A stretch of 64,000 nucleotides of DNA from contig PQAM01000010.1 in assembly GCA_003104975.1 (NCBI GenBank), positions 124,001-188,000 of the forward strand, in the 5' to 3' direction. This DNA is from Candidatus Methylomirabilota bacterium. GTDB lineage: Bacteria > Methylomirabilota > Methylomirabilia > Methylomirabilales > Methylomirabilaceae. Every line of letters starts with the position of its first letter. The stretch's first letter is position 1. The translations under genes and the position numbers were made by a program. Positions 1 to 64,000 of the stretch are shown piece by piece. The notes beneath the pieces are model-generated. The model did not search any database. It saw only the letters and a program-made list of their open reading frames with translations, and had not been told where the DNA came from.

Positions 1-71
1 TCCGGTTGCCGTGCGGTCTCGAAATTCTCTTTACTAGGTGCAACTAAATTATCGAAGCCGGATTACCGCTG

Positions 72-3000
72 TCAAGCAGAAAACGACACGTCGTTTCCGG
101 GCTCACGCTCGAACCAGTAGTAGAGGCTCGGGAGGACGAGGAGTGTCAGTAGTGTCGAGGTAATAAGGCCGCCGATGACGACCGTGGCCAGCGGACGCTG
201 CACTTCGGCGCCGACGCCGTGGGACAGCGCCATCGGGATGAAGCCGAGACCGGCTACCAAAGCCGTCATCAGGACCGGTCGCAGACGGATCTCAGCGGCC
301 CTCAACGCCGCATCACGCGCGGATAGCCCCTCTTCGCGAAGGTGCAGGATATAACTCATCAACACCACGCCGTTCAGGACGGCCACGCCAAATAGCGCAA
401 TAAAGCCGACCCCTGCCGAGATGCTGAACGGTAAACTGCGAACGGCCAACGCAAGTACTCCACCGGTTACCGCCAGCGGAACGTTCAGAAAGATCAACAG
501 CGCAGGTCGGACCGCATTGAAAGTGGTATACAGCAGGACAAAGATCAGGCACAGCGAGAGCGGAACGACGATGGCCAGGCGACTTGTTGCCCGCGCCAGG
601 TTTTCAAATTGTCCGCCCCACTTGACATGATAGCCCGGCGGCAATGTGAGCTCTTTGGCGATTCGGTCCTGCGCTTCGCGCACGAACGAGCTGAGGTCGC
701 GGCCCCTCACATTGGCTTCCACGACAATCCGCCGGCTGATATCCTCCCGGCTGACCTGGGCGGGACCCTCTTCGATACTGACAGAGGCCAGTTGGGCCAG
801 GGGGATGAGGGCGCCGTTCGGCGCCGCGACCGGTAAGTTCTGAAAGGAGGGGAGATCGGTCGGACTGCCGCCGACCGCTCGGACAACCAGGGCAAACCGT
901 CGCTGCCCTTCAAAGACCGTTCCCACCACCCGCCCGGCGCCGGCAGCCTCCACAGCGGCCAGGACATCGGCTGTGTTGATCCCGTATCTGGCGATCCGTC
1001 GTCGGTCTACCTGGATCCGCAGCGCCGGGAGACCGGCCACCTGCTCGGCCCGGACATCCTCGCCCCCACGGATCTGTCGCAGAATGTGGGCCGCCTGGTC
1101 CCCTTTTGCCTTGAGAATCTTGAGATCGTCCCCGAAAATCTTGAGCCCAATGTCGGATTTGATGCCGGCGATCAATTCATTGAAACGCATCTCGATCGGC
1201 TGGGTAAAGCTGATCCCCACGCCGGGAACCTCAGACGCGAGGGCTGCGGCAAGCTGGTCGATCAACTGCTCTTTGGTCATGCCGGTCTTCCACTCCCGCG
1301 GCGGTCGGAGGGCCACGAAGACATCGGACATGTCCATTCCCATGACGTCGGTCGCGATTTCCGGCGACCCGATCCTCGACACGACCTGCCGCACCTCAGG
1401 GAAGCGGAGGAGGGCACGTTCAATTTCAAGAGAGTCCTTGATGGATTGGTTCAATGCAGTGCTCGGTAGACGCCAGGTCTGCAACACCAGGTCACCCTCA
1501 TCGAGCTGCGGGATAAACTCCCCGCCGAGGAAGGGCACCAATATCAGGCTGAGCGCGAAGGCCGATCCCGCGATGAGGGCCGTCATCTTCGGGTGATGGA
1601 CGCTCCACGCGAGTCGCGGCAGGTACAGGATCTTGACGCGGCGCAGCACCCACGAATCGCCCTCGCTGATTGTCCCCCGCAGAAAGAGAGACGCCAGGAC
1701 CGGCATCAGGGTAAACGATAAGATGAGCGATCCGAGAAGGGCGAAAATGACCGTGAACGCCATCGGCTTGAACATCTTCCCCTCGACGCCCTGTAATGTG
1801 AGGATCGGCAGGTAGACGATGACGATAATGCTGACCGCGAAGAAGATTGGCCGCAGGACCTCCCGCCCGGCTCGGAGGATAATGAGGGGACGCTCCGCTT
1901 TCCGCACCCCTCGCGCTTCCGCCAGATGCCGGACGATATTTTCAATCATCACGACGGCGCCGTCCACGATCAGTCCGAAATCGATCGCGCCCAGGCTCAT
2001 AAGGTTGCCGGAGATCCCTGTCCGGACCATTCCCGTGAAGGCCACCAGCATGGAGAGGGGGATCGCTGCGGCGACGATCAGACCACCGCGCAGATTACCG
2101 AGTAAGAGGAGCAACACTGCGATCACGAGGAGCGCGCCCTCGGTCAGATTGATGGTGACGGTTCGGATGACCTTGTTGACAAGGTCTGATCGGTCGTAGT
2201 ATGGCTCAATGGAGACCCCGGGCGGCAGACTCGGCTTCATCCGCTCGACCGCGTCTTTAATCCGTTCGGCTACGACACGACCGTTGCCGCCGCGAAGCAT
2301 CAGCGCCATGGCGACAACCGTTTCACCGACGCCGTCTTGCGTTGCAGCGCCGATGCGGGGCATGGCATCGATTCTCACCTGACCCAGTTGCGCCATTGTA
2401 ATCGGTGTGCCGCCCGGTCCGGTGCCCACCAAGATGCGGGAGAGGTCCTCCTGAGTTTCGACCAGTCCCTCACCTCGAATCACATAGGCCTCGCTGTTGT
2501 GCTCGATATAACCGCCTCCGGCGATGGCGTTATTCTTCTCAAGCTCCTCAAACACCCGACCGATAGGAATTCGATACGAGACAAGTTTTCTCTGGTCTAC
2601 AACCACGTGGTACTGCTTCGCGTACCCGCCCCATTGCGAGACCTCTACGACGCCGGGGACCGCGCGCAGCCTGTAGGCGATCTGCCAATCGAGGATCTCG
2701 CGCAGTTGCATCGGCGTGAACCCTTCGCCCTTGACCACGAACTGGTACACCTCGCCCAGCCCCGTCGTGACCGGCGCGAGTTCCGGCGTTCCGAAGCCGG
2801 GGGGGATCTGTTCTTTGGCCGTCGCGAGCCGTTCGGCCACCAGTTGTCTGGCAAAGTAGGGGTTAACGTGGTCCTTGAACACCGCGGTGACGGCCGAGAG
2901 ACCGAATCGACTCACCGAGCGAAGCTCTTCCAGGTCCGGCAGGCCGCTCATGGCCGCTTCGATCGGGAAGGTGACATATCGCTCTACCTCTACCGGACCC

Positions 3001-3167
3001 ATGGGCGCTGTTTTGGTCAGGACCTGTACCTGCACCGTCGTAATGTCCGGGACGGCGTCGATCGGCAGGTCGCGCAAGGCGATAATGCCCCCGAGGATAA
3101 CGAGACCGGTCAGGATCAGGACAAGAAATCGGTTTTCCAGAGACAGCTCAAAGATACGCTGAAGCAT
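72..3167 (-). CDS. czcA: Heavy-metal efflux RND pump, CzcA/CusA family
   Basis: Inner-membrane proton-driven RND transporter of 1031 residues, the normal size for the heavy-metal (HME) branch. It would move divalent or monovalent metal from periplasm or cytoplasm into an outer-membrane channel. The N-terminus carries the first membrane helix and a typical HME start (LPIDAVPDIT). The fourth-helix region reads GAIDFGLIVDGAVVMIEN, with the acidic residues of the proton relay. The central part has the EIATDVMGMDMSDVF stretch, which resembles Czc/Ncc (Zn/Co/Ni) pumps more than CusA, so copper/silver is the less likely substrate. The start ATG follows AGAAGG. It lies 18 bp after the fusion-protein gene and is the last gene of a three-gene minus-strand operon. 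Metal specificity cannot be read from the sequence. Confidence 0.93.
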   Translation of the reverse strand: MLQRIFELSLENRFLVLILTGLVILGGIIALRDLPIDAVPDITTVQVQVLTKTAPMGPVEVERYVTFPIEAAMSGLPDLEELRSVSRFGLSAVTAVFKDHVNPYFARQLVAERLATAKEQIPPGFGTPELAPVTTGLGEVYQFVVKGEGFTPMQLREILDWQIAYRLRAVPGVVEVSQWGGYAKQYHVVVDQRKLVSYRIPIGRVFEELEKNNAIAGGGYIEHNSEAYVIRGEGLVETQEDLSRILVGTGPGGTPITMAQLGQVRIDAMPRIGAATQDGVGETVVAMALMLRGGNGRVVAERIKDAVERMKPSLPPGVSIEPYYDRSDLVNKVIRTVTINLTEGALLVIAVLLLLLGNLRGGLIVAAAIPLSMLVAFTGMVRTGISGNLMSLGAIDFGLIVDGAVVMIENIVRHLAEARGVRKAERPLIILRAGREVLRPIFFAVSIIVIVYLPILTLQGVEGKMFKPMAFTVIFALLGSLILSFTLMPVLASLFLRGTISEGDSWVLRRVKILYLPRLAWSVHHPKMTALIAGSAFALSLILVPFLGGEFIPQLDEGDLVLQTWRLPSTALNQSIKDSLEIERALLRFPEVRQVVSRIGSPEIATDVMGMDMSDVFVALRPPREWKTGMTKEQLIDQLAAALASEVPGVGISFTQPIEMRFNELIAGIKSDIGLKIFGDDLKILKAKGDQAAHILRQIRGGEDVRAEQVAGLPALRIQVDRRRIARYGINTADVLAAVEAAGAGRVVGTVFEGQRRFALVVRAVGGSPTDLPSFQNLPVAAPNGALIPLAQLASVSIEEGPAQVSREDISRRIVVEANVRGRDLSSFVREAQDRIAKELTLPPGYHVKWGGQFENLARATSRLAIVVPLSLCLIFVLLYTTFNAVRPALLIFLNVPLAVTGGVLALAVRSLPFSISAGVGFIALFGVAVLNGVVLMSYILHLREEGLSARDAALRAAEIRLRPVLMTALVAGLGFIPMALSHGVGAEVQRPLATVVIGGLITSTLLTLLVLPSLYYWFEREPGNDVSFSA

Positions 3168-3185
3168 GAAAGATCCTTCTGGGGG

Positions 3186-4475
3186 TTATTGACCCTGCCC
3201 CTGGGCGAGTTGTTCCTTCAGAAACTCGGATTTCAGTGTGAAGCTGCCCGTGGTCACGAGTTGTTCGTCCCCTTTCAGGCCTTCGGCGATCTCAACGAGG
3301 TCTCCTGACGCGGGGCCAAGCTTCACCCTTCGCCGCGCAAACCTGACCGCGTCGAGCTTGACAAACACCGACGGCTGTCCATCGATCTGCTGGATGGCCG
3401 CTAAGGGAATGGCCGTTACCGTCGCAGCCCCATCGGCAACCCGGGCTCGAAGTCGGACGGTTGCGAACATTCCGAGCTTCAATTTGCGTTGAGGGTTGGG
3501 GATCTCCACTCTCGCCTTGGCTGTCCGCGTGTCGGGGTCGAGCAGATCGCTGATATAGCTGATGGTGCCGCGAAAGGTTTCCCCCGGATAGGCCTCGACG
3601 TTGATTTCAGCAGGTGTCCCGCGTCGAACCTGACCCAGGTCCTTCTCATAAATATCCACCAGCGTCCAGACATTGGAGAGGTCGGCGAGCGCCAACAGTT
3701 GTTTCTCGGAACCGACCACCTCGCCGGGTGCCCCCTCGCGCTCGATCACGACTCCGGCGATCGGTGCCCTGACCATCGTGTGCGAAGTTTCAGGGGGAAG
3801 ACCGCCCTCTTGTCTGGATGCGAGGTCCTCGATCTGCTGAGTCGTCATCCCGAAGCGAACAAGCTTCTCCTGAATTCGTGCGATCCTGGCATTCCGATTT
3901 TCCACTGTTGCCTCGGCAGCCCGATACTCAGCCTCCCGTATGTGAACCTCCTTTGCAGCGACGGCCTCCTTTTCGAGCAACAACCGGCCTCGCTCCAATG
4001 TTCGCTGCGCGTGCTCCAGGTGCGCGCGATCCTTCCGCAGTTCAGCCAACTCACTGCGGTAGTCCCCAATGGCCTCGCCCAGTTCGATGTTGTCGTACTC
4101 GAAAAGCGGGGTACCCTGATTCACCGAATCCCCAACCTGTACATGAACGCGCTCCAGCCGTCCTTTGGCCAGTGGGGCGATGTGGGCGACACGGGCAGGA
4201 TCCGGCGCGATGGCCGCTGTGGCTTCAATGAGCCGGACCGGCGTGATACGCTGCGGCCGGGCGACGGCAAAGCCGAACCTGGCCTGAGTCTCGGCCGAAA
4301 TCGTGACCGTGTCCGGGTCAGGCTTACTCGTGGGCTTCACCGGTTTTTGTTCGGGGGCGCGGCTGCAAGCGACCAGCGCCAAGACCGCCGCAATGAATAT
4401 CATTGGCAATGCAAGGTTCCGAAGGCTGACGGCTGACGGCTGACGGCTGAAGCTAGAAAATAAATGTGCGATCAC
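3186..4475 (-). CDS. czcB: RND efflux periplasmic adaptor (membrane fusion protein)
   Basis: Periplasmic adaptor that links the RND pump to the outer-membrane channel. It has a lipobox-like segment (LALVAC, Cys near residue 37), a barrel-sandwich/lipoyl region, a long alpha-hairpin (about residues 140-215, rich in E/R/A) and beta-barrel segments (VIEREGAPGEVV, TLVDIYEKDLG), all as in CzcB/CusB. The given start is GTG, 9 bp after the stop of the channel gene. An ATG at 4403, directly before the signal sequence, is an alternative. It is attractive because the first 24 codons read through a 7-bp tandem repeat (GGCTGAC units, 4424-4450) and look unlike the family. The middle position in the operon fits its role. 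Confidence 0.92.
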   Translation of the reverse strand: MIAHLFSSFSRQPSAVSLRNLALPMIFIAAVLALVACSRAPEQKPVKPTSKPDPDTVTISAETQARFGFAVARPQRITPVRLIEATAAIAPDPARVAHIAPLAKGRLERVHVQVGDSVNQGTPLFEYDNIELGEAIGDYRSELAELRKDRAHLEHAQRTLERGRLLLEKEAVAAKEVHIREAEYRAAEATVENRNARIARIQEKLVRFGMTTQQIEDLASRQEGGLPPETSHTMVRAPIAGVVIEREGAPGEVVGSEKQLLALADLSNVWTLVDIYEKDLGQVRRGTPAEINVEAYPGETFRGTISYISDLLDPDTRTAKARVEIPNPQRKLKLGMFATVRLRARVADGAATVTAIPLAAIQQIDGQPSVFVKLDAVRFARRRVKLGPASGDLVEIAEGLKGDEQLVTTGSFTLKSEFLKEQLAQGQGQ

Positions 4476-4484
4476 GATGTACCC

Positions 4485-5729
4485 CTAACGGCCGACGGCC
4501 GCCTCGACTTGAAATCTCGCAATGCTCAGTTCGTATAAGGAGCGGTTGTAAAGCCGCTGGACCTCACGGAAGGTCCGTTGTGCATCCAGAAACGCGGTGA
4601 GATCGATGGCTCCCAGCTTATGGGCAGCCTCGGCGATCTCTCGCGATTCGCGGGCCTTCGGCAGGTATTCGGTCTCCAGTCCCTCGAGGCGCCGTCGTTC
4701 GCTCTCAAATCGGTTGAATGCCTGATCGACCTCCAAAAGCACCTGGGTCTCGAGCCGCCTGGATTGGAACGATTCCCGCTCTTGTTCTGCCTGGGCCCGA
4801 ACGATACCCCCCTGGTTGCGATTAAACAGGGGGAGCGGCGCCGTCACGCCGAATACGACGCTGTCTTCACTGAAGTCCCGTTTGTAGCCGACAAATGGGA
4901 ACAGATTCGGGAAGCGCCTCGCCTGCTCGAGTCCCCTCTGTTCATGCGCCCGGACGATCCGCTGACGCTGGGCTTTCAGGTCGGGGCGGGCCTGCAGGGC
5001 CTCGGCATGCAACGTTGCCAAACCGCCGATCGGTTCGCCCTTCACCAGTTCTTCTGTCACATCAAATTCGGCTGCGGAGTCGGGATGGCCGAGCAGCGCC
5101 AGGAGCGCGGCCCTGGCCTGCTTGAGGTTCAACTCTCCGGCGACGACGTCGTCAAAGACCCTGAAGCGCTCGACCTGTACCCGCCGTAGTTCCGCACCGG
5201 AGATCTCGCCGAGTTGAAACTGCTCCTCCTTGGCGCGGATGGTCCGGTCAACGTCGGCCAGCAGGCCGCGGGCTGCTGCGAGATCGGTTTTGGCCAGCAC
5301 GATCTGGTAATACGCCTGCTTGACCGCAAACCGGAGTAGACGTGCCGTATTGTCGACGTCGGCCTCGATCGCGCGCAGGTTCGCACCCGCGACAGCGATC
5401 TGCTGGGAACGCTTGCCGGCTGTCTGAATCTCCTGGCTGACTTCAACGAACAGCTCCTGTCGATCTTTAAACGATCCCCCGCGAAACCCTTCCGACCTGA
5501 GCTGAAGTTCAGGGTTGGGGAGCAGCGCGGCGGTGGTTGCGTCTCCACGCGCGATCTGTGTGGCCGTTGCCTCTGTCTGAAGTCCGGGGTTGTGCCGCCC
5601 TGCAATCTGTAGGGCATCGGTCAGCGAAAGCATTCGCGGGACCTCTTGAAGTTGGGCGCCGGCGGACAGCGGTATGCTGCACCCGACCAGAAAAGGGATC
5701 ATTATCCTGCAAAGGTCCTTTTGTTTCAT
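4485..5729 (-). CDS. czcC: TolC-like outer membrane efflux channel (CzcC/CusC type)
   Basis: Outer-membrane factor completing the tripartite metal efflux system. The start at 5729 is chosen because GAGGAG lies 9 bases upstream and a clean signal peptide follows (MKQKDLCRIMIPFLVGCS to SAGAQ). The frame stays open to 5792 but that extension has no family character. The rest is two alpha-helical repeats typical of the OEP family, with motifs such as LLRFAVKQAYYQIVLAKTD and LEVDQAFNRFESERRRLE. The length of about 414 residues is normal. It is the first of the three efflux genes; a small secreted-protein ORF lies upstream on the same strand. Confidence 0.92.
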   Translation of the reverse strand: MKQKDLCRIMIPFLVGCSIPLSAGAQLQEVPRMLSLTDALQIAGRHNPGLQTEATATQIARGDATTAALLPNPELQLRSEGFRGGSFKDRQELFVEVSQEIQTAGKRSQQIAVAGANLRAIEADVDNTARLLRFAVKQAYYQIVLAKTDLAAARGLLADVDRTIRAKEEQFQLGEISGAELRRVQVERFRVFDDVVAGELNLKQARAALLALLGHPDSAAEFDVTEELVKGEPIGGLATLHAEALQARPDLKAQRQRIVRAHEQRGLEQARRFPNLFPFVGYKRDFSEDSVVFGVTAPLPLFNRNQGGIVRAQAEQERESFQSRRLETQVLLEVDQAFNRFESERRRLEGLETEYLPKARESREIAEAAHKLGAIDLTAFLDAQRTFREVQRLYNRSLYELSIARFQVEAAVGR

Positions 5730-5857
5730 CTGTCCGTTCTCCTCAAAAAAAGAGAAGTTTTGAGTGGTGAGGTTGGGTAATACTGAGACCACTCCTCACT
5801 CTCACGAAAAACTGACAGCTTCAAAACTGAAAAGGGGTCTCGAAGCTGGAAGGAAGA

Positions 5858-6295
5858 TTACGCGTGGCGAGGCGGCGGGGACGTTGGATCACTCGTAAAA
5901 AAGCGGGGGGTGGGGAAAGATTGCCGGTCGCGCGTCCTGACGGATTCCGGCGGGGCGAAGAGACAGAGAGGCGGATGATCAATCGGACTGACCTCAAAAT
6001 CACAGTGCGGGATCGCTGTCGTAGTGGGAGCATGCCTACCGTCCGACGGGGCTTTCATGACTGGGGCTTGGGCGAATAAATTGTCCGGCTGATCACTAGT
6101 GAGGAGCGAAACCTGACTGAGGGTCCACAAAGAGTAGCCATCAACCCCGATCGCCCCGCTGTGCAGGGGCAGAAGGCTGACGCATACGATCACGAGCATA
6201 CGGGCAACGAATCGTCGGACTTGCACGGAACGCAATCCCCGAGGACTTGGTGACCTCTGTGAACGGCCTTCGCGATTCGGGGCATCTTTCAACAT
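5858..6295 (-). CDS. Small secreted or membrane-anchored protein upstream of metal efflux operon
   Basis: A 145-codon frame with a basic N-terminus, one hydrophobic stretch (FVARMLVIVCVSLLPLHSG, residues about 29-47) and a Pro-rich hydrophilic tail with scattered His and Cys (IPHCDFEVSPIDHPPLC) ending in PPPRHA. ATG at 6199 could be the real start, giving a short signal peptide. No domain is recognised. Position and strand suggest co-transcription with the Czc-type genes 130 bp downstream, and the His/Cys residues could bind metal, but that is inference. It could also be a spurious frame. Confidence 0.45.
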   Translation of the reverse strand: MLKDAPNREGRSQRSPSPRGLRSVQVRRFVARMLVIVCVSLLPLHSGAIGVDGYSLWTLSQVSLLTSDQPDNLFAQAPVMKAPSDGRHAPTTTAIPHCDFEVSPIDHPPLCLFAPPESVRTRDRQSFPTPRFFTSDPTSPPPRHA

Positions 6296-6343
6296 AGCAC
6301 GCAGTCTATCAGTCGATCTGCTGCTGTGTCAAGTTCCACTGGG

Positions 6344-6874
6344 TCACGGCATAGTGTCAAACTGGCCAAGGCTGAGCAGGACGGCGACCGAGCTACCCCT
6401 CCGGATCACGGCGCCGGCCTCAGGATCCTGGGCGATGATCTCTCCGCTCTGGCGCTCGAACGAGTGAACCCGCGCCACCCGGCCAAGTGTGAAGCCGTAT
6501 CGCTGGAGGAGTTGCTCGGCCTGCGGCAAGGCCAGGCCCGACAGGTTCGGGAGCGCGACCGCATCGCTCCCTTGGCTGACCACCAGACGGACCTCGCTGT
6601 TTTTCCGCACCCATGAGCCGCTGGCGGGTCGCTGGAACAGGACGGCGTCTTGTGGGACCTCTTCGTTGTGCTCCCGCCCGCTGACCTTCGGCTGAAGCCC
6701 CTGTTCACGCAGCAGCTCCATCGCGGCCGTCGAGTCCATGCCAATGACCCGCGGGAGCTGGACCTTATCCTTGTCTGTCATCAGCCACACCGTGATGGCG
6801 CCGCTGACGACGGCGACGGCGATCAGGACGAGGGCAGCGGTAAGTCCCTTGGCGAGGAGACGGAGCAATCTCAT
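6344..6874 (-). CDS. Membrane-anchored PASTA-domain protein
   Basis: 176 residues: a short cytoplasmic N-terminus, one transmembrane helix (about 10-32, LTAALVLIAVAVVSGAITVW), then two PASTA domains (about 38-105 and 106-172). Each has the characteristic P-x-hydrophobic start and a GS/GS-V-type end (VRLVVSQGS; SSVAVLLSLG). PASTA domains normally occur on penicillin-binding proteins or Ser/Thr kinases and bind cell-wall fragments or beta-lactams; here there is no kinase or transpeptidase domain. Its ATG overlaps the rsmB stop (ATGA), indicating translational coupling. The partner and ligand are unknown. Confidence 0.85.
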   Translation of the reverse strand: MRLLRLLAKGLTAALVLIAVAVVSGAITVWLMTDKDKVQLPRVIGMDSTAAMELLREQGLQPKVSGREHNEEVPQDAVLFQRPASGSWVRKNSEVRLVVSQGSDAVALPNLSGLALPQAEQLLQRYGFTLGRVARVHSFERQSGEIIAQDPEAGAVIRRGSSVAVLLSLGQFDTMP

Positions 6875-8274
6875 CTGTTACGCCTGCGGAGTCGGATGGC
6901 GAAGAAGCCGTCGAGTCCGCAGCGGTGCGGCCAGGTGCGAAGCACACCCTGTGAATCGATCAGTGTGGCAACGGTGGCGGGAAGGCCGGCGGGGGCCTCA
7001 TCCACGGCAAAATCCGGGAAGTCGTGCAGGCAGCCTTCAATGACGGCGTCGGTCTCCTCGGACTCAAGGGAACAGGTGCTGTAGACCAGGATGCCTCCGG
7101 GTCTGATCAGCGGCGCCACGCCGTGAAGCAACTCCAGTTGCAGGTGTGCCAGGGATGCCAGACCCGCCTCTGATTGCTGCCACTTCCGCTCAGGATGGCG
7201 CCGCAGCGTACCGAGACCGCTGCACGGCGCATCCACCAATGCCTTATCGATCTGACAGGTCAACAACCGAGACGCCTGTCGGGCATCGGCTTGAATCTGG
7301 ATCACCCGATTAAGGCCCAGGCGCGCCGCGGCGGCTCGGAGGCGTCGATGGGCGCGAGCGCTCGGATCGAGCGCGATGACCCGCCCGATCCCGGCAAGCT
7401 GTCCGAGAATCAGAGCCGTCTTCCCGCCGCCTCCTGCGCAGGCGTCCAATACGACGTCGCCCGGTCGAGGATCCAGCAGGACGACCGGTAGGGCGGCTGC
7501 CTCATCCATGGGGAAATACCACCCGTCGGCGAAGGCCGGATCGCGCAGGACCTCGGCGCCATCGGTCAGGTGAAAGGTCCCCTGGACGAACCGACCAGGC
7601 GTCACCGATCCTGCAATTGTGGTCAGACGGGCCTCGACCGCCTCCGGGCGACTCTTGAGCCGGTTCACGACGACGGATAGTGCCGGGGCGTCGTTGTCGG
7701 CCCTGAGCAGGGCCTCGGTCTCCGTCGGCCCCAGGCGAACGAGCCACCGTCTGACCAGCCAAGCCGGATGCGACCAGCGCGTTGCGAGGGCGCCGACCGG
7801 ATCGGCGGAGGGGTCCGGGAACGCGATGGTATCGTATTGCGCCAGCAATCGGCGCAAGATCGCATTGGTGAAGCCTGTGGCGCCCCGCTTGACCGGACTG
7901 CGGATCATGTCGTGAGTCAAGGCGACCGTCGCGTGAACGGCGGCATAGGCGGGGATGCGCGTAAGAAACAGGATCTGATAGGCGCCGAGACGCAGGAGAC
8001 GGCGGAGCACCGGATCGACCTGCTCCCATGGCCGATCGACGATGGCGGCCAGCAGATAGTCGAGACGCCCCTGCCAGCGGAGGACGCCGTACGTCAGTTC
8101 AGTCGCCAGCGCCCGGTCCTGTGGCGAAAGACCGGCCTTGTCGAGCTTTGCGTCCAGCAGCAGGCCGGCGTATGCCCGCTGTTCCTCTACCCGGGTCAAT
8201 ACCTCGTACGCAAGCCGCCTTGCGTGGAATGGCGGGGCGCTAGAACGTGCCAAAGCCGTCACCGACACGGACAC
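6871..8274 (-). CDS. rsmB: 16S rRNA (cytosine-967-C5)-methyltransferase RsmB
   Basis: Methylates C967 of 16S rRNA using SAM. It has an N-terminal NusB-like RNA-binding domain (about residues 15-145) and a C-terminal Rossmann methyltransferase domain. Visible motifs are the SAM loop DACAGGGGKT, the DAPCSGLGTLRRHP motif IV and YSTCS with the catalytic cysteine. GTG at 8274 is preferred because GAGAGG sits five bases upstream. A TTG at 8289 keeps the frame open but has no spaced ribosome site. Either start overlaps the end of fmt, and the stop overlaps the PASTA gene, so fmt, rsmB and the PASTA gene read as one coupled operon. fmt-rsmB adjacency is common in bacteria. Confidence 0.95.
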   Translation of the reverse strand: MSVSVTALARSSAPPFHARRLAYEVLTRVEEQRAYAGLLLDAKLDKAGLSPQDRALATELTYGVLRWQGRLDYLLAAIVDRPWEQVDPVLRRLLRLGAYQILFLTRIPAYAAVHATVALTHDMIRSPVKRGATGFTNAILRRLLAQYDTIAFPDPSADPVGALATRWSHPAWLVRRWLVRLGPTETEALLRADNDAPALSVVVNRLKSRPEAVEARLTTIAGSVTPGRFVQGTFHLTDGAEVLRDPAFADGWYFPMDEAAALPVVLLDPRPGDVVLDACAGGGGKTALILGQLAGIGRVIALDPSARAHRRLRAAAARLGLNRVIQIQADARQASRLLTCQIDKALVDAPCSGLGTLRRHPERKWQQSEAGLASLAHLQLELLHGVAPLIRPGGILVYSTCSLESEETDAVIEGCLHDFPDFAVDEAPAGLPATVATLIDSQGVLRTWPHRCGLDGFFAIRLRRRNR

Positions 8275-9175
8275 GATATCCTCTCGCAAACTCCGTCGCG
8301 GCCATGGCGCGGCGGTTCTCCGGCTGGACCTGCGTCAGCCACAACCCTCCGGACTTGGCGGCCACCAGTATCCCTTTTTTCTGATCCACTGCACACACGG
8401 TACCTGGGAGAGAGTCGACCGCCGCCTCGACGTCGGCTTGCAGGACCTTGATGTGCCGTTCGCCAAAATTCGTTACCGCGCCCGGTGCCGGGCAGAGACC
8501 CCGAATCAGGCAATCGAGCGTCCAGGCATCGCGGGCCCAGTCCAGGTGTGTATCGGTGGGAAGCAGCTTCGGCGCATAGGTCGCTCTGCACTCATCCTGT
8601 GGGACCAAGTGGACGGTATCGCGCGCTACCTGATCAAGGGTCTGGCACAACAGTTTCGCTCCCAGCACGGCCAGTCGCTCGGACAGGGTTGCGGTCGTAT
8701 CGTGCGGTCGAATCGGCTCGGCCCGCTGCAGCAATAGAGGCCCGGCGTCCATTCGCGCTTCGATCTGCATCATCGTCACCCCCGTTACGGTCTCGCCTCT
8801 GATGATCGCCCACGAAATCGGCGCCGCGCCGCGGTATTTAGGTAGAAGCGACGCATGAACGTTCAGACAGCCATGGGGCGGCAGTGTGAGGATCGACTTC
8901 GGGAGAAGCTGGCCATAGGCGACGACGATGATCGCCTCAGGCCGGGCCGCCTGCAGCGCGGCAATGACTGTCGGCTCGCCCACCTTTTCGGGCTGCAGTA
9001 GTGGCAGGCCGAGTTCCTGGGCGGCGAGTTTGATCGGCGGCGGGGTAGAGACGCGGCCGCGTCCGGCCGGTCGATCGGGTTGGGTGACGACCAGGCAGAT
9101 CTCGTGCCCGGCAGCCATGAGCGCTTTGAGTGACGGTAGGGCGAAGATCGGCGTCCCCATGAAGCTTAGGCGCAT
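8240..9175 (-). CDS. fmt: Methionyl-tRNA formyltransferase
   Basis: Transfers a formyl group from 10-formyl-THF to initiator Met-tRNA. The 311-residue product from ATG 9175 starts MRLSFMGTPIFALPSL, exactly as the family does; the frame runs 43 codons further upstream but has no family similarity there. The catalytic region shows NVHASLLPKYRGAAPI (Asn and His) and, about 35 residues later, the GVTMMQIEARMDAG segment with the third catalytic residue. The C-terminal OB-like domain follows. The start overlaps the preceding gene by 10 bp and the end overlaps rsmB. Confidence 0.96.
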   Translation of the reverse strand: MRLSFMGTPIFALPSLKALMAAGHEICLVVTQPDRPAGRGRVSTPPPIKLAAQELGLPLLQPEKVGEPTVIAALQAARPEAIIVVAYGQLLPKSILTLPPHGCLNVHASLLPKYRGAAPISWAIIRGETVTGVTMMQIEARMDAGPLLLQRAEPIRPHDTTATLSERLAVLGAKLLCQTLDQVARDTVHLVPQDECRATYAPKLLPTDTHLDWARDAWTLDCLIRGLCPAPGAVTNFGERHIKVLQADVEAAVDSLPGTVCAVDQKKGILVAAKSGGLWLTQVQPENRRAMAATEFARGYRVRVGDGFGTF

Positions 9176-9666
9176 CGTCCATTCCCTTTCATGTATGGTT
9201 CCATCGAAGATCGTATTGTCCCGTGGGCTGCTATCCGCTCGATGGTTTCCCGCATCCGAACGTAATGCGTTCCTTCCCAATAGATCCGGCGGCACCCGGG
9301 ACACCGCGTAAACCGTTCCTGTGTGCGCCAGACGAACTCGGGAACTTCGCCCTGCAGCTCGGTCTTATCGACCGTTTCAATGAGTAGGTTGCAGCGCAGG
9401 CACAGACGGCCGACCCGAGGCGGTAACCCAAAGTGAACAATAACCTGGCGAATCTGCTCATCGTAGTGGTCGCTGGTGATCAATAGCGTCAGGTGGGGCG
9501 GCAGCCGTGGTGCGATACGGGTGTCGCGGGTCAGCACCACCCGGTTCTCCGCCAGGGCCAGGCGCACCAGCCTGGCATCGTCGCCTCGCCAATACAGCGT
9601 GTCATATCCCACCAGGCGAAGCCACTTGGCCAACCGCCCCAACATCGCATCGGCCACAAACCGCAT
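9166..9666 (-). CDS. Mut7-C RNase domain protein (DUF82)
   Basis: 166-residue protein with the PIN-like Mut7-C fold. The N-terminus FVADAMLGRLAKWLRLVGYDT and the LTRDTRI motif carry the expected acidic residues. A zinc-ribbon-like C-terminal part has two Cys pairs (CLRC near 109 and CPGC near 134). The family is annotated as a putative RNase in bacteria and archaea, with little direct biochemistry. First gene of the fmt-rsmB-PASTA group; its stop overlaps the fmt start. Confidence 0.85.
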   Translation of the reverse strand: MRFVADAMLGRLAKWLRLVGYDTLYWRGDDARLVRLALAENRVVLTRDTRIAPRLPPHLTLLITSDHYDEQIRQVIVHFGLPPRVGRLCLRCNLLIETVDKTELQGEVPEFVWRTQERFTRCPGCRRIYWEGTHYVRMRETIERIAAHGTIRSSMEPYMKGNGRCA

Positions 9667-9798
9667 TGTTGTACCGTCCTTCCCCGATCTTCTACGTCCT
9701 TGACGCCCGGAAGATGCGCCGCGTCACTGTCACTATAGCACACGCACACGATCCTTGACCCTCCCAGCCTCTACCACAACACAGACTTGGATTGGGAA

Positions 9799-10227
9799 AT
9801 GGAAAAGTTTGTGCTAATCTTCCTCGAAGATCAGTTGTGTCAGGGTCAGGATGGGATCAGAATCCGAACGGTGCAGTCCATCATTCGCCACCGGCTGGAA
9901 GACTGCGAGGCGTCCAACCGACCGGTCAAGGTGCAGGAGCCGCATTTCACGGTATTCCCGGAATTCATGGGCGCGTCGTATCTGCGTCGGTATGAACTCT
10001 TCTGTCGGAAGCTCGTGCTTGAGCGACACTACACCACGGCGGCCTTCATTGCCTCAACAGCTGACGGGGGGATCCTGGGACATTTCTCGACGCCGGCGGA
10101 AGACCTTTCTCTTGAACGTTTTGCCAGGGTTCTCGCGGCCCATCTGGGCGGGCTTGGATGGCTACATGGAAAAGACTGTTCACAGACTGCTCAATGCCGA
10201 TTCGCGCGACCTGTCCTTTCTCAGTGA
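9799..10227 (+). pseudogene. Restriction-endonuclease-like fragment, N-terminus missing
   Basis: The frame contains EPHFTVFPEFMGASYLRRYE followed by CRKLVLERHY and a Ser-rich segment. These are reminiscent of the C-terminal half of XhoI/PaeR7I-type restriction enzymes, but I am not certain of the family. The reading frame is open upstream without a clear ribosome site, and no N-terminal half is visible. It overlaps the start of a DNA methyltransferase fragment, the layout expected of a type II restriction-modification pair. Likely a remnant. It could also be a small intact gene of unknown function. Confidence 0.4.
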
Positions 10228-10690
10228 CGCTTCGGTTCACCTTGTCGTGACTTCGCCCCCGTACTGGAATCTCAAGCGGTACAATGAGAACCCTGACCAA
10301 CTCGGCCATATCCAGGACTATGAAGGATTCCTCTTTGAGTTGGAGAAGGTCTGGCGACACGTCTACCGAATACTTGTTCCCGGTGGTCGTATGGTGTGCG
10401 TTGTCGGGGATGTGTGCGTCGCAAGGCGGGATTTCGGACGCCACCTGGTTTTCCCGTTGCACGCCGACATCTGCGTCATGTGCCGGCGTATCGGATTCGA
10501 TAACCTCAACCCGATCATCTGGCACAAGATTGCTAATGCATCCTACGAGGTCGAGAACGGGTCGAAGTTCCTTAGTTCCGTTAGACGGCTCGACAACCCC
10601 GCAAGGGTGGGGAGGATGAGGAGATGTATTGCCATCAATGTGGTGCAACAGCTTACGGCGCCTACTGCTCTCACTGCGGGACGAAGCTAA
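10166..10690 (+). pseudogene. Truncated site-specific DNA methyltransferase
   Basis: The product begins MEKTVHRLLNADSRDL and has motif IV TSPPYW near residue 30, the signature of amino-methyltransferases (N4-cytosine or N6-adenine). It continues with LVPGGRMVCVVGDV and IIWHKIANASYEVENGSKFL. Homologous-looking sequence stops around 10570 (residue 135), and the remaining 40 residues are not family-like. A motif I/FxGxG region expected in the C-terminal part of this class is absent. The gene therefore appears cut and joined to unrelated DNA next to a GC hairpin (CCCCGC-AAGG-GTGGGG, about 10597). It belongs with the upstream endonuclease-like fragment. Confidence 0.6.
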
Positions 10691-11248
10691 TCATTGCTGA
10701 TAACGATCCTGAACCACTCTCGCAAGATTGGGCTGACGAAATTCGATATGAGGTTCTTCTGCGCCAACCTGAGGTGCGAGATTTAATTGCGCGTCACGCC
10801 TCACAATCCCAGAAGCGTATGTCTGCGGAGGATTTTCTTGAACTGTGCGACAAGGCGTTTGTTCCCATTGCGGGTGTGTCTTTAGCCAAGATCGGAGCGA
10901 TTGTGCAACCTATTCTATGCCGCTCTTGGCATCAAAACAGGTAAGACGCGCAAGGAACTTGTTGGCGGGCCCTCCGGTAAGGTACTCGTCGCAACAATTT
11001 GCTCGCTTGCCCGTCATGGACAGCCGCTCAATAAAGTTCAGCAAGGTCAAGACGGTTGTTTGCTCAAGGCGGATCTCCCTTCGGATATATGGAGCTTCGC
11101 GGGCGATCTTGTGATTACCATTGAACGACAGGGGCGGGGCACGTCTGTTGAAGCTGCCACGGTTATTAAGGGTCAGTTATATGACTGGGGCAAAAGTAAC
11201 CGGATTCTCAGCGAGCTGCTCGACGACATAAAAGGCTTGCCCGTGTAG
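10624..11248 (+). pseudogene. Frameshifted zinc-ribbon protein of unknown function
   Basis: The first frame starts MYCHQCGATAYGAYCSHCG, a clear CxxC...CxxC zinc ribbon, and runs to 10944. Around 10905-10912 the sensible protein moves to the +1 frame (10901-11248): SLAKIGAIVQP continues as YAALGIKTGKTRKELV and then a plausible globular domain to KGLPV. Joined, it would give about 207 residues: a zinc ribbon, a helical region and an alpha/beta domain. A single-base indel is the simplest explanation. I do not recognise the family. It sits directly after the broken methyltransferase. Confidence 0.5.
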
Positions 11249-11445
11249 GTGTTCTTTTTGGCCTGGCCGCCTACAGACAGTGTCCAGCCGACTTCGCATC
11301 ACAAAATGGGAGACGTCCAACGTGTGTGCCACGTATGACATAAAGGAGCGAGGTGAGAGTCCTCGCGCCAAGTGATCGCTGAGCTGACCTGCCTGCTGGC
11401 AGGCAGGAGGCGAGCAGAGGGGTACGAGCGTCACCGTGAGGGAGG
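11249..11445 (+). other. Non-coding stretch with intron-like or structured-RNA features
   Basis: No gene is seen. The segment from about 11318 contains GTGTGCCACGTATGACAT, then GAGGTGAGAGTCCTCGCG at 11350, which resembles the GGTGnAAGTCC element of bacterial group II intron domain I. A CTGCCTG-CTGG-CAGGCAG hairpin follows at about 11390. These features suggest a ribozyme fragment or other structured RNA upstream of the CAP gene. This rests on pattern resemblance only. Confidence 0.25.
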
Positions 11446-12111
11446 ATGCCGAAGGAGAAGTCCAATTCAAAGATGCGAGGGGACCTGTCTCCGTGCGACC
11501 TACAGACGGGCGTTCGCGCTGTGCACAATCGGTTTAGCTGCCCCGATATCAGCAGGACCGGGATTCGCTGGATCGTAATCCTGCTTGGGATGGCGTCGCT
11601 TAACCTGCCGGCGATCGCCAGTAGCGCGGCACAGACCGATACCGGTTCTACGCTCACCACCAAAGAAGCCAACAAGTTAGTCCAGTATCACAACAAGGTT
11701 CGCGTGGAGGTGGGTGTTGGACCTGTCAAATGGTCGCCGATAGTGGCCACATTTGCGCAGCAGTGGGCAAATGAAGTGGCTAGGACCGGAGAGGTGAGAC
11801 ATCGGCCACGAGAGGGTAAGTGGAAGCAGAAATACGGTGAGAATATCGCGTGGGGATTCGGCGGCGCTCATGATGTACTGTCTGGTGCCGAACGCTGGTA
11901 CGCCGCAATCAAGTTCTACACTCCCGGAACTCCGATTCCGGACTCGTTCGGGAACTTCAAGGCAGGGCATTACACCCAAATGGTTTGGAAGGACACGACC
12001 GAAATCGGAGCCGGCAAGGCGATCATCCAGACGGGCGAGAGGAAAGGCTGGTTGGTCATCGTCTGCAACTACAACCCGCCTGGGAATCTCATTGACAAGA
12101 AACCATGCTGA
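11446..12111 (+). CDS. Secreted CAP (SCP/PR1-like) domain protein
   Basis: 221 codons. After a polar leader, a hydrophobic segment (IRWIVILLGMASLNLPAIA) ending at SSAAQ looks like a signal peptide. The CAP domain follows (about 70-220) with the usual signatures: YHNKVRVEVGVGPVKWSP, GENIAWG, GHYTQMVWKDTTEIG and VCNYNPPGN. The paired His/Glu cavity residues (H in RHRP, E in GENIAW, H in GHYTQ) are present. CAP proteins are extracellular and bind lipids or act in envelope remodelling; the role here is unknown. The true start may be downstream of 11446, because residues before the signal are unlike the family. Confidence 0.85.
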   Translation: MPKEKSNSKMRGDLSPCDLQTGVRAVHNRFSCPDISRTGIRWIVILLGMASLNLPAIASSAAQTDTGSTLTTKEANKLVQYHNKVRVEVGVGPVKWSPIVATFAQQWANEVARTGEVRHRPREGKWKQKYGENIAWGFGGAHDVLSGAERWYAAIKFYTPGTPIPDSFGNFKAGHYTQMVWKDTTEIGAGKAIIQTGERKGWLVIVCNYNPPGNLIDKKPC

Positions 12112-12888
12112 CGCCGCCGGAATCGCGCCATCATTATGGCAGGAGCAAAATGGGCGTCAGGGTCTGATGAAGCGTCGCTGCAAAGCCGCTGCTCGGGCCG
12201 CTGAACCGGAGCGATGACGCGAGCGCTTCGCGCCGTGCCATCGCGGCTGCGGCTTGCCATCCGCTTTCTGTACGGTGCCCTCGTACTGGTCATCAAGCGG
12301 CCGCGGTGGCCGGTTGTCCACGCGGGTACTCTCGCGCATCTGCCTGTCGCTGATCCGCAGCCGCGTTAGACATGCGGACATCGGAGAGGTAGAATGAACC
12401 GGATAGTCCTGCAGTGCGGAAGGAGACACGCATGTGGACTGAATGTCGAGTGTCTAACCTAACCACAACCGTGCCGCCGGTTCCGCTACAAAGCTGAGGG
12501 AAGAGACCAGACCCTTTCCGCAAGCACCACGGCATCTGGGCAACCGGGTGTGGTGAAGCGAAACATTCCTCTCTAAGTAAGAAGGAGGTGCAAGCCGAGT
12601 AGGCTGTACCGCGAAGGGAATCCGTTGGCGCCGACCTCGTAGCCCCCGCAAGGGGAGTCAAGGAGGGCCGAGCATGTCAGCGATCGCGAAGGACATGGAA
12701 GGTGCGAGGACTCTGGAAGTGCGGGACGAAAGCGCATGACGGGTGTTCTGGGACGGCTGAGGCTGACCCGGCATCCGGAAAAGATCCAGGTGGTGGACCT
12801 GGTGGGTAGGCGGCGTTGAGTGGAAGGTTGTGCCCGGCAACGAGATAGAGCGTAAGGTGTTGTTTGGCACGTGCTCTTCTGGAGGGCC
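12112..12888 (+). other. 777-bp region without a credible gene; possible group II intron remnant or structured RNA
   Basis: Several overlapping minus-strand frames exist but show no domains and have strand-shadow composition. From about 12380 to 12880 the plus strand is rich in short GC stems with GNRA-like loops (for example CCCCC-GCAA-GGGG at 12644, and CATCTGGGCAACCGGGTGTGG at 12530) and polypurine connectors, resembling the ribozyme portion that precedes a reverse-transcriptase ORF in bacterial group II introns. No reverse transcriptase and no clear domain V is present. A degenerate intron is the leading guess; an uncharacterised structured RNA is the alternative. Confidence 0.3.
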
Positions 12889-13266
12889 ATGATGAGGATA
12901 CATCCAGAATGGCCTTTACGACTGGGTTGCGGCTTTGCAAACCTCTACGCGGGCTTCTTCCTGCTGACTGATCCTGCAGTCTTCCACAAGTACGTGCCCA
13001 GCTGGCTGAGCCACGTTGCCAACGCGATCGCTTCAGTTGATATCTACCTGCGACTGCAGGGACTTGGAGAGATCATGATCGCAATCTGCCTCTTTGGATG
13101 GTTTTTCCCACGCTGGTGTGTACGTGCGGCATCATCGCTGCTTGCTCTCGAAATGACACTCATTTTCATCTTTGTCGGGGTCGATGCTGTGACGTTTCGC
13201 AACGCAGGCCTTCTGGGGTCTGCGCTCTCGTTACTTATCCTTTCGTACCGAGAAAAAGAGGGATAG
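12889..13266 (+). CDS. Small four-helix membrane protein
   Basis: About 125 residues from ATG 12889 (GGAGGG just upstream; ATG 12892 is equally possible). Four hydrophobic stretches are visible: LGCGFANLYAGFFLL, EIMIAICLFGWFF, LLALEMTLIFIFVGV and LLGSALSLLILS. The arrangement resembles DoxX-like small membrane proteins, though no diagnostic motif is present. It lies alone before the nitric oxide reductase on the same strand, separated by a candidate promoter, so it is probably not in the same transcript. Function unknown. Confidence 0.65.
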   Translation: MMRIHPEWPLRLGCGFANLYAGFFLLTDPAVFHKYVPSWLSHVANAIASVDIYLRLQGLGEIMIAICLFGWFFPRWCVRAASSLLALEMTLIFIFVGVDAVTFRNAGLLGSALSLLILSYREKEG

Positions 13267-13406
13267 AGGTGGCTCAATTCTGATGGAGAGTGGGTTCTGG
13301 CCCAACAACGCGCCTTCCGACCCCCTGCTTCCCGAAGATTTCCTCACTTCGCTCGGCGCCGCTGAGCGCGAGCGTTAACACCCGTCAATTTAGCATTGTT
13401 ACGGTA

Positions 13407-13434
13407 TTGCCGTATTACTTCTTTACCGTATAAT
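13407..13434 (+). promoter_or_regulatory. Candidate sigma70-type promoter for the nitric oxide reductase
   Basis: TTGCCG (13407-13412), a 16-bp spacer and a perfect TATAAT (13429-13434). A small inverted repeat (TACGG-TATTG-CCGTA) overlaps the -35 side and could be an operator. It would give a roughly 250-base leader before the reductase start. No FNR/NnrR-type box was recognised. Confidence 0.45.
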
Positions 13435-13581
13435 GGTCCATTAGCCAGGTAAGAACGAAGCGAGTCTGAAAATCGCATCCGAAAACATGGCGAGGAGAGG
13501 AAGGCCCTGTAATGTCGCCGGACGGGTGCTTGCGGACAAATCGGGCTCGAGCCGTCTGGAGAAACGAAAGGAGCCGAGAGT

Positions 13582-13692
13582 ATGGTCGGGAAGGTCTCTC
13601 GCGAGAAGCTGCGCAGAGTCTGGGAGGAGCACGTCCGGGTTGGCCCGCTGAATCCGAAAAACCGCGACATAAGCCAAAGGAGCAATTCATGA
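13582..13692 (+). CDS. 36-residue upstream ORF coupled to norZ
   Basis: ATG at 13582 has AAAGGAG eight bases upstream. It encodes a basic 36-residue peptide starting MVGKVSREKLRRVWEEH and stops with a TGA that overlaps the reductase start (ATGA). The ribosome site and coupling argue that it is translated, and it may set the translation rate of the membrane enzyme. There is no similarity I recognise; chance occurrence is possible. Confidence 0.35.
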   Translation: MVGKVSREKLRRVWEEHVRVGPLNPKNRDISQRSNS

Positions 13693-15920
13693 TGGCACAC
13701 CCTAATGGGCTGTCCCCGTGGTGGCGGTACGCGCTCGCTATCGTCTTGCTGGTCGGGTTGACGGTCTTGATCTGGCTGGCGGTACGCACCTATCAGTACG
13801 CGCCGCCGATTCCAGAGAGGGTCGTTGGACCGGGCGGCGCGGTCATCTTGACAGCCGATGACATCCGCGCCGGACAGGAAGTGTTCTTGAAGTACGGCCT
13901 GATGGAGAACGGCTCCGTCTGGGGACATGGGGCGTACCTGGGACCGGATTTTTCGGCGGCGTATCTGCACGCATTGGCGGTACAGGCGGGACCGGCGTTG
14001 AAACAGAATCGCTATGATCCGCAGACTGGCGCCTTAACGTTTACGGAGACCGAGGTAGCCGTATTCGAGAAGCAGGTAGCCCAGTGGACGGACTACTTCG
14101 CAGAGCCGGCGGGGAATGTTGGGTTGCCGGCCAAATACATCGTTGACCCCACGGAGTTGCGGCAGCTTACGGCCTTTTTCGCATGGACGGCCTGGGCGTC
14201 GGTTGCGAATCGACCTGGCAAGCCCTACTCCTATACGAACAACTTTCCGTACGAACCGCTGGCCGGGAATACACTGACGGCTGACGCAATTCTGTGGAGC
14301 GCGCTGAGTCTGATTGCGCTGTTGGCGGGGATCGCGGGGGTGCTGGTCGCATTCGGCAAGTTCGATTTCCTGGGCTGGAAGGGGGGGAGCGGACATGTGC
14401 ACCCGATGATGCTGCCCGGTATGGCGTCGGAGAGCCAGCGAGCAACAATCAAGCTGTTTGTCATTGTCGCGTTGCTCTTTCTGGCGCAGGTGATTGTCGG
14501 CGCCGCCACCGCGCATTACCGGGCGGAGCCCGGCAAGTTCTACGGGATCGATCTGGCACAGATCGCGCCGAGCCACATCATGCGGACATGGCACCTGCAG
14601 TTCGCGATCTTCTGGATCGCAACCGCCTACGTGGCAGGCGGGCTGTTCCTGGCTGCGACGCTGGGCAACAGCGAGCCGCGCGGGCAGGTCCTGGGCATCA
14701 ATCTGTTGGGGGCCGCTCTGCTGGTGGTTGTGGTCGGCAGTTCCCTGGGCGAGTGGCTGGGGGTGCAGCAGGTGTTCGGCTCGCTGTGGTTCTGGCTGGG
14801 GCATCAGGGCTGGGAGTATCTGGACCTGGGGCGGCTGTGGCAGATCCTGTTGGTCGTCGGGCTGCTGCTGTGGCTGATGCTGCTGGTACGCGCTACGGCG
14901 TCGGCGCGGCAGAACCCGAAACAGCGTCAGATCGCCTCGCTGTTTCTGTATGCCGCCCTCGCGATCCCCCTCTTTTACCTGCCGGCGATGTTCTTCGACA
15001 GCACCACCCACCTATCGGTTGTGGATAACTGGCGGTTCTGGATCGTCCACCTCTGGGTCGAAGGATTTCTGGAACTGTTCGTGACGGTCATGGTGGCGCT
15101 GATCTTTCTGGAGTTGGGCGTGATGTCGCAGACGAACGTGGCACGGGTCGTCTATCTTGACGCCATCCTCTATCTGGGTAGCGGCATCATCGGCACCGGA
15201 CACCATTGGTACTGGACCGGCCAGACGACCATCACGATGGCCCTGTCGGCTGTTTTCTCGGCCATGGAGGTGGTCCCGCTGACCCTGTTGACGTTGGATG
15301 CGTGGGACTTCATCAAGCTCACCCGAAGTCAGTGCGGGGTGTGCGAGTTGCCGGTGTCGTTTCCGCACAAGTGGACCTTTTATTTCCTGATGGCGGTCGG
15401 CTTCTGGAATTTCGTCGGCGCGGGCGTGTTCGGTTTCCTCATCAACCTGCCGGTCGTCAGTTTCTATGAGGTCGGGACGATCCTGACATCAAACCACGGG
15501 CATACGGCGATGATGGGCGTATTCGGGATGCTCGCGCTCGCGCTGATGGTGATTGCCTTCCGGCAGGTGCTGGATGAACCGCAGTGGCAGCGGATAGAGA
15601 AACTTGTGCGCGTGTCATTCTGGGGACTGAATGTCGGTCTGGCGATGATGGTCATTCTGAGCCTCTTTCCCGGAGGCATCCTGCAACTGTGGGATGTATT
15701 GACCAACGGTTATTGGCATGCGCGCGGTCCTGAGTTTATGAACCGGCCGTTCGTGCGCCTGCTGGAATGGCTGCGCCTTCCCGGGGATGCCGTGTTTATC
15801 GTGTTCGGCGCTGCGCCGATGGCGTGGGCGGCGGTTCTGACCTGGAGGTCCGTCCTCGTCGGCAGAAGGCGTCACTCACGGAATAATATCGATTCGCTGT
15901 CGTCGTGGTCTTCGTCGTGA
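13689..15920 (+). CDS. norZ: Quinol-dependent nitric oxide reductase (qNOR)
   Basis: Reduces 2 NO to N2O with electrons from quinol, in the cytoplasmic membrane. ATG 13689 follows AAAGGAG; upstream in-frame codons to 13512 are not family-like. The 744-residue protein has an N-terminal extension with a helix at 13-30, a periplasmic domain, and 12-13 NorB-type helices. The catalytic set is complete: His454 and Glu458 (HLWVEG), His505-His506 (GTGHHWYW), Glu527 (SAMEVVP) and haem ligands His603/His605 (NHGHTAM). The quinol-site residues His276, Glu280, Phe284 and Asp700 are also present. NO dismutase paralogues of NC10 bacteria are reported to differ at these places, so this copy reads as a true reductase. 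Confidence 0.95.
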   Translation: MMAHPNGLSPWWRYALAIVLLVGLTVLIWLAVRTYQYAPPIPERVVGPGGAVILTADDIRAGQEVFLKYGLMENGSVWGHGAYLGPDFSAAYLHALAVQAGPALKQNRYDPQTGALTFTETEVAVFEKQVAQWTDYFAEPAGNVGLPAKYIVDPTELRQLTAFFAWTAWASVANRPGKPYSYTNNFPYEPLAGNTLTADAILWSALSLIALLAGIAGVLVAFGKFDFLGWKGGSGHVHPMMLPGMASESQRATIKLFVIVALLFLAQVIVGAATAHYRAEPGKFYGIDLAQIAPSHIMRTWHLQFAIFWIATAYVAGGLFLAATLGNSEPRGQVLGINLLGAALLVVVVGSSLGEWLGVQQVFGSLWFWLGHQGWEYLDLGRLWQILLVVGLLLWLMLLVRATASARQNPKQRQIASLFLYAALAIPLFYLPAMFFDSTTHLSVVDNWRFWIVHLWVEGFLELFVTVMVALIFLELGVMSQTNVARVVYLDAILYLGSGIIGTGHHWYWTGQTTITMALSAVFSAMEVVPLTLLTLDAWDFIKLTRSQCGVCELPVSFPHKWTFYFLMAVGFWNFVGAGVFGFLINLPVVSFYEVGTILTSNHGHTAMMGVFGMLALALMVIAFRQVLDEPQWQRIEKLVRVSFWGLNVGLAMMVILSLFPGGILQLWDVLTNGYWHARGPEFMNRPFVRLLEWLRLPGDAVFIVFGAAPMAWAAVLTWRSVLVGRRRHSRNNIDSLSSWSSS

Positions 15921-15980
15921 CAGGCAGAAAACCGGTCGATCGATCCTATTCATTGTCGGTCACAACAATGCTGCGAGCGC

Positions 15981-16009
15981 TTGACAAGTTCTGAAAAAGA
16001 CAGCACAAT
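15981..16009 (+). promoter_or_regulatory. Candidate promoter for the secreted protein gene
   Basis: TTGACA at 15981, 17-bp spacer, CACAAT at 16004. It lies 83 bp before the start codon at 16092. The -35 is perfect and the -10 matches 4 of 6. Confidence 0.4.
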
Positions 16010-16091
16010 TACCCGGATCCCCGACACTGTTGACTGACGAGATACCGACCAACTACCGAATGGCAACGACTTGAACAAGGAGTAGACATTG

Positions 16092-16625
16092 ATGCTGAGA
16101 CACCTCACCGCGGGCGCCGTCGCCGGCGTTCTTGTGCTGGGGCCATTTCAAGCGGCCTTAGCGGCGAATATCATCGATTTGCTTTTTGAGATCAATACTA
16201 AAGATGACGACAAAGATAAAGGCGAACCGATTAATTTTCAAATCCTGAAAGACGACAAGATCGTGGTCTATGATTCCGGCTGGCACTTCGGCAACTGGGT
16301 CTTAAAGCCGGACGCCTACAACTACAGGAGGGCGCCTTGGGCCGGTTCCAGAATCATCGTTCCCATTACAACCGACGACTGCTCCAGACTGAAATTGCGC
16401 GTCGAAAAAATGGGCGATAATCCCTGGAAGGCCTCCTTTCAGGTTCGGGCTAACGAGAAACAACTTACGCTGCTAAGCGAGACGCCCACCGTTGAGTTCG
16501 GCAAGGGCCATCCGATCCTCCCTGAAAAGCCGGCCGATGGCCGGAAAAATGCGCCGGTCACGCACTGGGATGGCGGAAACGTTCATATCTTCCAATTCAA
16601 CTGTCTGCCGGAGGAGAAAAAGTAG
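16092..16625 (+). CDS. Secreted protein of unknown function
   Basis: 177 residues with a good signal peptide (MLRHLTAGAVAGVLVLG to AALA, cleavage before ANII). AAGGAG lies upstream; a TTG three bases earlier is also usable. The mature part is hydrophilic with several aromatic and charged beta-like stretches (YDSGWHFGNWVLKPDAYNY, WKASFQVRANEKQLTLL) and two cysteines (DDCSR, FNCLP) that could form a disulfide in the periplasm. No family recognised. It stands alone with its own candidate promoter between the nitric oxide reductase and a convergent transporter operon. Confidence 0.7.
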   Translation: MLRHLTAGAVAGVLVLGPFQAALAANIIDLLFEINTKDDDKDKGEPINFQILKDDKIVVYDSGWHFGNWVLKPDAYNYRRAPWAGSRIIVPITTDDCSRLKLRVEKMGDNPWKASFQVRANEKQLTLLSETPTVEFGKGHPILPEKPADGRKNAPVTHWDGGNVHIFQFNCLPEEKK

Positions 16626-16637
16626 GCTCGGAGCGCA

Positions 16638-17540
16638 TCAGATGAGGCGGCTTCTGAGGTGGGCGCTGAGGGCATCGACGGCGGTGACGATCAGGTAGAT
16701 GGCAAGAATCAGGGTCAGCAGCCGGTGCTCCAGGAAGAGGCTGATGGCGATCTGGATCTGCTGGCCCAGGCCCCCGGCCCCCACGTAGCCGAGGATGACC
16801 GCCTCCCGGATGTTGACCTCCCAGCGGTACAGGGTATACGCGACACATTCCGGCAAGACCTGGGGCAGGATACCGTAGAACAGAATCTGCAGACGGCCGG
16901 CGCCGGTCGCCTGTAATGCCTCGATCGGCTGGACCTCGACGTTTTCCATTACCTCGCCAAACAGCCGTCCCAGGACGCCTCCGGTGTGAATCCCGAGCGC
17001 AAGCATCCCCGGGAACGGGCCGAGGCCGACCGCAAAGACAAGAATCAACGCCCAGACCAGGTGGGGAACAGTCCGCAGGAGATTGAGCACGGCCTTGGCG
17101 CAAAGATACAGAGCGGTCCGGAGCCCGCGCATCCATGGACGGCTCTGGCCCATTTCAAACAAGAGCCCGGTGAACATCAGATTACGGCTGGAAAGAACGA
17201 CCAGGGAGCAGGCGATCAGGACCGCCAGGATCGTCCCCAGAAACGACATGGCAAAGGTCTCGAGCGCCCAATAACCGGTATTCCACAGGAACCGGGCAGA
17301 CAGATCCGGCGGGAAGAGCTTGCTGACATAGGCGAGGATCTGAATGACACTCTCACCGCCTAAGAGGCTGCGCAGCGAGAACTCCGTTCCTATATAGCTC
17401 CAGGCGATGAGGATAAGGAGCCCGACAAGGATCATGAGGCTCCGGGCGAAGGGGTGATCGCGCCTGTGAGTCCCTGCCGGTATCGCCGCCAGGGAAGAAC
17501 GCTCCATCCTTTCAGACATTCGATCGACCCAGAATCGCAC
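16638..17540 (-). CDS. phnE: Phosphonate-type ABC transporter permease (PhnE), downstream copy
   Basis: Inner-membrane permease of about 300 residues with six hydrophobic segments. It carries the EAA-type loop region GEVMENVEVQPIEALQATGA and GYVGAGGLGQQIQIAISLF near the C-terminus, characteristic of PhnE. Transports phosphonate, phosphite or a related oxyanion with PhnC. The start may be GTG 17540 or the ATGs at 17519/17507; all overlap or abut the end of the upstream permease gene. Third gene of phnC-phnE-phnE; paired permeases of this type probably form a heterodimer. Confidence 0.9.
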   Translation of the reverse strand: MRFWVDRMSERMERSSLAAIPAGTHRRDHPFARSLMILVGLLILIAWSYIGTEFSLRSLLGGESVIQILAYVSKLFPPDLSARFLWNTGYWALETFAMSFLGTILAVLIACSLVVLSSRNLMFTGLLFEMGQSRPWMRGLRTALYLCAKAVLNLLRTVPHLVWALILVFAVGLGPFPGMLALGIHTGGVLGRLFGEVMENVEVQPIEALQATGAGRLQILFYGILPQVLPECVAYTLYRWEVNIREAVILGYVGAGGLGQQIQIAISLFLEHRLLTLILAIYLIVTAVDALSAHLRSRLI

Positions 17541-18408
17541 TGCGGATTTTCGCGCTCAAGGTATCCACACCGGCCACCATGACGAACAGGATCGCGACCA
17601 GGGTCAGGACCTGGTTGAAATTGAACATTCGCATCGAGATCTCGAGTTGCTGGCCGATCCCCCCTGCGCCCACAAAGCCGAGAATCGTTGATGCGCGAAT
17701 GGCGCATTCCCACCGATAGAGGGTATAGGAGACCAGATTCGGCAGTGCCTGCGGCAACAGGCCGTACAGGAGAATGGCGGACCGCGAGGCGCCGGTCGCC
17801 TGCAGCGCCTCCAGAGGTCCTGGATTGGCATGCTCCAGGATCTCCGAGTAGACCTTCCCGAGCATCCCCGCATACGAAATCCCAATGGCCAGGACACCCG
17901 GGAACGGTCCCAGGCCGACGGCTCGGACAAACATGAAGGCCCACACGAATTCAGGGATGGTCCGGAACAGACTGAGGGTCGCCCTGGCCAGCAGATAACC
18001 ACCTTTACGGATAAGGACGATACGGCGACGGCCGTCCTCCCCCTTGCGCGCGTTGAGAATACCGGTGAAGGTCAGCGACCGAGTCGCCGCAAGGCCGAGA
18101 GGCAATCCGATGACGACGGCCATGAAGGTGCCCATCACGGAAAGCTGGATCGTTTCGATGATCGGGCGACCCAGGAGGCTCAGGAAGTCCCAGGACAGGT
18201 CGGGCGGGAACATGCCGGCAACGAATGTCCGGATATGTCGACGTCCCTCGGGCTCAAACAGCAGCAAGGGCTTGACCTGCGCGAGCCTGTAGCTTCCCAG
18301 AAACGTCAGAATGAACAGGACGGACCAGACAATCTGAAGAGTGGAAAAGCGTCTAGCCGGTAAGATAAGGCTGGCAGGAACGGGCGAACGATTGCTCTGC
18401 ACGGCCAA
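17512..18408 (-). CDS. phnE: Phosphonate-type ABC transporter permease (PhnE), upstream copy
   Basis: Second PhnE-type permease. Hydrophobic helices begin at FSTLQIVWSVLFILTFLG. The family loops YSEILEHANPGPLEALQATGA and GFVGAGGIGQQLEISMRMF match those of the neighbouring copy, so the two arose by duplication. The frame is open to 18468, but GAGGAG precedes TTG 18408 and GTG 18402, which are the likelier starts; both still overlap phnC by about 50 bp. Works with the neighbouring permease and PhnC. Confidence 0.88.
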   Translation of the reverse strand: MAVQSNRSPVPASLILPARRFSTLQIVWSVLFILTFLGSYRLAQVKPLLLFEPEGRRHIRTFVAGMFPPDLSWDFLSLLGRPIIETIQLSVMGTFMAVVIGLPLGLAATRSLTFTGILNARKGEDGRRRIVLIRKGGYLLARATLSLFRTIPEFVWAFMFVRAVGLGPFPGVLAIGISYAGMLGKVYSEILEHANPGPLEALQATGASRSAILLYGLLPQALPNLVSYTLYRWECAIRASTILGFVGAGGIGQQLEISMRMFNFNQVLTLVAILFVMVAGVDTLSAKIRSAILGRSNV

Positions 18409-19171
18409 GGATCTCCTCTTCGGCGGCCTCCGCCTGAACTCCGACGTAGAGGGCTGCCAGGTGTTCATCCGTTACCGCCGCAGCCGGCAGATCGAACAGG
18501 ATCGTTCCGTCCCTCAGTCCGATCACGCGGGGGAAGTAGGCCAGGGCCAGATCGACACTGTGAAGATTCATGAGTAACGTCTTACGGCAGGTCCGGCTCA
18601 GATCGATCAGCAACTTGACGATGCCGGTTGCCAATGCCGGATCGACGGAAGAGACCGGCTCATCGGCCAGGATGACCTCGGGATCTTGGACCAGCAGGCG
18701 GGCAATAGCAACCCGCTGCTGTTGGCCGCCGGAGAGAGTGTCGGTCCGCTCGTACAGCTTGCCGGCGATACCGACCTGACTGAGTGCGTTCGAGGCCAGT
18801 TCGATCTCCGTAGGTCGGATCAACGATTGTATGGCTCGCCACATCGGCCAGGACCCGAGTTTGCCGGACAGTACGTTATGAACGACCTGCAGGCGCGGAA
18901 CCAGGTTGTGTTGCTGATAGATCGTGCCGATCCGGCGTCGGACCTCGCGGAGGTGCCCTCCGGACAGGTGCCTGCTGTCCAATCCGTCGAACAGGATGGT
19001 GCCGGAGGTCGGGGGGATTGTCAGGTTCAACATACGAAACAGCGTCGTCTTGCCGGCCCCGCTTGGACCGATCAGGGCTACTCGATCGCCCCGTTGGATC
19101 TCCAAGCTGAGTTCGCGCACAGCGACCGTTCGACCATCGAAGACCTTACAAATGCGATCAAGGAGGTACAT
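18353..19171 (-). CDS. phnC: Phosphonate-type ABC transporter ATP-binding protein (PhnC)
   Basis: 272-residue ATPase with Walker A GPSGAGKT, Q-loop IYQQHNLV, signature LSGGQQQR, Walker B VILADEP and switch His (LMNLHSVDLAL). The segment VHNVLSGKLG after the Q-loop is typical of PhnC. It powers uptake of phosphonate-like compounds through the two permeases. A palindrome GGGCGATCGCCC lies between the preceding stop and this ATG. The first intact gene of the operon; the binding-protein gene normally found here is missing or reduced to a fragment. Confidence 0.93.
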   Translation of the reverse strand: MYLLDRICKVFDGRTVAVRELSLEIQRGDRVALIGPSGAGKTTLFRMLNLTIPPTSGTILFDGLDSRHLSGGHLREVRRRIGTIYQQHNLVPRLQVVHNVLSGKLGSWPMWRAIQSLIRPTEIELASNALSQVGIAGKLYERTDTLSGGQQQRVAIARLLVQDPEVILADEPVSSVDPALATGIVKLLIDLSRTCRKTLLMNLHSVDLALAYFPRVIGLRDGTILFDLPAAAVTDEHLAALYVGVQAEAAEEEILGRAEQSFARSCQPYLTG

Positions 19172-19183
19172 GGGGCGATCGCC

Positions 19184-19318
19184 CTACTGGAGCAGTCCGG
19201 CGGCAATTGCGGCTTCCTCGGCCGCCTTAAACTGCCCGACCTGTACGCGGACATATTTTTTTGTACGTTGAAGATCCATAAGCGCCCGATCGGTCGAATT
19301 CGTGTAGTCCAGCTTCAT
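19184..19318 (-). pseudogene. Short C-terminal fragment where the binding-protein gene is expected
   Basis: Minus-strand frame open from 19420 to a TAG at 19184. From ATG 19318 it encodes 44 residues beginning MKLDYTNSTDRALMDLQ and ending AAEEAAIAAGLLQ, which looks like the C-terminal helix of a larger soluble protein. Upstream in-frame residues are plausible but start at a stop codon without a start codon. It ends 12 bp before phnC. I suspect the truncated 3' end of a periplasmic binding protein (PhnD role) but cannot confirm the family. Confidence 0.4.
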
Positions 19319-19565
19319 AACCGGGTAACCCGACAAAACACCCTTCCGATGGCTGCCTCTACAGTCGGTTGCAAAACGATCTACTCCTTTTACGGACAGT
19401 AGAGGCTTCGTTACTATAAGTCAAATAGGAAAATCCGATATACTCAACTCAACGCATCGGTCTATCGGCCGGCGATTGCGGTATCGTTCGTCTCGCACTG
19501 ATAAGCCGATATTGAACGCCCTGATCCGGCGATCGAAAGGAAGATCGGGTTGAGGAACAAATAAG

Positions 19566-19646
19566 ACGACCTTTCCGATGCGGACAGGAGAGGCCGATCG
19601 GAAAGGTCGTGAGGACTGACCTGCCGGGGGGGGTGGCAGGGTCAGT
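19566..19646 (-). terminator. Two adjacent strong hairpins downstream of the lipoprotein gene
   Basis: 19566-19579 (ACGACCTTTCCGAT) pairs perfectly with 19597-19610. A second stem, 19615-19646, pairs ACTGACCTGCC with GGCAGGGTCAGT around a G-run. They begin 10 bp after the minus-strand gene stop at 19656, as expected for termination or 3' protection. No U-tract is obvious. Confidence 0.5.
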
Positions 19647-19655
19647 ATCGGACGG

Positions 19656-19895
19656 TCACTTCAGCGATTTCTTAAGATCATCCCATAGGGCGCCGGTGGC
19701 TGTGCCTACCGCACCGCCCACGATGGCGCCGGTGGTCGGACTGCCGGCCATGGCCCCAATCGCCGCACCGCCGGCTGCACCGATGGCGCCTCCACTTAAG
19801 GCGCGCTGCTGTCGTGGCGACATCCCGGCACATCCCGTGGTAAGGGCGACCACCACCAGCCCCAGCGCGATCGGTTTGGATATTGCCCTGCTCAT
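19656..19895 (-). CDS. Glycine-zipper lipoprotein
   Basis: 79 residues from ATG 19895, which has AAGGAG nine bases upstream. It has a lipoprotein signal (IALGLVVVALTTGCAG) and then a glycine-zipper segment (GGAIGAAGGAAIGAMAG and GAIVGGAVGTATGAL) typical of small outer-membrane Gly-zipper (YMGG/OmpA-linker-like) lipoproteins. The same frame continues upstream without a stop into a receiver domain gene, so this may also be expressed as the C-terminal part of a fusion. The independent ribosome site favours a separate product. Confidence 0.7.
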   Translation of the reverse strand: MSRAISKPIALGLVVVALTTGCAGMSPRQQRALSGGAIGAAGGAAIGAMAGSPTTGAIVGGAVGTATGALWDDLKKSLK

Positions 19896-20327
19896 CCGTA
19901 TGGTCTCCTTTTGTCGACGCATCGAGATGTCGTTGACCTTTTTCTTCTGACTCTCCGTGGAGCATATATTCAAAAACTCATTAATCTTGAGCGGTTTTGG
20001 CAGTAGCCTGGTGACACCCGCCTGTGCCACGATCTCAGGGTCCAGGCTATAGCAGTCGCCGGTGATCAGGATGATAGGGGTGATCGTATCGGACCGCCGT
20101 ATAAACGCCGCCATTTCAAGACCGGTCATCCCGGGCATTCGATAGTCTACTAAGATGAGGTCGAAAGGACCATTGTGCAGCGCATCCAAGCCGGCCAAAC
20201 CGTCATGCGCACTCCAGACGTAGTAGCCTGTTGTTTTAAGCAGATCGGTAAGGAGGTCCCTGAAGACCGGATCGTCATCAACGACGAGAACCTTTCCTCC
20301 AGTATTGGGTAACGGCTGCGTACTCAT
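19656..20327 (-). CDS. Receiver-domain response regulator reading in frame into a lipoprotein segment
   Basis: ATG 20327 has AAGGAG eight bases upstream. Residues about 12-130 are a CheY-like receiver: VLVVDDDPVFR acidic pocket, phospho-Asp in LILVDYRMPG, conserved Thr/Ser region ILITGD and Lys in LLPKPLK. No output domain follows. Instead of a stop, the frame runs through a basic linker (ESQKKKVNDISMRRQKE) into the glycine-zipper lipoprotein, giving a 223-residue readout. Either the receiver gene has lost its stop through an indel, or a receiver is really fused to a membrane segment. It lies about 1.9 kb downstream of the sensor kinase gene on the same strand. Confidence 0.75.
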   Translation of the reverse strand: MSTQPLPNTGGKVLVVDDDPVFRDLLTDLLKTTGYYVWSAHDGLAGLDALHNGPFDLILVDYRMPGMTGLEMAAFIRRSDTITPIILITGDCYSLDPEIVAQAGVTRLLPKPLKINEFLNICSTESQKKKVNDISMRRQKETIRMSRAISKPIALGLVVVALTTGCAGMSPRQQRALSGGAIGAAGGAAIGAMAGSPTTGAIVGGAVGTATGALWDDLKKSLK

Positions 20328-20612
20328 TGTGCTTTCTCCTTCTCTCTGAAGGAGTCGTTGAGCAAGCGGCATGCCACAAATCTCATCTCGATTCGGATAG
20401 CCCGTGAACACAATCAATACGGTAAGTTACACGTATGTCTCGTACATTCGCTGATTTCTATCGATTCCGGCGGCATGTCAGAACTGGAAGATCGATGAGT
20501 AATTTTTTCTTGATGGGTAGGAGAACGGAGGTTAAATGGCCCAATTTTACATGGTATCGCCTCGGGAACGAGGGAATCGATTGGGCCCGTGCGAGAGGGT
20601 AATTGTTACTTG

Positions 20613-21089
20613 TCAGCGAACTACGCTGGAAAGTTCGTCGGACAACACGTGAGCCTTCTGGGCCAAATTTTTCGCTTGCTGGAAGTCCTTGTTCGTGACC
20701 GCTTCTTTTGCCTGTGCGAGAAAGCTTTTAATGGTTTGATAAGTCTCCGATTGATCAACCTTCAGCTTCTGTTGATCGATCGAGAGGAGTGTCCGCTCGA
20801 CGCCCTGGATCATGGTATGAACCTCGTCGGTCAGCCGTGTCTCACGATCAGCGTCCACCTGAGGGGACAGTCGCGGTGTGGGTGCCTCGGGACGTACGGA
20901 GGCTGGGGGCGGCGCCGGATGTGCGGCAGGGGTAGAGGGCGGCGCCGGACGTGCGGCAGGGGTAGAGGGCGGCGCCGGACGTACGGAGGCTGGGGGTGGA
21001 GGAATCGATTTGAAGTACCCCTCAATCTCGGCGCAGCCGGCCGTGACAACAAGGCCCAGCAACAGAACGATGACACGTGGCGCAATCAC
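20613..21089 (-). CDS. Proline-rich lipoprotein
   Basis: 158 residues with a lipoprotein signal (VIVLLLGLVVTAGCAE, lipid Cys19). A Pro/Ala-rich spacer built from 10-residue units (RPAPPSTPAA) follows, then a helical, charged C-terminal domain (about 80-158) with SETYQTIKSFLAQAKEAV and DFQQAKNLAQKAHVLSDEL, reminiscent of TPR-like or coiled helices. The spacer would span the periplasm from the membrane. It lies 21 bp after the histidine kinase gene on the same strand, probably in the same transcript; a role in envelope sensing is possible but not shown. Confidence 0.75.
   Translation of the reverse strand: MIAPRVIVLLLGLVVTAGCAEIEGYFKSIPPPPASVRPAPPSTPAARPAPPSTPAAHPAPPPASVRPEAPTPRLSPQVDADRETRLTDEVHTMIQGVERTLLSIDQQKLKVDQSETYQTIKSFLAQAKEAVTNKDFQQAKNLAQKAHVLSDELSSVVR
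20911..21000. repeat. 30-bp tandem repeat, three units, inside the proline-rich lipoprotein gene
   Basis: Units start at 20911, 20941 and 20971, each beginning GGCGCCGGA. The first two differ by one base in the part I compared and the third diverges in its second half. They encode the Pro/Ala decapeptide spacer, so copy number would change spacer length in frame. Confidence 0.8.
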
Positions 21090-21110
21090 GAGACTATCCT
21101 GTCTCCTCCG

Positions 21111-22916
21111 CTAGGCCGGTGTAAAAGAGACCGTCATGGTCGTCCCTTGTCCTACCTTCGAGTCGACCTCGATCCTTCCCCCATGCATCTGGACGATCCG
21201 ATACACCAACGACAGTCCAATTCCATTCCCCTCCGACTTTGTAGTGTAGTAGAGTCGAAAGATTTTGTCGAGGTCTTCGACAGGGATACCTATCCCCTGA
21301 TCGCTGACATGTGCGCGGATGATCCCCTCGGCGGTCCGATCTGTTGCAAGCGTCACCGTTCCGCCATCGGGCATCGCCTGACACGCATTCAGGATCAAGT
21401 TGAGGAAGACCTGCTGAAGCAACTCCGAATCACCATTGATGGGGGGGAGTCCGTCGTAAAGCCGAAAGGCGAAGGTGATCCGATTTGCTGCGCCTTGCGC
21501 ATCAACCGTTTGCGTAATCTCTCGGAGGAGCCCGTTGAGGTCCATCGGCTTCAGTTGAAGCGTCTGTGGACGGACAAAACGGAGAAAGCCTTGCACGACA
21601 CGATCCAGGCGATGGACCTGTCCTCCAAGCAGTTCCAGGCCCTTGCTGACCTCCTCAGACGGATCGTTGAGCTTCTGCTTCAACAACTCCAAATGGATGA
21701 TCATCGCATTCAACGGGTTCTTGACTTCGTGTGCAACACCCGACGTGAGCTTTCCCAGTTCCGCAAGTTTCTGGGAGTAGTCAACAAGCGATTGAATCTG
21801 CCGAAGCGGTTCGGTATTCGTGAGGATCACCATACCTCCCACCACATCGCCATGATCCAGCACAGGGTAGGCGGAGGCCAAGACATCCAGCGGGGTATCG
21901 CGGTCGCCCGGCACCTGAAGGGAGAGGTGTTTGACCGGTGACCGTCGTCGGAAGACTTCCTCCACTGCTGCAGCTAGGGGATGGGTGCCGCCAAGGATGG
22001 TATGCAACGGTTGACCGGCGGCGTGCATAAGAGGACAGGCCAAGAGGGCCTCGGCGACCGGATTGGCGAAAATGACCGCCTGCTCCCGGTTCAGCAGAAT
22101 GATGGCGTCTTCCAGGCAGTGCATGATCCCCTCAAGTCTGGTCTTTTCGCTCATGAGCGAGGATCGATCCTGCTGGATTTGGCGTCCCAGGAGGTTGAGC
22201 TTTGCCGCAATCTGTCCCACCTCGTCGTCCCGATGGGATGCAAAGGTTGTGTCAAACTCGCCGCGTGCCATCCGATCAACGTCTTGGGCGATTTGACGCA
22301 AGGGGACTACGACGAGGTTTGAGAGGGTGAAGGCGACAACCCAAGCAAGCGGGAACGCAAGCACCGCCAGCAGGACACTCCGCCGAACCGCAGCGGAGAG
22401 CTCGCGCCAGATGAGGCTCCCGGCCAGCCCGAGCCGGATCGCTCCGAAAGGCCGGTCGTTTAGGCTGAGCGGGAAGGTTGTCTCGAATACCTGGTGCTGG
22501 TGGGCCAGCACCCCGAGTTGCCGCAGCGGGTTCATCTCCAGCAGTTGCTCGATCTGTTGCCGAGGGATCGCAGGTTGCCCTTCGCGGGAGCGCTCGCTGT
22601 GCACCAGAATCGTACCGGAGCGATCGGTGATCATCGCATAGACGAGGTGCGGCGAATAGCCGATGCTGGCATCGAGAAGCGCGCGGAGTTCCCGGTCGCG
22701 TTGCAGCGTCGCCTCGGGACGGGCTCGACGCGCCCTGGCGACGGCCCGAGTGGCGCCGGAGAAGATCTGCTGCGCCTGGAACGTCCCTTTCTCCGCGGCG
22801 TCCTTCAGTACCAGGCGGGTCGTCGTAGAAAGGTGGACAATCGAAGCGACCGAGACGATCAAAAAAACCAGCAGACTGATGCCGAGGATTTCCTTGCCTC
22901 GGATGCCGAGCGTCAT
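21111..22916 (-). CDS. Membrane sensor histidine kinase (NtrB/ZraS-like)
   Basis: 601 residues: TM1 (12-30), a periplasmic sensor region to about 185, TM2 (about 186-208), HAMP (VVPLRQIAQDVDRMARGEFD), a PAS domain (about 265-370, LEDAIILLNREQAVIFANP), HisKA with phospho-His in GVAHEVKNPLN, and HATPase with N box NLILNACQAMP, DQGIGIP and GNGIGLSLVYRI. Phosphorylates the NtrC-type regulator encoded 6 bp upstream in the same operon. The stimulus is unknown; the AHEVKNPL sequence and partner type place it in the family that controls sigma54 regulators. Confidence 0.92.
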   Translation of the reverse strand: MTLGIRGKEILGISLLVFLIVSVASIVHLSTTTRLVLKDAAEKGTFQAQQIFSGATRAVARARRARPEATLQRDRELRALLDASIGYSPHLVYAMITDRSGTILVHSERSREGQPAIPRQQIEQLLEMNPLRQLGVLAHQHQVFETTFPLSLNDRPFGAIRLGLAGSLIWRELSAAVRRSVLLAVLAFPLAWVVAFTLSNLVVVPLRQIAQDVDRMARGEFDTTFASHRDDEVGQIAAKLNLLGRQIQQDRSSLMSEKTRLEGIMHCLEDAIILLNREQAVIFANPVAEALLACPLMHAAGQPLHTILGGTHPLAAAVEEVFRRRSPVKHLSLQVPGDRDTPLDVLASAYPVLDHGDVVGGMVILTNTEPLRQIQSLVDYSQKLAELGKLTSGVAHEVKNPLNAMIIHLELLKQKLNDPSEEVSKGLELLGGQVHRLDRVVQGFLRFVRPQTLQLKPMDLNGLLREITQTVDAQGAANRITFAFRLYDGLPPINGDSELLQQVFLNLILNACQAMPDGGTVTLATDRTAEGIIRAHVSDQGIGIPVEDLDKIFRLYYTTKSEGNGIGLSLVYRIVQMHGGRIEVDSKVGQGTTMTVSFTPA

Positions 22917-22922
22917 CTCCCC

Positions 22923-24305
22923 TTATTCCTGTACGGTTGGTGAAGAGGAGGCCTCTTCTCGATAGCGGGCTAACTTGTTGTGCAGTGTCTTCAGGCTGAT
23001 CCCCAGCATCTCCGCGGCCCGGGTCTTATTCTGGTTGGTCCGCTCCAGCGTTGTGAAAATCAGTGCCTTTTCGGCGGCATCGATCGTCGTCCCCGCGGGG
23101 ATATTGAAGCCCGCAGCCGGCCCACGACGTGGGGTAGAAAAATGGGTCGGCAGGTCGGCTGAGGTGATTAAGGATTCCGGAGCCACGAGGACGGCGCGTT
23201 CCAGTACGTTCCGAAGCTCACGGACATTGCCGGGCCAATCGTGCTCGGTCAAGAGGGCGAGCGCCCCGGCATCCACGCTCCGGACCGCTTTATCGTATTT
23301 GTCGTTGAACTCCTCAAGGAACGCTCGAATAAGGAGGGGGATATCTTCGGGCCGTTCTCTAAGAGGGGGAAGATAGATGTTGAACACATTTAGACGATAG
23401 TAGAGGTCCTCGCGAATAAGGCCGTCTTCGACCGCTTGAGCGGGATTCTTGTTCGTTGCGGCCACCACCCGGACATCCACGTGGATCTCTTTACTTCCAC
23501 TGAGGCGGCGAAACGTTCCCTCCTGAAGGATCCTGAGAAACTTGGCCTGAGTCGCGACCTTCATCTCTGCGACCTCATCAAGAAAGATGGTCCCGCCGTC
23601 CGCCAGTTCAAAGCATCCCATCCTCCGTTCGGTCGCGCCGGTGAAGGCCCCTTTCTCGTGGCCGAATATCTCACTCTCCAGCAGCGTCTCCGGAATAGCC
23701 GCACAGTTGATCGGAACGAAGGGACCGTGCTTACGAGGAGAGAGATCGTGAATCGTCCGAGCCGCCAACTCTTTTCCGGTGCCGCTCCCCCCACAGATGA
23801 AGACCGGTGCCGTACTGGGTGCGGCCAGCTCCAGCAGCCGGTAGACCTCTTGCATGGCCGGCGTGTTGCCCACCAATCGGCTGAACCGGCCCAGATGACG
23901 GACCTGGTGGCGCAGCAGGCTGACCTCCTTCAAGACCGCCCCACGCTCGATGGCTTTCTCCACAAGGACGCGGAGCCGCCCCACGTCGACCGGTTTGGTG
24001 AGGTAGTCGTAGGCCCCTTCTTGCATCGCCTGGACTGCGGTCTCAATCGTTCCCTGTCCGGTCAGAATGATCAGCGAGGGGAGGGCTGTATCTGCCTTAA
24101 GCGTACGGAGGAGGGCGATTCCGTCCATCTTCGGCATGACGAGGTCGGCGATGATAAGGGACGGCTGGAGTTCGCTCGTCTTCTCCAGCGCCTCTTGACC
24201 GTCGGCTGCCACGGCGACCTCATACCCCCAGCCCGCGAGTAGCTCCTGTAGCCCCGTTCTGGAAGCAAGTTCATCCTCGGCAACTAAGATCTTTGCTTTT
24301 GTCAT
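22923..24305 (-). CDS. Sigma54-dependent response regulator, NtrC family
   Basis: 460 residues from ATG 24305 (GAGG six bases upstream; a GTG at 24317 lacks a site). Receiver domain 1-120 with phospho-Asp in [13 protein letters not shown] and YLTKP. AAA+ domain about 145-375 with Walker A GGSGTGKE, the sigma54-contact GAFTGA loop, Walker B TIFLDE and [13 protein letters not shown]-terminal Fis-type helix-turn-helix ([20 protein letters not shown]). Activates sigma54 promoters after phosphorylation by the downstream-encoded kinase. No -24/-12 site was found in this window by eye, so targets are probably elsewhere. Confidence 0.94.
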
Positions 24306-24425
24306 GGTGATCCTCACAGATGAAGTCTACGCCAATCTTATTTATATTTATCATAAGGGCTTTCTCGGATTTTGTGAAGTAGCCACTGCTCCCGTACTTG
24401 AAAACCCTCCTCGCCCTATGGTAAT

Positions 24426-24866
24426 GTGCGAGACTGGATGCGTAGCCTGAGAACTCTCACAATCGGCAAGCTGTCAGCACGATTCCAGATCGGGCCATTG
24501 GTGATCTCCGCCATGATCCTGACCGGCTGCACGACCTTTTTCCCCGAGATTTCTCCTCCTGCCGGTATTCCAACCGAAGCGAAGCGGATCTCCTTTACGA
24601 TGGTGGCGCGGGGCTATCGCTGTGAGCCCTCGGTGATAGCGGTAGACCGGGAGGGAAGATCGGCGCTGGTTGAGGTGACGATTCACAGCGAAGGCGCCAG
24701 ACATATCTTCTCGATCCCCAACCTGGAGGTCAGGCGGTATATCGAGCCGGGGGAGGACACTACCGTCGAGTTCCTGGCGGAGCGCTCCGGCGTCTTTGCG
24801 TTCGGCTGTACCAGGTTTCCGTGGATCAGCCCGTTCGACCACAAGGGCAAGCTCGCCATCAAGTAG
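24426..24866 (+). CDS. Cupredoxin-like lipoprotein
   Basis: 146 codons from GTG 24426, or 142 from ATG 24438. Lipoprotein signal (PLVISAMILTGC). The mature part is a single beta-sandwich typical of cupredoxin_1-like domains: VEVTIHSEGARHIFSIP, EPGEDTTVEFLAERSG and FAFGCTRFP. A His (GARHIF), the Cys (FGC) and a later His (FDHKG) could be type 1 copper ligands, but the usual axial Met is not seen after the Cys. May bind copper or be a degenerate relative. The 3' end overlaps the convergent reductase gene by 8 bp. Confidence 0.65.
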   Translation: MRDWMRSLRTLTIGKLSARFQIGPLVISAMILTGCTTFFPEISPPAGIPTEAKRISFTMVARGYRCEPSVIAVDREGRSALVEVTIHSEGARHIFSIPNLEVRRYIEPGEDTTVEFLAERSGVFAFGCTRFPWISPFDHKGKLAIK

Positions 24867-26112
24867 CATCAGATTGGGTGTGATAGAAGATGCGGCTCAG
24901 AGCATGTACCGAAAAGAGGGCGCGGGGCGGGAGCAGGTCGCCGATGACGCCGAGCAGCAGGTTCGCAAGCGGTTGACGCCGGCGCAGCAACCGCGCGACG
25001 GCATTGGCGGTGTGCGGTCGGCGGATGACAGCCTGTAGTGCGACGCCCAACCGTTCCCTGCCCTTCTGTGCCTGACGCTGCTGCCGATCACACTGCGCAA
25101 GGCGAGCCTCGGTGAGACCCTCATCGCCCTCGGCAAAGGCTGAGACGATGGCATGGGCTGCAAGCCGGGCGCTGTACAGCGCGTGACCGACCCCTTCGCC
25201 GGTAAAAGGATCGTAAAAGCCGGCCGCATCTCCAATCAATAACGTCCCGGCCATGGCGGTACGACGTGATCGAAATGCCAAAGGACCAAGACAACGAACC
25301 GACCCGCGTCGTCTCGTCCCGCGGAGCGCATTCAGCGCCTGGAGAAACGATTGCAGTGTTCGGTCGAACAACTCGTCACGTTGTCCCCTCCAGTCCTGGA
25401 CAATCCTTTGGTCCATCACAAGGCTGACGTTGATCAGCCGTTCGCCGATCGGGTTGAGGATGCAATATGACCGATCGCCGACCGAGATCAGGCCGTGATC
25501 CTCTAGGGGCACGTTGCCACGTGCCCCTACCACCTCATAGTGGGCGACCAGCGCCATCCGATGGAGCGCAGGGTGGGGCTGATGCAGGTCGAGTCGTCGG
25601 GCCACCACCGAGTCCCGTCCATCCGCTCCTACAACGATCTGTCCATAGTATGTCTCCGGGCCGGCCGGTCCCATTCCCGTCACGCCGCGGACACGCCCGT
25701 TCTCCCAAGTCAGATCGGTGACACGGAATCCTTCGACGCACTTTACACCGAAGTCTCTGGCCCATCTCAGCAACAGACTGTCGAGCGTTGCCCGTGGTAT
25801 GGCAAGCGCGAAGGGGCGATCCTTCGTGTTCTTCATGGAGGCGGGAAACCTGGCCGTGAACGTTGTGCCGTCCGGGGAGACGACCATCATTCCCCGCAGG
25901 CGTCTCGCGCCGGCCGAGCATACGAGGTCGAGCAGGTTGAGTTGATCCAGGACACTGACGGTTCCCGGACTCAGATAGTCGCCGCAGACCTTCTCGCGGG
26001 GAAAATGTGCCTTGTCGAGCAGTATCGTTTCAATCCTGTGCCGGGCCAGGAGACCGGCCAGGACGGAGCCGGCCGGACCGGCCCCGACGACGATGACCTG
26101 GATCTGCGCCAT
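24859..26112 (-). CDS. FAD-dependent oxidoreductase, geranylgeranyl reductase family
   Basis: 417 residues with an N-terminal FAD Rossmann motif (VVGAGPAGSVLAGLLARHG-like), then HFPREKVCGDYLSPG, the VCGD motif shared by geranylgeranyl reductases and flavin halogenases. VVGADGRDSVVARRL and the second FAD motif LLIGDAAGFYDPFTGEGVGHA follow. It could reduce or hydroxylate a polyketide or isoprenoid. Third gene in line with a type III polyketide synthase and a methyltransferase, a gene trio that recurs in bacterial genomes, so tailoring of an alkylpyrone/resorcinol-like product is the best inference. Confidence 0.85.
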   Translation of the reverse strand: MAQIQVIVVGAGPAGSVLAGLLARHRIETILLDKAHFPREKVCGDYLSPGTVSVLDQLNLLDLVCSAGARRLRGMMVVSPDGTTFTARFPASMKNTKDRPFALAIPRATLDSLLLRWARDFGVKCVEGFRVTDLTWENGRVRGVTGMGPAGPETYYGQIVVGADGRDSVVARRLDLHQPHPALHRMALVAHYEVVGARGNVPLEDHGLISVGDRSYCILNPIGERLINVSLVMDQRIVQDWRGQRDELFDRTLQSFLQALNALRGTRRRGSVRCLGPLAFRSRRTAMAGTLLIGDAAGFYDPFTGEGVGHALYSARLAAHAIVSAFAEGDEGLTEARLAQCDRQQRQAQKGRERLGVALQAVIRRPHTANAVARLLRRRQPLANLLLGVIGDLLPPRALFSVHALSRIFYHTQSDAT

Positions 26113-26211
26113 AATTTGTAACCACTGAGGTGTTTAGGCTGAAGGTTGAAGGTGATACATTATCTCGCAAGGCCCGAATCAAGCCATGTACGATCTTCTT
26201 GGTTCCTACTC

Positions 26212-26955
26212 CTAAGAGCCTTCGGTCTTCAGGCTATCTGTCTGAGTGGATACAAGGGCGATGCGGAACCACAGATGGTGACTCACGTGCGCATCGGTAA
26301 GACCGGCCTTAGCCGCCATCCGACGCAACTCCTCCGTTCTGAAGCCGCGAAGGACGGATATGGGGCCGTCGTGGCGCGTCAGGCGGTTGCCCGACAGCAG
26401 CCGTGTGGTGATCGCGGTCAGCAGGCAGGCGACGCGACTGCGCAGCAGGTCGCTCACCAGTAACCCGCGTCGCGCCACCCGCGCCATCTCCCGCAGTAGG
26501 ACAATTCCTTGCGCCTCGTTTAAGTGGTGAAAGAACAGGGAGGAGATGACGTAGTCGAAACTGCGATCTGGGTACGGTAGGGGAGGCACATGCGCCCGTC
26601 GCAGTCGGATCTCCGGAAAGTCGGTCGACCATTCGGCCGCGGCCGCCAGTACCTGGTCGCCCTGGTCCACGGCTTCGAGAGCGACGGCCAGTTGACGCCT
26701 ACTGGCCCATCGACAGATGGCTCGAGGAATATCGGCCCCACCCGTCGCGATGTCCAGGACGGTGATCGGATCGGGCGGATGCGTACCCATCATTCGACCG
26801 AGATGCGACAGGACGGTACGCACACCGCCGAAATATCGGTTCAGCCGTTGCAGGTCGCGCAGGTTCCCGCGGATCTCCTCATCGGTGTTGTCCAGGCGGT
26901 CCAGTAATTCTGCCGCCCCTTGCAAACGGGGGGGAGGCAGCAAGGTCGTTACCAT
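26212..26955 (-). CDS. Class I SAM-dependent methyltransferase in the type III PKS operon
   Basis: 247 residues. SAM-binding motif I is VLDIATGGADIPRAI, followed by the acidic residue in LEAVDQGDQVL and motif IV-like FDYVISSLFFHHLNE (typical of UbiE/menaquinone-type methyltransferases). The start codon overlaps the polyketide synthase stop by 7 bp, so the two are translationally coupled. Likely methylates the polyketide product on O or C; the substrate is inferred from context only. Confidence 0.85.
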   Translation of the reverse strand: MVTTLLPPPRLQGAAELLDRLDNTDEEIRGNLRDLQRLNRYFGGVRTVLSHLGRMMGTHPPDPITVLDIATGGADIPRAICRWASRRQLAVALEAVDQGDQVLAAAAEWSTDFPEIRLRRAHVPPLPYPDRSFDYVISSLFFHHLNEAQGIVLLREMARVARRGLLVSDLLRSRVACLLTAITTRLLSGNRLTRHDGPISVLRGFRTEELRRMAAKAGLTDAHVSHHLWFRIALVSTQTDSLKTEGS

Positions 26956-27974
26956 CGCAACAGCGCCCCCTCTGCGCAGAAGCCCGGGCCAAGCGCCATC
27001 ATGACACCGAGGTCTCCCGCGGATGTCTGTCCTGAGTTGATGACCTCGTTCAGCACGAACAGCACCGTAGCCGACGACATGTTTCCGAATCGTCGGAGCA
27101 CCCGGCGGGAGAAGGCCAGGTCGGCATCACCAAGCTCCATCGTCCGTTGCGCCCGTTCGAGGACGCCACGGCCGGCCGAGTGCAGAACCCAGAAGCGGAT
27201 ATCCTCCTGTTTGAGGTGGTAGCGGTCGAGTATCGCCTGCGTCAGCCCCTTCATCATAGTGCCGCCGATCCCCCGGATCTCCTTGGACAACAGGATGCGC
27301 GGCCGTCCGTTCGGGTACGTAAACCCCATCAGATCAAGGTGCTCTGAGCGAACCAGGCTCATGTGGCCCATGATCTCAACCCCGCCCCCATCGGATGTCA
27401 GGACGGCCGCAGCGGCCCCATCCGCGAAGATGGCATTGGCCACCGCGGTCTCAAGCGAGTCGTCAAAGTAATAGGTTGAGGAACAGATCTCCACGGAGAC
27501 GAGCAGTGCCCGATGGTCGGGAAAGGCCCGCAGATGGTTGTACGCCTGCTGCAGCGCGATCATCCCGCTGGCGCAGCCCATGTCGCCGACGTGCACGCGC
27601 TGGACCTGCTCCTTCATTTTAAATTCGCGAACGAACTGCGCATCCAGGTGGGGACAGAGGCGGCCCGTGCAGGTGGTGGTCACCACAAAGTCGATGTCCC
27701 GCCCGGAGCATCCCGCCTTGTCCAGGGCGCGTTGAATAGCCTGACAGCCGATCTCAACACTCCCCTTGCGGTACCGGGCGTTGAGTTCGTCGGTGGTCTC
27801 AGTGGGGCGAAAGGTCGCCGGGTCCAGGTAGAGATGACGGGATTCGATTCCGCTGTTGAGGAAGAAGCCTCGCCGTCGCCCATCGGTGTAAGGTGTGAAG
27901 GCCAGGAGTTCTTCTTGGGAAAAGGACGTGACGGGATTAGCGGTTTCAAGCGCGACGATCCTGGGGTTGGCCAT
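26949..27974 (-). CDS. Type III polyketide synthase (chalcone/stilbene synthase family)
   Basis: 341 residues from ATG 27974, chosen because AGGAGG lies seven bases upstream; the frame extends to 28028 without family similarity. The Cys-His-Asn catalytic triad is visible: Cys in VGDMGCASGM, His in WVLHSAGRG and Asn in RFGNMSSATVLFVL. It condenses a CoA-linked starter with malonyl-CoA to make alkylpyrones, alkylresorcinols or similar. First gene of a PKS-methyltransferase-FAD reductase operon. Product chain length cannot be read from sequence. Confidence 0.95.
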   Translation of the reverse strand: MANPRIVALETANPVTSFSQEELLAFTPYTDGRRRGFFLNSGIESRHLYLDPATFRPTETTDELNARYRKGSVEIGCQAIQRALDKAGCSGRDIDFVVTTTCTGRLCPHLDAQFVREFKMKEQVQRVHVGDMGCASGMIALQQAYNHLRAFPDHRALLVSVEICSSTYYFDDSLETAVANAIFADGAAAAVLTSDGGGVEIMGHMSLVRSEHLDLMGFTYPNGRPRILLSKEIRGIGGTMMKGLTQAILDRYHLKQEDIRFWVLHSAGRGVLERAQRTMELGDADLAFSRRVLRRFGNMSSATVLFVLNEVINSGQTSAGDLGVMMALGPGFCAEGALLRW

Positions 27975-28181
27975 GGGTACGCCTCCTATTTTTTCATTGT
28001 TGTCCCGTCGCAGGGAGCTGTCAAGCAATTATTCGGCTTTCGCCGTTACATGGATTGATCCCACAACGAAGGTGTGCCATAGTGAGGCGTATCAGTCAAT
28101 CGGCTCGAACGGGACCGTGTTGGTTGATCTTATGACGGCGCGCGTACTTTGCGGAACTCAACTCACCGTGGAATCGGTTCA

Positions 28182-29075
28182 ATGTTGACCACAAAGAATT
28201 ATACAAAAGAGTTTCGATATTTTGAGGAAAAATACGACGAGAGCATGGAACGCATGTTTGCGGCGGTCAGCGATCTCTACGCCGAATATTGGAACGACTT
28301 TTTTCATTTTGCACTGTTCCAGGATGAACAGGAAAGTTGGGAATCCGCTTTCGCCAATACCCACAACAAATACCTGGAAGCGCTTCGGATACGCGACGCG
28401 CGTTCTGTGCTCGAACTGGCCTGCGGGAGAGGCAGTTTTACCAATCTCCTCGCCGAACATACGTCCGGCCAGGTGTTGGGAATTGATATTTCTCGCGCGC
28501 AACTGTCACACGCCGGTCGATTCAAGCGCCCGAACCTGCGTTTCAAGCACCACGACATCATGAAGGTTGACGAACTGGGACAGATGTTCGATGCGGTCGT
28601 GTGCATGGACGCCGAATGCTATTTGCCGGATAAAAGAGTTGCCGTAAAAAAAATCTCACGCGTGATGGAGCCGGGCGCTCGCCTTCTTCTGCTTGGATGG
28701 TGCAAACAGGGCGGGCTGAACCGTATTCAGGAGGAACTGGTCTTATATCCTTTTATGAAATACTGGGCCATCCCAAGTCTTGAAACGGCGGACAATTACA
28801 GGAAATATTTTGAGCAAGGCCATTTCAACATACTTGAGATGACCGATCTTAACGATCAGGTCAGGCGAAACTGGGAGTTTGGGTATGTGTCCGCGTTGCG
28901 GGGTATCAAGACACTCTCCCGCAAAGATTTTCGGCGCCTTATCTGGAAACGTTTGGCACTCGGGAGCGAGGGGATCAGGCTCATCAAAGAGCAGTTTCCG
29001 GCAGCCCTCTACATCAAGGTCGGCTATGATACAGGCTTTCTTCGCTATGTCTACTTCCTGGTAGAGAAGCAATAA
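28182..29075 (+). CDS. SAM-dependent methyltransferase, AT-richer than neighbours
   Basis: 297 residues from ATG 28182 (a TTG at 28149 is possible). Motif I is VLELACGRGSFTNLLAE, then LGIDISRAQL and DAVVCMDAECYLP, as in small-molecule C/O-methyltransferases related to sterol and geranyl diphosphate methyltransferases. The C-terminal half is rich in Phe, Tyr, Lys and Arg. Codon choice is clearly more AT-rich than the flanking genes, suggesting recent acquisition. Divergent from the type III PKS operon with about 200 bp between starts; whether it acts on the same product is unknown. Confidence 0.8.
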   Translation: MLTTKNYTKEFRYFEEKYDESMERMFAAVSDLYAEYWNDFFHFALFQDEQESWESAFANTHNKYLEALRIRDARSVLELACGRGSFTNLLAEHTSGQVLGIDISRAQLSHAGRFKRPNLRFKHHDIMKVDELGQMFDAVVCMDAECYLPDKRVAVKKISRVMEPGARLLLLGWCKQGGLNRIQEELVLYPFMKYWAIPSLETADNYRKYFEQGHFNILEMTDLNDQVRRNWEFGYVSALRGIKTLSRKDFRRLIWKRLALGSEGIRLIKEQFPAALYIKVGYDTGFLRYVYFLVEKQ

Positions 29076-29112
29076 AACTGCCCCTGCAGGAGCGAAGCCC
29101 CGACCGTCTGTC

Positions 29113-29429
29113 ATGAACGTCCTGCTGCTCTCCATGCCCGATTCATTCGAGCACATGCCGGCAGTGGCCGTTCGGATGCCGAATGCCGTGCTCACGTCGC
29201 TCGCGCTTCCCTCGAGGCCAAGCTCGAGTTTGCCGGAGCGTATGTGGACTGGCCGTTCATCCGGCACCCGACCCCGTATCTGCGCACACCGATGACCCAG
29301 GGGTTTCGCCGGCAACGCCTGATCGTCAACGAGCGGCTCGAAGCGTACGACGGCACCATCGCCGTCGTGCAGAACAGCCATCTCTCTGCCGACGAAATCG
29401 AGTGTGTACGGTGGCAAGCGGACCGATGA
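29113..29429 (+). pseudogene. Remnant of a B12-binding radical SAM protein
   Basis: The N-terminal piece MNVLLLSMPDSFEHMPAV...RMPNAVLTSLA (29113-29210) is the typical start of B12-binding-domain radical SAM proteins. At about 29212 it switches frame into FAGAYVDWPFIRHPTPYLR and RQRLIVNERLEAYDGT, which belong to a later part of the same family, ending at TGA after RWQADR. The radical SAM CxxxCxxC core between the two pieces is absent. So one internal deletion with a frame change, and probably a C-terminal loss, have destroyed the gene. Confidence 0.7.
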
Positions 29430-29474
29430 GTGAAGCTTCGCCACCTGCCGGTCGCGCTCGCGTATCAGGTATTG

Positions 29475-30059
29475 CTAATATGGTGACGGCGGTCCCACTG
29501 CCCCTTCACTGCTCTGCTGTGCGGGCGCGGCCGAGACACCCTGCGACGAGTTCTCCGGCTGGGGTGTTGAAACCGGCGGCGTATACTGCGGGCAGGGGGC
29601 GTCAACCCACACGCCGTTCGGGTCGTAGTACCCGCACGGCGAGTACTGCTGGTACTGGTAAACCGGGGTATAGGCTGGGTAATACACCGGGTACGGATAG
29701 GCGACGGGATAGTAGGGGTAGGAGTAGAACGGGTAGAACGCGCCGACCCCTACACTAAAGAAGAAATGGTTGTGTCCATGGTGGTGAAGCCCATGGTCGA
29801 ATGTGTGCCCGATACCTCCGTGGAGGCCACCATGAAACCCATGCCCAACACCACCACGGAACCCATGCGAAACGCCGCCACGGAACCCGTGCCCGATACC
29901 TCCGTGGGAGCCGCTTCGAAATCCGCCTCCAAACCCACCGCCGCGGGATCCGCCCCTACCCGCTTCAGCAGACGCAAGGTCAATCACCGTGAGACCCGTC
30001 CAAAGTATGGCGGCCGCCACACCGATCGGTCCCCATCTTCGTAACCATTGTCTTGCCAT
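29475..30059 (-). CDS. Secreted Gly/His-rich and Tyr/Pro-rich protein
   Basis: 194 residues. A signal peptide or anchor (about 12-32) is followed by Gly-rich repeats with units such as GGxGHGFRGG and HGFHGGLHGGIGH, then HHHGHNHFFF, a hydrophobic stretch (SVGVGAFYPFY) and a Tyr/Pro-rich tail (YPYYPVAYPYPVYY, YSPCGYYDPNGVWVDAPC). The YDPNGVWVDAP end resembles a short motif often found in secreted bacterial Gly-rich proteins. The low-complexity His/Gly part might bind metal or act as a surface adhesive layer, which is speculation. Confidence 0.7.
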   Translation of the reverse strand: MARQWLRRWGPIGVAAAILWTGLTVIDLASAEAGRGGSRGGGFGGGFRSGSHGGIGHGFRGGVSHGFRGGVGHGFHGGLHGGIGHTFDHGLHHHGHNHFFFSVGVGAFYPFYSYPYYPVAYPYPVYYPAYTPVYQYQQYSPCGYYDPNGVWVDAPCPQYTPPVSTPQPENSSQGVSAAPAQQSSEGAVGPPSPY

Positions 30060-30359
30060 TTGCCTGCTCCCTTACTGTCGAACCTCTGCCCGAGAGGCTC
30101 TACAAATAGTCTTATCTTCTCGCAGGCGACTGTCAAGGAATTAATCCGGGAAAGGGGCTTCTCTCAGGACTCGCATATTTCACTTGACAAGGATGACCTC
30201 ATATTTGAAGATCGCCGCGTATTTTTGAGGTGAGGCGCCTCGCGATCTCCCGCCGATAACACCAATACACGCTGATTCGATGATGCCACATACGGTGATC
30301 GATGTCTGCCATGCCTTGCGCACGTGTCCGTCAATGCGGGCGACAGTGAGGGTCGGCCG
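30060..30359. other. Divergent intergenic region upstream of gcvT
   Basis: 300 bp without a gene. A TTGACA at 30184 with a weak -10 (GAAGAT, 17-bp spacing) could drive the glycine-cleavage operon. No glycine riboswitch consensus was recognised despite the downstream gcv genes. Confidence 0.3.
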
Positions 30360-31469
30360 ATGAACCCGGTTGAGAGACCCTTGAAACGCACCCCGCTGTT
30401 TGAGGTCCATCACCGACTCGGCGCCAAGATGGTGGCCTTTGGCGGCTGGGAGATGCCGGTGCAGTATGCCGGGATCCTGGAGGAGCACCGGGCGGTGAGG
30501 GAGCGCGCGGGCCTCTTCGATGTCTCACATATGGGGGAGATCGAGATCTCCGGTTCCGCCGCCCTGGAGGCGGTTCAGCGCCTGACGTCAAATGATGCGT
30601 CCCGTCTGTCCGTCGGGGAGATCCAATACTCCGCCCTCACCACCCCCCAGGGGACATTTGTGGACGACATGACCGTCTATAAGTTTGCCGATGATCGCTA
30701 CTGGTTGACGGTTAACGCCGCCAATATCGAGAAGGACCTCGCCTGGATTCGCAAGCAGATCACATCCGCTGCGGTCAGGGATGCCAGCGATGACCTCGCG
30801 CTGTTGGCCATCCAGGGACCGCGGGCGCAGGAGATCCTGGAGAAGCTGACGCCTGTCGAGTTGGCAAGGCTCCCGTACTACCGCTTCGTTGAGGGGAAGA
30901 TTGCGGGCATCGACTGCTGTATCTCCCGGACAGGGTATACCGGGGAGGACGGCTTTGAGATGTATATTCCCCCACAACACGCGGCGACCCTCTGGAATAG
31001 GCTTCTGGAGGTCGGGGCGCCGGCTGGCCTTCAACCGTGCGGACTTGGCGCCCGCGATACCTTGCGCCTCGAGGCCAAGATGGCCCTGTACGGTCAGGAT
31101 ATTGATGACCGGCACACGGTCCTGGAGGCGGATCTCGGCTGGATCGTGAAGCTGGACAAGGGGGAGTTTATCGGCCGTGAGGCGCTGGCGCGACAGAAGG
31201 CAGAGGGGATCAGCCGAAAACTGGTTGGGTTCGAGATGGTCGGTCGGGGGATTGCCAGACCCCACTATGCGATTGTCAAGGATGGCAGGTCGATCGGCGA
31301 GGTGACCAGCGGCGGCCCCGCACCCTCACTCGGGAAGAACATCGGACTGGGATACGTGGCGGTGCCGCACGCAGCTATCGGAACCGAGTTTGACATCGTG
31401 ATTCGCGGCCAGCCTGTGACCGCAAGGGTTGTTCGGACCCCGTTCTATAAGCGGCAATGGCGTTCATAG
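30360..31469 (+). CDS. gcvT: Glycine cleavage system T protein (aminomethyltransferase)
   Basis: Transfers the methylene group from the aminomethyl-lipoyl H protein to THF, releasing ammonia. ATG 30360 follows GAGGG at eight bases; the frame extends upstream without similarity. Family motifs: [47 protein letters not shown] (folate site region) and [16 protein letters not shown]. 369 residues, normal length. First gene of gcvT-H-PA-PB. Confidence 0.97.
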
Positions 31470-31489
31470 TTCAGAGTTCAACGTTCAGT
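31467..31489. repeat. 7-bp-period repeat at the end of gcvT
   Basis: AGTTCAG-AGTTCAA-CGTTCAG, three heptamers with small changes, overlapping the gcvT stop. One of several heptamer-periodic runs in the window. Confidence 0.6.
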
Positions 31490-31502
31490 GTTTCGGATTA
31501 CA

Positions 31503-31582
31503 TTCCGTTCGTGGTGAGCTTGTCGAACCATGAACGGAAATGGCCGACATGCTTCACCCTTCGACAGGCTCAGGGTGAACGG
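31503..31582. repeat. Intergenic palindromic repeat, TTCGACAGGCTCAGG family
   Basis: Two facing half-copies: CCGTTCGTGGTGAGCTTGTC and CCTTCGACAGGCTCAGGGTG, which pair as an inverted repeat. The same family occurs at 60843-60950. It is a widespread extragenic palindrome type in bacteria. Confidence 0.7.
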
Positions 31583-31654
31583 CAAATGCAAAGAAGCGTT
31601 AGACTTACTACATTAGCTGTCAAATGGGAGCTGTGAACCGTATAGGGAGGTGCG

Positions 31655-32041
31655 ATGATCCCAGAGGGGCTGTATTATACGAAGGCGCATGAATGGATCA
31701 AGGTCGAGGGGGATCGTGGACGGATCGGGATTACCCACTTTGCTCAGAGTCAGCTCGGCGACATCGTGTTTGCCGAGTTGCCGCCGGTGGGGCGGGTCCT
31801 GCGCCAGATGGAGGCGTTCGGCGTCGTCGAGTCGGTCAAGGCGGTCTCCGATCTGTACTGCCCGTTGACCGGTGAGGTGATCGAGGTCAACGGCACGCTT
31901 GAGTCGCATCCTGAACAGATCAACACCGACCCGTACGGCGAGGGGTGGATGATTGTGGCCAGGATCGCCGATCCGAACGAACTGGGCAGTCTGATGAGCG
32001 CTGAGGCGTATAAGACCTATCTGGCGGCGGAGGATCATTGA
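31655..32041 (+). CDS. gcvH: Glycine cleavage system H protein
   Basis: 128-residue lipoyl carrier that shuttles the aminomethyl group between P, T and L proteins. The lipoylation Lys lies in VESVKAVSDLYCP; GEVIEVN follows, as in the family. GGGAGGTGCG precedes the ATG. One base after its stop comes gcvPA. The gap to gcvT is filled by repeats, so a separate promoter is possible. Confidence 0.97.
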   Translation: MIPEGLYYTKAHEWIKVEGDRGRIGITHFAQSQLGDIVFAELPPVGRVLRQMEAFGVVESVKAVSDLYCPLTGEVIEVNGTLESHPEQINTDPYGEGWMIVARIADPNELGSLMSAEAYKTYLAAEDH

Positions 32042-32042
32042 G

Positions 32043-33392
32043 ATGCAGTACATCCCGAATACGGAGGCCGATTGCCGCGCCATGTTGGACGCCATCGGCG
32101 TCCGGTCGAGCGACGAGCTGTTCGCCGACATTCCCTCGAAGCTCAGGCTGAAACGGGGACTGAACCTGGCGCCGCCGCTGTCTGAGGCCGGATTACGACG
32201 GCATATGAAGGAGTTGGCCGGCAGGAATGCGGACGTGGAGCAATACGCCTCGTTCCTGGGGGCCGGCGCCTATCATCACTTCATCCCTGCCGCCGTCTCA
32301 CACCTGGTGTTCAGAGCCGAGTTCTACACCGCGTATACGCCGTACCAGCCGGAGCTGTCCCAGGGGACGCTGCAGGCGATCTACGAGTACCAGACGCTGG
32401 TCTGCCAGCTCACCGGTATGGACGTGGCGAACGCCTCGATGTATGACGGCTCCAGCGCCCTGGCAGAGGCGATCCTGATGGCCTACAGGATCAACGGACG
32501 ACCGGAGGTTGTGCTTCCCGTGGCCGTCCATCCCGAGTACCGGATGGTATGCCGCACCTATGTAAGTAACCTCGGCCTGCAGTTGCACGAGGTTCCTTAC
32601 ACGAGTCGCGGAACGACCGACCTGAAACGGGTGAAGGCGGCGCTGTCGGACCGTACCTGCGCCGTTGTCGTCCAGAGCCCGAACTTTTTCGGCGTCCTGG
32701 AATCGTTGGATGAGCTGGCCGAGGCCGCTCACCGCGCCGGGGCACTCCTGATCGTGGCTGTGGCCGAGCCGGTGTCGTTCGGTATTGTCCGATCCCCCGG
32801 CGAGTACGGGACGGATATCGTGGTGGGTGAGGGCCAGGGGTTCGGGAACCACCTGAACTTCGGCGGACCCTACCTTGGTATGTTTGCCTCCAGAGAGGCC
32901 TATCTGCGTAACATGCCGGGTCGCCTGGTCGGCCAGACGACGGATACAGCCGGTCGACCGGGCTACGTGCTGACGCTGGCCACCAGAGAGCAGCATATCA
33001 GACGGGAGCGGGCGACATCCAACATCTGCACGAACGAGGGGCTCTGCGCCCTGGCTGCGACGGTTCAGTTGGCCCTGTTGGGGCGATCCGGACTGAGGGA
33101 GCTGGCCCTGCTGAACCTGCGCAAGGCGGCGTATGCCAAAAAGGCGATCTCCACGCTCCGCACCTGTGAGCTTCGCTTTACAGGTGCGACCTTCAATGAG
33201 TTCGTCGTGCGGGTCAAAAAAGGAACCCCCGCTCAGGTGAATCGCGCGCTGCTCGCCAAGGGTATCATCGGGGGCCTGGAGTTGGGTCGATTCTATCCGG
33301 AGCTTTCGGATTGTCTGCTCCTCTGCGTGACGGAACAGAACAGCCGAGAGGTGATCGACGCGCTGTGCAAGATGATGGGGAGTGGGCGATGA
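32043..33392 (+). CDS. gcvPA: Glycine dehydrogenase (decarboxylating) subunit 1
   Basis: N-terminal half of the split P protein: 449 residues beginning MQYIPNTEADCRAMLDAIG with the GAGAYHHFIPAAVSHL and YTPYQPELSQGTLQAIYEYQ family motifs. Forms a heterotetramer with subunit 2 and decarboxylates glycine. Starts one base after the gcvH stop and overlaps gcvPB by ATGA. Confidence 0.97.
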   Translation: MQYIPNTEADCRAMLDAIGVRSSDELFADIPSKLRLKRGLNLAPPLSEAGLRRHMKELAGRNADVEQYASFLGAGAYHHFIPAAVSHLVFRAEFYTAYTPYQPELSQGTLQAIYEYQTLVCQLTGMDVANASMYDGSSALAEAILMAYRINGRPEVVLPVAVHPEYRMVCRTYVSNLGLQLHEVPYTSRGTTDLKRVKAALSDRTCAVVVQSPNFFGVLESLDELAEAAHRAGALLIVAVAEPVSFGIVRSPGEYGTDIVVGEGQGFGNHLNFGGPYLGMFASREAYLRNMPGRLVGQTTDTAGRPGYVLTLATREQHIRRERATSNICTNEGLCALAATVQLALLGRSGLRELALLNLRKAAYAKKAISTLRTCELRFTGATFNEFVVRVKKGTPAQVNRALLAKGIIGGLELGRFYPELSDCLLLCVTEQNSREVIDALCKMMGSGR

Positions 33393-34936
33393 CGGATGAA
33401 GCGCAGGGTGGAGGGTGTAGGGTGGAGGGTGTACAGGTCCAGGAGGAGGGGGTCGGTGTGCGGGGACTCGTCTTTGACGAGCCGCTGCTGTTTGATCAAG
33501 GGTCTGCCGGCCGAACGGGTTGCACGCTTCCGGAGTGTGATGTCCCGGAGCTGAAACCGGAGCGGTTGCTGCCCAGAAAGCTGCTCCGGCACGATATCCC
33601 CGGTTTTCCGGAGCTGTCGGAGGTCGAGGTGGTCCGGCACTTCACCCGGTTGTCGCAGCATAACTACGGGGTTGATCTCGGGTTCTATCCGCTCGGCTCG
33701 TGTACGATGAAATATAATCCGAAGATCAATGAGGAGGTCTGGCAACTGCCAGGCTTCAGTCAGGTCCACCCGTATCAGCCGGAGAGCCTGATTCAAGGCA
33801 CTCTGGAGCTGATGTATGAACTGGAGGCGCTTCTGGCCGAGATCAGCGGGATGGACCGGGTGTCGCTTCAGCCGGCCGCCGGCGCCCAGGGCGAGATCTT
33901 GGGCATGATGCTGATCCGAGCGTACCTGGCGTCGAAAGGAAACCCACGGAAGCGGGTCCTGGTCCCCGACTCCTCCCACGGGACCAACCCGGCCAGCGCC
34001 GCGATCTGTGGCTATCAGTGTGTCCAGATCAAGTCCGGTCCGAGGGGCAGGATCGAGTCGCAGACGGTGGCCGATGCGATGGACGAAAATGTCGCCGCCA
34101 TCATGATCACCAACCCCAATACCCTCGGGTTGTTTGAAGACCAGATTGCCGACATCGCGAAGATCGTCCATGCCAGGGGGGGGCAGGTCTATTGCGACGG
34201 GGCCAACCTGAATGCCATCGTCGGCATTTCGAGACCGGGCGACACGGGGGTAGATGTCCTGCACTTCAACATGCACAAGACATTTGCGGTCCCGCACGGA
34301 GGCGGCGGTCCTGGCGCGGGACCGGTGGGTCTCAAGGCGCATCTTGCGCCTTTCATGCCGGTTCCGGTCATTGAGAAGAGGGGGAAGCGATTCGTTCTCA
34401 ATGAGGACCTGCCGTCGAGTATCGGCAGGGTGCGGGCCTTCTACGGCAATTTTGCGGCGCTGGTGCGGGCCTACGCCTACATCCGTTCGCTGGGCCCATC
34501 GGGACTGCGCCGGGTGGCCGAGGTGGCTGTCCTCAATGCCAACTACATCATGCATCAGCTCAAGGATACCTACCATCTGCCCTACGATAAGTTCTGCAAG
34601 CACGAGTGCGTCTTTTCCGACGCGCATCAACTTCCGCACGGTATCCAGACCCTGGATATTGCCAAGCGGCTGATGGATTACGGCTTCCATCCGCCGACCA
34701 TCTACTTCCCCCTTATCATCAGGGGCGCCATGATGATCGAGCCGACCGAGACCGAAAGCAAGGAGACCCTCGATCAGTTCATCGCCGCCATGCAGCGGAT
34801 CGCCCGAGAGGCCAAGGACGATCCGGATCTGGTCCGGTCCGCTCCCCATAAGACGAAGGTCTCACGCCTCGACGAGGTCAAAGCCGCCCGGCAGCCGAAT
34901 CTGCGTTGGAAAGGGAAATCATCCGCAAGCGGGTAG
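33389..34936 (+). CDS. gcvPB: Glycine dehydrogenase (decarboxylating) subunit 2
   Basis: PLP-containing half of the split P protein, 515 residues. The pyridoxal Lys is in HFNMHKTFAVPHGGGGPG. Other motifs are LGSCTMKYNPKINE and DSSHGTNPASAA. ATG 33389 overlaps the gcvPA stop (ATGA). The first about 20 codons are encoded by a 7-bp-period repeat (AGGGTGG/AGGGTGT, 33405-33432), giving a Gly/Val/Glu-rich extension before the conserved LVFDEPLLFD start. That extension is unusual and probably a recent insertion that stays in frame. Confidence 0.96.
   Translation: MTDEAQGGGCRVEGVQVQEEGVGVRGLVFDEPLLFDQGSAGRTGCTLPECDVPELKPERLLPRKLLRHDIPGFPELSEVEVVRHFTRLSQHNYGVDLGFYPLGSCTMKYNPKINEEVWQLPGFSQVHPYQPESLIQGTLELMYELEALLAEISGMDRVSLQPAAGAQGEILGMMLIRAYLASKGNPRKRVLVPDSSHGTNPASAAICGYQCVQIKSGPRGRIESQTVADAMDENVAAIMITNPNTLGLFEDQIADIAKIVHARGGQVYCDGANLNAIVGISRPGDTGVDVLHFNMHKTFAVPHGGGGPGAGPVGLKAHLAPFMPVPVIEKRGKRFVLNEDLPSSIGRVRAFYGNFAALVRAYAYIRSLGPSGLRRVAEVAVLNANYIMHQLKDTYHLPYDKFCKHECVFSDAHQLPHGIQTLDIAKRLMDYGFHPPTIYFPLIIRGAMMIEPTETESKETLDQFIAAMQRIAREAKDDPDLVRSAPHKTKVSRLDEVKAARQPNLRWKGKSSASG
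33405..33432 (+). repeat. Four-unit heptamer repeat inside the gcvPB start region
   Basis: AGGGTGG-AGGGTGT-AGGGTGG-AGGGTGT, 28 bp, i.e. two exact copies of a 14-mer. It lies a few codons after the gcvPB start. Confidence 0.85.
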
Positions 34937-34957
34937 GGGCGCCGCTTGCTGCGCCCC
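34936..34957 (+). terminator. Hairpin at the end of the gcv operon
   Basis: GGGGCG pairs with CGCCCC around a 10-base loop, starting at the last base of the gcvPB stop codon. No U-tract follows, so it may be an attenuating or 3'-protective stem rather than a full terminator. Confidence 0.35.
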
Positions 34958-35118
34958 GTGCGGGGTATGGGGCCTATGGGTCCGCGAGGAGGACGGTGAG
35001 TGACTCCGCTTAATCTCGCCGTACGTCCCTGTACGGCTCAAATCGGCGCTGGCAGGCTGCACTGTCCGTGCTTCGCCTGCCAGCGACGACGCGTCGCCAC
35101 CCGCCGTCCACCCCGCGG

Positions 35119-35164
35119 AATCCCTCTGTTGCCCCCCTTCATGAAGGGGGGCAACAGAGGGATT
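35119..35164. repeat. 46-bp perfect palindrome upstream of thiD
   Basis: AATCCCTCTGTTGCCCCCCTT and its exact complement around CATG. It resembles a widespread family of extragenic palindromes with CCCCCTT/AAGGGGG cores. In RNA it would form a very stable hairpin ahead of the thiD ribosome site. Confidence 0.9.
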
Positions 35165-35193
35165 TGCGGTGTAACATGGAAGGAGTGAAGGCG

Positions 35194-35991
35194 ATGCGGC
35201 GGGCGTTGACCATTGCGGGCTCCGATTCCGGCGGGGGCGCAGGGATCCAGGCCGATCTGAAAACCTTCGCAGCGCTGGGGGTCTTCGGGACGTCGGCCGT
35301 CACCTCCGTGACGGCCCAGAACACGGTCGGGGTGCAGGGGGTGTACGATCTGCCGCCGCAGTTCATCGGCCGCCAGATCGACTCGATTCTGGAAGATATC
35401 GCCATCGACGCAGCCAAGACCGGGATGCTGTCGAACGCCGCGATTGTTGAAATGGTCGCAGCGAAGGTCAAGGCGTATGCGATTGAGCGCCTGGTGGTCG
35501 ACCCGGTCATGGTGGCCAAGGGTGGGGCAGCGCTGTTGCAACCTGATGCCGTAGAGGCACTCATCAAGCATCTGCTGCCGCTCGCCCTCGTCGTCACGCC
35601 GAACGTGCCGGAGACCGAGACCCTCTGGGGTGGGAGGATCGAGGGGTTGAATGAGATGCACGAGGCGGCGCGGCGGATCCACAGTTTCGGTCCACAGTAT
35701 GTCGTCGTGAAGGGTGGGCACCTCGGTATCCGCGCGATCGATCTTGTGTACGACGGCAGCAGTTTCACCCTGCTTGATGCCGAGCGAATCGATACGCCGC
35801 ACACCCACGGGACCGGGTGCGTCTTCTCCGCGGCCATCACTGCTGAGCTGGCCAAGGGGCGTCCGGTTCCGGAAGCGATTGCAACCGCTAAGCGGTTCGT
35901 TACTGCCGCCATCCGCCACGGGTTTCCGCTTGGCAAGGGATTCGGTCCGACCGATCCGATAGCGGCTGCGAAAGGCCTCGCATCGCCCTGA
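35194..35991 (+). CDS. thiD: Hydroxymethylpyrimidine/phosphomethylpyrimidine kinase
   Basis: Phosphorylates HMP and HMP-P for thiamine synthesis. 265 residues from ATG 35194 (GGAG and GAAGG upstream; ATG 35176 is an alternative). ALTIAGSDSGGGAGIQADLKTF is the substrate-binding start of the family, followed by DPVMVAKGG, VTPNVPE and the anion-hole THGTGCVFSAAI near the end. The stop overlaps the start of endonuclease V by one base. No TPP riboswitch is visible upstream. Confidence 0.95.
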   Translation: MRRALTIAGSDSGGGAGIQADLKTFAALGVFGTSAVTSVTAQNTVGVQGVYDLPPQFIGRQIDSILEDIAIDAAKTGMLSNAAIVEMVAAKVKAYAIERLVVDPVMVAKGGAALLQPDAVEALIKHLLPLALVVTPNVPETETLWGGRIEGLNEMHEAARRIHSFGPQYVVVKGGHLGIRAIDLVYDGSSFTLLDAERIDTPHTHGTGCVFSAAITAELAKGRPVPEAIATAKRFVTAAIRHGFPLGKGFGPTDPIAAAKGLASP

Positions 35992-36668
35992 TGCGCGTCC
36001 GAACCCTTCATCCCTGGACCGTCACGCCGCAAGAGGCGATGGCAATCCAGCTTACGCTACGCTCCCAACTTCGTCTGTACGGGTCCGGACCGTTCGCGAC
36101 GGTTGCTGGGATCGATGTGGCCTATGACAAGCGTTCGAAGCTGATGTTTGCCGGCATCGTCGTCATGAACGGTGATGGTCGTGAAGAGCTGGATTGTGCG
36201 ACAGCGACAGCGACCGCAGAGTTTCCGTACATTCCCGGTCTGCTCTCGTTTCGGGAGATCCCGACGGTGGTCAAGGCCTGGAAACAGCTCAGGACAAGGC
36301 CGGACTGCCTGATCTGCGATGGTCACGGCCTCGCCCATCCCCGCCGCTTCGGACTTGCCTGCCATCTGGGGCTTTTGCTGGAGCGTCCCTCAATCGGATG
36401 TGCCAAGAGCCGTTTGGTGGGGACCTACCAGGAACCGCGGAAACGACGCGGGAGTATGGCGCCGCTGATGGATCAGGACGAGCAGATCGGCGTGGTCCTT
36501 CGGACGAAGGATGGTGTGACGCCGGTCTTTGTTTCACAGGGCGATCGAATCAGTCTGGATGCCGCCGTCCAGACGATACTCGCCACCTGCTGTGGCTATC
36601 GACTCCCAGAGCCTCAGCGGCGCGCCCATCTGCTGGTGACGAAGATGCGGCTAGCCGCCCAAGCTTAG
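35991..36668 (+). CDS. nfi: Endonuclease V (deoxyinosine repair)
   Basis: Cleaves DNA one bond 3' to deoxyinosine. 225 residues. Catalytic acids are seen in AGIDVAY (Asp), LSFREIP (Glu) and ICDGHGLAHPRRFGLACHLG (Asp), with the YIPGLLSFRE wedge motif. The start ATG shares a base with the thiD stop (TGATG), so they are coupled, probably only by convenience. Confidence 0.93.
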   Translation: MRVRTLHPWTVTPQEAMAIQLTLRSQLRLYGSGPFATVAGIDVAYDKRSKLMFAGIVVMNGDGREELDCATATATAEFPYIPGLLSFREIPTVVKAWKQLRTRPDCLICDGHGLAHPRRFGLACHLGLLLERPSIGCAKSRLVGTYQEPRKRRGSMAPLMDQDEQIGVVLRTKDGVTPVFVSQGDRISLDAAVQTILATCCGYRLPEPQRRAHLLVTKMRLAAQA

Positions 36669-36676
36669 GTAGATAG

Positions 36677-36692
36677 ACTGAAGGCTGAAGGA
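36677..36692. repeat. Heptamer-periodic repeat after nfi
   Basis: GACTGAAGGCTGAAGG: about two units of a 7-bp motif (CTGAAGG), 8 bp after the stop codon. The same motif occurs at 26138-26154 (GGCTGAAGGTTGAAGG) after another gene. Confidence 0.6.
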
Positions 36693-36784
36693 GCAGTGGG
36701 CCTCTTACTAAAAGACTTCAGTTTAAACTCCTAACCGCTGAAAGCTTGTTTCTGGGAACATTCGAGCGTAAAGGAGGAGATCAT

Positions 36785-37555
36785 ATGGAGTTGGGACTGC
36801 GTGGGAAGGTCGTAATAGTCACCGGCGGAAGCCGGGGGATCGGCAAGGCGATTGCGATGGGGTTTGCCGAGGAGGGGTGCCGGCTCAGCCTCTGTGGTCG
36901 CAGTCAGGCAACGCTGGACGACGTCGCAGACGTCATCAAGCCCTCGGGGGTGGAACTCCTGACGGTCCGCGCCGATCTCACCGAATCGCACGGGGCCGAG
37001 CAGTTGGTGCAGGCGACGCTGGATCGGTATGGCCGGATCGATGTGTTGGTGAACAACGTCGGCGGGTCGCGTCGCGGGGAGTTGGAGGCCCTCTCGGAGC
37101 AGGATTGGCGTGACATGTACGACCTGAACTTCTTTTCGACGCTCCGGACGGCTCGATTGGCGGTACCGGTCATGAAGCGACAAGGGGGAGGACGGATCAT
37201 CAACATCGCCTCGATCTGGGGGCGGGAGGCGGGCGGGGCGATGACCTATAACGCATCTAAGGCGGCGGTGATCAGCCTCTCCAAGGCGTTGGCCAGGGAG
37301 CTGGCCCCCCACAATATCCTGGTCAATAGTGTCGCGCCGGGCTCGACGCTCTTTCCGGGTGGCTCGTGGGACCGGCGGCAACGTGAGAATCCGGAGCAGA
37401 TCGCCGAGTTTGTCAAGAATGAATTGCCGCTGGGCCGATTCGGTCGTCCCGAGGAGGTCGCTGCTGTCGTCGTCTTCCTGGCATCCCAAAAGGCCAGCCT
37501 GGTGACCGGCGCGTGCGTCACCGTCGACGGCTGTCAGTCGCGCTCGCTCATCTGA
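36785..37555 (+). CDS. Short-chain dehydrogenase/reductase
   Basis: 256 residues from ATG 36785 (AAAGGAGGAG upstream). Classical SDR: cofactor loop TGGSRGIGKAI, NNVGG, catalytic Ser in NIASIWG and YNASK Tyr/Lys, then an N..VAPGSTLFPGGSW substrate region. Close to FabG-like or glucose/3-oxoacyl reductases; substrate not assignable. The residue after the cofactor strand (CGRSQ) favours NADP(H). Stands alone. Confidence 0.9.
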   Translation: MELGLRGKVVIVTGGSRGIGKAIAMGFAEEGCRLSLCGRSQATLDDVADVIKPSGVELLTVRADLTESHGAEQLVQATLDRYGRIDVLVNNVGGSRRGELEALSEQDWRDMYDLNFFSTLRTARLAVPVMKRQGGGRIINIASIWGREAGGAMTYNASKAAVISLSKALARELAPHNILVNSVAPGSTLFPGGSWDRRQRENPEQIAEFVKNELPLGRFGRPEEVAAVVVFLASQKASLVTGACVTVDGCQSRSLI

Positions 37556-37558
37556 CCG

Positions 37559-37581
37559 CTCGCGCCCAAATGTGCGCGAGT
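37559..37581. terminator. Hairpin between convergent genes
   Basis: CTCGCG and CGCGAG separated by about 10 bases, between the SDR stop (37555) and the vapC stop (37604). Positioned to end both transcripts. Confidence 0.4.
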
Positions 37582-37603
37582 GTACCAGTTGGCAGGCAAG
37601 GAT

Positions 37604-38020
37604 TTACGGGAGTAACTCAAACGCCTTACAGTGGCGTGGACGTATGAGTGAAAAATCACGCCGGTCGGTCGTCAGAATGCGCGAGATTCTCAGACGCTCG
37701 GCCGTCGCTACGACGGATGCGTCAACAAAGCCGATTCGCGCAGCCGCATAGCGAGTAAGGAGTTCGAGGGTGCGTCGAAGGTCTTGGAGTGTAAGCTGTT
37801 CCAACGCCATCTCTCCGTTGATGAGGGACTGAACCAGCTTCCGCTCGGCCTCTGGTCCAAGGTGAGTGGTGAGTAGATAGGCAGCTTCCGGCAGTACGGC
37901 GACCGGGACGATAAGCTCACCATCTGAATGCTTGATAAAGCCGACAACACGAGCATGCCAGTCGTCATCCTGATCGGCCATCGCATAAAGGGGGCCAGTA
38001 TCAACGAGGATCGACGGCAT
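37604..38020 (-). CDS. vapC: VapC-type PIN-domain ribonuclease toxin
   Basis: 138 residues. PIN active-site acids are visible in ILVDTGPLYA (Asp7), VLPEAAYLL (Glu), FVDASVVATAE (Asp) and ILTTDRRDF (Asp). Cleaves RNA, usually tRNA or rRNA, when free of its antitoxin. The start overlaps the antitoxin stop by one base, the usual VapBC order. First element of the defence and mobile island. Confidence 0.9.
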   Translation of the reverse strand: MPSILVDTGPLYAMADQDDDWHARVVGFIKHSDGELIVPVAVLPEAAYLLTTHLGPEAERKLVQSLINGEMALEQLTLQDLRRTLELLTRYAAARIGFVDASVVATAERLRISRILTTDRRDFSLIRPRHCKAFELLP

Positions 38021-38250
38021 CAGCGGCCGAACCCCTTACCGAGCAGTTCCTCAGCGCGCTCGGCGACATCCTTTCGTCCGCTTCGACCAATTGCTATCAA
38101 TGAGAGACTGGAACGCCTGGGTCGTCGCCGCGAGACGTAGCCTTCGAGTGCGGTGCGGATGATTTCCGACAAGGTGACGTGCTCACGCTGTGCAATCTCG
38201 CGTAACTTTCTCAGTACGTCTTCGTCCGCAAAAATCGTTGTTCGTTTCAT
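38020..38250 (-). CDS. vapB: Ribbon-helix-helix antitoxin (VapB type)
   Basis: 76 residues: MKRTTIFADEDVLRKLREIA is a typical MetJ/Arc ribbon-helix-helix, followed by a basic tail (SRRRPRRSS) and an amphipathic segment for toxin contact. AAGGAGG precedes the ATG. It binds the partner PIN toxin and probably represses its own promoter. Confidence 0.88.
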   Translation of the reverse strand: MKRTTIFADEDVLRKLREIAQREHVTLSEIIRTALEGYVSRRRPRRSSLSLIAIGRSGRKDVAERAEELLGKGFGR

Positions 38251-38352
38251 GTTGCCTCCTTGTTGTCACGCATACGTATGCTAGCATATCATCGTGAATG
38301 AATTCAACTGTGCGTGGAAATACCCTTCGACGAGTTCGGTCGTCTTACAACC

Positions 38353-38628
38353 GACTAACCTGAGCCGCACCGATCTCAGCACCACAATGATCGATGCCTT
38401 CTTGGTGAACCGACGAGGCGCGTAGGTCAGCAACTCGTTTTGAGAGCGTCAGATGCGGTTCGAGCGGTTTCGCTACCGAAAGGCTGAATAGGCTGACGTA
38501 GTTGCGCGTTTGCCGTAGTCTCGATTCGTGCAAATTCCTTGTTAACTGCCGGAAAAGATTATAGAGTTGGTGCCAGCTTCCAGGACGGCTGGTCGGGCTA
38601 GGCTGATCAGCTTACCTAATGGTTAGGC
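38353..38628 (+). repeat. ~276-bp repeat element A with attC-like ends
   Basis: Starts GACTAAC and ends GTTAGGC, an almost perfect inverted pair. Just inside, CGATCTCAGC faces GCTGATCAGC. The interior matches element B (40362-40643) at roughly four of five positions by eye, with small indels that destroy any shared reading frame, so it is non-coding. Further internal pairing exists (GCGTCAG with CTGACG). Its 3' end lies 31 bp before the next start codon, as does the end of element B. Confidence 0.75.
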
Positions 38629-38659
38629 CGCACTATCGACATATATCGGAAGGACGCAT

Positions 38660-39466
38660 ATGAACAGCAAGCTGGTTACAGGATATGAGGGCGTCAGCCA
38701 ATCTGAACCGGACATTGCCGGCGGAACCATCAAGATCGGGTTCATCGGGAAGGGGCATCCAATAAGCATCTTCACGTGGATCGGTGGTCGAACCGCCAAG
38801 TTGGACATTTGGGACAATCAGGGCAAGCTGCGGCAATGTGCAGGGGACACAGAGGAGGTGCATCTCTTTCCGGACACGGAAAGTCTTAGCAAACTCGAAA
38901 ACTGTACAGTCGGCTACATACATAACCACGGCGGTGTGCTGACGACTGGCGTACATAGCGACCGGGTAGATATTCGCGTTGCTGGCTTAGGGTTTCCCAA
39001 AGACGAGCACACAGGCCCCAGCGTCATCCTGTATGTCGGTTGCCAGACAGGGAAGGAAAAGTACGCAGCAGGTTTCGGCATCTTGCCTCAAAGCAGAACC
39101 AAGGTGTTTGTTGGTTTCAACTTTGATGCCACCATGGCCGGGTTCGGATCTGATTCCTTCCAGGAGGCCTTTTTTGAGGCTTTTGGTTCAGGATGTACTG
39201 TCGATGAGGCCTGCAGACGTGGATACGATGTCATCAAGAAGAAGGAGAGTCCCGTACCCTTCAAAGAGATGATCTCCATCATTGGGAACTCCCAGTTGAC
39301 CCTCCGCCAAGTGCGTGACAGTCTCGATAAGCGGGATATTTTTCACAAGAAGCAGCGGGAGGCTGACGGCAAGCATCTTTGCGGCGCCGCATGCAAGGAC
39401 TTCAAGAATTATGGCTTCTGCGATCGCCCCGTGAGGGGAGCAGGACAGATGTGCTGGCAGCATTAG
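38660..39466 (+). CDS. Caspase/CHAT-like protease-fold protein with Cys/His tail
   Basis: 268 residues, no signal peptide. The core looks like a caspase-HetF/CHAT fold: a His motif YIHNHGG (His88/His90), then 38 residues later a Cys motif ILYVGCQTG (Cys128), then KVFVGFN, FFEAFGSGC and VDEACRRGYDVI, which parallel the ACQTG...GA..V.G.L...A...F......G..V.EA strand-helix pattern of CHAT domains. The C-terminal 31 residues, CGAACKDFKNYGFC...MCWQH, resemble a small zinc-binding CxH-type tail. It sits between repeat elements A and B and beside toxin-antitoxin and restriction genes. A stress- or phage-triggered protease is plausible but inferred; partner and substrate are unknown. Confidence 0.65.
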   Translation: MNSKLVTGYEGVSQSEPDIAGGTIKIGFIGKGHPISIFTWIGGRTAKLDIWDNQGKLRQCAGDTEEVHLFPDTESLSKLENCTVGYIHNHGGVLTTGVHSDRVDIRVAGLGFPKDEHTGPSVILYVGCQTGKEKYAAGFGILPQSRTKVFVGFNFDATMAGFGSDSFQEAFFEAFGSGCTVDEACRRGYDVIKKKESPVPFKEMISIIGNSQLTLRQVRDSLDKRDIFHKKQREADGKHLCGAACKDFKNYGFCDRPVRGAGQMCWQH

Positions 39467-39627
39467 AGCGCCTAATAGCCGGGACTCCTGGGACACGATA
39501 CCGAATTCCGATCTGGTAACAAAGCGGGTTTCGGGTAAGAGGCTGCATTATAGGCTGGACCGCTGGCGTGCTTCGTGGTGCTGAGTCGGTGGGACACTGA
39601 AATCGCGTGCCATCAGGCGGATTGGCA

Positions 39628-39855
39628 TTACGATTTCAGGAGTCTGGTGAATTCAGCGTCGGTGAGATTGGCTTGTCGGAGCATTCGATGGAACAGGGCG
39701 GTCGGGATGTCTCGACCATGCTGATGGCTTACCCGCACCTGAAGAATCGTTCCATCCGCGAGAACCTTCTGCCAGGTTTCGTGTTTCTTCGTTCGAACTA
39801 ACAGAAATCCGGCCGCGTGTAGGACCCTTCGAAAATCAGCATAGGTAGGTGGCAT
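39628..39855 (-). CDS. hicA: HicA-family mRNA interferase toxin
   Basis: 75 residues with the small dsRBD-like HicA/YcfA fold: a start YADFRRVLHAAGFLLVRTKKH, then the conserved His-containing strand VRVSHQHGRDIP and a C-terminal helix. Cleaves mRNA when free. Located 3 bp after the HicB gene, on the strand opposite to its neighbours. Confidence 0.82.
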   Translation of the reverse strand: MPPTYADFRRVLHAAGFLLVRTKKHETWQKVLADGTILQVRVSHQHGRDIPTALFHRMLRQANLTDAEFTRLLKS

Positions 39856-39858
39856 CCG

Positions 39859-40143
39859 TCAGGTGAAGAGGGTCTTGACGTTTTCCTTCGATCCCATGGC
39901 ATGGATCGCCTGAATAAAGGGAGCATGGACCGCTCGATTGGGGCTTTTGCTGAATAGTTCATACTCTTCCATATATTGTTCCGCATAATCGATCGCCATC
40001 TCGATGAGATCCTCGAAAGCGGCCTCAGGCGTATCCCCTTCTGCGGCCAGATCAAGTTCCGGACAGACAATGACGTACTTGCCATCAGAAGGCTCAACAA
40101 TAGCCGTCAAGGCAGTGGCGCGCTCTTTGAGGATAATGGCCAT
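39859..40143 (-). CDS. hicB: HicB-family antitoxin
   Basis: 94 residues with the partial RNase H-like HicB fold: ALTAIVEPSDGKYVIVCPELDLAAEG followed by the DTPEAAFEDLIEMAIDYAEQY helix. The C-terminal extension (SPNRAVHAPFIQAIHAMGS) is not an obvious DNA-binding domain. Precedes the toxin gene, the order seen when the antitoxin autoregulates. Confidence 0.82.
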   Translation of the reverse strand: MAIILKERATALTAIVEPSDGKYVIVCPELDLAAEGDTPEAAFEDLIEMAIDYAEQYMEEYELFSKSPNRAVHAPFIQAIHAMGSKENVKTLFT

Positions 40144-40272
40144 CGGTCTTCCTCCCTCCCTCTTTTCTCGTTTGTATCAGAAAAGGAGAAGGAAAACAAG
40201 CGGGCGAAAGAAAGGGAGCCAGTCTATGCTTGGCTCATGTTTCCTTTTAGACGATCCCTGTCTCGAACGTTT

Positions 40273-40336
40273 GTCATTCCGGGCTTGACCCGGAATCCAG
40301 TGCCTTTCGGGATTCACGCTTTCACAAAAATGACGG
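40273..40336. repeat. Palindromic GTCATTCC repeat
   Basis: GTCATTCCGGGCTTGACCCG with an internal perfect stem (ATTCCGGG/CCCGGAAT), closing at AATGACGG. Related to the element at 59577-59649. A common extragenic repeat family. Confidence 0.65.
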
Positions 40337-40361
40337 CTATTGTTGCAGTTGATGGCGCTAC

Positions 40362-40643
40362 GTATAACAGCAACCTTTGGGGCCACACCGATCTCAGCGC
40401 GACGATGATCGATGCCTTCCGGTGAACCGACTAGGCGCGGGCGTCTGCAGCTCGTTTGAGAGCGTCAGATGTGGTTCGAGCGGTTCGCTACCGAAAGGCT
40501 GAATAGGCTGACGTGCCGGCGCGTTTGCCGTGGTCAGAATTCATGCAACTTCCTTGTTAACTGGCGGAAAAGATTATAGAGTTGGAACCAGCTTCCGGGA
40601 CGGCTGGTTGGGATAGGTTGATCAGGTTACATAATAGTTATGC
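40362..40643 (+). repeat. ~282-bp repeat element B with attC-like ends
   Basis: Starts GTATAAC and ends GTTATGC. Compared with element A, the terminal pair changed from CTAAC/GTTAG to ATAAC/GTTAT, a compensatory change that keeps the pairing. The core shares TCTCAGC, GAGAGCGTCAGATG, CTACCGAAAGGCTGAATAGG and AGATTATAGAGTTGG with element A. Its 3' end lies 33 bp before hsdR. Longer than known attC sites, so the relationship is uncertain. Confidence 0.75.
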
Positions 40644-40676
40644 CCTCTGACCACCATCGCTGAGACAGGAGCCTGA

Positions 40677-43217
40677 GTGTCCGAGAAGGAGGCCACAGCC
40701 CGCATCAAGATCAACAAGCTGCTCGAAGCTGCCGGCTGGCGCTTCTTTCCGAATGGCGACCAGCCTGCCAACATCCGGCTCGAACCGACTGTTGCCGTCA
40801 CGTCTACCGACCTGGACGCGCTCGGCGACAACTTCGAGAAGACCGGAAGAGGCTTCGTCGATTTCCTGCTGCTCGACGCCAAGGGCTTTCCGCTCATCGT
40901 CCTCGAGGCCAAGGCCGAGAACAAGAATCCGCTGGCCGCCAAGGAACAGGCTCGCAAGTACGCCCGCTCGCAGAACTGCCGATTCGTTATCCTCTCAAAT
41001 GGCAACCTGCACTATTTCTGGGACCTCGAGCGAGGCAACCCCTACATCATCACCTCGTTTCCGACGCCCGACTCCGTCATCGGCTACCAGAAGGTCACTC
41101 CTAACCCGCAGCGGCTGACCGCAGAGCAAGTGGGGGAGGACTATATCGTTCTCACCCGGCGCCCGAACTACCAATCCGAGGCTGCGTGGCGGAATGAAGC
41201 AGAACGCCACGGCTACATCCAAGCCAACAAGCTCCATTTCCTCCGGCCCTATCAACTCAAGGCCATTCACAGCCTTCAGGCCGCGGTCGGAGACGGTAAG
41301 GACCGCTTCCTCTTCGAGATGGCCACTGGCACCGGCAAGACCCTGACCGCTGCCGCCGTCGTTAAGCTCTTTCTTCGCTCGGGCAACGCTCGGCGCGTGC
41401 TTTTCCTTGTGGACCGCCTCGAACTGGAAGACCAGGCCAAGAAGGCTTTCGCTGCGCTGCTGTCCGCCGACTTTCAGACGGTCATCTACAAGGAAAACCG
41501 GGACGACTGGCGGCGCGCGGAGATCGTTGTCACCACGGTGCAGTCCCTGCTCTTCAACAACAAGTACCAGCGGCTCTTCTCGCCGACCGACTTCGATCTC
41601 GTGATCTCCGATGAAGCGCACCGCTCCATCGGCGGCAACGCGCGCGCCGTGTTCGACTACTTTATCGGTTACAAACTCGGCCTCACCGCGACGCCCCGCG
41701 ACTACCTCCGGCGGTTCGACAGCACGAACCCGGGAACACGCGACCCGCGCGAGGCCGAGCGTCGCTTGCTGCTCGACACCTACCGCACCTTCGGCTGCGA
41801 CAACAGCCAGCCGACCTTCCGCTACTCCCTGCTAGACGGCGTGAAGGAGGGCTACCTGATCAATCCCACAGTGGTAGACGCCCGCACTGAGATTACCACC
41901 GAGCTGCTGTCCGACAAGGGTTTCGTCGTCTCGTTTACAGACGACACCGGCGAGGATCAGCAGCAGGCATTCAAACAACGCGAATTCGAGAAGCGCTTCT
42001 TTGCCGACGCCACCAACCGGCTCTTCTGCAAGACGTTCCTCGAGAATGCCCTGCGCGACCCCGTCAGCGGCGAGGTCGGTAAGTCGATCATCTTTGCCGT
42101 CAGCCAGAACCACGCCGCCAAGCTGACGCAGATACTCAATCAGATGGCCGACCGCATGTACCCGGGCAAGTACCAGTCCGACTTTGCCGTGCAGGTCACC
42201 TCTCAGGTTCCCGACGCCCAGCAGTTCACCGTCAATTTCAGCAACAACAACCTGCTCGGCTCGGGCAACTTCATTCCCGCCTACAAGACCAGCAAGGCGC
42301 GCGTTTGCGTGACGGTCGGCATGATGACCACCGGCTATGACTGTACGGACATTCTCAACCTTGGCCTGTTCCGCCCGATCTTTTCACCCACCGACTTCAT
42401 CCAGATCAAGGGGCGCGGCACCCGCAAGCACAACTTCCTGGAGCAGCTCTTCGACGACAGCCGCAAGGACGGCGTGCAAGCTCCAATAAAGACCGCCTTC
42501 AAGCTCTTCGACTTCTTCGCCAACTGCGAATACTTCGAGGAGGAGTTCAACTACGACGAGGTGCTCAAGCTCCCGCGGCCAACCGGTAAGCCGACTGACG
42601 ATGGCGGGGGCGAAGGCCCTGTGGTCTACGAAGGCGCCTACGAGCACCTCGGCGCCGACATCCTGGCCTCGGTCAGGGAAGAGATCATCGGCGCCGAGGG
42701 CATGAAGATCGATCGTATGTTCTTCGAGAAGTTCGAGGACACTGTGCGCGCCGATAACACTATCGCTGCCGCCGTCGAGGCCGGGCAGTGGGACCGGGTG
42801 ATCGACTATGTGAATCGCGAGGTCTTCGACAAGCCCGAGGAGTATTACACCCTCGACAAGCTGCGTAAAGCCGCCGCCGTGGACCGCCGCCTGACCCTGC
42901 GCGAGATCCTGGAGAAGATCTTCGGCCTCATCCCGCGCTTTAAGTCCAAGGATGAGCTGCTGGAAGAGGAGTTCGCCAAGTTCGTCGCCGACTACAAGCC
43001 CGAAGAGGCTACGGCCATCCCGGCCATCAAGACCTACTTCAAGGCCTATGTCACCAGTGGCCGCATCCGCGACATCATCGAGAGCAAGCAGTTCACCGAT
43101 CTGGCGACCAATCCGGTGTTTTCCACCCGCGACTTCAAGGCCGTGCCGGCCAAGTACCGGGCGCTCATCCCGGAATACGTCAAGGACTACGTGTCCTTAA
43201 ACCAGTTCGCCGCCTGA
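40677..43217 (+). CDS. hsdR: Type I restriction enzyme, R (translocase/nuclease) subunit
   Basis: 846 residues from GTG 40677 (AGGAG upstream). The N-terminal nuclease domain has FVDFLLLDAKGFPLIVLEAKAEN, containing the D...ExK catalytic pattern. SF2 helicase domain with Walker A ATGTGKT (near 220), VISDEAHRSIGG (near 312) and LTATP. The C-terminal part with MMTTGYDCTDI and IQIKGRGTRKH covers motifs V-VI. Cleaves unmodified DNA after translocation with the M and S subunits encoded next. Confidence 0.95.
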   Translation: MSEKEATARIKINKLLEAAGWRFFPNGDQPANIRLEPTVAVTSTDLDALGDNFEKTGRGFVDFLLLDAKGFPLIVLEAKAENKNPLAAKEQARKYARSQNCRFVILSNGNLHYFWDLERGNPYIITSFPTPDSVIGYQKVTPNPQRLTAEQVGEDYIVLTRRPNYQSEAAWRNEAERHGYIQANKLHFLRPYQLKAIHSLQAAVGDGKDRFLFEMATGTGKTLTAAAVVKLFLRSGNARRVLFLVDRLELEDQAKKAFAALLSADFQTVIYKENRDDWRRAEIVVTTVQSLLFNNKYQRLFSPTDFDLVISDEAHRSIGGNARAVFDYFIGYKLGLTATPRDYLRRFDSTNPGTRDPREAERRLLLDTYRTFGCDNSQPTFRYSLLDGVKEGYLINPTVVDARTEITTELLSDKGFVVSFTDDTGEDQQQAFKQREFEKRFFADATNRLFCKTFLENALRDPVSGEVGKSIIFAVSQNHAAKLTQILNQMADRMYPGKYQSDFAVQVTSQVPDAQQFTVNFSNNNLLGSGNFIPAYKTSKARVCVTVGMMTTGYDCTDILNLGLFRPIFSPTDFIQIKGRGTRKHNFLEQLFDDSRKDGVQAPIKTAFKLFDFFANCEYFEEEFNYDEVLKLPRPTGKPTDDGGGEGPVVYEGAYEHLGADILASVREEIIGAEGMKIDRMFFEKFEDTVRADNTIAAAVEAGQWDRVIDYVNREVFDKPEEYYTLDKLRKAAAVDRRLTLREILEKIFGLIPRFKSKDELLEEEFAKFVADYKPEEATAIPAIKTYFKAYVTSGRIRDIIESKQFTDLATNPVFSTRDFKAVPAKYRALIPEYVKDYVSLNQFAA

Positions 43218-43227
43218 AGGAGACCGC

Positions 43228-44850
43228 GTGCTCGATACCGACACCAAACGCCGCATCGATACCGCCCGCGACATCCTCGTGGGTAAGGTTCCCGACCCTA
43301 AGAGCCAGGTCGAGCAGATCACCATTGCGCTCATCTACAAGTTCATGGACGACATGGACGCCGAGGCCGAGGAGCTGGGCGGCAAGCGCAAGTTCTTCGC
43401 CGGCGACTTCGCCCGCTACGGCTGGGCCAAGCTGATGCGCTCCGGACTGGGCGGCTTCGAGACCCTGAACCTCTACGCCGAGGCCATCGCCAAGATGCCG
43501 GAGAATCCCGGCATCCCGCCGCTCTTCCGCGACATCTTCAAGAACGCCTACCTGCCCTATCGCGACCCCGAGACGCTGCGCGCGTTTCTCAAGATCATCG
43601 ACGAGTTCACCTACGACCATTCCGAACGGCTGGGCGACGCCTTCGAGTATCTGCTCTCGGTGCTCGGCTCGCAGGGCGACGCCGGGCAGTTTCGCACCCC
43701 GCGGCACATCATCGACTTCATCGTTGCCATCGTCGACCCGAAGAAGCATGAGACTGTCCTCGACCCCGCCTGCGGGACCGCCGGGTTCCTGATCTCCTCC
43801 TACAAACACATCCTCAAGGCTAACACGGACGCTGAGGGGCACAACACGCTGACGCCAGATGACAAGGGCCGTCTCGCGCAGAACTTCAAGGGCTACGACA
43901 TCTCGCCGGATATGGTGCGCCTGTCGCTGGTGAACCTTTACCTGCACGGCTTCACCGATCCGCACATCTTCGAGTACGACACGCTCACCAGCCAGGAGCG
44001 CTGGAAAGAGCACGCCGACGTCATCCTTGCGAATCCACCCTTCATGTCGCCGAAGGGCGGCATTAAGCCGCACAACCGTTTCTCGGTGCAGTCCAAGCGC
44101 AGCGAAGTGCTATTCGTAGATTACATGGCCGAGCACCTCATGCCACAGGGCCGCGCCGGCATCATCGTGCCCGAGGGTATCATTTTCCAGAGCCAGACCG
44201 CCTATACCCAACTGCGCAAGATGCTGGTGGAGGAGTACCTCGTCGCCGTCGTCTCCCTGCCCGCCGGCGTTTTCAATCCCTACTCCGGCGTCAAGACCTC
44301 TATCCTGATCCTGGACAAGTCGCTCGCCCGGCAGGCACAGACCATCGCCTTCTTCAAGATCGAGAACGACGGCTTCGGCCTCGGCGCCCAGCGCCGCCCG
44401 ATCGATAGGGACGACCTGCCCCAGGCCCGCGCCGAGATCGCCGAGTACCTGCGCCGCCTGCGCGCCCGCGAGTCGATCGAGGACTTCCAGCCCACGTTCG
44501 GCCTCGTCGTATCGAAGGAGAGGATCGCGGGGAATGGCGAGTACAACCTGGCGGAGAGCGGTATCGGGAGAATGGAGCGAGAAGTCACGCTTTCCCGCTC
44601 GTACCACTCGGAGATGTGTGCACCATCAACCCAGCAAAGCGCGAAGCGCTCGCGTTGCCGCCCGACACCCTCGTCTCGTTTGTCCCAATGTCTGACCTTG
44701 GCGAGAATCGACTCGCCTTTATTGCAAAAGAGACCAAGCGGATTGACGAACTGGGAACGAGCTACACGTACTTCGCGGACGGCGACGTGCTCGTTGCAAA
44801 GGTCACCCCGTGCTTCGAGAATGGAAAGGCTGGAGTCGCCAGGGGCCTGA
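43228..44850 (+). CDS. hsdM: Type I restriction-modification M subunit, C-terminus frameshifted out of an M-S fusion
   Basis: N6-adenine methyltransferase of the type I complex. Start GTG with GAAGGAG upstream. Motif I is DPACGTAGFL (near residue 178) and motif IV NPPF (near 268). The protein is sensible to about residue 441 (44551, NGEYNLA). After that the frame gives 99 non-family residues, while the adjacent frame reads GERYRENGARSHAFPLVPLG and runs straight into HsdS. One missing base at about 44551 would explain this, so the ancestral gene was probably a single M-S fusion. Confidence 0.9.
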   Translation: MLDTDTKRRIDTARDILVGKVPDPKSQVEQITIALIYKFMDDMDAEAEELGGKRKFFAGDFARYGWAKLMRSGLGGFETLNLYAEAIAKMPENPGIPPLFRDIFKNAYLPYRDPETLRAFLKIIDEFTYDHSERLGDAFEYLLSVLGSQGDAGQFRTPRHIIDFIVAIVDPKKHETVLDPACGTAGFLISSYKHILKANTDAEGHNTLTPDDKGRLAQNFKGYDISPDMVRLSLVNLYLHGFTDPHIFEYDTLTSQERWKEHADVILANPPFMSPKGGIKPHNRFSVQSKRSEVLFVDYMAEHLMPQGRAGIIVPEGIIFQSQTAYTQLRKMLVEEYLVAVVSLPAGVFNPYSGVKTSILILDKSLARQAQTIAFFKIENDGFGLGAQRRPIDRDDLPQARAEIAEYLRRLRARESIEDFQPTFGLVVSKERIAGNGEYNLAESGIGRMEREVTLSRSYHSEMCAPSTQQSAKRSRCRPTPSSRLSQCLTLARIDSPLLQKRPSGLTNWERATRTSRTATCSLQRSPRASRMERLESPGA

Positions 44851-45740
44851 CCAACGGCGCGGGATTCGGATCAAGCGAGTTCTACATCCTGCGCCCAAGC
44901 GATCGGATTCTAGCCGAGTACGTCTACTTCTGCGTAACAAGCAGAGCTTTTCGCGAGCCGGCCATTGCGCAGATGACTGGGACGGGAGGACTTCAGCGGG
45001 TACCCAAAGGCTATGTCGAGCAGTTTCAGATTCCCCTGCCGCCGCTGGAGGTGCAGAAGGAGATCGTGGCGGAGATCGAGGGCTACCAGAAAGTCATCGA
45101 CGGCGCCCGCGCCGTCCTCGACCACTACCGCCCCCACATCCCCATCCACCCCGACTGGCCGATGGTGCCGCTCGAAGAAACGTGCGAAATCCAGCGCGGG
45201 AAATTCTCTCATCGTCCACGAAACGAGCCTCGATTTTACGGTGGGAAGTATCCCTTCATTCAAACAGGTGACATCGTCCGCGCCGGCGGAAGGAAGATCA
45301 CCTACACCCAGACTTTGAATGAGGAGGGGCTGTCCGTGAGCAAGTTATTCCAGCCGCCACTTGTGGTGATTACGATTGCCGCAAATATCGGCGACACTGC
45401 CGTTCTCGATTTTCCGTCCTGCTTTCCAGACAGCGTCGTTGGCCTCATCCCGAAGCAAGGAACCGATGCCCACTACTTGGAATTGGCCATGCGAACGAAG
45501 AAACAGCACCTGAACGACATCGCACCGCAAGCCGCCCAAAAAAACATCAACATCGAGATTCTGAAGACGGTAGAAATCCCGCTCCCACCCCTTGCTACGC
45601 AGCAACAAATCGTGGCCGAGATCGAAGCCGAACAAGCCCTTGTCGCCGCCAACCGCGAGCTGATGGCCCGCTTCGAGAAGAAGATCCAAGCCACCCTCGC
45701 GCGGGTATGGGGGGAGGAACCAAGCGTATGTACAAGGTAG
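44616..45740 (+). CDS. hsdS: Type I restriction-modification specificity (S) subunit
   Basis: Recognises the DNA target. Two target-recognition half-domains, each ending in the conserved helix start IPLPPLEVQKEIVAEIE (about 142-158) and IPLPPLATQQQIVAEIE (about 325-341). The GTG at 44616 is only the first possible start in this frame; the frame is open back to about 44551 and continues the HsdM protein (VPLGDVCTINPAK). Without frameshift repair it would lack the first few residues of the first recognition domain. Confidence 0.88.
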   Translation: MCTINPAKREALALPPDTLVSFVPMSDLGENRLAFIAKETKRIDELGTSYTYFADGDVLVAKVTPCFENGKAGVARGLTNGAGFGSSEFYILRPSDRILAEYVYFCVTSRAFREPAIAQMTGTGGLQRVPKGYVEQFQIPLPPLEVQKEIVAEIEGYQKVIDGARAVLDHYRPHIPIHPDWPMVPLEETCEIQRGKFSHRPRNEPRFYGGKYPFIQTGDIVRAGGRKITYTQTLNEEGLSVSKLFQPPLVVITIAANIGDTAVLDFPSCFPDSVVGLIPKQGTDAHYLELAMRTKKQHLNDIAPQAAQKNINIEILKTVEIPLPPLATQQQIVAEIEAEQALVAANRELMARFEKKIQATLARVWGEEPSVCTR

Positions 45741-45835
45741 AGATACCCGTAGTAAGATTATTGACATAGCTCGCGCCGATAATGCTGACTTGTGTACACA
45801 TGTCCCTCAGAGCTGGCGCAATAGGAGGTTAAACC

Positions 45836-46822
45836 ATGAATAGAAACGGTCCATTGCTGAAGATTCGTTTCGACGGTCAAGCCGTTGGACCGGGCAAGAT
45901 ACCGGTGGCACATCTGTTGCGCTTTCTGATTAATATGAACAAGGCGCTTCAACGGACGGGGCGCGTCCTGACGGGCAATGCCGAAAGTGTGCGCCGGGGA
46001 CCGCAGCCACGCAGCATCAAGGAGGAGGTGGCCCTCGACTTGGTGTTGTTGACACACGGCAGTCCGGCGGCAGTACTGGGCTTCGAGCGGCGGCAGATGC
46101 AAGCATTACCGACTTTGGACCGGGGCCTTGAAATTTTGGAGAAGGCGCTAAGTGGGCTGTCTGCTGTACAGGAGGCGGACGATAAACTTCCGGCAGGTTA
46201 CGATGCAGGCGTTCTGATGGCGTGGCGAGACGCAGGAACGCTCTTCAGTCAGGGGATCACGAAAATCGATTTCACCCTGAACCACAGGAAAACGCCACTG
46301 ACAACAACCTTCACCCCGGAGGGCTTCACGCGGATACAGGAACGCATTAAGGGACCGCAGACAAATATCCGTACCATCGAAGGCCGTTTGCTCATGGCGG
46401 ATTTCAAGGAACATGGAACGCGCTGCCGTGTGCATCCATCTGTTGGCGAACCGGTGCTGTGCCTGTTCGACGAAGACCAGAAGGACGAAGTGCTTGAAGA
46501 CATCCTGCGCTACGTTCGTATCGTGGGCGAGGCGAAGGAGGACCCCATGACCGGCAGAATCGCCAGTATCAAGATTCACGACATCGAGCGGTTGGAGGAT
46601 CGAGAAGGCGAGGCTGCCGATTTGCTCCCGCAGGGCACTCCGCTCTCCCGGGATTTCTGGGAATCACCGACGTTGGATGAATTGGCTCAGGCTCAGAACG
46701 TGAGACCGATGGCGGATGTGAAGGCGCTCTTCGGTACGTGGCCTGGTGAGATGAACGACGGCTTCGAGGAGGCTATTGACGAACTGCGGCATTCGCAAAT
46801 GGGAAAAAGCGGATTGTCATGA
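45836..46822 (+). CDS. Large protein coupled to a PIN toxin, probable antitoxin
   Basis: 328 residues, no recognised N-terminal domain; mixed alpha/beta with several basic stretches (RRGPQPRSIKEEV, NHRKTPLTTTF). The last about 50 residues, WESPTLDELAQAQNVRPM and ALFGTWPGEMNDGFEEAIDEL, resemble the toxin-neutralising tail of small antitoxins of PIN toxins. The stop overlaps the PIN gene start (ATGA). I infer an antitoxin whose usual short DNA-binding N-terminus is replaced by a 270-residue domain. GGAGG precedes the ATG. Confidence 0.75.
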   Translation: MNRNGPLLKIRFDGQAVGPGKIPVAHLLRFLINMNKALQRTGRVLTGNAESVRRGPQPRSIKEEVALDLVLLTHGSPAAVLGFERRQMQALPTLDRGLEILEKALSGLSAVQEADDKLPAGYDAGVLMAWRDAGTLFSQGITKIDFTLNHRKTPLTTTFTPEGFTRIQERIKGPQTNIRTIEGRLLMADFKEHGTRCRVHPSVGEPVLCLFDEDQKDEVLEDILRYVRIVGEAKEDPMTGRIASIKIHDIERLEDREGEAADLLPQGTPLSRDFWESPTLDELAQAQNVRPMADVKALFGTWPGEMNDGFEEAIDELRHSQMGKSGLS

Positions 46823-47241
46823 GCGACGCCAAGATCATCCTTGACACGAATGTCGTCTCTTACCTGATGAAGGGCGGCCCGTTGGCAGAGGCCTATGCGC
46901 CGCATGTCCAGGGGAAATTGCTTGCGATTGCCTTTATCACAGTAGGCGAGATGTACTTTGGTGCGGAGAGTAATAACTGGGGCGAAAAGAAGCGTAGGGA
47001 ACTTGAAACTACGCTCCGTAATTTTGTTGTGATTCCTTACGACCATGAAATCGCCCGTTGCTATGGGCGCCTGATGGCGGAGCGAAAGCACAACGGGCAG
47101 CCTATCAGTCCCAATGATGCTTGGATTGCCGCCTGTGCCGCACGCCACACTGTGCCACTTGTTACGCATAATGCAAAGGACTTCGAGGGTATCACGTCTC
47201 TAGAGGTCATTACGGCAAAGGAGGAACGTGACCAATCGTAG
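46819..47241 (+). CDS. vapC: PIN-domain ribonuclease toxin
   Basis: 140 residues with the PIN acids: ILDTNVVSYLMKGG (Asp9), FITVGEMYFGA (Glu), SPNDAWIAACA (Asp) and VTHNAKDFEGI (Asp). Resembles FitB/VapC toxins. Coupled by ATGA to the preceding 328-residue protein. Together they sit between hsdS and a 5'-truncated ORF that normally belongs to restriction loci, so the module looks inserted. Confidence 0.88.
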   Translation: MSDAKIILDTNVVSYLMKGGPLAEAYAPHVQGKLLAIAFITVGEMYFGAESNNWGEKKRRELETTLRNFVVIPYDHEIARCYGRLMAERKHNGQPISPNDAWIAACAARHTVPLVTHNAKDFEGITSLEVITAKEERDQS

Positions 47242-47639
47242 TTACAAGGGTTTTCCGTTTCTATGTATCCCTAATTGATGAAGCCGCCGAACTGGGCAAC
47301 TACCTGCCGCTCTCCTTCAAGAGTCCGAAGGAGCAGGAGTACATCGAATTCCTCTGGGACGCCTTCGAGACGAACTACACGCACGGCAAGTACCAGTTCG
47401 CGTTCCTCGCCTACCACATGCTCACCATGAGCTTCGTCTACTTCAACATCTGGCAGATCAAGCAGACGGAGCCCAAGGACTTCGCGATGGGCCTGATCGG
47501 CTTCGGCAGGGACATCGAGATCTGCCTGGGCTTCGACATCGAATCCGTCGCCACTCGGCCCGAGCACAAGCCGATGTTCGAGCTGCACGAGGCGCTGCGC
47601 GCGAAGTACGGATCGGACGATGCGAGCAGTGCGGCATAA
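47232..47639 (+). pseudogene. 5'-truncated ORF of a type I restriction locus
   Basis: Frame open from a TGA at 47229 to TAA at 47637 with no ATG until 47418. The protein is coherent from about 47271 (LIDEAAELGNYLPLSFKSP, YIEFLWDAFETNYTHGKYQ, FVYFNIWQIKQTEPKDFAM). This small conserved-looking protein appears to have lost its first residues at the junction with the PIN module. If translated, it must start at ATG 47418 or at a non-canonical codon. Confidence 0.55.
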
Positions 47640-47716
47640 TAGACGGGTCAAAGCCAAGCTTCGCGGTCATGCGGTTGGAAGGTAGTCGCGAAGCTGCAGA
47701 ATCCGAAGCCTGCGCG

Positions 47717-47809
47717 TCAGGCGTACAGCAGCCGTCCCTTCGGTTCCGGAATCGCACGCCCAAGCTCTCGCGCTGTTTCGATCCATTCTCCGATGATCAC
47801 CTCCACGAT
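47717..47809 (-). pseudogene. C-terminal remnant of a HicB-like antitoxin
   Basis: Minus-strand peptide GIVEVIIGEWIETARELG and IPEPKGRLLYA followed by TGA at 47717, the usual C-terminus of HicB proteins (the helix before IPxPKGRLxYA). No N-terminal domain is in frame upstream. A dead fragment. Confidence 0.55.
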
Positions 47810-47915
47810 GCCTAACGGCTGCCGGTTGAGAGCAAGACTCCTGGATTGGCGTATGCGGGTTGGTCATCTCTCTCGGTGGCGCAATGGCAGATTGAAACAA
47901 TTCTCAGGACGCAAT

Positions 47916-48143
47916 CTAAGTCGCTATCACGCCCCTGTGCCGACCGGGTGAAAGCGCTTGACCTTGATGCGGCCGCTGTGCAGGCGGGCCTGGGCGGCAT
48001 CGTATCCGGCCTGCATCTTCAGCAGCAGTCCATGTTGACGCCGAACGCCTTTCCCAGCCGCAGGGCCATTTCCGCCGAAACAGCCGCCTTGCCGTTGGTA
48101 ACATCGGACAGGGTGGCGCGGCAGGCGCCAAGAACTCTTACGG
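47916..48143 (-). pseudogene. HigA-like antitoxin remnant with frameshift
   Basis: Minus-strand frame reads VLGACRATLSDVTNGKAAVS and AEMALRLGKAFGVNMD, the helix-turn-helix and following helix of HigA/XRE antitoxins, then reaches a stop. One base further the sense continues as LLLKMQAGYDAAQAR, the usual C-terminus. N-terminal residues are missing. Neither a HigB toxin nor a start is seen. Confidence 0.6.
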
Positions 48144-48572
48144 TTCTCGAGGTACCAGGGTATCCAATCGTTCCCTGGCGGCTGCCTCGAGAAGTCGGTC
48201 GTCGGAGGAGATGAACTGAAGAGGATGTTTCAATGCCTTGGCTACCCAGAGGGCGGATGAGAGGTGGATGGCATCCGCACCTCGAAGTGGATGCCGGCGA
48301 ACCAGATGCCGCGTGTGCGCCAGGATCTCATTGCTGACCTCGACCTGCGCAACGGCCTGCCAATCCTGCTCAAAACTTTTCACGATCTTGGCCAGGCGAT
48401 CTCTCGACAGGTCTCCTTCCCGGTAGCGGCGGGCCAAGGCTGCCTGGATCTCTGCATAAGCGATCTTCGAGGTAAAACTGTGGGTAGCGCTCTCTATGAG
48501 CTGACGTATGTGGCTGGTTCCCGGTTCTCTTACGTATTTTTTTACGAGGGCGCTGGTATCGAGATAGATCAT
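48138..48572 (-). CDS. vapC: PIN-domain toxin (VapC type)
   Basis: 144 residues: MIYLDTSALVKKYVREPG (Asp5), KIAYAEIQAAL (Glu), LRGADAIHLSSAL (Asp) and FISSDDRLLEAA (Asp). The DTSALVK and GADAIHLA-like motifs mark the widespread PIN toxin subgroup paired with Phd/YefM antitoxins. The start overlaps the antitoxin stop. Confidence 0.9.
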   Translation of the reverse strand: MIYLDTSALVKKYVREPGTSHIRQLIESATHSFTSKIAYAEIQAALARRYREGDLSRDRLAKIVKSFEQDWQAVAQVEVSNEILAHTRHLVRRHPLRGADAIHLSSALWVAKALKHPLQFISSDDRLLEAAARERLDTLVPREP

Positions 48573-48850
48573 CCCCGGTCCTCAAGGACGGTTTGCGACA
48601 GGGGTCTGCCTTTCAGTGAGAGCGGAGGCGTTGTGAAATCGAACTTGCCTCGGGGTAAGGTGATCAGTCCCTGTTCGGCATAAAAGGCCAAACGCTCCTC
48701 CAATCCCGGATGCTTCTCCAGTCCCTCGATCGGTTTCAGTACGGCGACCGGTGTTCCACGATCGGTCACGACGACCTCTTTCCCCTGTTTGATCAGGCGC
48801 AGATGGTACGTCAGACGATTCTTCAATTCACGAATTCCTACGAACGGCAT
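48569..48850 (-). CDS. Phd/YefM-family antitoxin
   Basis: 93 residues: VGIRELKNRLTYHLRLIKQG and EVVVTDRGTPVAVLKPIE form the Phd/YefM DNA-binding fold; the C-terminal half contacts the PIN toxin encoded next, overlapping by 4 bp. Autoregulation is expected for the family. It closes the defence island on this side. Confidence 0.87.
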   Translation of the reverse strand: MPFVGIRELKNRLTYHLRLIKQGKEVVVTDRGTPVAVLKPIEGLEKHPGLEERLAFYAEQGLITLPRGKFDFTTPPLSLKGRPLSQTVLEDRG

Positions 48851-49016
48851 CAGACCTCCTCTTGATATAATGTAGCCATTGTATCCACATTATGATGACG
48901 ATGCAAGCGAAAAGCAGCATACTGTATTTCAGCGGTTTGCGACTGAATCGTAATCAGGTGTGTGCGTGTCATCATGCGCGGGTGTTCGAGCCTGACGGGG
49001 CTGCTCCGCTGATATC

Positions 49017-51512
49017 CTAGAGGACGGGTTGGATATTCCAGATCTCCCGGGCGTATTCGGTGATGGCGCGGTCGCTGGAGAACTTTCCGATACGCGCCAC
49101 GTTCAGGATCGCCTTTGAGGCCCAACCGGCAGGATCTTCGAATGCCTGAGCCACCCGGTTCTGGGTGTCGATATACGACTCCAGATCGGCCAGGTGGAAG
49201 TACGGATCACCGCGATCCAGCACCGACTCCCCAACCCAGCGGAACAGACCGGGCTGGTTCGGGCAAAACAGGGTGGAGCCCAATACGTCCATGAGGCGTC
49301 GGATATGGGGGTTGCGATGATAATGGTCTCGAGGATGGTGCGAGCCGCGCTCCCGCATCTGCCTGGCCGCGTCGACCTGGAGTCCGAACAGAAAGATATT
49401 CTCCTCGCCCACCTCCTGCATGATCTCGACATTGGCCCCGTCGTAGGTGCCCACGATGGGGGCCCCGTTCATCGCGAACTTCATGCTGCCGGTTCCCGAC
49501 GCCTCGGTCCCGGCCATGGAGATCTGCTGGTTGACATCTGCGGCGGGAACGATCTGTTCCGCCAGGGAGACGCGATAGTCGGGCAGGAAGACCACCTTGA
49601 TCAGCCCTTTCACGCGGGGATCGTTATTGATGACCTGGCCGACGCTGGTGATCAGTTTAATGATCTGCTTGGCGGTCCAGTACCCCGGCGCTGCCTTCCC
49701 GGCAAAGATATAGACGCGAGGGCTCGACGGCTCAAGACCGTCCTCCACGATGCGCAGGTACTGGTGGACGATCTGCATGACATTGAGCAGTTGCCGTTTG
49801 TACTCGTGGATCCGTTTGACGTGGACATCGAATAGCGCGTCGGGACTGACGACGACCCGGCTGACGTCGTAGATAAGCCGCGCCAATCGCACCTTGTTGA
49901 CCCGCTTGATGGCCATAAATGCGTGCCGGAAGTCTCTATCCTGAATATGGGACTCGAGCGCCCTCAGCTTCCCCAGGTCGCCAATCCATCCGTTGCTGCC
50001 GATGGTATTCGTGATCAGATCGGCCAGCAGCGGGTTGGCTTGAAGCAGCCAGCGTCGCGGTGTCACGCCGTTCGTCTTGGTGCTGAATTTGTCCGGCCAG
50101 AGTTGAGCGAAATCGGGCGCCAAATAGGTTGTGACCAGTTGGGTGTGAAGCGTCGAGACGCCGTTGACGGCATGGCTGCCGACCAGGGCGAGGTTGACCA
50201 TCCGCACCTGCTTTGGCTCGCCCTCCTCAATCAGGGACATACGGCGGAGTCGCTCGTGGTCGCGCGGCCACATCGAGGCCACCTGCGCCAGGAAGCGGCG
50301 ATTGATCTCGTACATGATCTGCAGGTGACGCGGCAGAACGGATTCGAGGAGTGAGACCGACCATCTCTCCAGCGCCTCCGGCATCAGGGTGTGGTTGGTG
50401 TACGACAGTGTCGCCTGGGTGATCTCCCAAGCGGCTTCCCACGGTTGGGCGTGTTCGTCGACGAGCATCCGCATCAGTTCCGCAACGGCCAGGGCGGGAT
50501 GGGTGTCGTTGAGCTGTATGGCGACCTTGGAAGGGAACTGATCAAAGCTGGTGTGGCTCTTACTGTACCGTCGCATGATATCCCGCAGGGTGCAGGCCAC
50601 GAGGAGGTATTCCTGAAGCAGCCGCAGCTCCCGGCCCGCCTCGATCGAGTCGGCGGGGTAGAGGACCTTGGAGATCGTCTCCGACGCGATCTGCTGCTCG
50701 ACCGCCTTCAGGTAGTCCCCCTCATTAAAGATCTGCATATCAAACTCTTCGGATGATCGCGCCGAGTAGAGTCGCAAAACGTTGACCGTGTGCCCACCGT
50801 ATCCGACAATCGGCATATCGTGCGGAACGCCGATGATGATCTTCCAATCCATCCACATGGGGTTGTACCCCCCGGTCCGGTCGATGCCGTGTTCGACGCG
50901 CCCATAGACCGGTACGATGCAGGCCTCATCGGGACGCTCGATCTGCCAGGGGTTGCCGTGGGCCATCCAGTTGTCCGGCTTTTCTTTCTGATACCCGCCG
51001 TCGATAGCCTGTTTGAACAGCCCGTACTCATAGTTGATGCCGTATCCGTATCCCGGTATTCCCATGGTGGCCAGCGAATCGAGAAAGCAGGCCGCCAGGC
51101 GACCGAGACCGCCGTTTCCCAGCGCCGCTTCGGCCTCGCCCTCCAGCACTTCGTCGAGATCGACGCCCATCGTACGGAGCGCCTCCCGGCACGGATCCAG
51201 CATTCCCAGATTGCTCAGGTTGTTTCTCAGGGATTGACCCAGCAGAAACTCCATAGAGAGATAATGCAGCCGCTTGGGATCGGCCTGCTGATACCGATCC
51301 TCGGTGGCCAGCATCCGATCGATGAGGACGTCGCGGACGGCAAACGCCACGGCCATAAACAGCTCACGGCTGGAGCAGCGCTCCCATTTTTTCCCCAGCG
51401 AATACCGGGCATGATGGCGAATGGCGTCCTGAAAGGCGGAGACCGTGAGGGCGACATGGCGATACGTTCCCGACTCCGGACGCGGATCCTGCTCAAGCCT
51501 GCCGGTCGACAT
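49017..51512 (-). CDS. glgP: Glycogen/starch phosphorylase
   Basis: 831 residues, normal size. Releases glucose 1-phosphate from glycogen using PLP; the PLP Lys is in SGTGSMKFAMNGA. Other family motifs: ALGNGGLGRLAACFLDS, NDTHPALAVAELMR, TKTNGVTPRRWL and HVKRIHEYKRQLLN. The start lies 3 bp after the stop of the RsbW-like gene, making it the last gene of the signalling operon. No allosteric phosphorylation extension is visible at the N-terminus, which is short. Confidence 0.96.
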   Translation of the reverse strand: MSTGRLEQDPRPESGTYRHVALTVSAFQDAIRHHARYSLGKKWERCSSRELFMAVAFAVRDVLIDRMLATEDRYQQADPKRLHYLSMEFLLGQSLRNNLSNLGMLDPCREALRTMGVDLDEVLEGEAEAALGNGGLGRLAACFLDSLATMGIPGYGYGINYEYGLFKQAIDGGYQKEKPDNWMAHGNPWQIERPDEACIVPVYGRVEHGIDRTGGYNPMWMDWKIIIGVPHDMPIVGYGGHTVNVLRLYSARSSEEFDMQIFNEGDYLKAVEQQIASETISKVLYPADSIEAGRELRLLQEYLLVACTLRDIMRRYSKSHTSFDQFPSKVAIQLNDTHPALAVAELMRMLVDEHAQPWEAAWEITQATLSYTNHTLMPEALERWSVSLLESVLPRHLQIMYEINRRFLAQVASMWPRDHERLRRMSLIEEGEPKQVRMVNLALVGSHAVNGVSTLHTQLVTTYLAPDFAQLWPDKFSTKTNGVTPRRWLLQANPLLADLITNTIGSNGWIGDLGKLRALESHIQDRDFRHAFMAIKRVNKVRLARLIYDVSRVVVSPDALFDVHVKRIHEYKRQLLNVMQIVHQYLRIVEDGLEPSSPRVYIFAGKAAPGYWTAKQIIKLITSVGQVINNDPRVKGLIKVVFLPDYRVSLAEQIVPAADVNQQISMAGTEASGTGSMKFAMNGAPIVGTYDGANVEIMQEVGEENIFLFGLQVDAARQMRERGSHHPRDHYHRNPHIRRLMDVLGSTLFCPNQPGLFRWVGESVLDRGDPYFHLADLESYIDTQNRVAQAFEDPAGWASKAILNVARIGKFSSDRAITEYAREIWNIQPVL

Positions 51513-51515
51513 CGG

Positions 51516-51989
51516 TCACTCCTTTAGTCGCCCTTGTCTGGATTGACAGGATCTCAGAAATCTCGTGAGCGTCAGGATATTCTTTCCTTGCGAGGTGGTA
51601 TACGTGACCTCATCCATGGTATGCCTGATAATCGCAAGCCCCAACCCCCGCTCGGGCAGGCGTTCTACGCACTTGGGGTCGAAATCGAAGGGTGACCCGG
51701 CCTGAGGTGTCAGGCATGTGGAGTCCATGGTCCTTCCCGCGTCGCAGATCTGCACGATCAATCGGTCGGCATGTTGGTCAAAGATCACCTCAACCTCGTG
51801 TTCGGCCTCGCGATCATACGCATGGACGATGGCATTATTGACCGCCTCGACGACACACAACGCGATCTGATGTGATTCAATATCGGACAGTGGAACAAGC
51901 GAACAGAGCTCCCGTATCGTCTGACCGATCAGCGGTACATTCTGCAGATCGCTGCTGATGGCCAATGTGATCCGTCGCGTGCTCGCCAT
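51516..51989 (-). CDS. RsbW/SpoIIAB-like serine kinase (anti-sigma type ATPase)
   Basis: 157 residues, GHKL ATPase fold: ALCVVEAVNNAIVHAYD is the N box, VQICDAGRTMD the G1 region and PERGLGLAIIRHTMDEV the G2/lid. In partner switching it phosphorylates the STAS protein and, when free, binds a target, classically a sigma factor. No sigma gene is in the operon, so the target is unknown; the next gene is glycogen phosphorylase. Coupled 3 bp after the STAS gene. Confidence 0.88.
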   Translation of the reverse strand: MASTRRITLAISSDLQNVPLIGQTIRELCSLVPLSDIESHQIALCVVEAVNNAIVHAYDREAEHEVEVIFDQHADRLIVQICDAGRTMDSTCLTPQAGSPFDFDPKCVERLPERGLGLAIIRHTMDEVTYTTSQGKNILTLTRFLRSCQSRQGRLKE

Positions 51990-51992
51990 ATA

Positions 51993-52340
51993 CTACCCTT
52001 TATCGTCGCCTAGGGCCGATAGGGCCTGTTGCTCGCTTTCAAAGACCTGAAACACACGATCCATTCGCGTCAGCTTAAATAGCGTCATGGTGGTTTCCTG
52101 CAACCCGCAGACGACCAGTTCCCCCTGCCCTCCCATTCGCTTCAGGCTGGAGACGATTGCCCCCAGGCCGCTGCTGTCGATAAACTCGATCTGTGACAGG
52201 TCCAGCACAATCTTGGTATGGCCCGACGCGATCAGTTCGATCATCCGTTCCTTAAAATCGGCGGCAATCCTGGCATCCAGCCGATCCTCCAGTGGTGTGA
52301 CAATCAGCGTATGGTCTACTGTCCGCTGGTCAAGCTGCAT
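51993..52340 (-). CDS. STAS-domain anti-anti-sigma factor (RsbV/SpoIIAA-like)
   Basis: 115 residues, a single STAS domain. The phosphorylatable Ser lies in LSQIEFIDSSGLGAIVSSL. Expected to be phosphorylated by the RsbW-like kinase and dephosphorylated by the PP2C enzyme encoded at the start of the operon, thereby releasing or sequestering the kinase. Confidence 0.92.
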   Translation of the reverse strand: MQLDQRTVDHTLIVTPLEDRLDARIAADFKERMIELIASGHTKIVLDLSQIEFIDSSGLGAIVSSLKRMGGQGELVVCGLQETTMTLFKLTRMDRVFQVFESEQQALSALGDDKG

Positions 52341-52357
52341 CGTGTGGGCTCCTTTGC

Positions 52358-52672
52358 CTATTCGGCCTGCCGGACCTCAACGGTAACCGTCGCAAGGTAC
52401 GCGGACAGCCGCTGACCCAGCCTTGTGATGGCCTCATGATCGCCGCGTATGCCGGCCTCTTCAATCTCCTTACCGATGGCGCTGATTTCAGCGAACCCAT
52501 AGCCGCCCCCCGTCCCTTTCATGGTATGGCCTAATCGCGTGAGTTCCCCGTACTTGCCCGCCTGCAACAATTGCTGGATCTGCTCGACATCCCGACGTCG
52601 ATTCGCCAAAAACTCCGGGACCAGGTCTGCAATCTCCTCGTCGATATAGACGATGGTCGTCTGTTCTGCCAT
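52358..52672 (-). CDS. Histidine phosphotransfer (Hpt) protein
   Basis: 104 residues from ATG 52672, 13 bp after the kinase stop, with AAGGAGGAGCGGAGG upstream; the frame extends further but would overlap the kinase. Four-helix Hpt with phospho-His in RLGHTMKGTGGGYGF. It would carry phosphate from the hybrid kinase, probably to the receiver of the PP2C response regulator. Confidence 0.9.
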   Translation of the reverse strand: MAEQTTIVYIDEEIADLVPEFLANRRRDVEQIQQLLQAGKYGELTRLGHTMKGTGGGYGFAEISAIGKEIEEAGIRGDHEAITRLGQRLSAYLATVTVEVRQAE

Positions 52673-52685
52673 CCTCCGCTCCTCC

Positions 52686-55600
52686 TTACGGGGTCGCCGC
52701 GACGGTTGCGTCATCGGGTCCCGACGTATCGTTCAGATAGCGTCTGACCGTCTGAAGCAAGAGATCCCTCTTGAGCGGCTTTGCGAGATAATCATCCATT
52801 CCCTGTTGCAGACATTGCTCCCGGTATCCTGTGGCCGCATAGGCCGTCATGGCGATGATCGGCGTCCGCCCGACATCATGCTCGCGCTCCCATGATCTGA
52901 TCGCGCGCGTCGCCTCGAACCCATCCATTTCCGGCATCTGTACGTCCATCAGGATGAGGTTGTAGCGGGTCCGCCGTACCGCATTCACGGCTGCGACTCC
53001 GTTGTCGGCGGTCACGACCCAGTACCCGGCATTCGTCAGAATCCGGCTGACCAGGTACTGATTGTCGACGTTATCCTCGACCAGGAGGATGTGTCGTTGA
53101 AGCGCGGCGCGTTCCGCCTCAGGCGCGATCGGCCCAGCGGGCGCCTCGACCTCCGTTGTGCTTCGAAGGAGCCACAGCAGGACATCCAAGAGCTTGGACT
53201 GCTTGACCGGCTTCGTCAGAACGACGGCAATGCCGAGCTCTTCTCGCTTGGCGGCGGACAACCCTTCCCAAGATGAGAGCATGATCACCTTGATCTGCCG
53301 TAGTCGTGGATCTTGTCGGATGGCGTCTGCGACGGCCGCCCCGTCCATGTCGGGCATCTGATGGTCCAGGATGACGATCCGATAGTCGGCGTGCGGCGCC
53401 CGCAGCAGCGCCAGGGCCTCCTCACCGCTGGTCGCTTCGTCGGCCGACATCCCCCAGGTCTGGAGCGTTCGGCGCACGATCAGGCGATTGGTCGTATTGT
53501 CGTCGACGATCAGTACGGCGACATCGCGCAGATCAGGATACGCCTCCTCCCCTCGCTCGCGGGTCTGCTTCTCAGGCGCAGCGGCGTCCGCGACAAGATC
53601 ACAATGGAACGTCGAGCCTTTGCCGACCTCGCTCTCCACCCATATCCGCCCGCCCATCAGTTCGATGATGGCCTTCGAGATGCTCAAGCCCAAGCCGCTC
53701 CCCCCGAACCGTCGCGTGGTGGTCGCATCAGCCTGAGCAAACGGATCGAAGATTCTGGTCTGCTGATGGCTGGGAATGCCGATGCCGGTATCGGTCACCG
53801 CAATATGTAGACCGATCCGTCCCGGGGCATCAACCGTGGTCTGCTCAACCTGGATGGTGACCTCCCCATGCTCTGTAAACTTGATCGCGTTGCCCACCAG
53901 ATTGACCAACACCTGTCTCAGCCGGGTGGGATCGCCGCGTACGCTCGAGGGGAGCGAGGGATCGACATCACAGGTCAACTCCAGACCCTTTTTCTGGGCC
54001 CGGACGCTTAGGATCTCGGCCACACCTTCAACGACGTCCCGCAGATCAAAGTCTACCTCCTCGATCGTCATCTGGCCGGCCTCGAGCTTGGAGAGATCGA
54101 GGATATCGTTGATGACCGTCAGCAGCGCCTCCGAGGAGGAGTGAACGACGTGCAAGAACTCCTGCTGCTCTGCGGTGAGGGTAGTGTCAAGCGTGAGTTC
54201 GGTCATCCCGATGATGGCGTTCAGGGGCGTCCGGATCTCATGGCTCATCTTGGCCAAAAAGTCACCCTTGGCCCGGTTGGCCGCTTCGGCGACCGATTTC
54301 GCCTGCTGCATGGCCGCCTCCGCCCGTTTGCGCTCCTCGACCTCTTGCTTCAGCTCTTCGGCCTGACGCTGCACCGAACTGTACAGCCGACTGTGCTCGA
54401 CCACAATGGCCACCTGATCGGCCAACGGAAGCAGCCGCTCAATATCGCGTGAGGAGTAGGCCTGGGTCACCAGACTATCGAGGAAAAAGACCCCGAGCGC
54501 CTTTCCGCCCGCCAGCAGCGGCAGACCCAGGACCGACCGGACCCCCTCCTGCGCCAGATAGGTGTCGTCACGGAAGCCGGTCGGTGTGTCAAGATCGCGT
54601 ATAAGTCGAGGCTCCCTATGGGTGAGTATCCACTCTACGGCCGTATCGTTCGTCTTCGGCCAGCTCTGCCCCTGGTGAGACGCCAGGGGAGGGTGAGCGA
54701 CGGAGTACGCGACGACGAGCCGGTCGCCCTCAGGCAGGACGACCCCCAGACGATCGTATGGGACATACGACTCTACCGCCCGGGCGAACGTGTCGAAGAC
54801 CTCGTCGAGTTGGAGCGAACGGTTGACCAGCCGGCTCAGTGTAAAGAGCGCCTCCCATCGTGCGGCAAGGTCCTTCGTCGTTTCGTACAGCCCGGCCAGT
54901 TCGGAGTGAGCGGCGGCCAACTCGGCATCCGCCTGTTTGCGGGCGGTCACGTCCTGCTTAATCGCGATGAAATGGGTGATCTCGCCTCGGTGGTCCCGGA
55001 CGGGGGCGATGGTCTGCTCTTCGGTGTACAGACTTCCATCTTTCCGTCGGTTGATCATCTCGCCGTGCCACGTCTGCCCGGTGAGAATCGTCCGCCATAG
55101 ATCTTGGAAGAAGGCGGTGTCATGGCGATCGGACTTGAGAAGGCGGAGATTCTGCCCGAGCAGCTCCTGTGCCGTATAGCCGGTCAGCGGGGTGGCAGCG
55201 GGATTGACCCAGACGATGGTCCCGTCCCGGTCGGTGATGACGATGCCGTTGGCGGCAGCCTCCAACGCGGTGGTTTGCAGGCGGAGTTGGACCTCCGCCT
55301 GCTTGCGAAAGGTGGTGTCACGAATCGCGGCCATGGAGATGCCGCCATCCTTGGTGGGATAGTAGCTCAGCTTGATGTCGACGGGGAATTCACGCCCATC
55401 TTTGCGCACGGCGTGTAAGTCCAGTCCCGTCCCCATGGGCCGCGTCACGGGGTGCGTGAGGTAGGTGGCGCGATGCGCGGCGTGTTGGGTGCGAAGACGC
55501 TCGGGCACCAGCATCTCAAGGGGCGCGCCAACCAGCTCCTGCTGCGTATAGCCGAACAGCCGCTCCGCTTCATCGTTGGCGAGCATGATACGTCCCGTCT

Positions 55601-55838
55601 TGTCGACGAGCAACATCGCATCCGGCGCATCCTTGACCAGCCCGCGAAACTTGGCCTCGCTTTCGGCAAGCGTGTTGAGTATCTCATTCAGACTGGCGGC
55701 CAGACGGCCAAGTTCGTCAATCACTCGCGGCGCCGCGGGACACTTGCTTACGGCACACTCATTCAGACTGCCGGCCAGTCGTTTGAGTTCGTCAATAACC
55801 GCTGCTGTGGGTGAACTCGGTTGCATCGATGTTCTCAC
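52686..55838 (-). CDS. Hybrid sensor histidine kinase (PAS-PAS-GAF-HK-REC-REC)
   Basis: 1050 residues, soluble. The N-terminus has a duplicated segment ([14 protein letters not shown] / [14 protein letters not shown]). Then PAS1 (about 58-180), PAS2 (about 185-305), GAF (about 330-490), a coiled coil, HisKA with SHEIRTPLN (near 550), HATPase ([28 protein letters not shown]), REC1 (about 800-915, [12 protein letters not shown]) and REC2 (about 935-1050, [13 protein letters not shown]). Both receivers keep their Asp. Phosphate can pass to the Hpt protein encoded next. The signal is probably cytoplasmic, perhaps redox or a ligand; no haem or flavin motif is obvious. Confidence 0.93.
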
Positions 55839-55891
55839 GTGATTGAAGCGGTCGGCTATCAGCGCACAGCGTGAAGGCCGACCGCTGAACG

Positions 55892-57085
55892 CTACGTCAC
55901 TTCCCTTTCGATCGCCAGTATGGTGATATCGTCCTCAAACTCTTCGCTGCCCCTCCAGCGTTCGATTGTCTGTTGAATGCTCGCCATGACGTCGCGCAAT
56001 GGACGATCCCGCGACTCATCGACGAGGGTCATAAGACGCTGGACCGAAAAACGCTCCCCCTCTTTTCCCGTGCACTCCGGAATGCCGTCGGAGTAGAACA
56101 AGAGCCTGTCGCCGTGCAGCAGGTCTACCTCTTCCTCATAATACTCGGCATTCGGCCACAGCCCCACAGGGAACCCTCCCGTTCCCAGCAGCCTGGCTGT
56201 GGCCCCCTTGGATTGATAGATCGGGGATGGATGGCCGGCCTGAGTCAGGCGCAGTCGGGCAGTATGGGTGTCGATGATACCGTAGATCATTGTGAAATAC
56301 TGCATCGCGCCGTCTTCGGACTGGAACTCTTGATTCAGTGTTTGCACGGCGTCAGCAGGCATCGCGACCGCATAGTGAGGGGGGGTTGGGATAAAGTGCA
56401 TCAGTGGGCTGCCCTGCCTGACGGCAGGTGAGAGTAGTGTGCTGAGCGTGACCGACAACATCGCCGCGGGAATCCCGTGACCGGCCACATCAAGGATGTA
56501 AAAGCCGACCCGGTGGTCGTCGAGCTGAAAGACATTGAAGATATCGCCTGCAACGAAATGACAGGGCGCAAACATCCACTCAAAGGCAAATCCGGGGACC
56601 ACGAGCGTGTGGTTGGGCAGGAGCGATCGCTGCATCGCCACGGCCGCATCGAGGTCCTCGCGAATCCTGGAATAGGCCTCCTGCAGCTTTCTGTTCTGCT
56701 CCTCCAGATTATGCTCCAGCGAGACGATCCGTTCCCCGGCCCGGATGCGGACCTTTAACTCTCCGACGTTGAAGGGTTTGATCAGAAAATCATCGGCACC
56801 GGCTTCCATCCCCTTAATCAATTCGTCTTTGGAGTTCTTGGCAGTCAGGAGGATGATGTAGATGTATCGGTCGAGCCGCCCTTCCCTGATCCGCCGACAG
56901 AGCTTCAGGCCGTCCAGATTCGGCATGATCCAGTCGGTAATCACGAAACTGATCGATTGGTTCTGGAGAATGTCCCATGCTTCGGCCCCGTCGGATGCCG
57001 GGACGACATCGTATCCCCATCGCTGGAGGATTCCCAAAAGGAGTCTCCGCATGTCCACATCATCGTCAACAATCAGAATCCGCAT
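55892..57085 (-). CDS. Response regulator with PP2C (SpoIIE/RsbU) phosphatase output
   Basis: 397 residues from ATG 57085 (CAGGAG upstream). Receiver 1-120 with phospho-Asp in FVITDWIMPNLDGL and FLIKPFN. Then a coiled coil (EHNLEEQNRKLQEAYSRI) and a SpoIIE-type PP2C domain (about 165-395) with metal-binding FVAGDIFNVF, LDVAGHGIPAAMLS and FYSDGIPE. Phosphorylation of the receiver is expected to control dephosphorylation of the STAS protein. First gene of the six-gene operon that ends with glgP. The frame extends upstream to 57484 but that part is not protein-like. Confidence 0.93.
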   Translation of the reverse strand: MRILIVDDDVDMRRLLLGILQRWGYDVVPASDGAEAWDILQNQSISFVITDWIMPNLDGLKLCRRIREGRLDRYIYIILLTAKNSKDELIKGMEAGADDFLIKPFNVGELKVRIRAGERIVSLEHNLEEQNRKLQEAYSRIREDLDAAVAMQRSLLPNHTLVVPGFAFEWMFAPCHFVAGDIFNVFQLDDHRVGFYILDVAGHGIPAAMLSVTLSTLLSPAVRQGSPLMHFIPTPPHYAVAMPADAVQTLNQEFQSEDGAMQYFTMIYGIIDTHTARLRLTQAGHPSPIYQSKGATARLLGTGGFPVGLWPNAEYYEEEVDLLHGDRLLFYSDGIPECTGKEGERFSVQRLMTLVDESRDRPLRDVMASIQQTIERWRGSEEFEDDITILAIEREVT

Positions 57086-57341
57086 TGGGTGCTCCTGTAA
57101 CAATACTAGTGTATGACGATGGATGTTCGCGCGCAACCGCTTCGAGGAGTACGGGAGTATCCGGAATGAGATAATGACGCCGGTCGTGGGGTCAGCGCCA
57201 CATCCTCCCTCGCTTCTCTTTTCACAAGAGGGGACTGTCGGAATGTTCTGGGGCGAGACGGGCCAGGACGCGACTACGTAAGAAGATTGGCTGGATGCAT
57301 CATGGCGTCGCCCCCCGTGTGTTGCCGAAGCCGCCGGGATC

Positions 57342-58535
57342 TTACCGGATGATCGAAAAATCGAACCCCTGGAGCGTGGTCTGCACGTGGGTGAGAAAGG
57401 CGCTGGCGTAGGCGCCGTCGATGAGGCGATGGTCATACGAGAGACAGAGGTAAGCCATCGAGCGGATGGCAATGGCATCCTCAATCACGACCGGTCGTTT
57501 GACCACCTTGCCCAATCCCAGGATGGCCGCCTGCGGCTGAACAATAATCGGTGTGCCGATCATGGTTCCCAGTGCGCCGAAGTTGTTGACGGTAAAGGTG
57601 CCCTCGTGAACCTCCTCCAGGCCGAGCCGTTTGTCGCGCGCTCGCGCGGCCAAGTCGGCCAATTGCCTCGCCAGGGTCAGGAAGCTCTTCTTGTCCGCAT
57701 CCCGCAGCACCGGGACGATGAGACCCTCCTCGAGGGCGACGGCGATCCCGATGTTGACGGCCTTTTTGACGATGATCCCCTCACGGGTAAACGAGGCGTT
57801 CATCAGCGGATATGCCTTCAGCCCATCGGCGGCGGCCTTTACGACAAAGGGGAGGAAGGTGAGCGCGATCCCGGTCTGCTCGATGAAGGTCTCGTGATTG
57901 GCCTGCCGGTATCGGTCGATGGCCGTCATGTCGGCCTCATGGATCTGCGTGACGTGGGCAGCGGTCCGCTTGCTCCGGACCATATGCTCGGCGATGGCCT
58001 TCCGCATGGGGCTGATCGGGAGGATCTGGTCTTCGGCGAGCGAAACCGGAGGCTGCGGGGGGACTTGGGCCGTAATATCGGCCGTTTGCGACCGCTGTGC
58101 GATGACGTCCAGCAGATCCTTTCTGGTAATTCGACCCTTTGCGCCGGTTCCTCTCACCTGGGTCAGGTCTATGTTGTGCGTCTTTGCCAGGTCGAGGACG
58201 GCGGGGGAGTACCAGCGTGCAGCCAAGGCCGCTTTCCGGATGCCCTCTCGCAGATCTTCCTGCGGGGGACTTCCTGTCGGAACAGCGGCGATTGTAGAGC
58301 CTTCGTCGATATAAGCCAGGACGGCCCCGACCGGCGCGGTGCGTCCTTCCTGCACGACGATCTCTGCCAATACCCCGGCAGCGGCTGATGGGATCTCGAC
58401 GTCGACCTTATCGGTCGAGATAGCCACCAGCGGCTCATCCTTGGCCACCGGTTCCCCGACCTTCTTGAGCCAGGTGACGATCGTTCCTTCCGCAACGCTC
58501 TCACCCATCTGGGGCATGACGACTGGGGTGGACAT
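57342..58535 (-). CDS. 2-oxoacid dehydrogenase E2 (dihydrolipoamide acyltransferase)
   Basis: 397 residues from ATG 58535. N-terminal lipoyl domain with Lys in VAISTDKVDVEIPS, an E3/E1-binding domain (about 110-145, VRGTGAKGRITRKDLL) and the catalytic acyltransferase domain ending in LSYDHRLIDGAYA with the active-site His and Asp. Transfers the acyl group to CoA. Whether the substrate is pyruvate, acetoin or branched-chain keto acids cannot be decided. Third gene after E1alpha and E1beta; no E3 gene is in the window. Confidence 0.94.
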   Translation of the reverse strand: MSTPVVMPQMGESVAEGTIVTWLKKVGEPVAKDEPLVAISTDKVDVEIPSAAAGVLAEIVVQEGRTAPVGAVLAYIDEGSTIAAVPTGSPPQEDLREGIRKAALAARWYSPAVLDLAKTHNIDLTQVRGTGAKGRITRKDLLDVIAQRSQTADITAQVPPQPPVSLAEDQILPISPMRKAIAEHMVRSKRTAAHVTQIHEADMTAIDRYRQANHETFIEQTGIALTFLPFVVKAAADGLKAYPLMNASFTREGIIVKKAVNIGIAVALEEGLIVPVLRDADKKSFLTLARQLADLAARARDKRLGLEEVHEGTFTVNNFGALGTMIGTPIIVQPQAAILGLGKVVKRPVVIEDAIAIRSMAYLCLSYDHRLIDGAYASAFLTHVQTTLQGFDFSIIR

Positions 58536-58544
58536 GGTCAAGGC

Positions 58545-59516
58545 TCAGAAGCCGGCCAGCTCTCGCGCCTTATCGGCGATCGTGTCGGGATTCGGCAGAT
58601 ACGCCTCCTCCAGCACAGGACTGAAAGGAACGGGGGTATGGGGGGCCGCCACGCGGATAATTGGGGCATCCAGATGCTGGAACAGGTCTTCGGCGATTCG
58701 GGCGGCGATTTCGCCTCCGATACCGCCGGTCTTCGGCGCCTCATGGACCACCATCGCCCGTCCGGTCTTCTTGACCGAGGTAGAGATGGTAGCCATATCC
58801 AGGGGCTGAAGGGTCCGGAGATCGACCACCTCCAGATCGATCCCGTCTGGGAGGAGTCGCTCCGCCGCTGTCAGTGAATGCTGGAGCATCGCGCCGTAGG
58901 TGATGACGCTGATGGTGCGCCCAGGTCTTTTTATCTCGGCCTGGCCGATCGGTACGATGGAGTCTCCCTCAGGTACCTCGCCTTTAATGTGCCGGTACAG
59001 GTACTTATGTTCGAAATAGATGACCGGGTTGGGATCGCGGATTGCGGCCTTGAGCAGGCCCTTCGCATCGGCTGGTGTGGAGGGGGCCACCAGTTTCAGA
59101 CCGGCGACATGAAAGAACCACGCCTCCGGGCACTGGGAATGGAACGGCCCCGCATGAATGCCGCCGCCATATGGGGCCCGGATTACCAGGGGGATTGATT
59201 CGCCGATGCGGTAGTGGTGCTTGGCCGCCATATTGACGATCTGATCGAAGGCGCAGGCGATGAAGTCGGAGAACTGCATCTCGACGATCGGCCGCATCCC
59301 CATAAGGGCTGCGCCGATGGCAGCCCCGACGAATGCCGACTCGGAGAGCGGCGTATCGATGACCCGTTCCGGTCCGAACTTATCCAGGAAACCTTTGGTG
59401 ACCTTGAAGGCACCGCCGTAGACCCCGATGTCCTCGCCGAGTAAGAAGACGCGCTCGTCTCGGTCCATCTCTTCCCACAAGGCCTGACGGATCGCTTCGA
59501 GATAGGTGATTTCCAT
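58545..59516 (-). CDS. 2-oxoacid dehydrogenase E1 component, beta subunit
   Basis: 323 residues from ATG 59516 (AGAGGGAAG just upstream). Starts MEITYLEAIRQALWEEM and has LLGEDIGVYGGAFKVT, the Glu that activates thiamine diphosphate, RAPYGGGIHAGPFHSQCPE and EHKYLYR. Forms an alpha2beta2 tetramer with the E1alpha encoded upstream. Ends 10 bp before the E2 start. Confidence 0.95.
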   Translation of the reverse strand: MEITYLEAIRQALWEEMDRDERVFLLGEDIGVYGGAFKVTKGFLDKFGPERVIDTPLSESAFVGAAIGAALMGMRPIVEMQFSDFIACAFDQIVNMAAKHHYRIGESIPLVIRAPYGGGIHAGPFHSQCPEAWFFHVAGLKLVAPSTPADAKGLLKAAIRDPNPVIYFEHKYLYRHIKGEVPEGDSIVPIGQAEIKRPGRTISVITYGAMLQHSLTAAERLLPDGIDLEVVDLRTLQPLDMATISTSVKKTGRAMVVHEAPKTGGIGGEIAARIAEDLFQHLDAPIIRVAAPHTPVPFSPVLEEAYLPNPDTIADKARELAGF

Positions 59517-59576
59517 CTTCCCTCTGAACTCTGAACGAGTCACTCGTCACTAGTACCTGGTTGCAATAATACCCGT

Positions 59577-59649
59577 GCCGTCATTCCCGCAGTCCTTAAG
59601 CGAGAATCCATTGATTTGACTGGATACCCGCTGTCGCGGGTATGACGGC
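59577..59649. repeat. Palindromic GTCATTCCCGC repeat between E1alpha and E1beta genes
   Basis: GCCGTCATTCCCGC faces GCGGGTATGACGGC with GAATCC and TGGATAC inside. It would form a hairpin in the transcript and may set the E1alpha/E1beta mRNA boundary. Preceded by a heptamer-periodic run at 59522-59555 (CTCTGAA-CTCTGAA-CGAGTCA-CTCGTCA). Confidence 0.75.
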
Positions 59650-59704
59650 TTATGTGCGCGAACTCTCGCAACTAAATACTAGCAACTATCCACTATTCAC
59701 TTGG

Positions 59705-60676
59705 TTAAGCGGCGTAAACGCCTTCAAGCAACTCTTTCGGATCCGGAGGCGGGCTGGATTCCGCAAATTGGACCGCCTCCTCGATCTCCCGCGCAATACG
59801 ATCCTCAATTGCCTTCGCGGATGCGTCGTCAAGCACGTGCTGGGCCCGCAGGTACGCTGCAAATCGATCGATGGGATCCCGCGCTCGCCACTCTTCGAGC
59901 AGGCCAGGCGGAACATACGAGGCGTCGTCATGCTCCGCATGTCCCCGCATCCGCATGGTTTTACCCTCTATGAGGGAGGGGCCTTCGCCTGTCCTTGCAC
60001 GGGCGGCCGCCTGGGCTACAGCATCGCGGACGGCAAGCACATCGTTGCCGTCGACGATGACGCCCGGCATTCCGTAGGCCGTGGCGCGGTCAGCCACATG
60101 TTCGATCGCCATCTGGCGGGAGAGCGGGGTGGAGTAGGCGTACTGATTATTGTGACAGATGAAGACGACGGGCAGTTTCAGTACCGCTGCAAAGTTCAGC
60201 GCCTCGTGGAAATCACCGCGGCTTGACGCGCCGTCGCCGAAAAATCCCGCCACCACCCGCCGCTCGCGCCGAAGCTTAAAGGTCAGGGCGACACCTGCCG
60301 CTACTGGAAGCAGGTCGGCCATCGGACTGATAAAGCCGATGATCCCCCGGGTGATATCGCCGAAATGGACATTCCCGTCCCGTCCATGGGTCAGTCCGGT
60401 CTGCCTGGCCAGGTACTGAGCCATATACTCTTTCGGCGTAATCCCCTTCATGAGATTCGCGCCGAGGTCCCGATGAGTAGGGGCGATCACATCGTCGGGC
60501 TCGAGTGCGGCGGCGCTTCCCACTGCAATAGCCTCCTCGCCGGTTCCGAGGTAGACGCCCCCGACGATCTTACCCTGTCGGTAGAGGGTAATCACCCGCT
60601 GTTCCAGCCCGCGAGCGAGCGTGAGGTGATAATAGATATTCAGTAGCTCAGCCGGTGCAGGCTGCCGAATCCCCAT
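59705..60676 (-). CDS. 2-oxoacid dehydrogenase E1 component, alpha subunit
   Basis: 323 residues from ATG 60676 (GGGGAG upstream; the frame extends to 60742). Thiamine diphosphate motif GDGASSRGDFHEALNFAAV ending at ICHNN; substrate loop MRMRGHAEHDDASY. Catalyses decarboxylation of the 2-oxo acid with E1beta. Separated from E1beta by about 190 bp of repeats. Confidence 0.95.
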   Translation of the reverse strand: MGIRQPAPAELLNIYYHLTLARGLEQRVITLYRQGKIVGGVYLGTGEEAIAVGSAAALEPDDVIAPTHRDLGANLMKGITPKEYMAQYLARQTGLTHGRDGNVHFGDITRGIIGFISPMADLLPVAAGVALTFKLRRERRVVAGFFGDGASSRGDFHEALNFAAVLKLPVVFICHNNQYAYSTPLSRQMAIEHVADRATAYGMPGVIVDGNDVLAVRDAVAQAAARARTGEGPSLIEGKTMRMRGHAEHDDASYVPPGLLEEWRARDPIDRFAAYLRAQHVLDDASAKAIEDRIAREIEEAVQFAESSPPPDPKELLEGVYAA

Positions 60677-60842
60677 TACGCCGTTTCTCCCCTCCGTTGT
60701 GTCAAGCGGCTTCGCCTCAATAGGTCGTAGTATAATCCGCACAAACCAAATTTGTAAATCATTTCATCACGCACACGAACATCTTCCGCCGTCTGCTAAC
60801 CAGGCTATCCTGGCGCACTGATTCTTGGATGCGTTTACACAT

Positions 60843-60950
60843 TCCGTTCACCCTGAGCTAGTCGAAGGGTGCGTAAATAGGGCTTCGACAGGCCTGTCCT
60901 GAGCACCGTTCGTTCCTTCGACAGGCTCAGGACGAACGGTGTCGAAGGGC
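60843..60950. repeat. TTCGACAGGCTCAGG palindromic repeats, three half-copies
   Basis: CCGTTCACCCTGAGCTAGTC, GGCTTCGACAGGCCTGTCCTG and CCTTCGACAGGCTCAGGACG follow each other in alternating orientation. Same family as 31503-31582. The surrounding 60743-61006 contains no gene. Confidence 0.75.
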
Positions 60951-61006
60951 TCCGCTCGAACGGATTCAGTGTCGAATCATTTCTGGGGTACTCCACTGGA
61001 TTGTTC

Positions 61007-61120
61007 TCAGCGCCCCATGGCGAACATCATCAGGACGACAAGCGCGGTCACGACCGCCGCCACGATCAGGAGCAGACGGGTGGCGCTTCGTGCGTATTTG
61101 TCTACCCGTCGGTGTGACAC
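61007..61120 (-). CDS. 37-residue single-span membrane protein
   Basis: GTG start at 61120 with GGAGGAAGAG immediately upstream; stop at 61007. A basic N-terminus (MSHRRVDKYARSATR) is followed by one transmembrane helix (LLLIVAAVVTALVVLMMF) and GR. Composition and ribosome site argue for a real small membrane protein. No family known to me; chance remains possible. Confidence 0.45.
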   Translation of the reverse strand: MSHRRVDKYARSATRLLLIVAAVVTALVVLMMFAMGR

Positions 61121-61269
61121 CTCTTCCTCCATCGCAGCATGGTTCGTTTCTTACAACCCGCCCCGAATCTACTCTCACCATAGCATACGGCGCTTGGCCT
61201 CCGCCACAGCAGATCACTCCTCAAAAAGAGGGATGGCGATCCATTCTTGCCCACAAAGCCACCAACCCG

Positions 61270-61370
61270 CGTCATTGCGAGGGAGCGCTGCGACCGAAGC
61301 AATCCCACCGTTGTTCGTCACCTCAAGTGCGATGAGATTGCCACGCTCTCTTCGGTCGCTCGCAATGACG
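61270..61370. repeat. GTCATTGCGAG palindromic repeat upstream of kynA
   Basis: GCGTCATTGCGAGGGAGC faces GGTCGCTCGCAATGACG, with GAAGCAATCCC and GAGATTGCCACGC inside. A common extragenic repeat family, here about 115 bp before kynA. Confidence 0.75.
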
Positions 61371-61485
61371 AACAAATGAGCGTGTTGCGGCAGACCACTT
61401 ACCGGCTCAGCGGGAGGACGATCGCAGATATTCTGGACGAAGAGTGTGAAAAGGCCGGGATCACCTGTGTGGTATTATAGGAGCT

Positions 61486-62313
61486 ATGCGAGAGGACGAC
61501 GATAAGTTTATTACAGGCCTCACCGCTCAGACTTCCTACAGCGGCTACCTCTGCCTCGACGAGCTGCTCGCGGCGCAGCGCCCGCGCTCCTCGCACCACG
61601 ACGAGATGCTCTTCATCATCCAGCATCAGGTATCCGAGTTGTGGATGAAGCTGATGATCCACGAGCTTGAGGCTGCGATCGTGCACGTCCGCGCCGACCG
61701 CCTCGAGCCGTGCTTCAAGATCCTTGCGCGCGTGAAGCAGGTACAGCGCCAGCTCTTCGAGCAGTGGTCGGTGCTCGAGACGCTTACGCCTTCGGAATAC
61801 GTTGAGTTTCGCGACGTGCTGGGGCCCGCCTCGGGGCTGCAGTCCTACCAGTTCCGAGCTGTCGAGTTCCTGCTCGGCAACAAGAACGCGCGCTTTATGG
61901 AGGTACATCGCCACGATGCGCCGGTCTATGAGCGGCTCGCGAAGCTGCTCGCCTCACCGAGCCTGTACGATGAGTTCCTGCGCTACCTCGCGCGCCGCGG
62001 TATGCCGATTCCGCTCGAGCGCGTCGAGCGCGACTGGTCGCAACCCTACGAGGGGCATCGGGGCGTGACTGCCGTCTTCAGGACCATTTATCAAAACACA
62101 CAGCAGTTCTGGGCCGAATACGATATGTGCGAAAAGCTGGTCGACGTTGAGGAGAACTTTCAGCTCTGGCGCTTCCGCCACGTGAAGACGGTCGAGCGCA
62201 TCATCGGCTTCAAACCGGGCACCGGCGGCACGTCCGGCGTTGCCTTCCTGCGCCGGACGCTGGAGACGTCGCTCTTCCCGGAGCTGGTCGATGTCCGCAC
62301 CGAGATTCACTGA
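61486..62313 (+). CDS. kynA: Tryptophan 2,3-dioxygenase
   Basis: 275 residues. Opens the indole ring of tryptophan to N-formylkynurenine with haem and O2. Family motifs: [39 protein letters not shown] and [17 protein letters not shown], the last with the proximal haem His, and GTGGTSGV near the end. AGGAGCT precedes the ATG. High use of GCG/CGC and GC-ending codons sets this pair apart from its neighbours. Overlaps kynureninase by 23 bp. Confidence 0.95.
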
Positions 62314-63427
62314 GGAGTACTTGCGGCACGCAGTGTGGCCGCGCTTTTCGCGCGTACTCGCCAGAGAGGAGATCTACCTCGCGAATCACTCGCTCGGCCG
62401 GCCGCCCGACCGGATGGCCGAAGACGTACGCGCGGCGCTCGACGTGTGGTATCGCGACATGGAGGGCGCCTGGCAGTTCTGGCTTCAGCAGCAAGAACGA
62501 TTTCGAGAACTCACGGCGACCCTGGTGGGCGCGCCACGCGCCGACTGTATCGTCCCCAAGACCAGTGCCGGCCAGGGTTTGCGGGCAGTGCTGAACGCGC
62601 TGCCGGGCAAGCCGCGCGTCGCGACCAGCGACGGCGAGTTCGACTCACTGGACTTTATCCTGCGCGTCTACCGCGAGCAGGGGCGAATCGATCTCGACCT
62701 CGCGCCCTGGCGTGAGCTCAGCATCGCAGGCGCGGATCTGATCGTCCTCTCGAGCGTCATGTTCCGTACCGGCGAGATCGTCGAGGACCTGCCGAACATT
62801 GTCCACCGCGCGCACGTCGCGGGCGCGCTGGTGCTGCTCGACGTCTACCACCACGTCGGCGCGCTGCCGCTCGATCTCGACGCGCTCGACGTCGATTTTG
62901 CAGTCGGCGGCTCGTACAAGTACACGCGCGGCGGGCCTGGCGCGGGCTGGCTCTATGTGCGCCCGGGGCTCGTCGAGACTCTGCGCACGCTCGACACCGG
63001 CTGGTTCTCGAAACAGGACGCCTTCTCCTACGCGCGGCCCGACCCCCCGAAGTACGGGCGCGGCGGGGACGCGTGGCTCGAGTCTACGCCGCCAGTGCTG
63101 GCGCCGGTGCAGGCGCTTGCCGGTCTCGAGCTTACCCTCGAACTCGGCGTCGAGGGTGTACGCGCGCACAACCTCGCTCAGAAGAGCCACCTCGCCTCGC
63201 TCCTCGCCGAACAAGGCGTCACGGTCGCTGGCGTCGGCGACGCATACGGCGCCTTCCTCACCGTCGTACATCCCGAGTCAGGTACGATCGCGAAGCAACT
63301 GCACGAGAAAGGGGTAAAGGTCGACGCGCGCGGCGAGTACTTGCGCGTCTGCCCCGATATGCTTAACTCCGAGGCGGAGCTCGAGCGAGCTGCGCGTCTG
63401 ATCGGCGCAGTGGTCAGCAAGCATTAA
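62291..63427 (+). CDS. kynU: Kynureninase
   Basis: 378 residues from ATG 62291, inside the end of kynA. PLP enzyme that splits kynurenine into anthranilate and alanine. The PLP Lys is in [17 protein letters not shown]; other motifs are [16 protein letters not shown] and [11 protein letters not shown]. No kynurenine formamidase or 3-monooxygenase is in the window, so anthranilate is the likelier product unless those genes are elsewhere. Confidence 0.93.
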
Positions 63428-63610
63428 GGCGCTCGTTTTCGGGTTCGACGGCGCTTCCCGCCACGGCTGGCGCGATCAATTTCTGTTCTCAGGCAATCGA
63501 AAACAGATTGATGACAGGACGTCGAGACGCTCAGCGATATGCTACGTGTCTCGAGGTCGAAAACGGGCTAGGAGAGCGGATTTCGCCGATGTAGTGTTCA
63601 GGAAAAAGAC

Positions 63611-63638
63611 TTGACAGCCTTAGAATCGTCGCTAATAT
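63611..63638 (+). promoter_or_regulatory. Strong sigma70-like promoter for the last gene
   Basis: TTGACA (63611-63616), 16-bp spacer, TAATAT (63633-63638). It lies 88 bp before the start codon at 63726. Confidence 0.55.
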
Positions 63639-63725
63639 AAAAGTCAGATAGTGCGATGTGCAGCCCTTGGATCGTATAAGATGATGTGGTGGTCATGACC
63701 AGGGGTGCAAGGAGGTCAGACGACG

Positions 63726-64000
63726 ATGAGCGACCCGGAAAAAGGCTCGGCCCGGTTAAGTTCTTTCAGAAAGACGATGCGGAAGCTTTCCGAACAGCTT
63801 CCGGGGAACGAGACAACGTACAGCCGTAAGCTGACCCGGTACGAGGAGGAAATCGAGTCTCTTCAGGCACAGGTAAAGACACTCGAAGAGGAGATTTATC
63901 ACCTCCAGCGACGGCTGGATCAGACGCCGAAAGAGTTCGAATTCCTCCGATCCAAACTCGACCAGTCGCGTGAACAGTTGGGCCAGGCGCACAATCAGAA
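63726..64000 (+). CDS. Probable proteasome-activating AAA ATPase (Mpa/ARC-like), N-terminal part only
   Basis: The window ends inside this gene. ATG 63726 has a near-perfect AAGGAGGT nine bases upstream. The first 91 residues are hydrophilic: a Ser-rich start (MSDPEKGSARLSSFRKTMRK), then a long coiled coil (RYEEEIESLQAQVKTLEEEI, YHLQRRLDQTPKEFEFLRS, KLDQSREQLGQAH) like the N-terminal coiled coil of Mpa/ARC that captures Pup- or UBact-tagged proteins. The ATPase domain is outside the window, so the call rests on the coiled coil alone. Another coiled-coil protein is possible. Confidence 0.55.
   Translation, partial: MSDPEKGSARLSSFRKTMRKLSEQLPGNETTYSRKLTRYEEEIESLQAQVKTLEEEIYHLQRRLDQTPKEFEFLRSKLDQSREQLGQAHNQ

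Follow-up and report, generated by a model that had tools for sequence, protein, structure and literature searches.

Two direct repeats in a stretch of 64,000 nucleotides from a Candidatus Methylomirabilota bacterium (the whole stretch is called the window here) are, judged from their sequence, integron sites of the attI type and not of the attC type, and copies of the same site are scattered through the genomes of the genus, often a short distance ahead of an open reading frame (ORF). One of the genes found in this position is an orphan whose 268-residue product is possibly a free-standing protease of the CHAT-like kind, carrying a zinc-finger-like tail. The gene itself is real and odd; the CHAT label is unproven. 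The features of the locus are collected in Table 1.

Table 1. Features of the locus, with positions counted from the first base of the window
Feature	Position	Strand	Remarks
SDR-family dehydrogenase, left hotspot anchor	36746..37555	+	
VapC (PIN; 37604-38020) and VapB-like RHH antitoxin (38020-38250)	37604..38250	-	block absent from G026
Repeat 1: decayed intI 3' end (about 38364-38410), then attI-type site (about 38483-38632), ending in GTTAGGC	38364..38632	+	ORF 38660-39466 begins 27 nt on
Orphan ORF of 268 aa, CHAT-like by motif	38660..39466	+	ATG start; H90 codon 38927-38929, C128 codon 39041-39043
Zinc-finger-like tail, residues 241-268 (C241, C245, C254, C265, H268)	39380..39463	+	predicted from sequence
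HicA-like toxin (39628-39855) and antitoxin (39859-40143)	39628..40143	-	older hotspot resident; present without ORF 38660-39466 in G025 and G026
Repeat 2: same element, core GTTATGC (one base off GTTRRRY)	40382..40647	+	hsdR begins 29 nt past model match
Type I restriction genes hsdR, hsdM, hsdS	40677..45740	+	
Putative glycogen phosphorylase (glgP), right hotspot anchor	49017..51512	-	read from sequence

The repeats in the window and across the genus

The earlier note on this DNA had described two repeats of attC-like character. They are real direct repeats, 86% identical to each other; their attC-like character was not borne out. The imperfect hairpin of the bottom strand and the R''/R' pairing of an attC site are absent from them: folding of the two window copies gave z values between -0.9 and +0.9 on either strand, only one of eight strand tests beat shuffled sequences while seven were no better, a copy at another locus (L031) reached a folding z of -2.35, and 16 repeat copies held no covariation worth naming. 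No attC was found at the 3' end of the orphan ORF, and nothing in the window matched Rfam or scanned as a tRNA. The first 45 bases or so of the repeats are instead the decayed C-terminus of an integron integrase, which reads GHTDLSATMIDAFR* in repeat 2 and GHRDVSTTMIYTHVLNRGG in the intact enzyme of the relative G021, and better-preserved integrase ends (about positions 270-315 of TIGR02249) lie directly upstream of the same site in several members of the genus. The conserved part of the repeat is a 150-bp site that ends in a core of the GTTRRRY type, beyond which the sequences diverge; the integrase part is not conserved. The repeats hence adjoin intI sequence, end in such a core (one base off in repeat 2), are unstructured and are followed by a gene, as expected of attI. 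In the integrons of Treponema, intI is transcribed toward attI (PMC3607928), and an unstructured site with integrase genes transcribed toward it therefore represents the same attI arrangement. The integrases of the genus share with this type an attI-like site at their 3' end; they differ from it in that no attC array was found at the window locus and in the many scattered copies of the site.

A sequence model of the site detected five copies in the source genome and 76 in 12 of the 15 genomes of the genus. Of the 27 sites inspected, 19 are followed within 60 nt by the start of a same-strand ORF of at least 99 aa, where random positions give 31% (P 3.6e-5); because three of the 19 carry the same HNH-like gene, they do not all count as independent. 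The starts of the ORFs cluster 11-59 nt past the core, and the genes concerned are diverse, including a restriction subunit, the HNH-like gene, a catalase-like gene and others (names assigned by reading the sequences only). The locus of the HNH-like gene has the order repeat, cargo, repeat in G025 and G034 and a single, hybrid-looking repeat in G033, from which it follows that cargo and repeat were gained or lost as a unit. Integron integrase genes are present at both ends of the window's contig (G000:C10:180-1168, locus L030, and G000:C10:673454-673819, locus L047); one is split over two frames and one is truncated, the source genome's own integrase being broken, and an intact IntI is found in G021. 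No description of an integron for this genus was found in the literature searched. In clinical class 1 and 2 integrons, delta-attI-type cassettes are functional, and the longest known keeps 244 nt of attI2 (PMC12901181). In these cassettes, too, the gene adjoins an attI-derived and not an attC site; in contrast, the putative recombination sites described here are dispersed over the chromosomes of one genus with the 3' end of intI attached.

Neighbours and history of the locus

The interval between the SDR gene and the putative glgP is a variable hotspot among the relatives compared. In G022 and G031, the SDR gene adjoins putative glgP directly, the locus being empty; in G026 it is followed directly by hicBA, and in G025 hicBA is followed directly by putative glgP. 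The empty and the hicBA-only relatives together indicate that two additions flank an older hicBA in the window, namely vapBC, repeat 1 and the orphan ORF on one side, and repeat 2 with hsdRMS on the other. The earlier note had taken the gene and a HicBA pair as one repeat-bounded unit next to a type I restriction system. The restriction neighbour is indeed there, as HsdR, HsdM and HsdS, and the HicBA pair holds as a HicA-like toxin with an antitoxin, with the qualification that the HicA match lies under the Pfam cut-off and the antitoxin matches Pfam PHD_like. The shared unit is not supported: in relatives the hotspot contains hicBA while both the gene and the repeats are missing, which speaks against a single cassette of gene and HicBA. 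G021 and the window share 22 nt upstream of hsdR, after which a nucleotidyltransferase-like ORF stands in G021 where the window has its repeat; since G021 possesses hsdR without the repeat, repeat 2 and hsdR joined separately.

Several further features of the region were recorded. Extra partial copies of the SDR gene's 3' end (window 37226-37560), 85-88% identical, occur in the hotspot of relatives (L100 4526-4820; L103 4616-4975 and 11134-11243; L108 18940-19272), as if each successive insertion had carried a replacement 3' end. The hsdM ORF (43228-44850) and the hsdS ORF (44616-45740) have 235 bases in common, and hsdM looks out of frame towards its end; a frameshift or a fused M-S gene is possible. 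A short intergenic stretch of the window (about 25-90 bp, within about 36665-36760) is a dispersed small repeat in the genomes of the genus, commonest in G022. Another stretch, at about 40260-40310 and thus just ahead of repeat 2 on the side of the antitoxin gene, is an inverted repeat (CATTCCGGGCTTGACCCGGAATCCAG) with matches at many loci across the genus, as expected of a small palindromic element in dispersed copies.

The orphan gene and its product

The existence of a 268-residue protein is supported by an ATG-initiated ORF with a ribosome-binding-site-like sequence (GGAAGGA), a coding-like GC by codon position (0.55/0.42/0.63) and a probability of only about 2e-4 that the frame is stop-free by chance. 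The GC content of the gene is 53%, compared with 60-64% in nearby housekeeping genes. The ORF is an orphan: searches of 94 genomes from the phylum turned up no homologue, and neither did IMG/VR viral contigs, plasmids, phages or scans of about 85,000 species using natural and motif-degenerate patterns; because such scans pick up only close relatives, more distant homologues may exist. Two weak matches, one in a phage and one in G021, were rejected as homologues, being antisense to an annotated CDS and to a histidine-kinase-like ORF, respectively.

All the residues named earlier for the caspase/CHAT-like motifs and the tail are present in the sequence as described, that is, H90 within YIHNHGG and C128 within VGCQTG, 38 residues apart, as well as C241, C245, C254, C265 and H268. 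HG (H90-G91) and C-x-T-G (C128-x-T130-G131) occur in the CHAT order, in a layout formed by a hydrophobic strand with HG, a hydrophobic strand with C-x-T-G, a strand and a helix of the type F..AF...G.TV.EA. This is the likeness to CHAT proteases (PF12770; e.g., TPR-CHAT/Csx29, PMC9729208, PMC10028731), in which HG is followed by C-x-[ST]-G, on hydrophobic strands, and then by the corresponding strand and helix pattern. The protein differs from them in having no detectable profile similarity, a His-to-Cys spacing of 38, where local CHATs mostly have 45-46, an additional Cys/His tail, and neither a TPR nor another partner domain. A pattern for the two motifs, composed after the protein had been seen and after a first reading that had scanned dozens of ORFs, catches 20 of 29 true CHAT domains and none of 624 other local ORFs, and is present in 25 of 20,000 shuffles of the protein (about 0.1%). 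The motif pair is thus more than composition by itself would produce, given the rarity of the pattern in shuffles and local ORFs; the pattern having been designed post hoc, the control is supportive and no proof.

Tests of membership beyond the motifs gave a different picture. Pfam, NCBIfam, PHROGs and the PADLOC defence models had no match for the protein, nor had a sequence search of the PDB. Against the reference set, composed of the 29 CHAT domains taken from the same phylum, neither an HMM, hhalign nor a position-specific matrix (under several gap settings) scored clearly above shuffled controls, so that neither Pfam nor these three methods returned a significant profile match to CHAT (PF12770). 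Once the CHAT sequences were trimmed to begin near the His motif, MAFFT placed H90 and C128 opposite the two dyad residues of CHAT, which indicates compatibility with CHAT only. Single-sequence AlphaFold produced poor models, with pLDDT 35 for the whole protein and 51 for residues 61-199, and the Foldseek matches obtained with them were noise, with no fold match. The caspase/CHAT assignment consequently retains a fitting motif order, and no profile, PDB or fold test backs membership.

From this evidence, the chances of a CHAT-like fold are evenly balanced. The protein might also adopt an unrelated or new fold, with a coincidental HG and C-x-T-G; it would then be a small enzyme of a different kind, or a binding protein, and bear a zinc-finger-like tail. 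We consider this reading a serious possibility while falling short of calling it probable. The uniformly negative CHAT profile and fold tests agree with it, as does the occurrence of the motif pattern in about one in a thousand shuffles when many ORFs have been inspected; on the other hand, the motifs agree with CHAT in their order and spacing, as do the strand and helix that follow them, and the single-sequence models are too poor to decide. The motif of JAB/MPN (JAMM) metallopeptidases is HxHP...S..D (HxHP-x(7)-S-x2-D), with a zinc-binding HxH, as in RadC-type proteins. HNHG-G together with S100 and D101/D104 superficially resembles it when the sequence is read, IHNHGG...S..D then being the zinc-binding motif of a metallopeptidase-like protein. 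Such an identity is highly improbable: P is missing after HxH and S at the expected spacing, no JAB family of Pfam matches, so that neither motif nor profile places the protein there, and C-x-T-G and the C-terminal helices would be left unexplained.

A Gordonia phage protein of the endonuclease VII type (MH651185.1 gp18) has several C..C..RP...C..H modules, and the tail stretch CDRPVRGAGQMCWQH resembles one of them, CDRPTRGAGDVCDSH (weak match, E 0.2), both having the form C-x-RP-x-RGAG-x2-C-x2-H; the tail differs in being a single module attached to another main domain. Separate searches with the tail returned weak zinc-finger resemblance only, and the module is plausibly a zinc finger.

Origin of the arrangement and possible function

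The comparisons show an integron-derived site with a conserved core, its position ahead of the ORF, and acquisition within the hotspot. In the joint reading, which as a whole is tentative, a lineage-specific gene was acquired behind an attI-derived site in the hotspot through capture by IntI, and its product is a CHAT-like effector. The part concerning attI-type capture is, by itself, reasonably probable. The ORF would have been inserted through recombination at the core by one of the genus's IntI enzymes, whose genes run toward attI, and its promoter may lie in the repeat. The product would be a free-standing CHAT-like (clan CD) cysteine protease with an H90/C128 dyad, whose Cys/His tail would bind zinc and help to find its target or trigger, as a sensor or targeting piece, and it would act as a toxin or an abortive-infection-type effector. 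The reading is favoured by the intI remnants immediately ahead of the site, both here and in relatives, by the spread of the site through the genus and the frequent ORF start soon after it, by the empty sites of relatives, the low GC of the ORF and the gain or loss as a unit at the HNH-like locus, and by the rarity of the motif pair in controls and the MAFFT pairing of both catalytic motifs with true CHAT domains. Against it stand the negative CHAT searches by profile, PDB sequence and fold, the failure to find homologues, the empty PADLOC result, the lack of an attC where the ORF ends and the broken frame of the source genome's integrase.

The repeats could also be passive scars left by an old integron end, whose dead copies serve as targets of homologous recombination only, with no capture by an integrase. 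This explanation, which is credible if somewhat doubtful, accounts well for the heavy decay of the intI parts and the broken integrase, for the wider hotspot with its duplicated SDR 3' ends in relatives, for the hybrid look of the single G033 repeat, as expected from homologous exchange, and for hsdR without a repeat in G021. It fits poorly with the conservation of the 150-bp site and its core, which the intI part does not share, with ORF starts clustered so closely after the core, and with the persistence of an intact IntI in G021.

A role in defence or abortive infection is plausible, as guessed from the neighbours only, which for this ORF are toxin-antitoxin and restriction genes. In the boldest form of the proposal, the genus would rely on dispersed copies of the intI 3' end with attI, and not on attC arrays, to capture and express genes, one of which would encode a new free-standing caspase-like protease, an abortive-infection effector with a zinc-finger trigger; taken together, this is unlikely. 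If the CHAT reading is true, a minimal, partner-free caspase-like enzyme would join the bacterial set, and it would help to ask how such proteases are switched in the absence of repeat or NTPase domains. The repeat is the better-supported part and the better lead, as it points to attI-derived sites standing before many captured genes in this genus.
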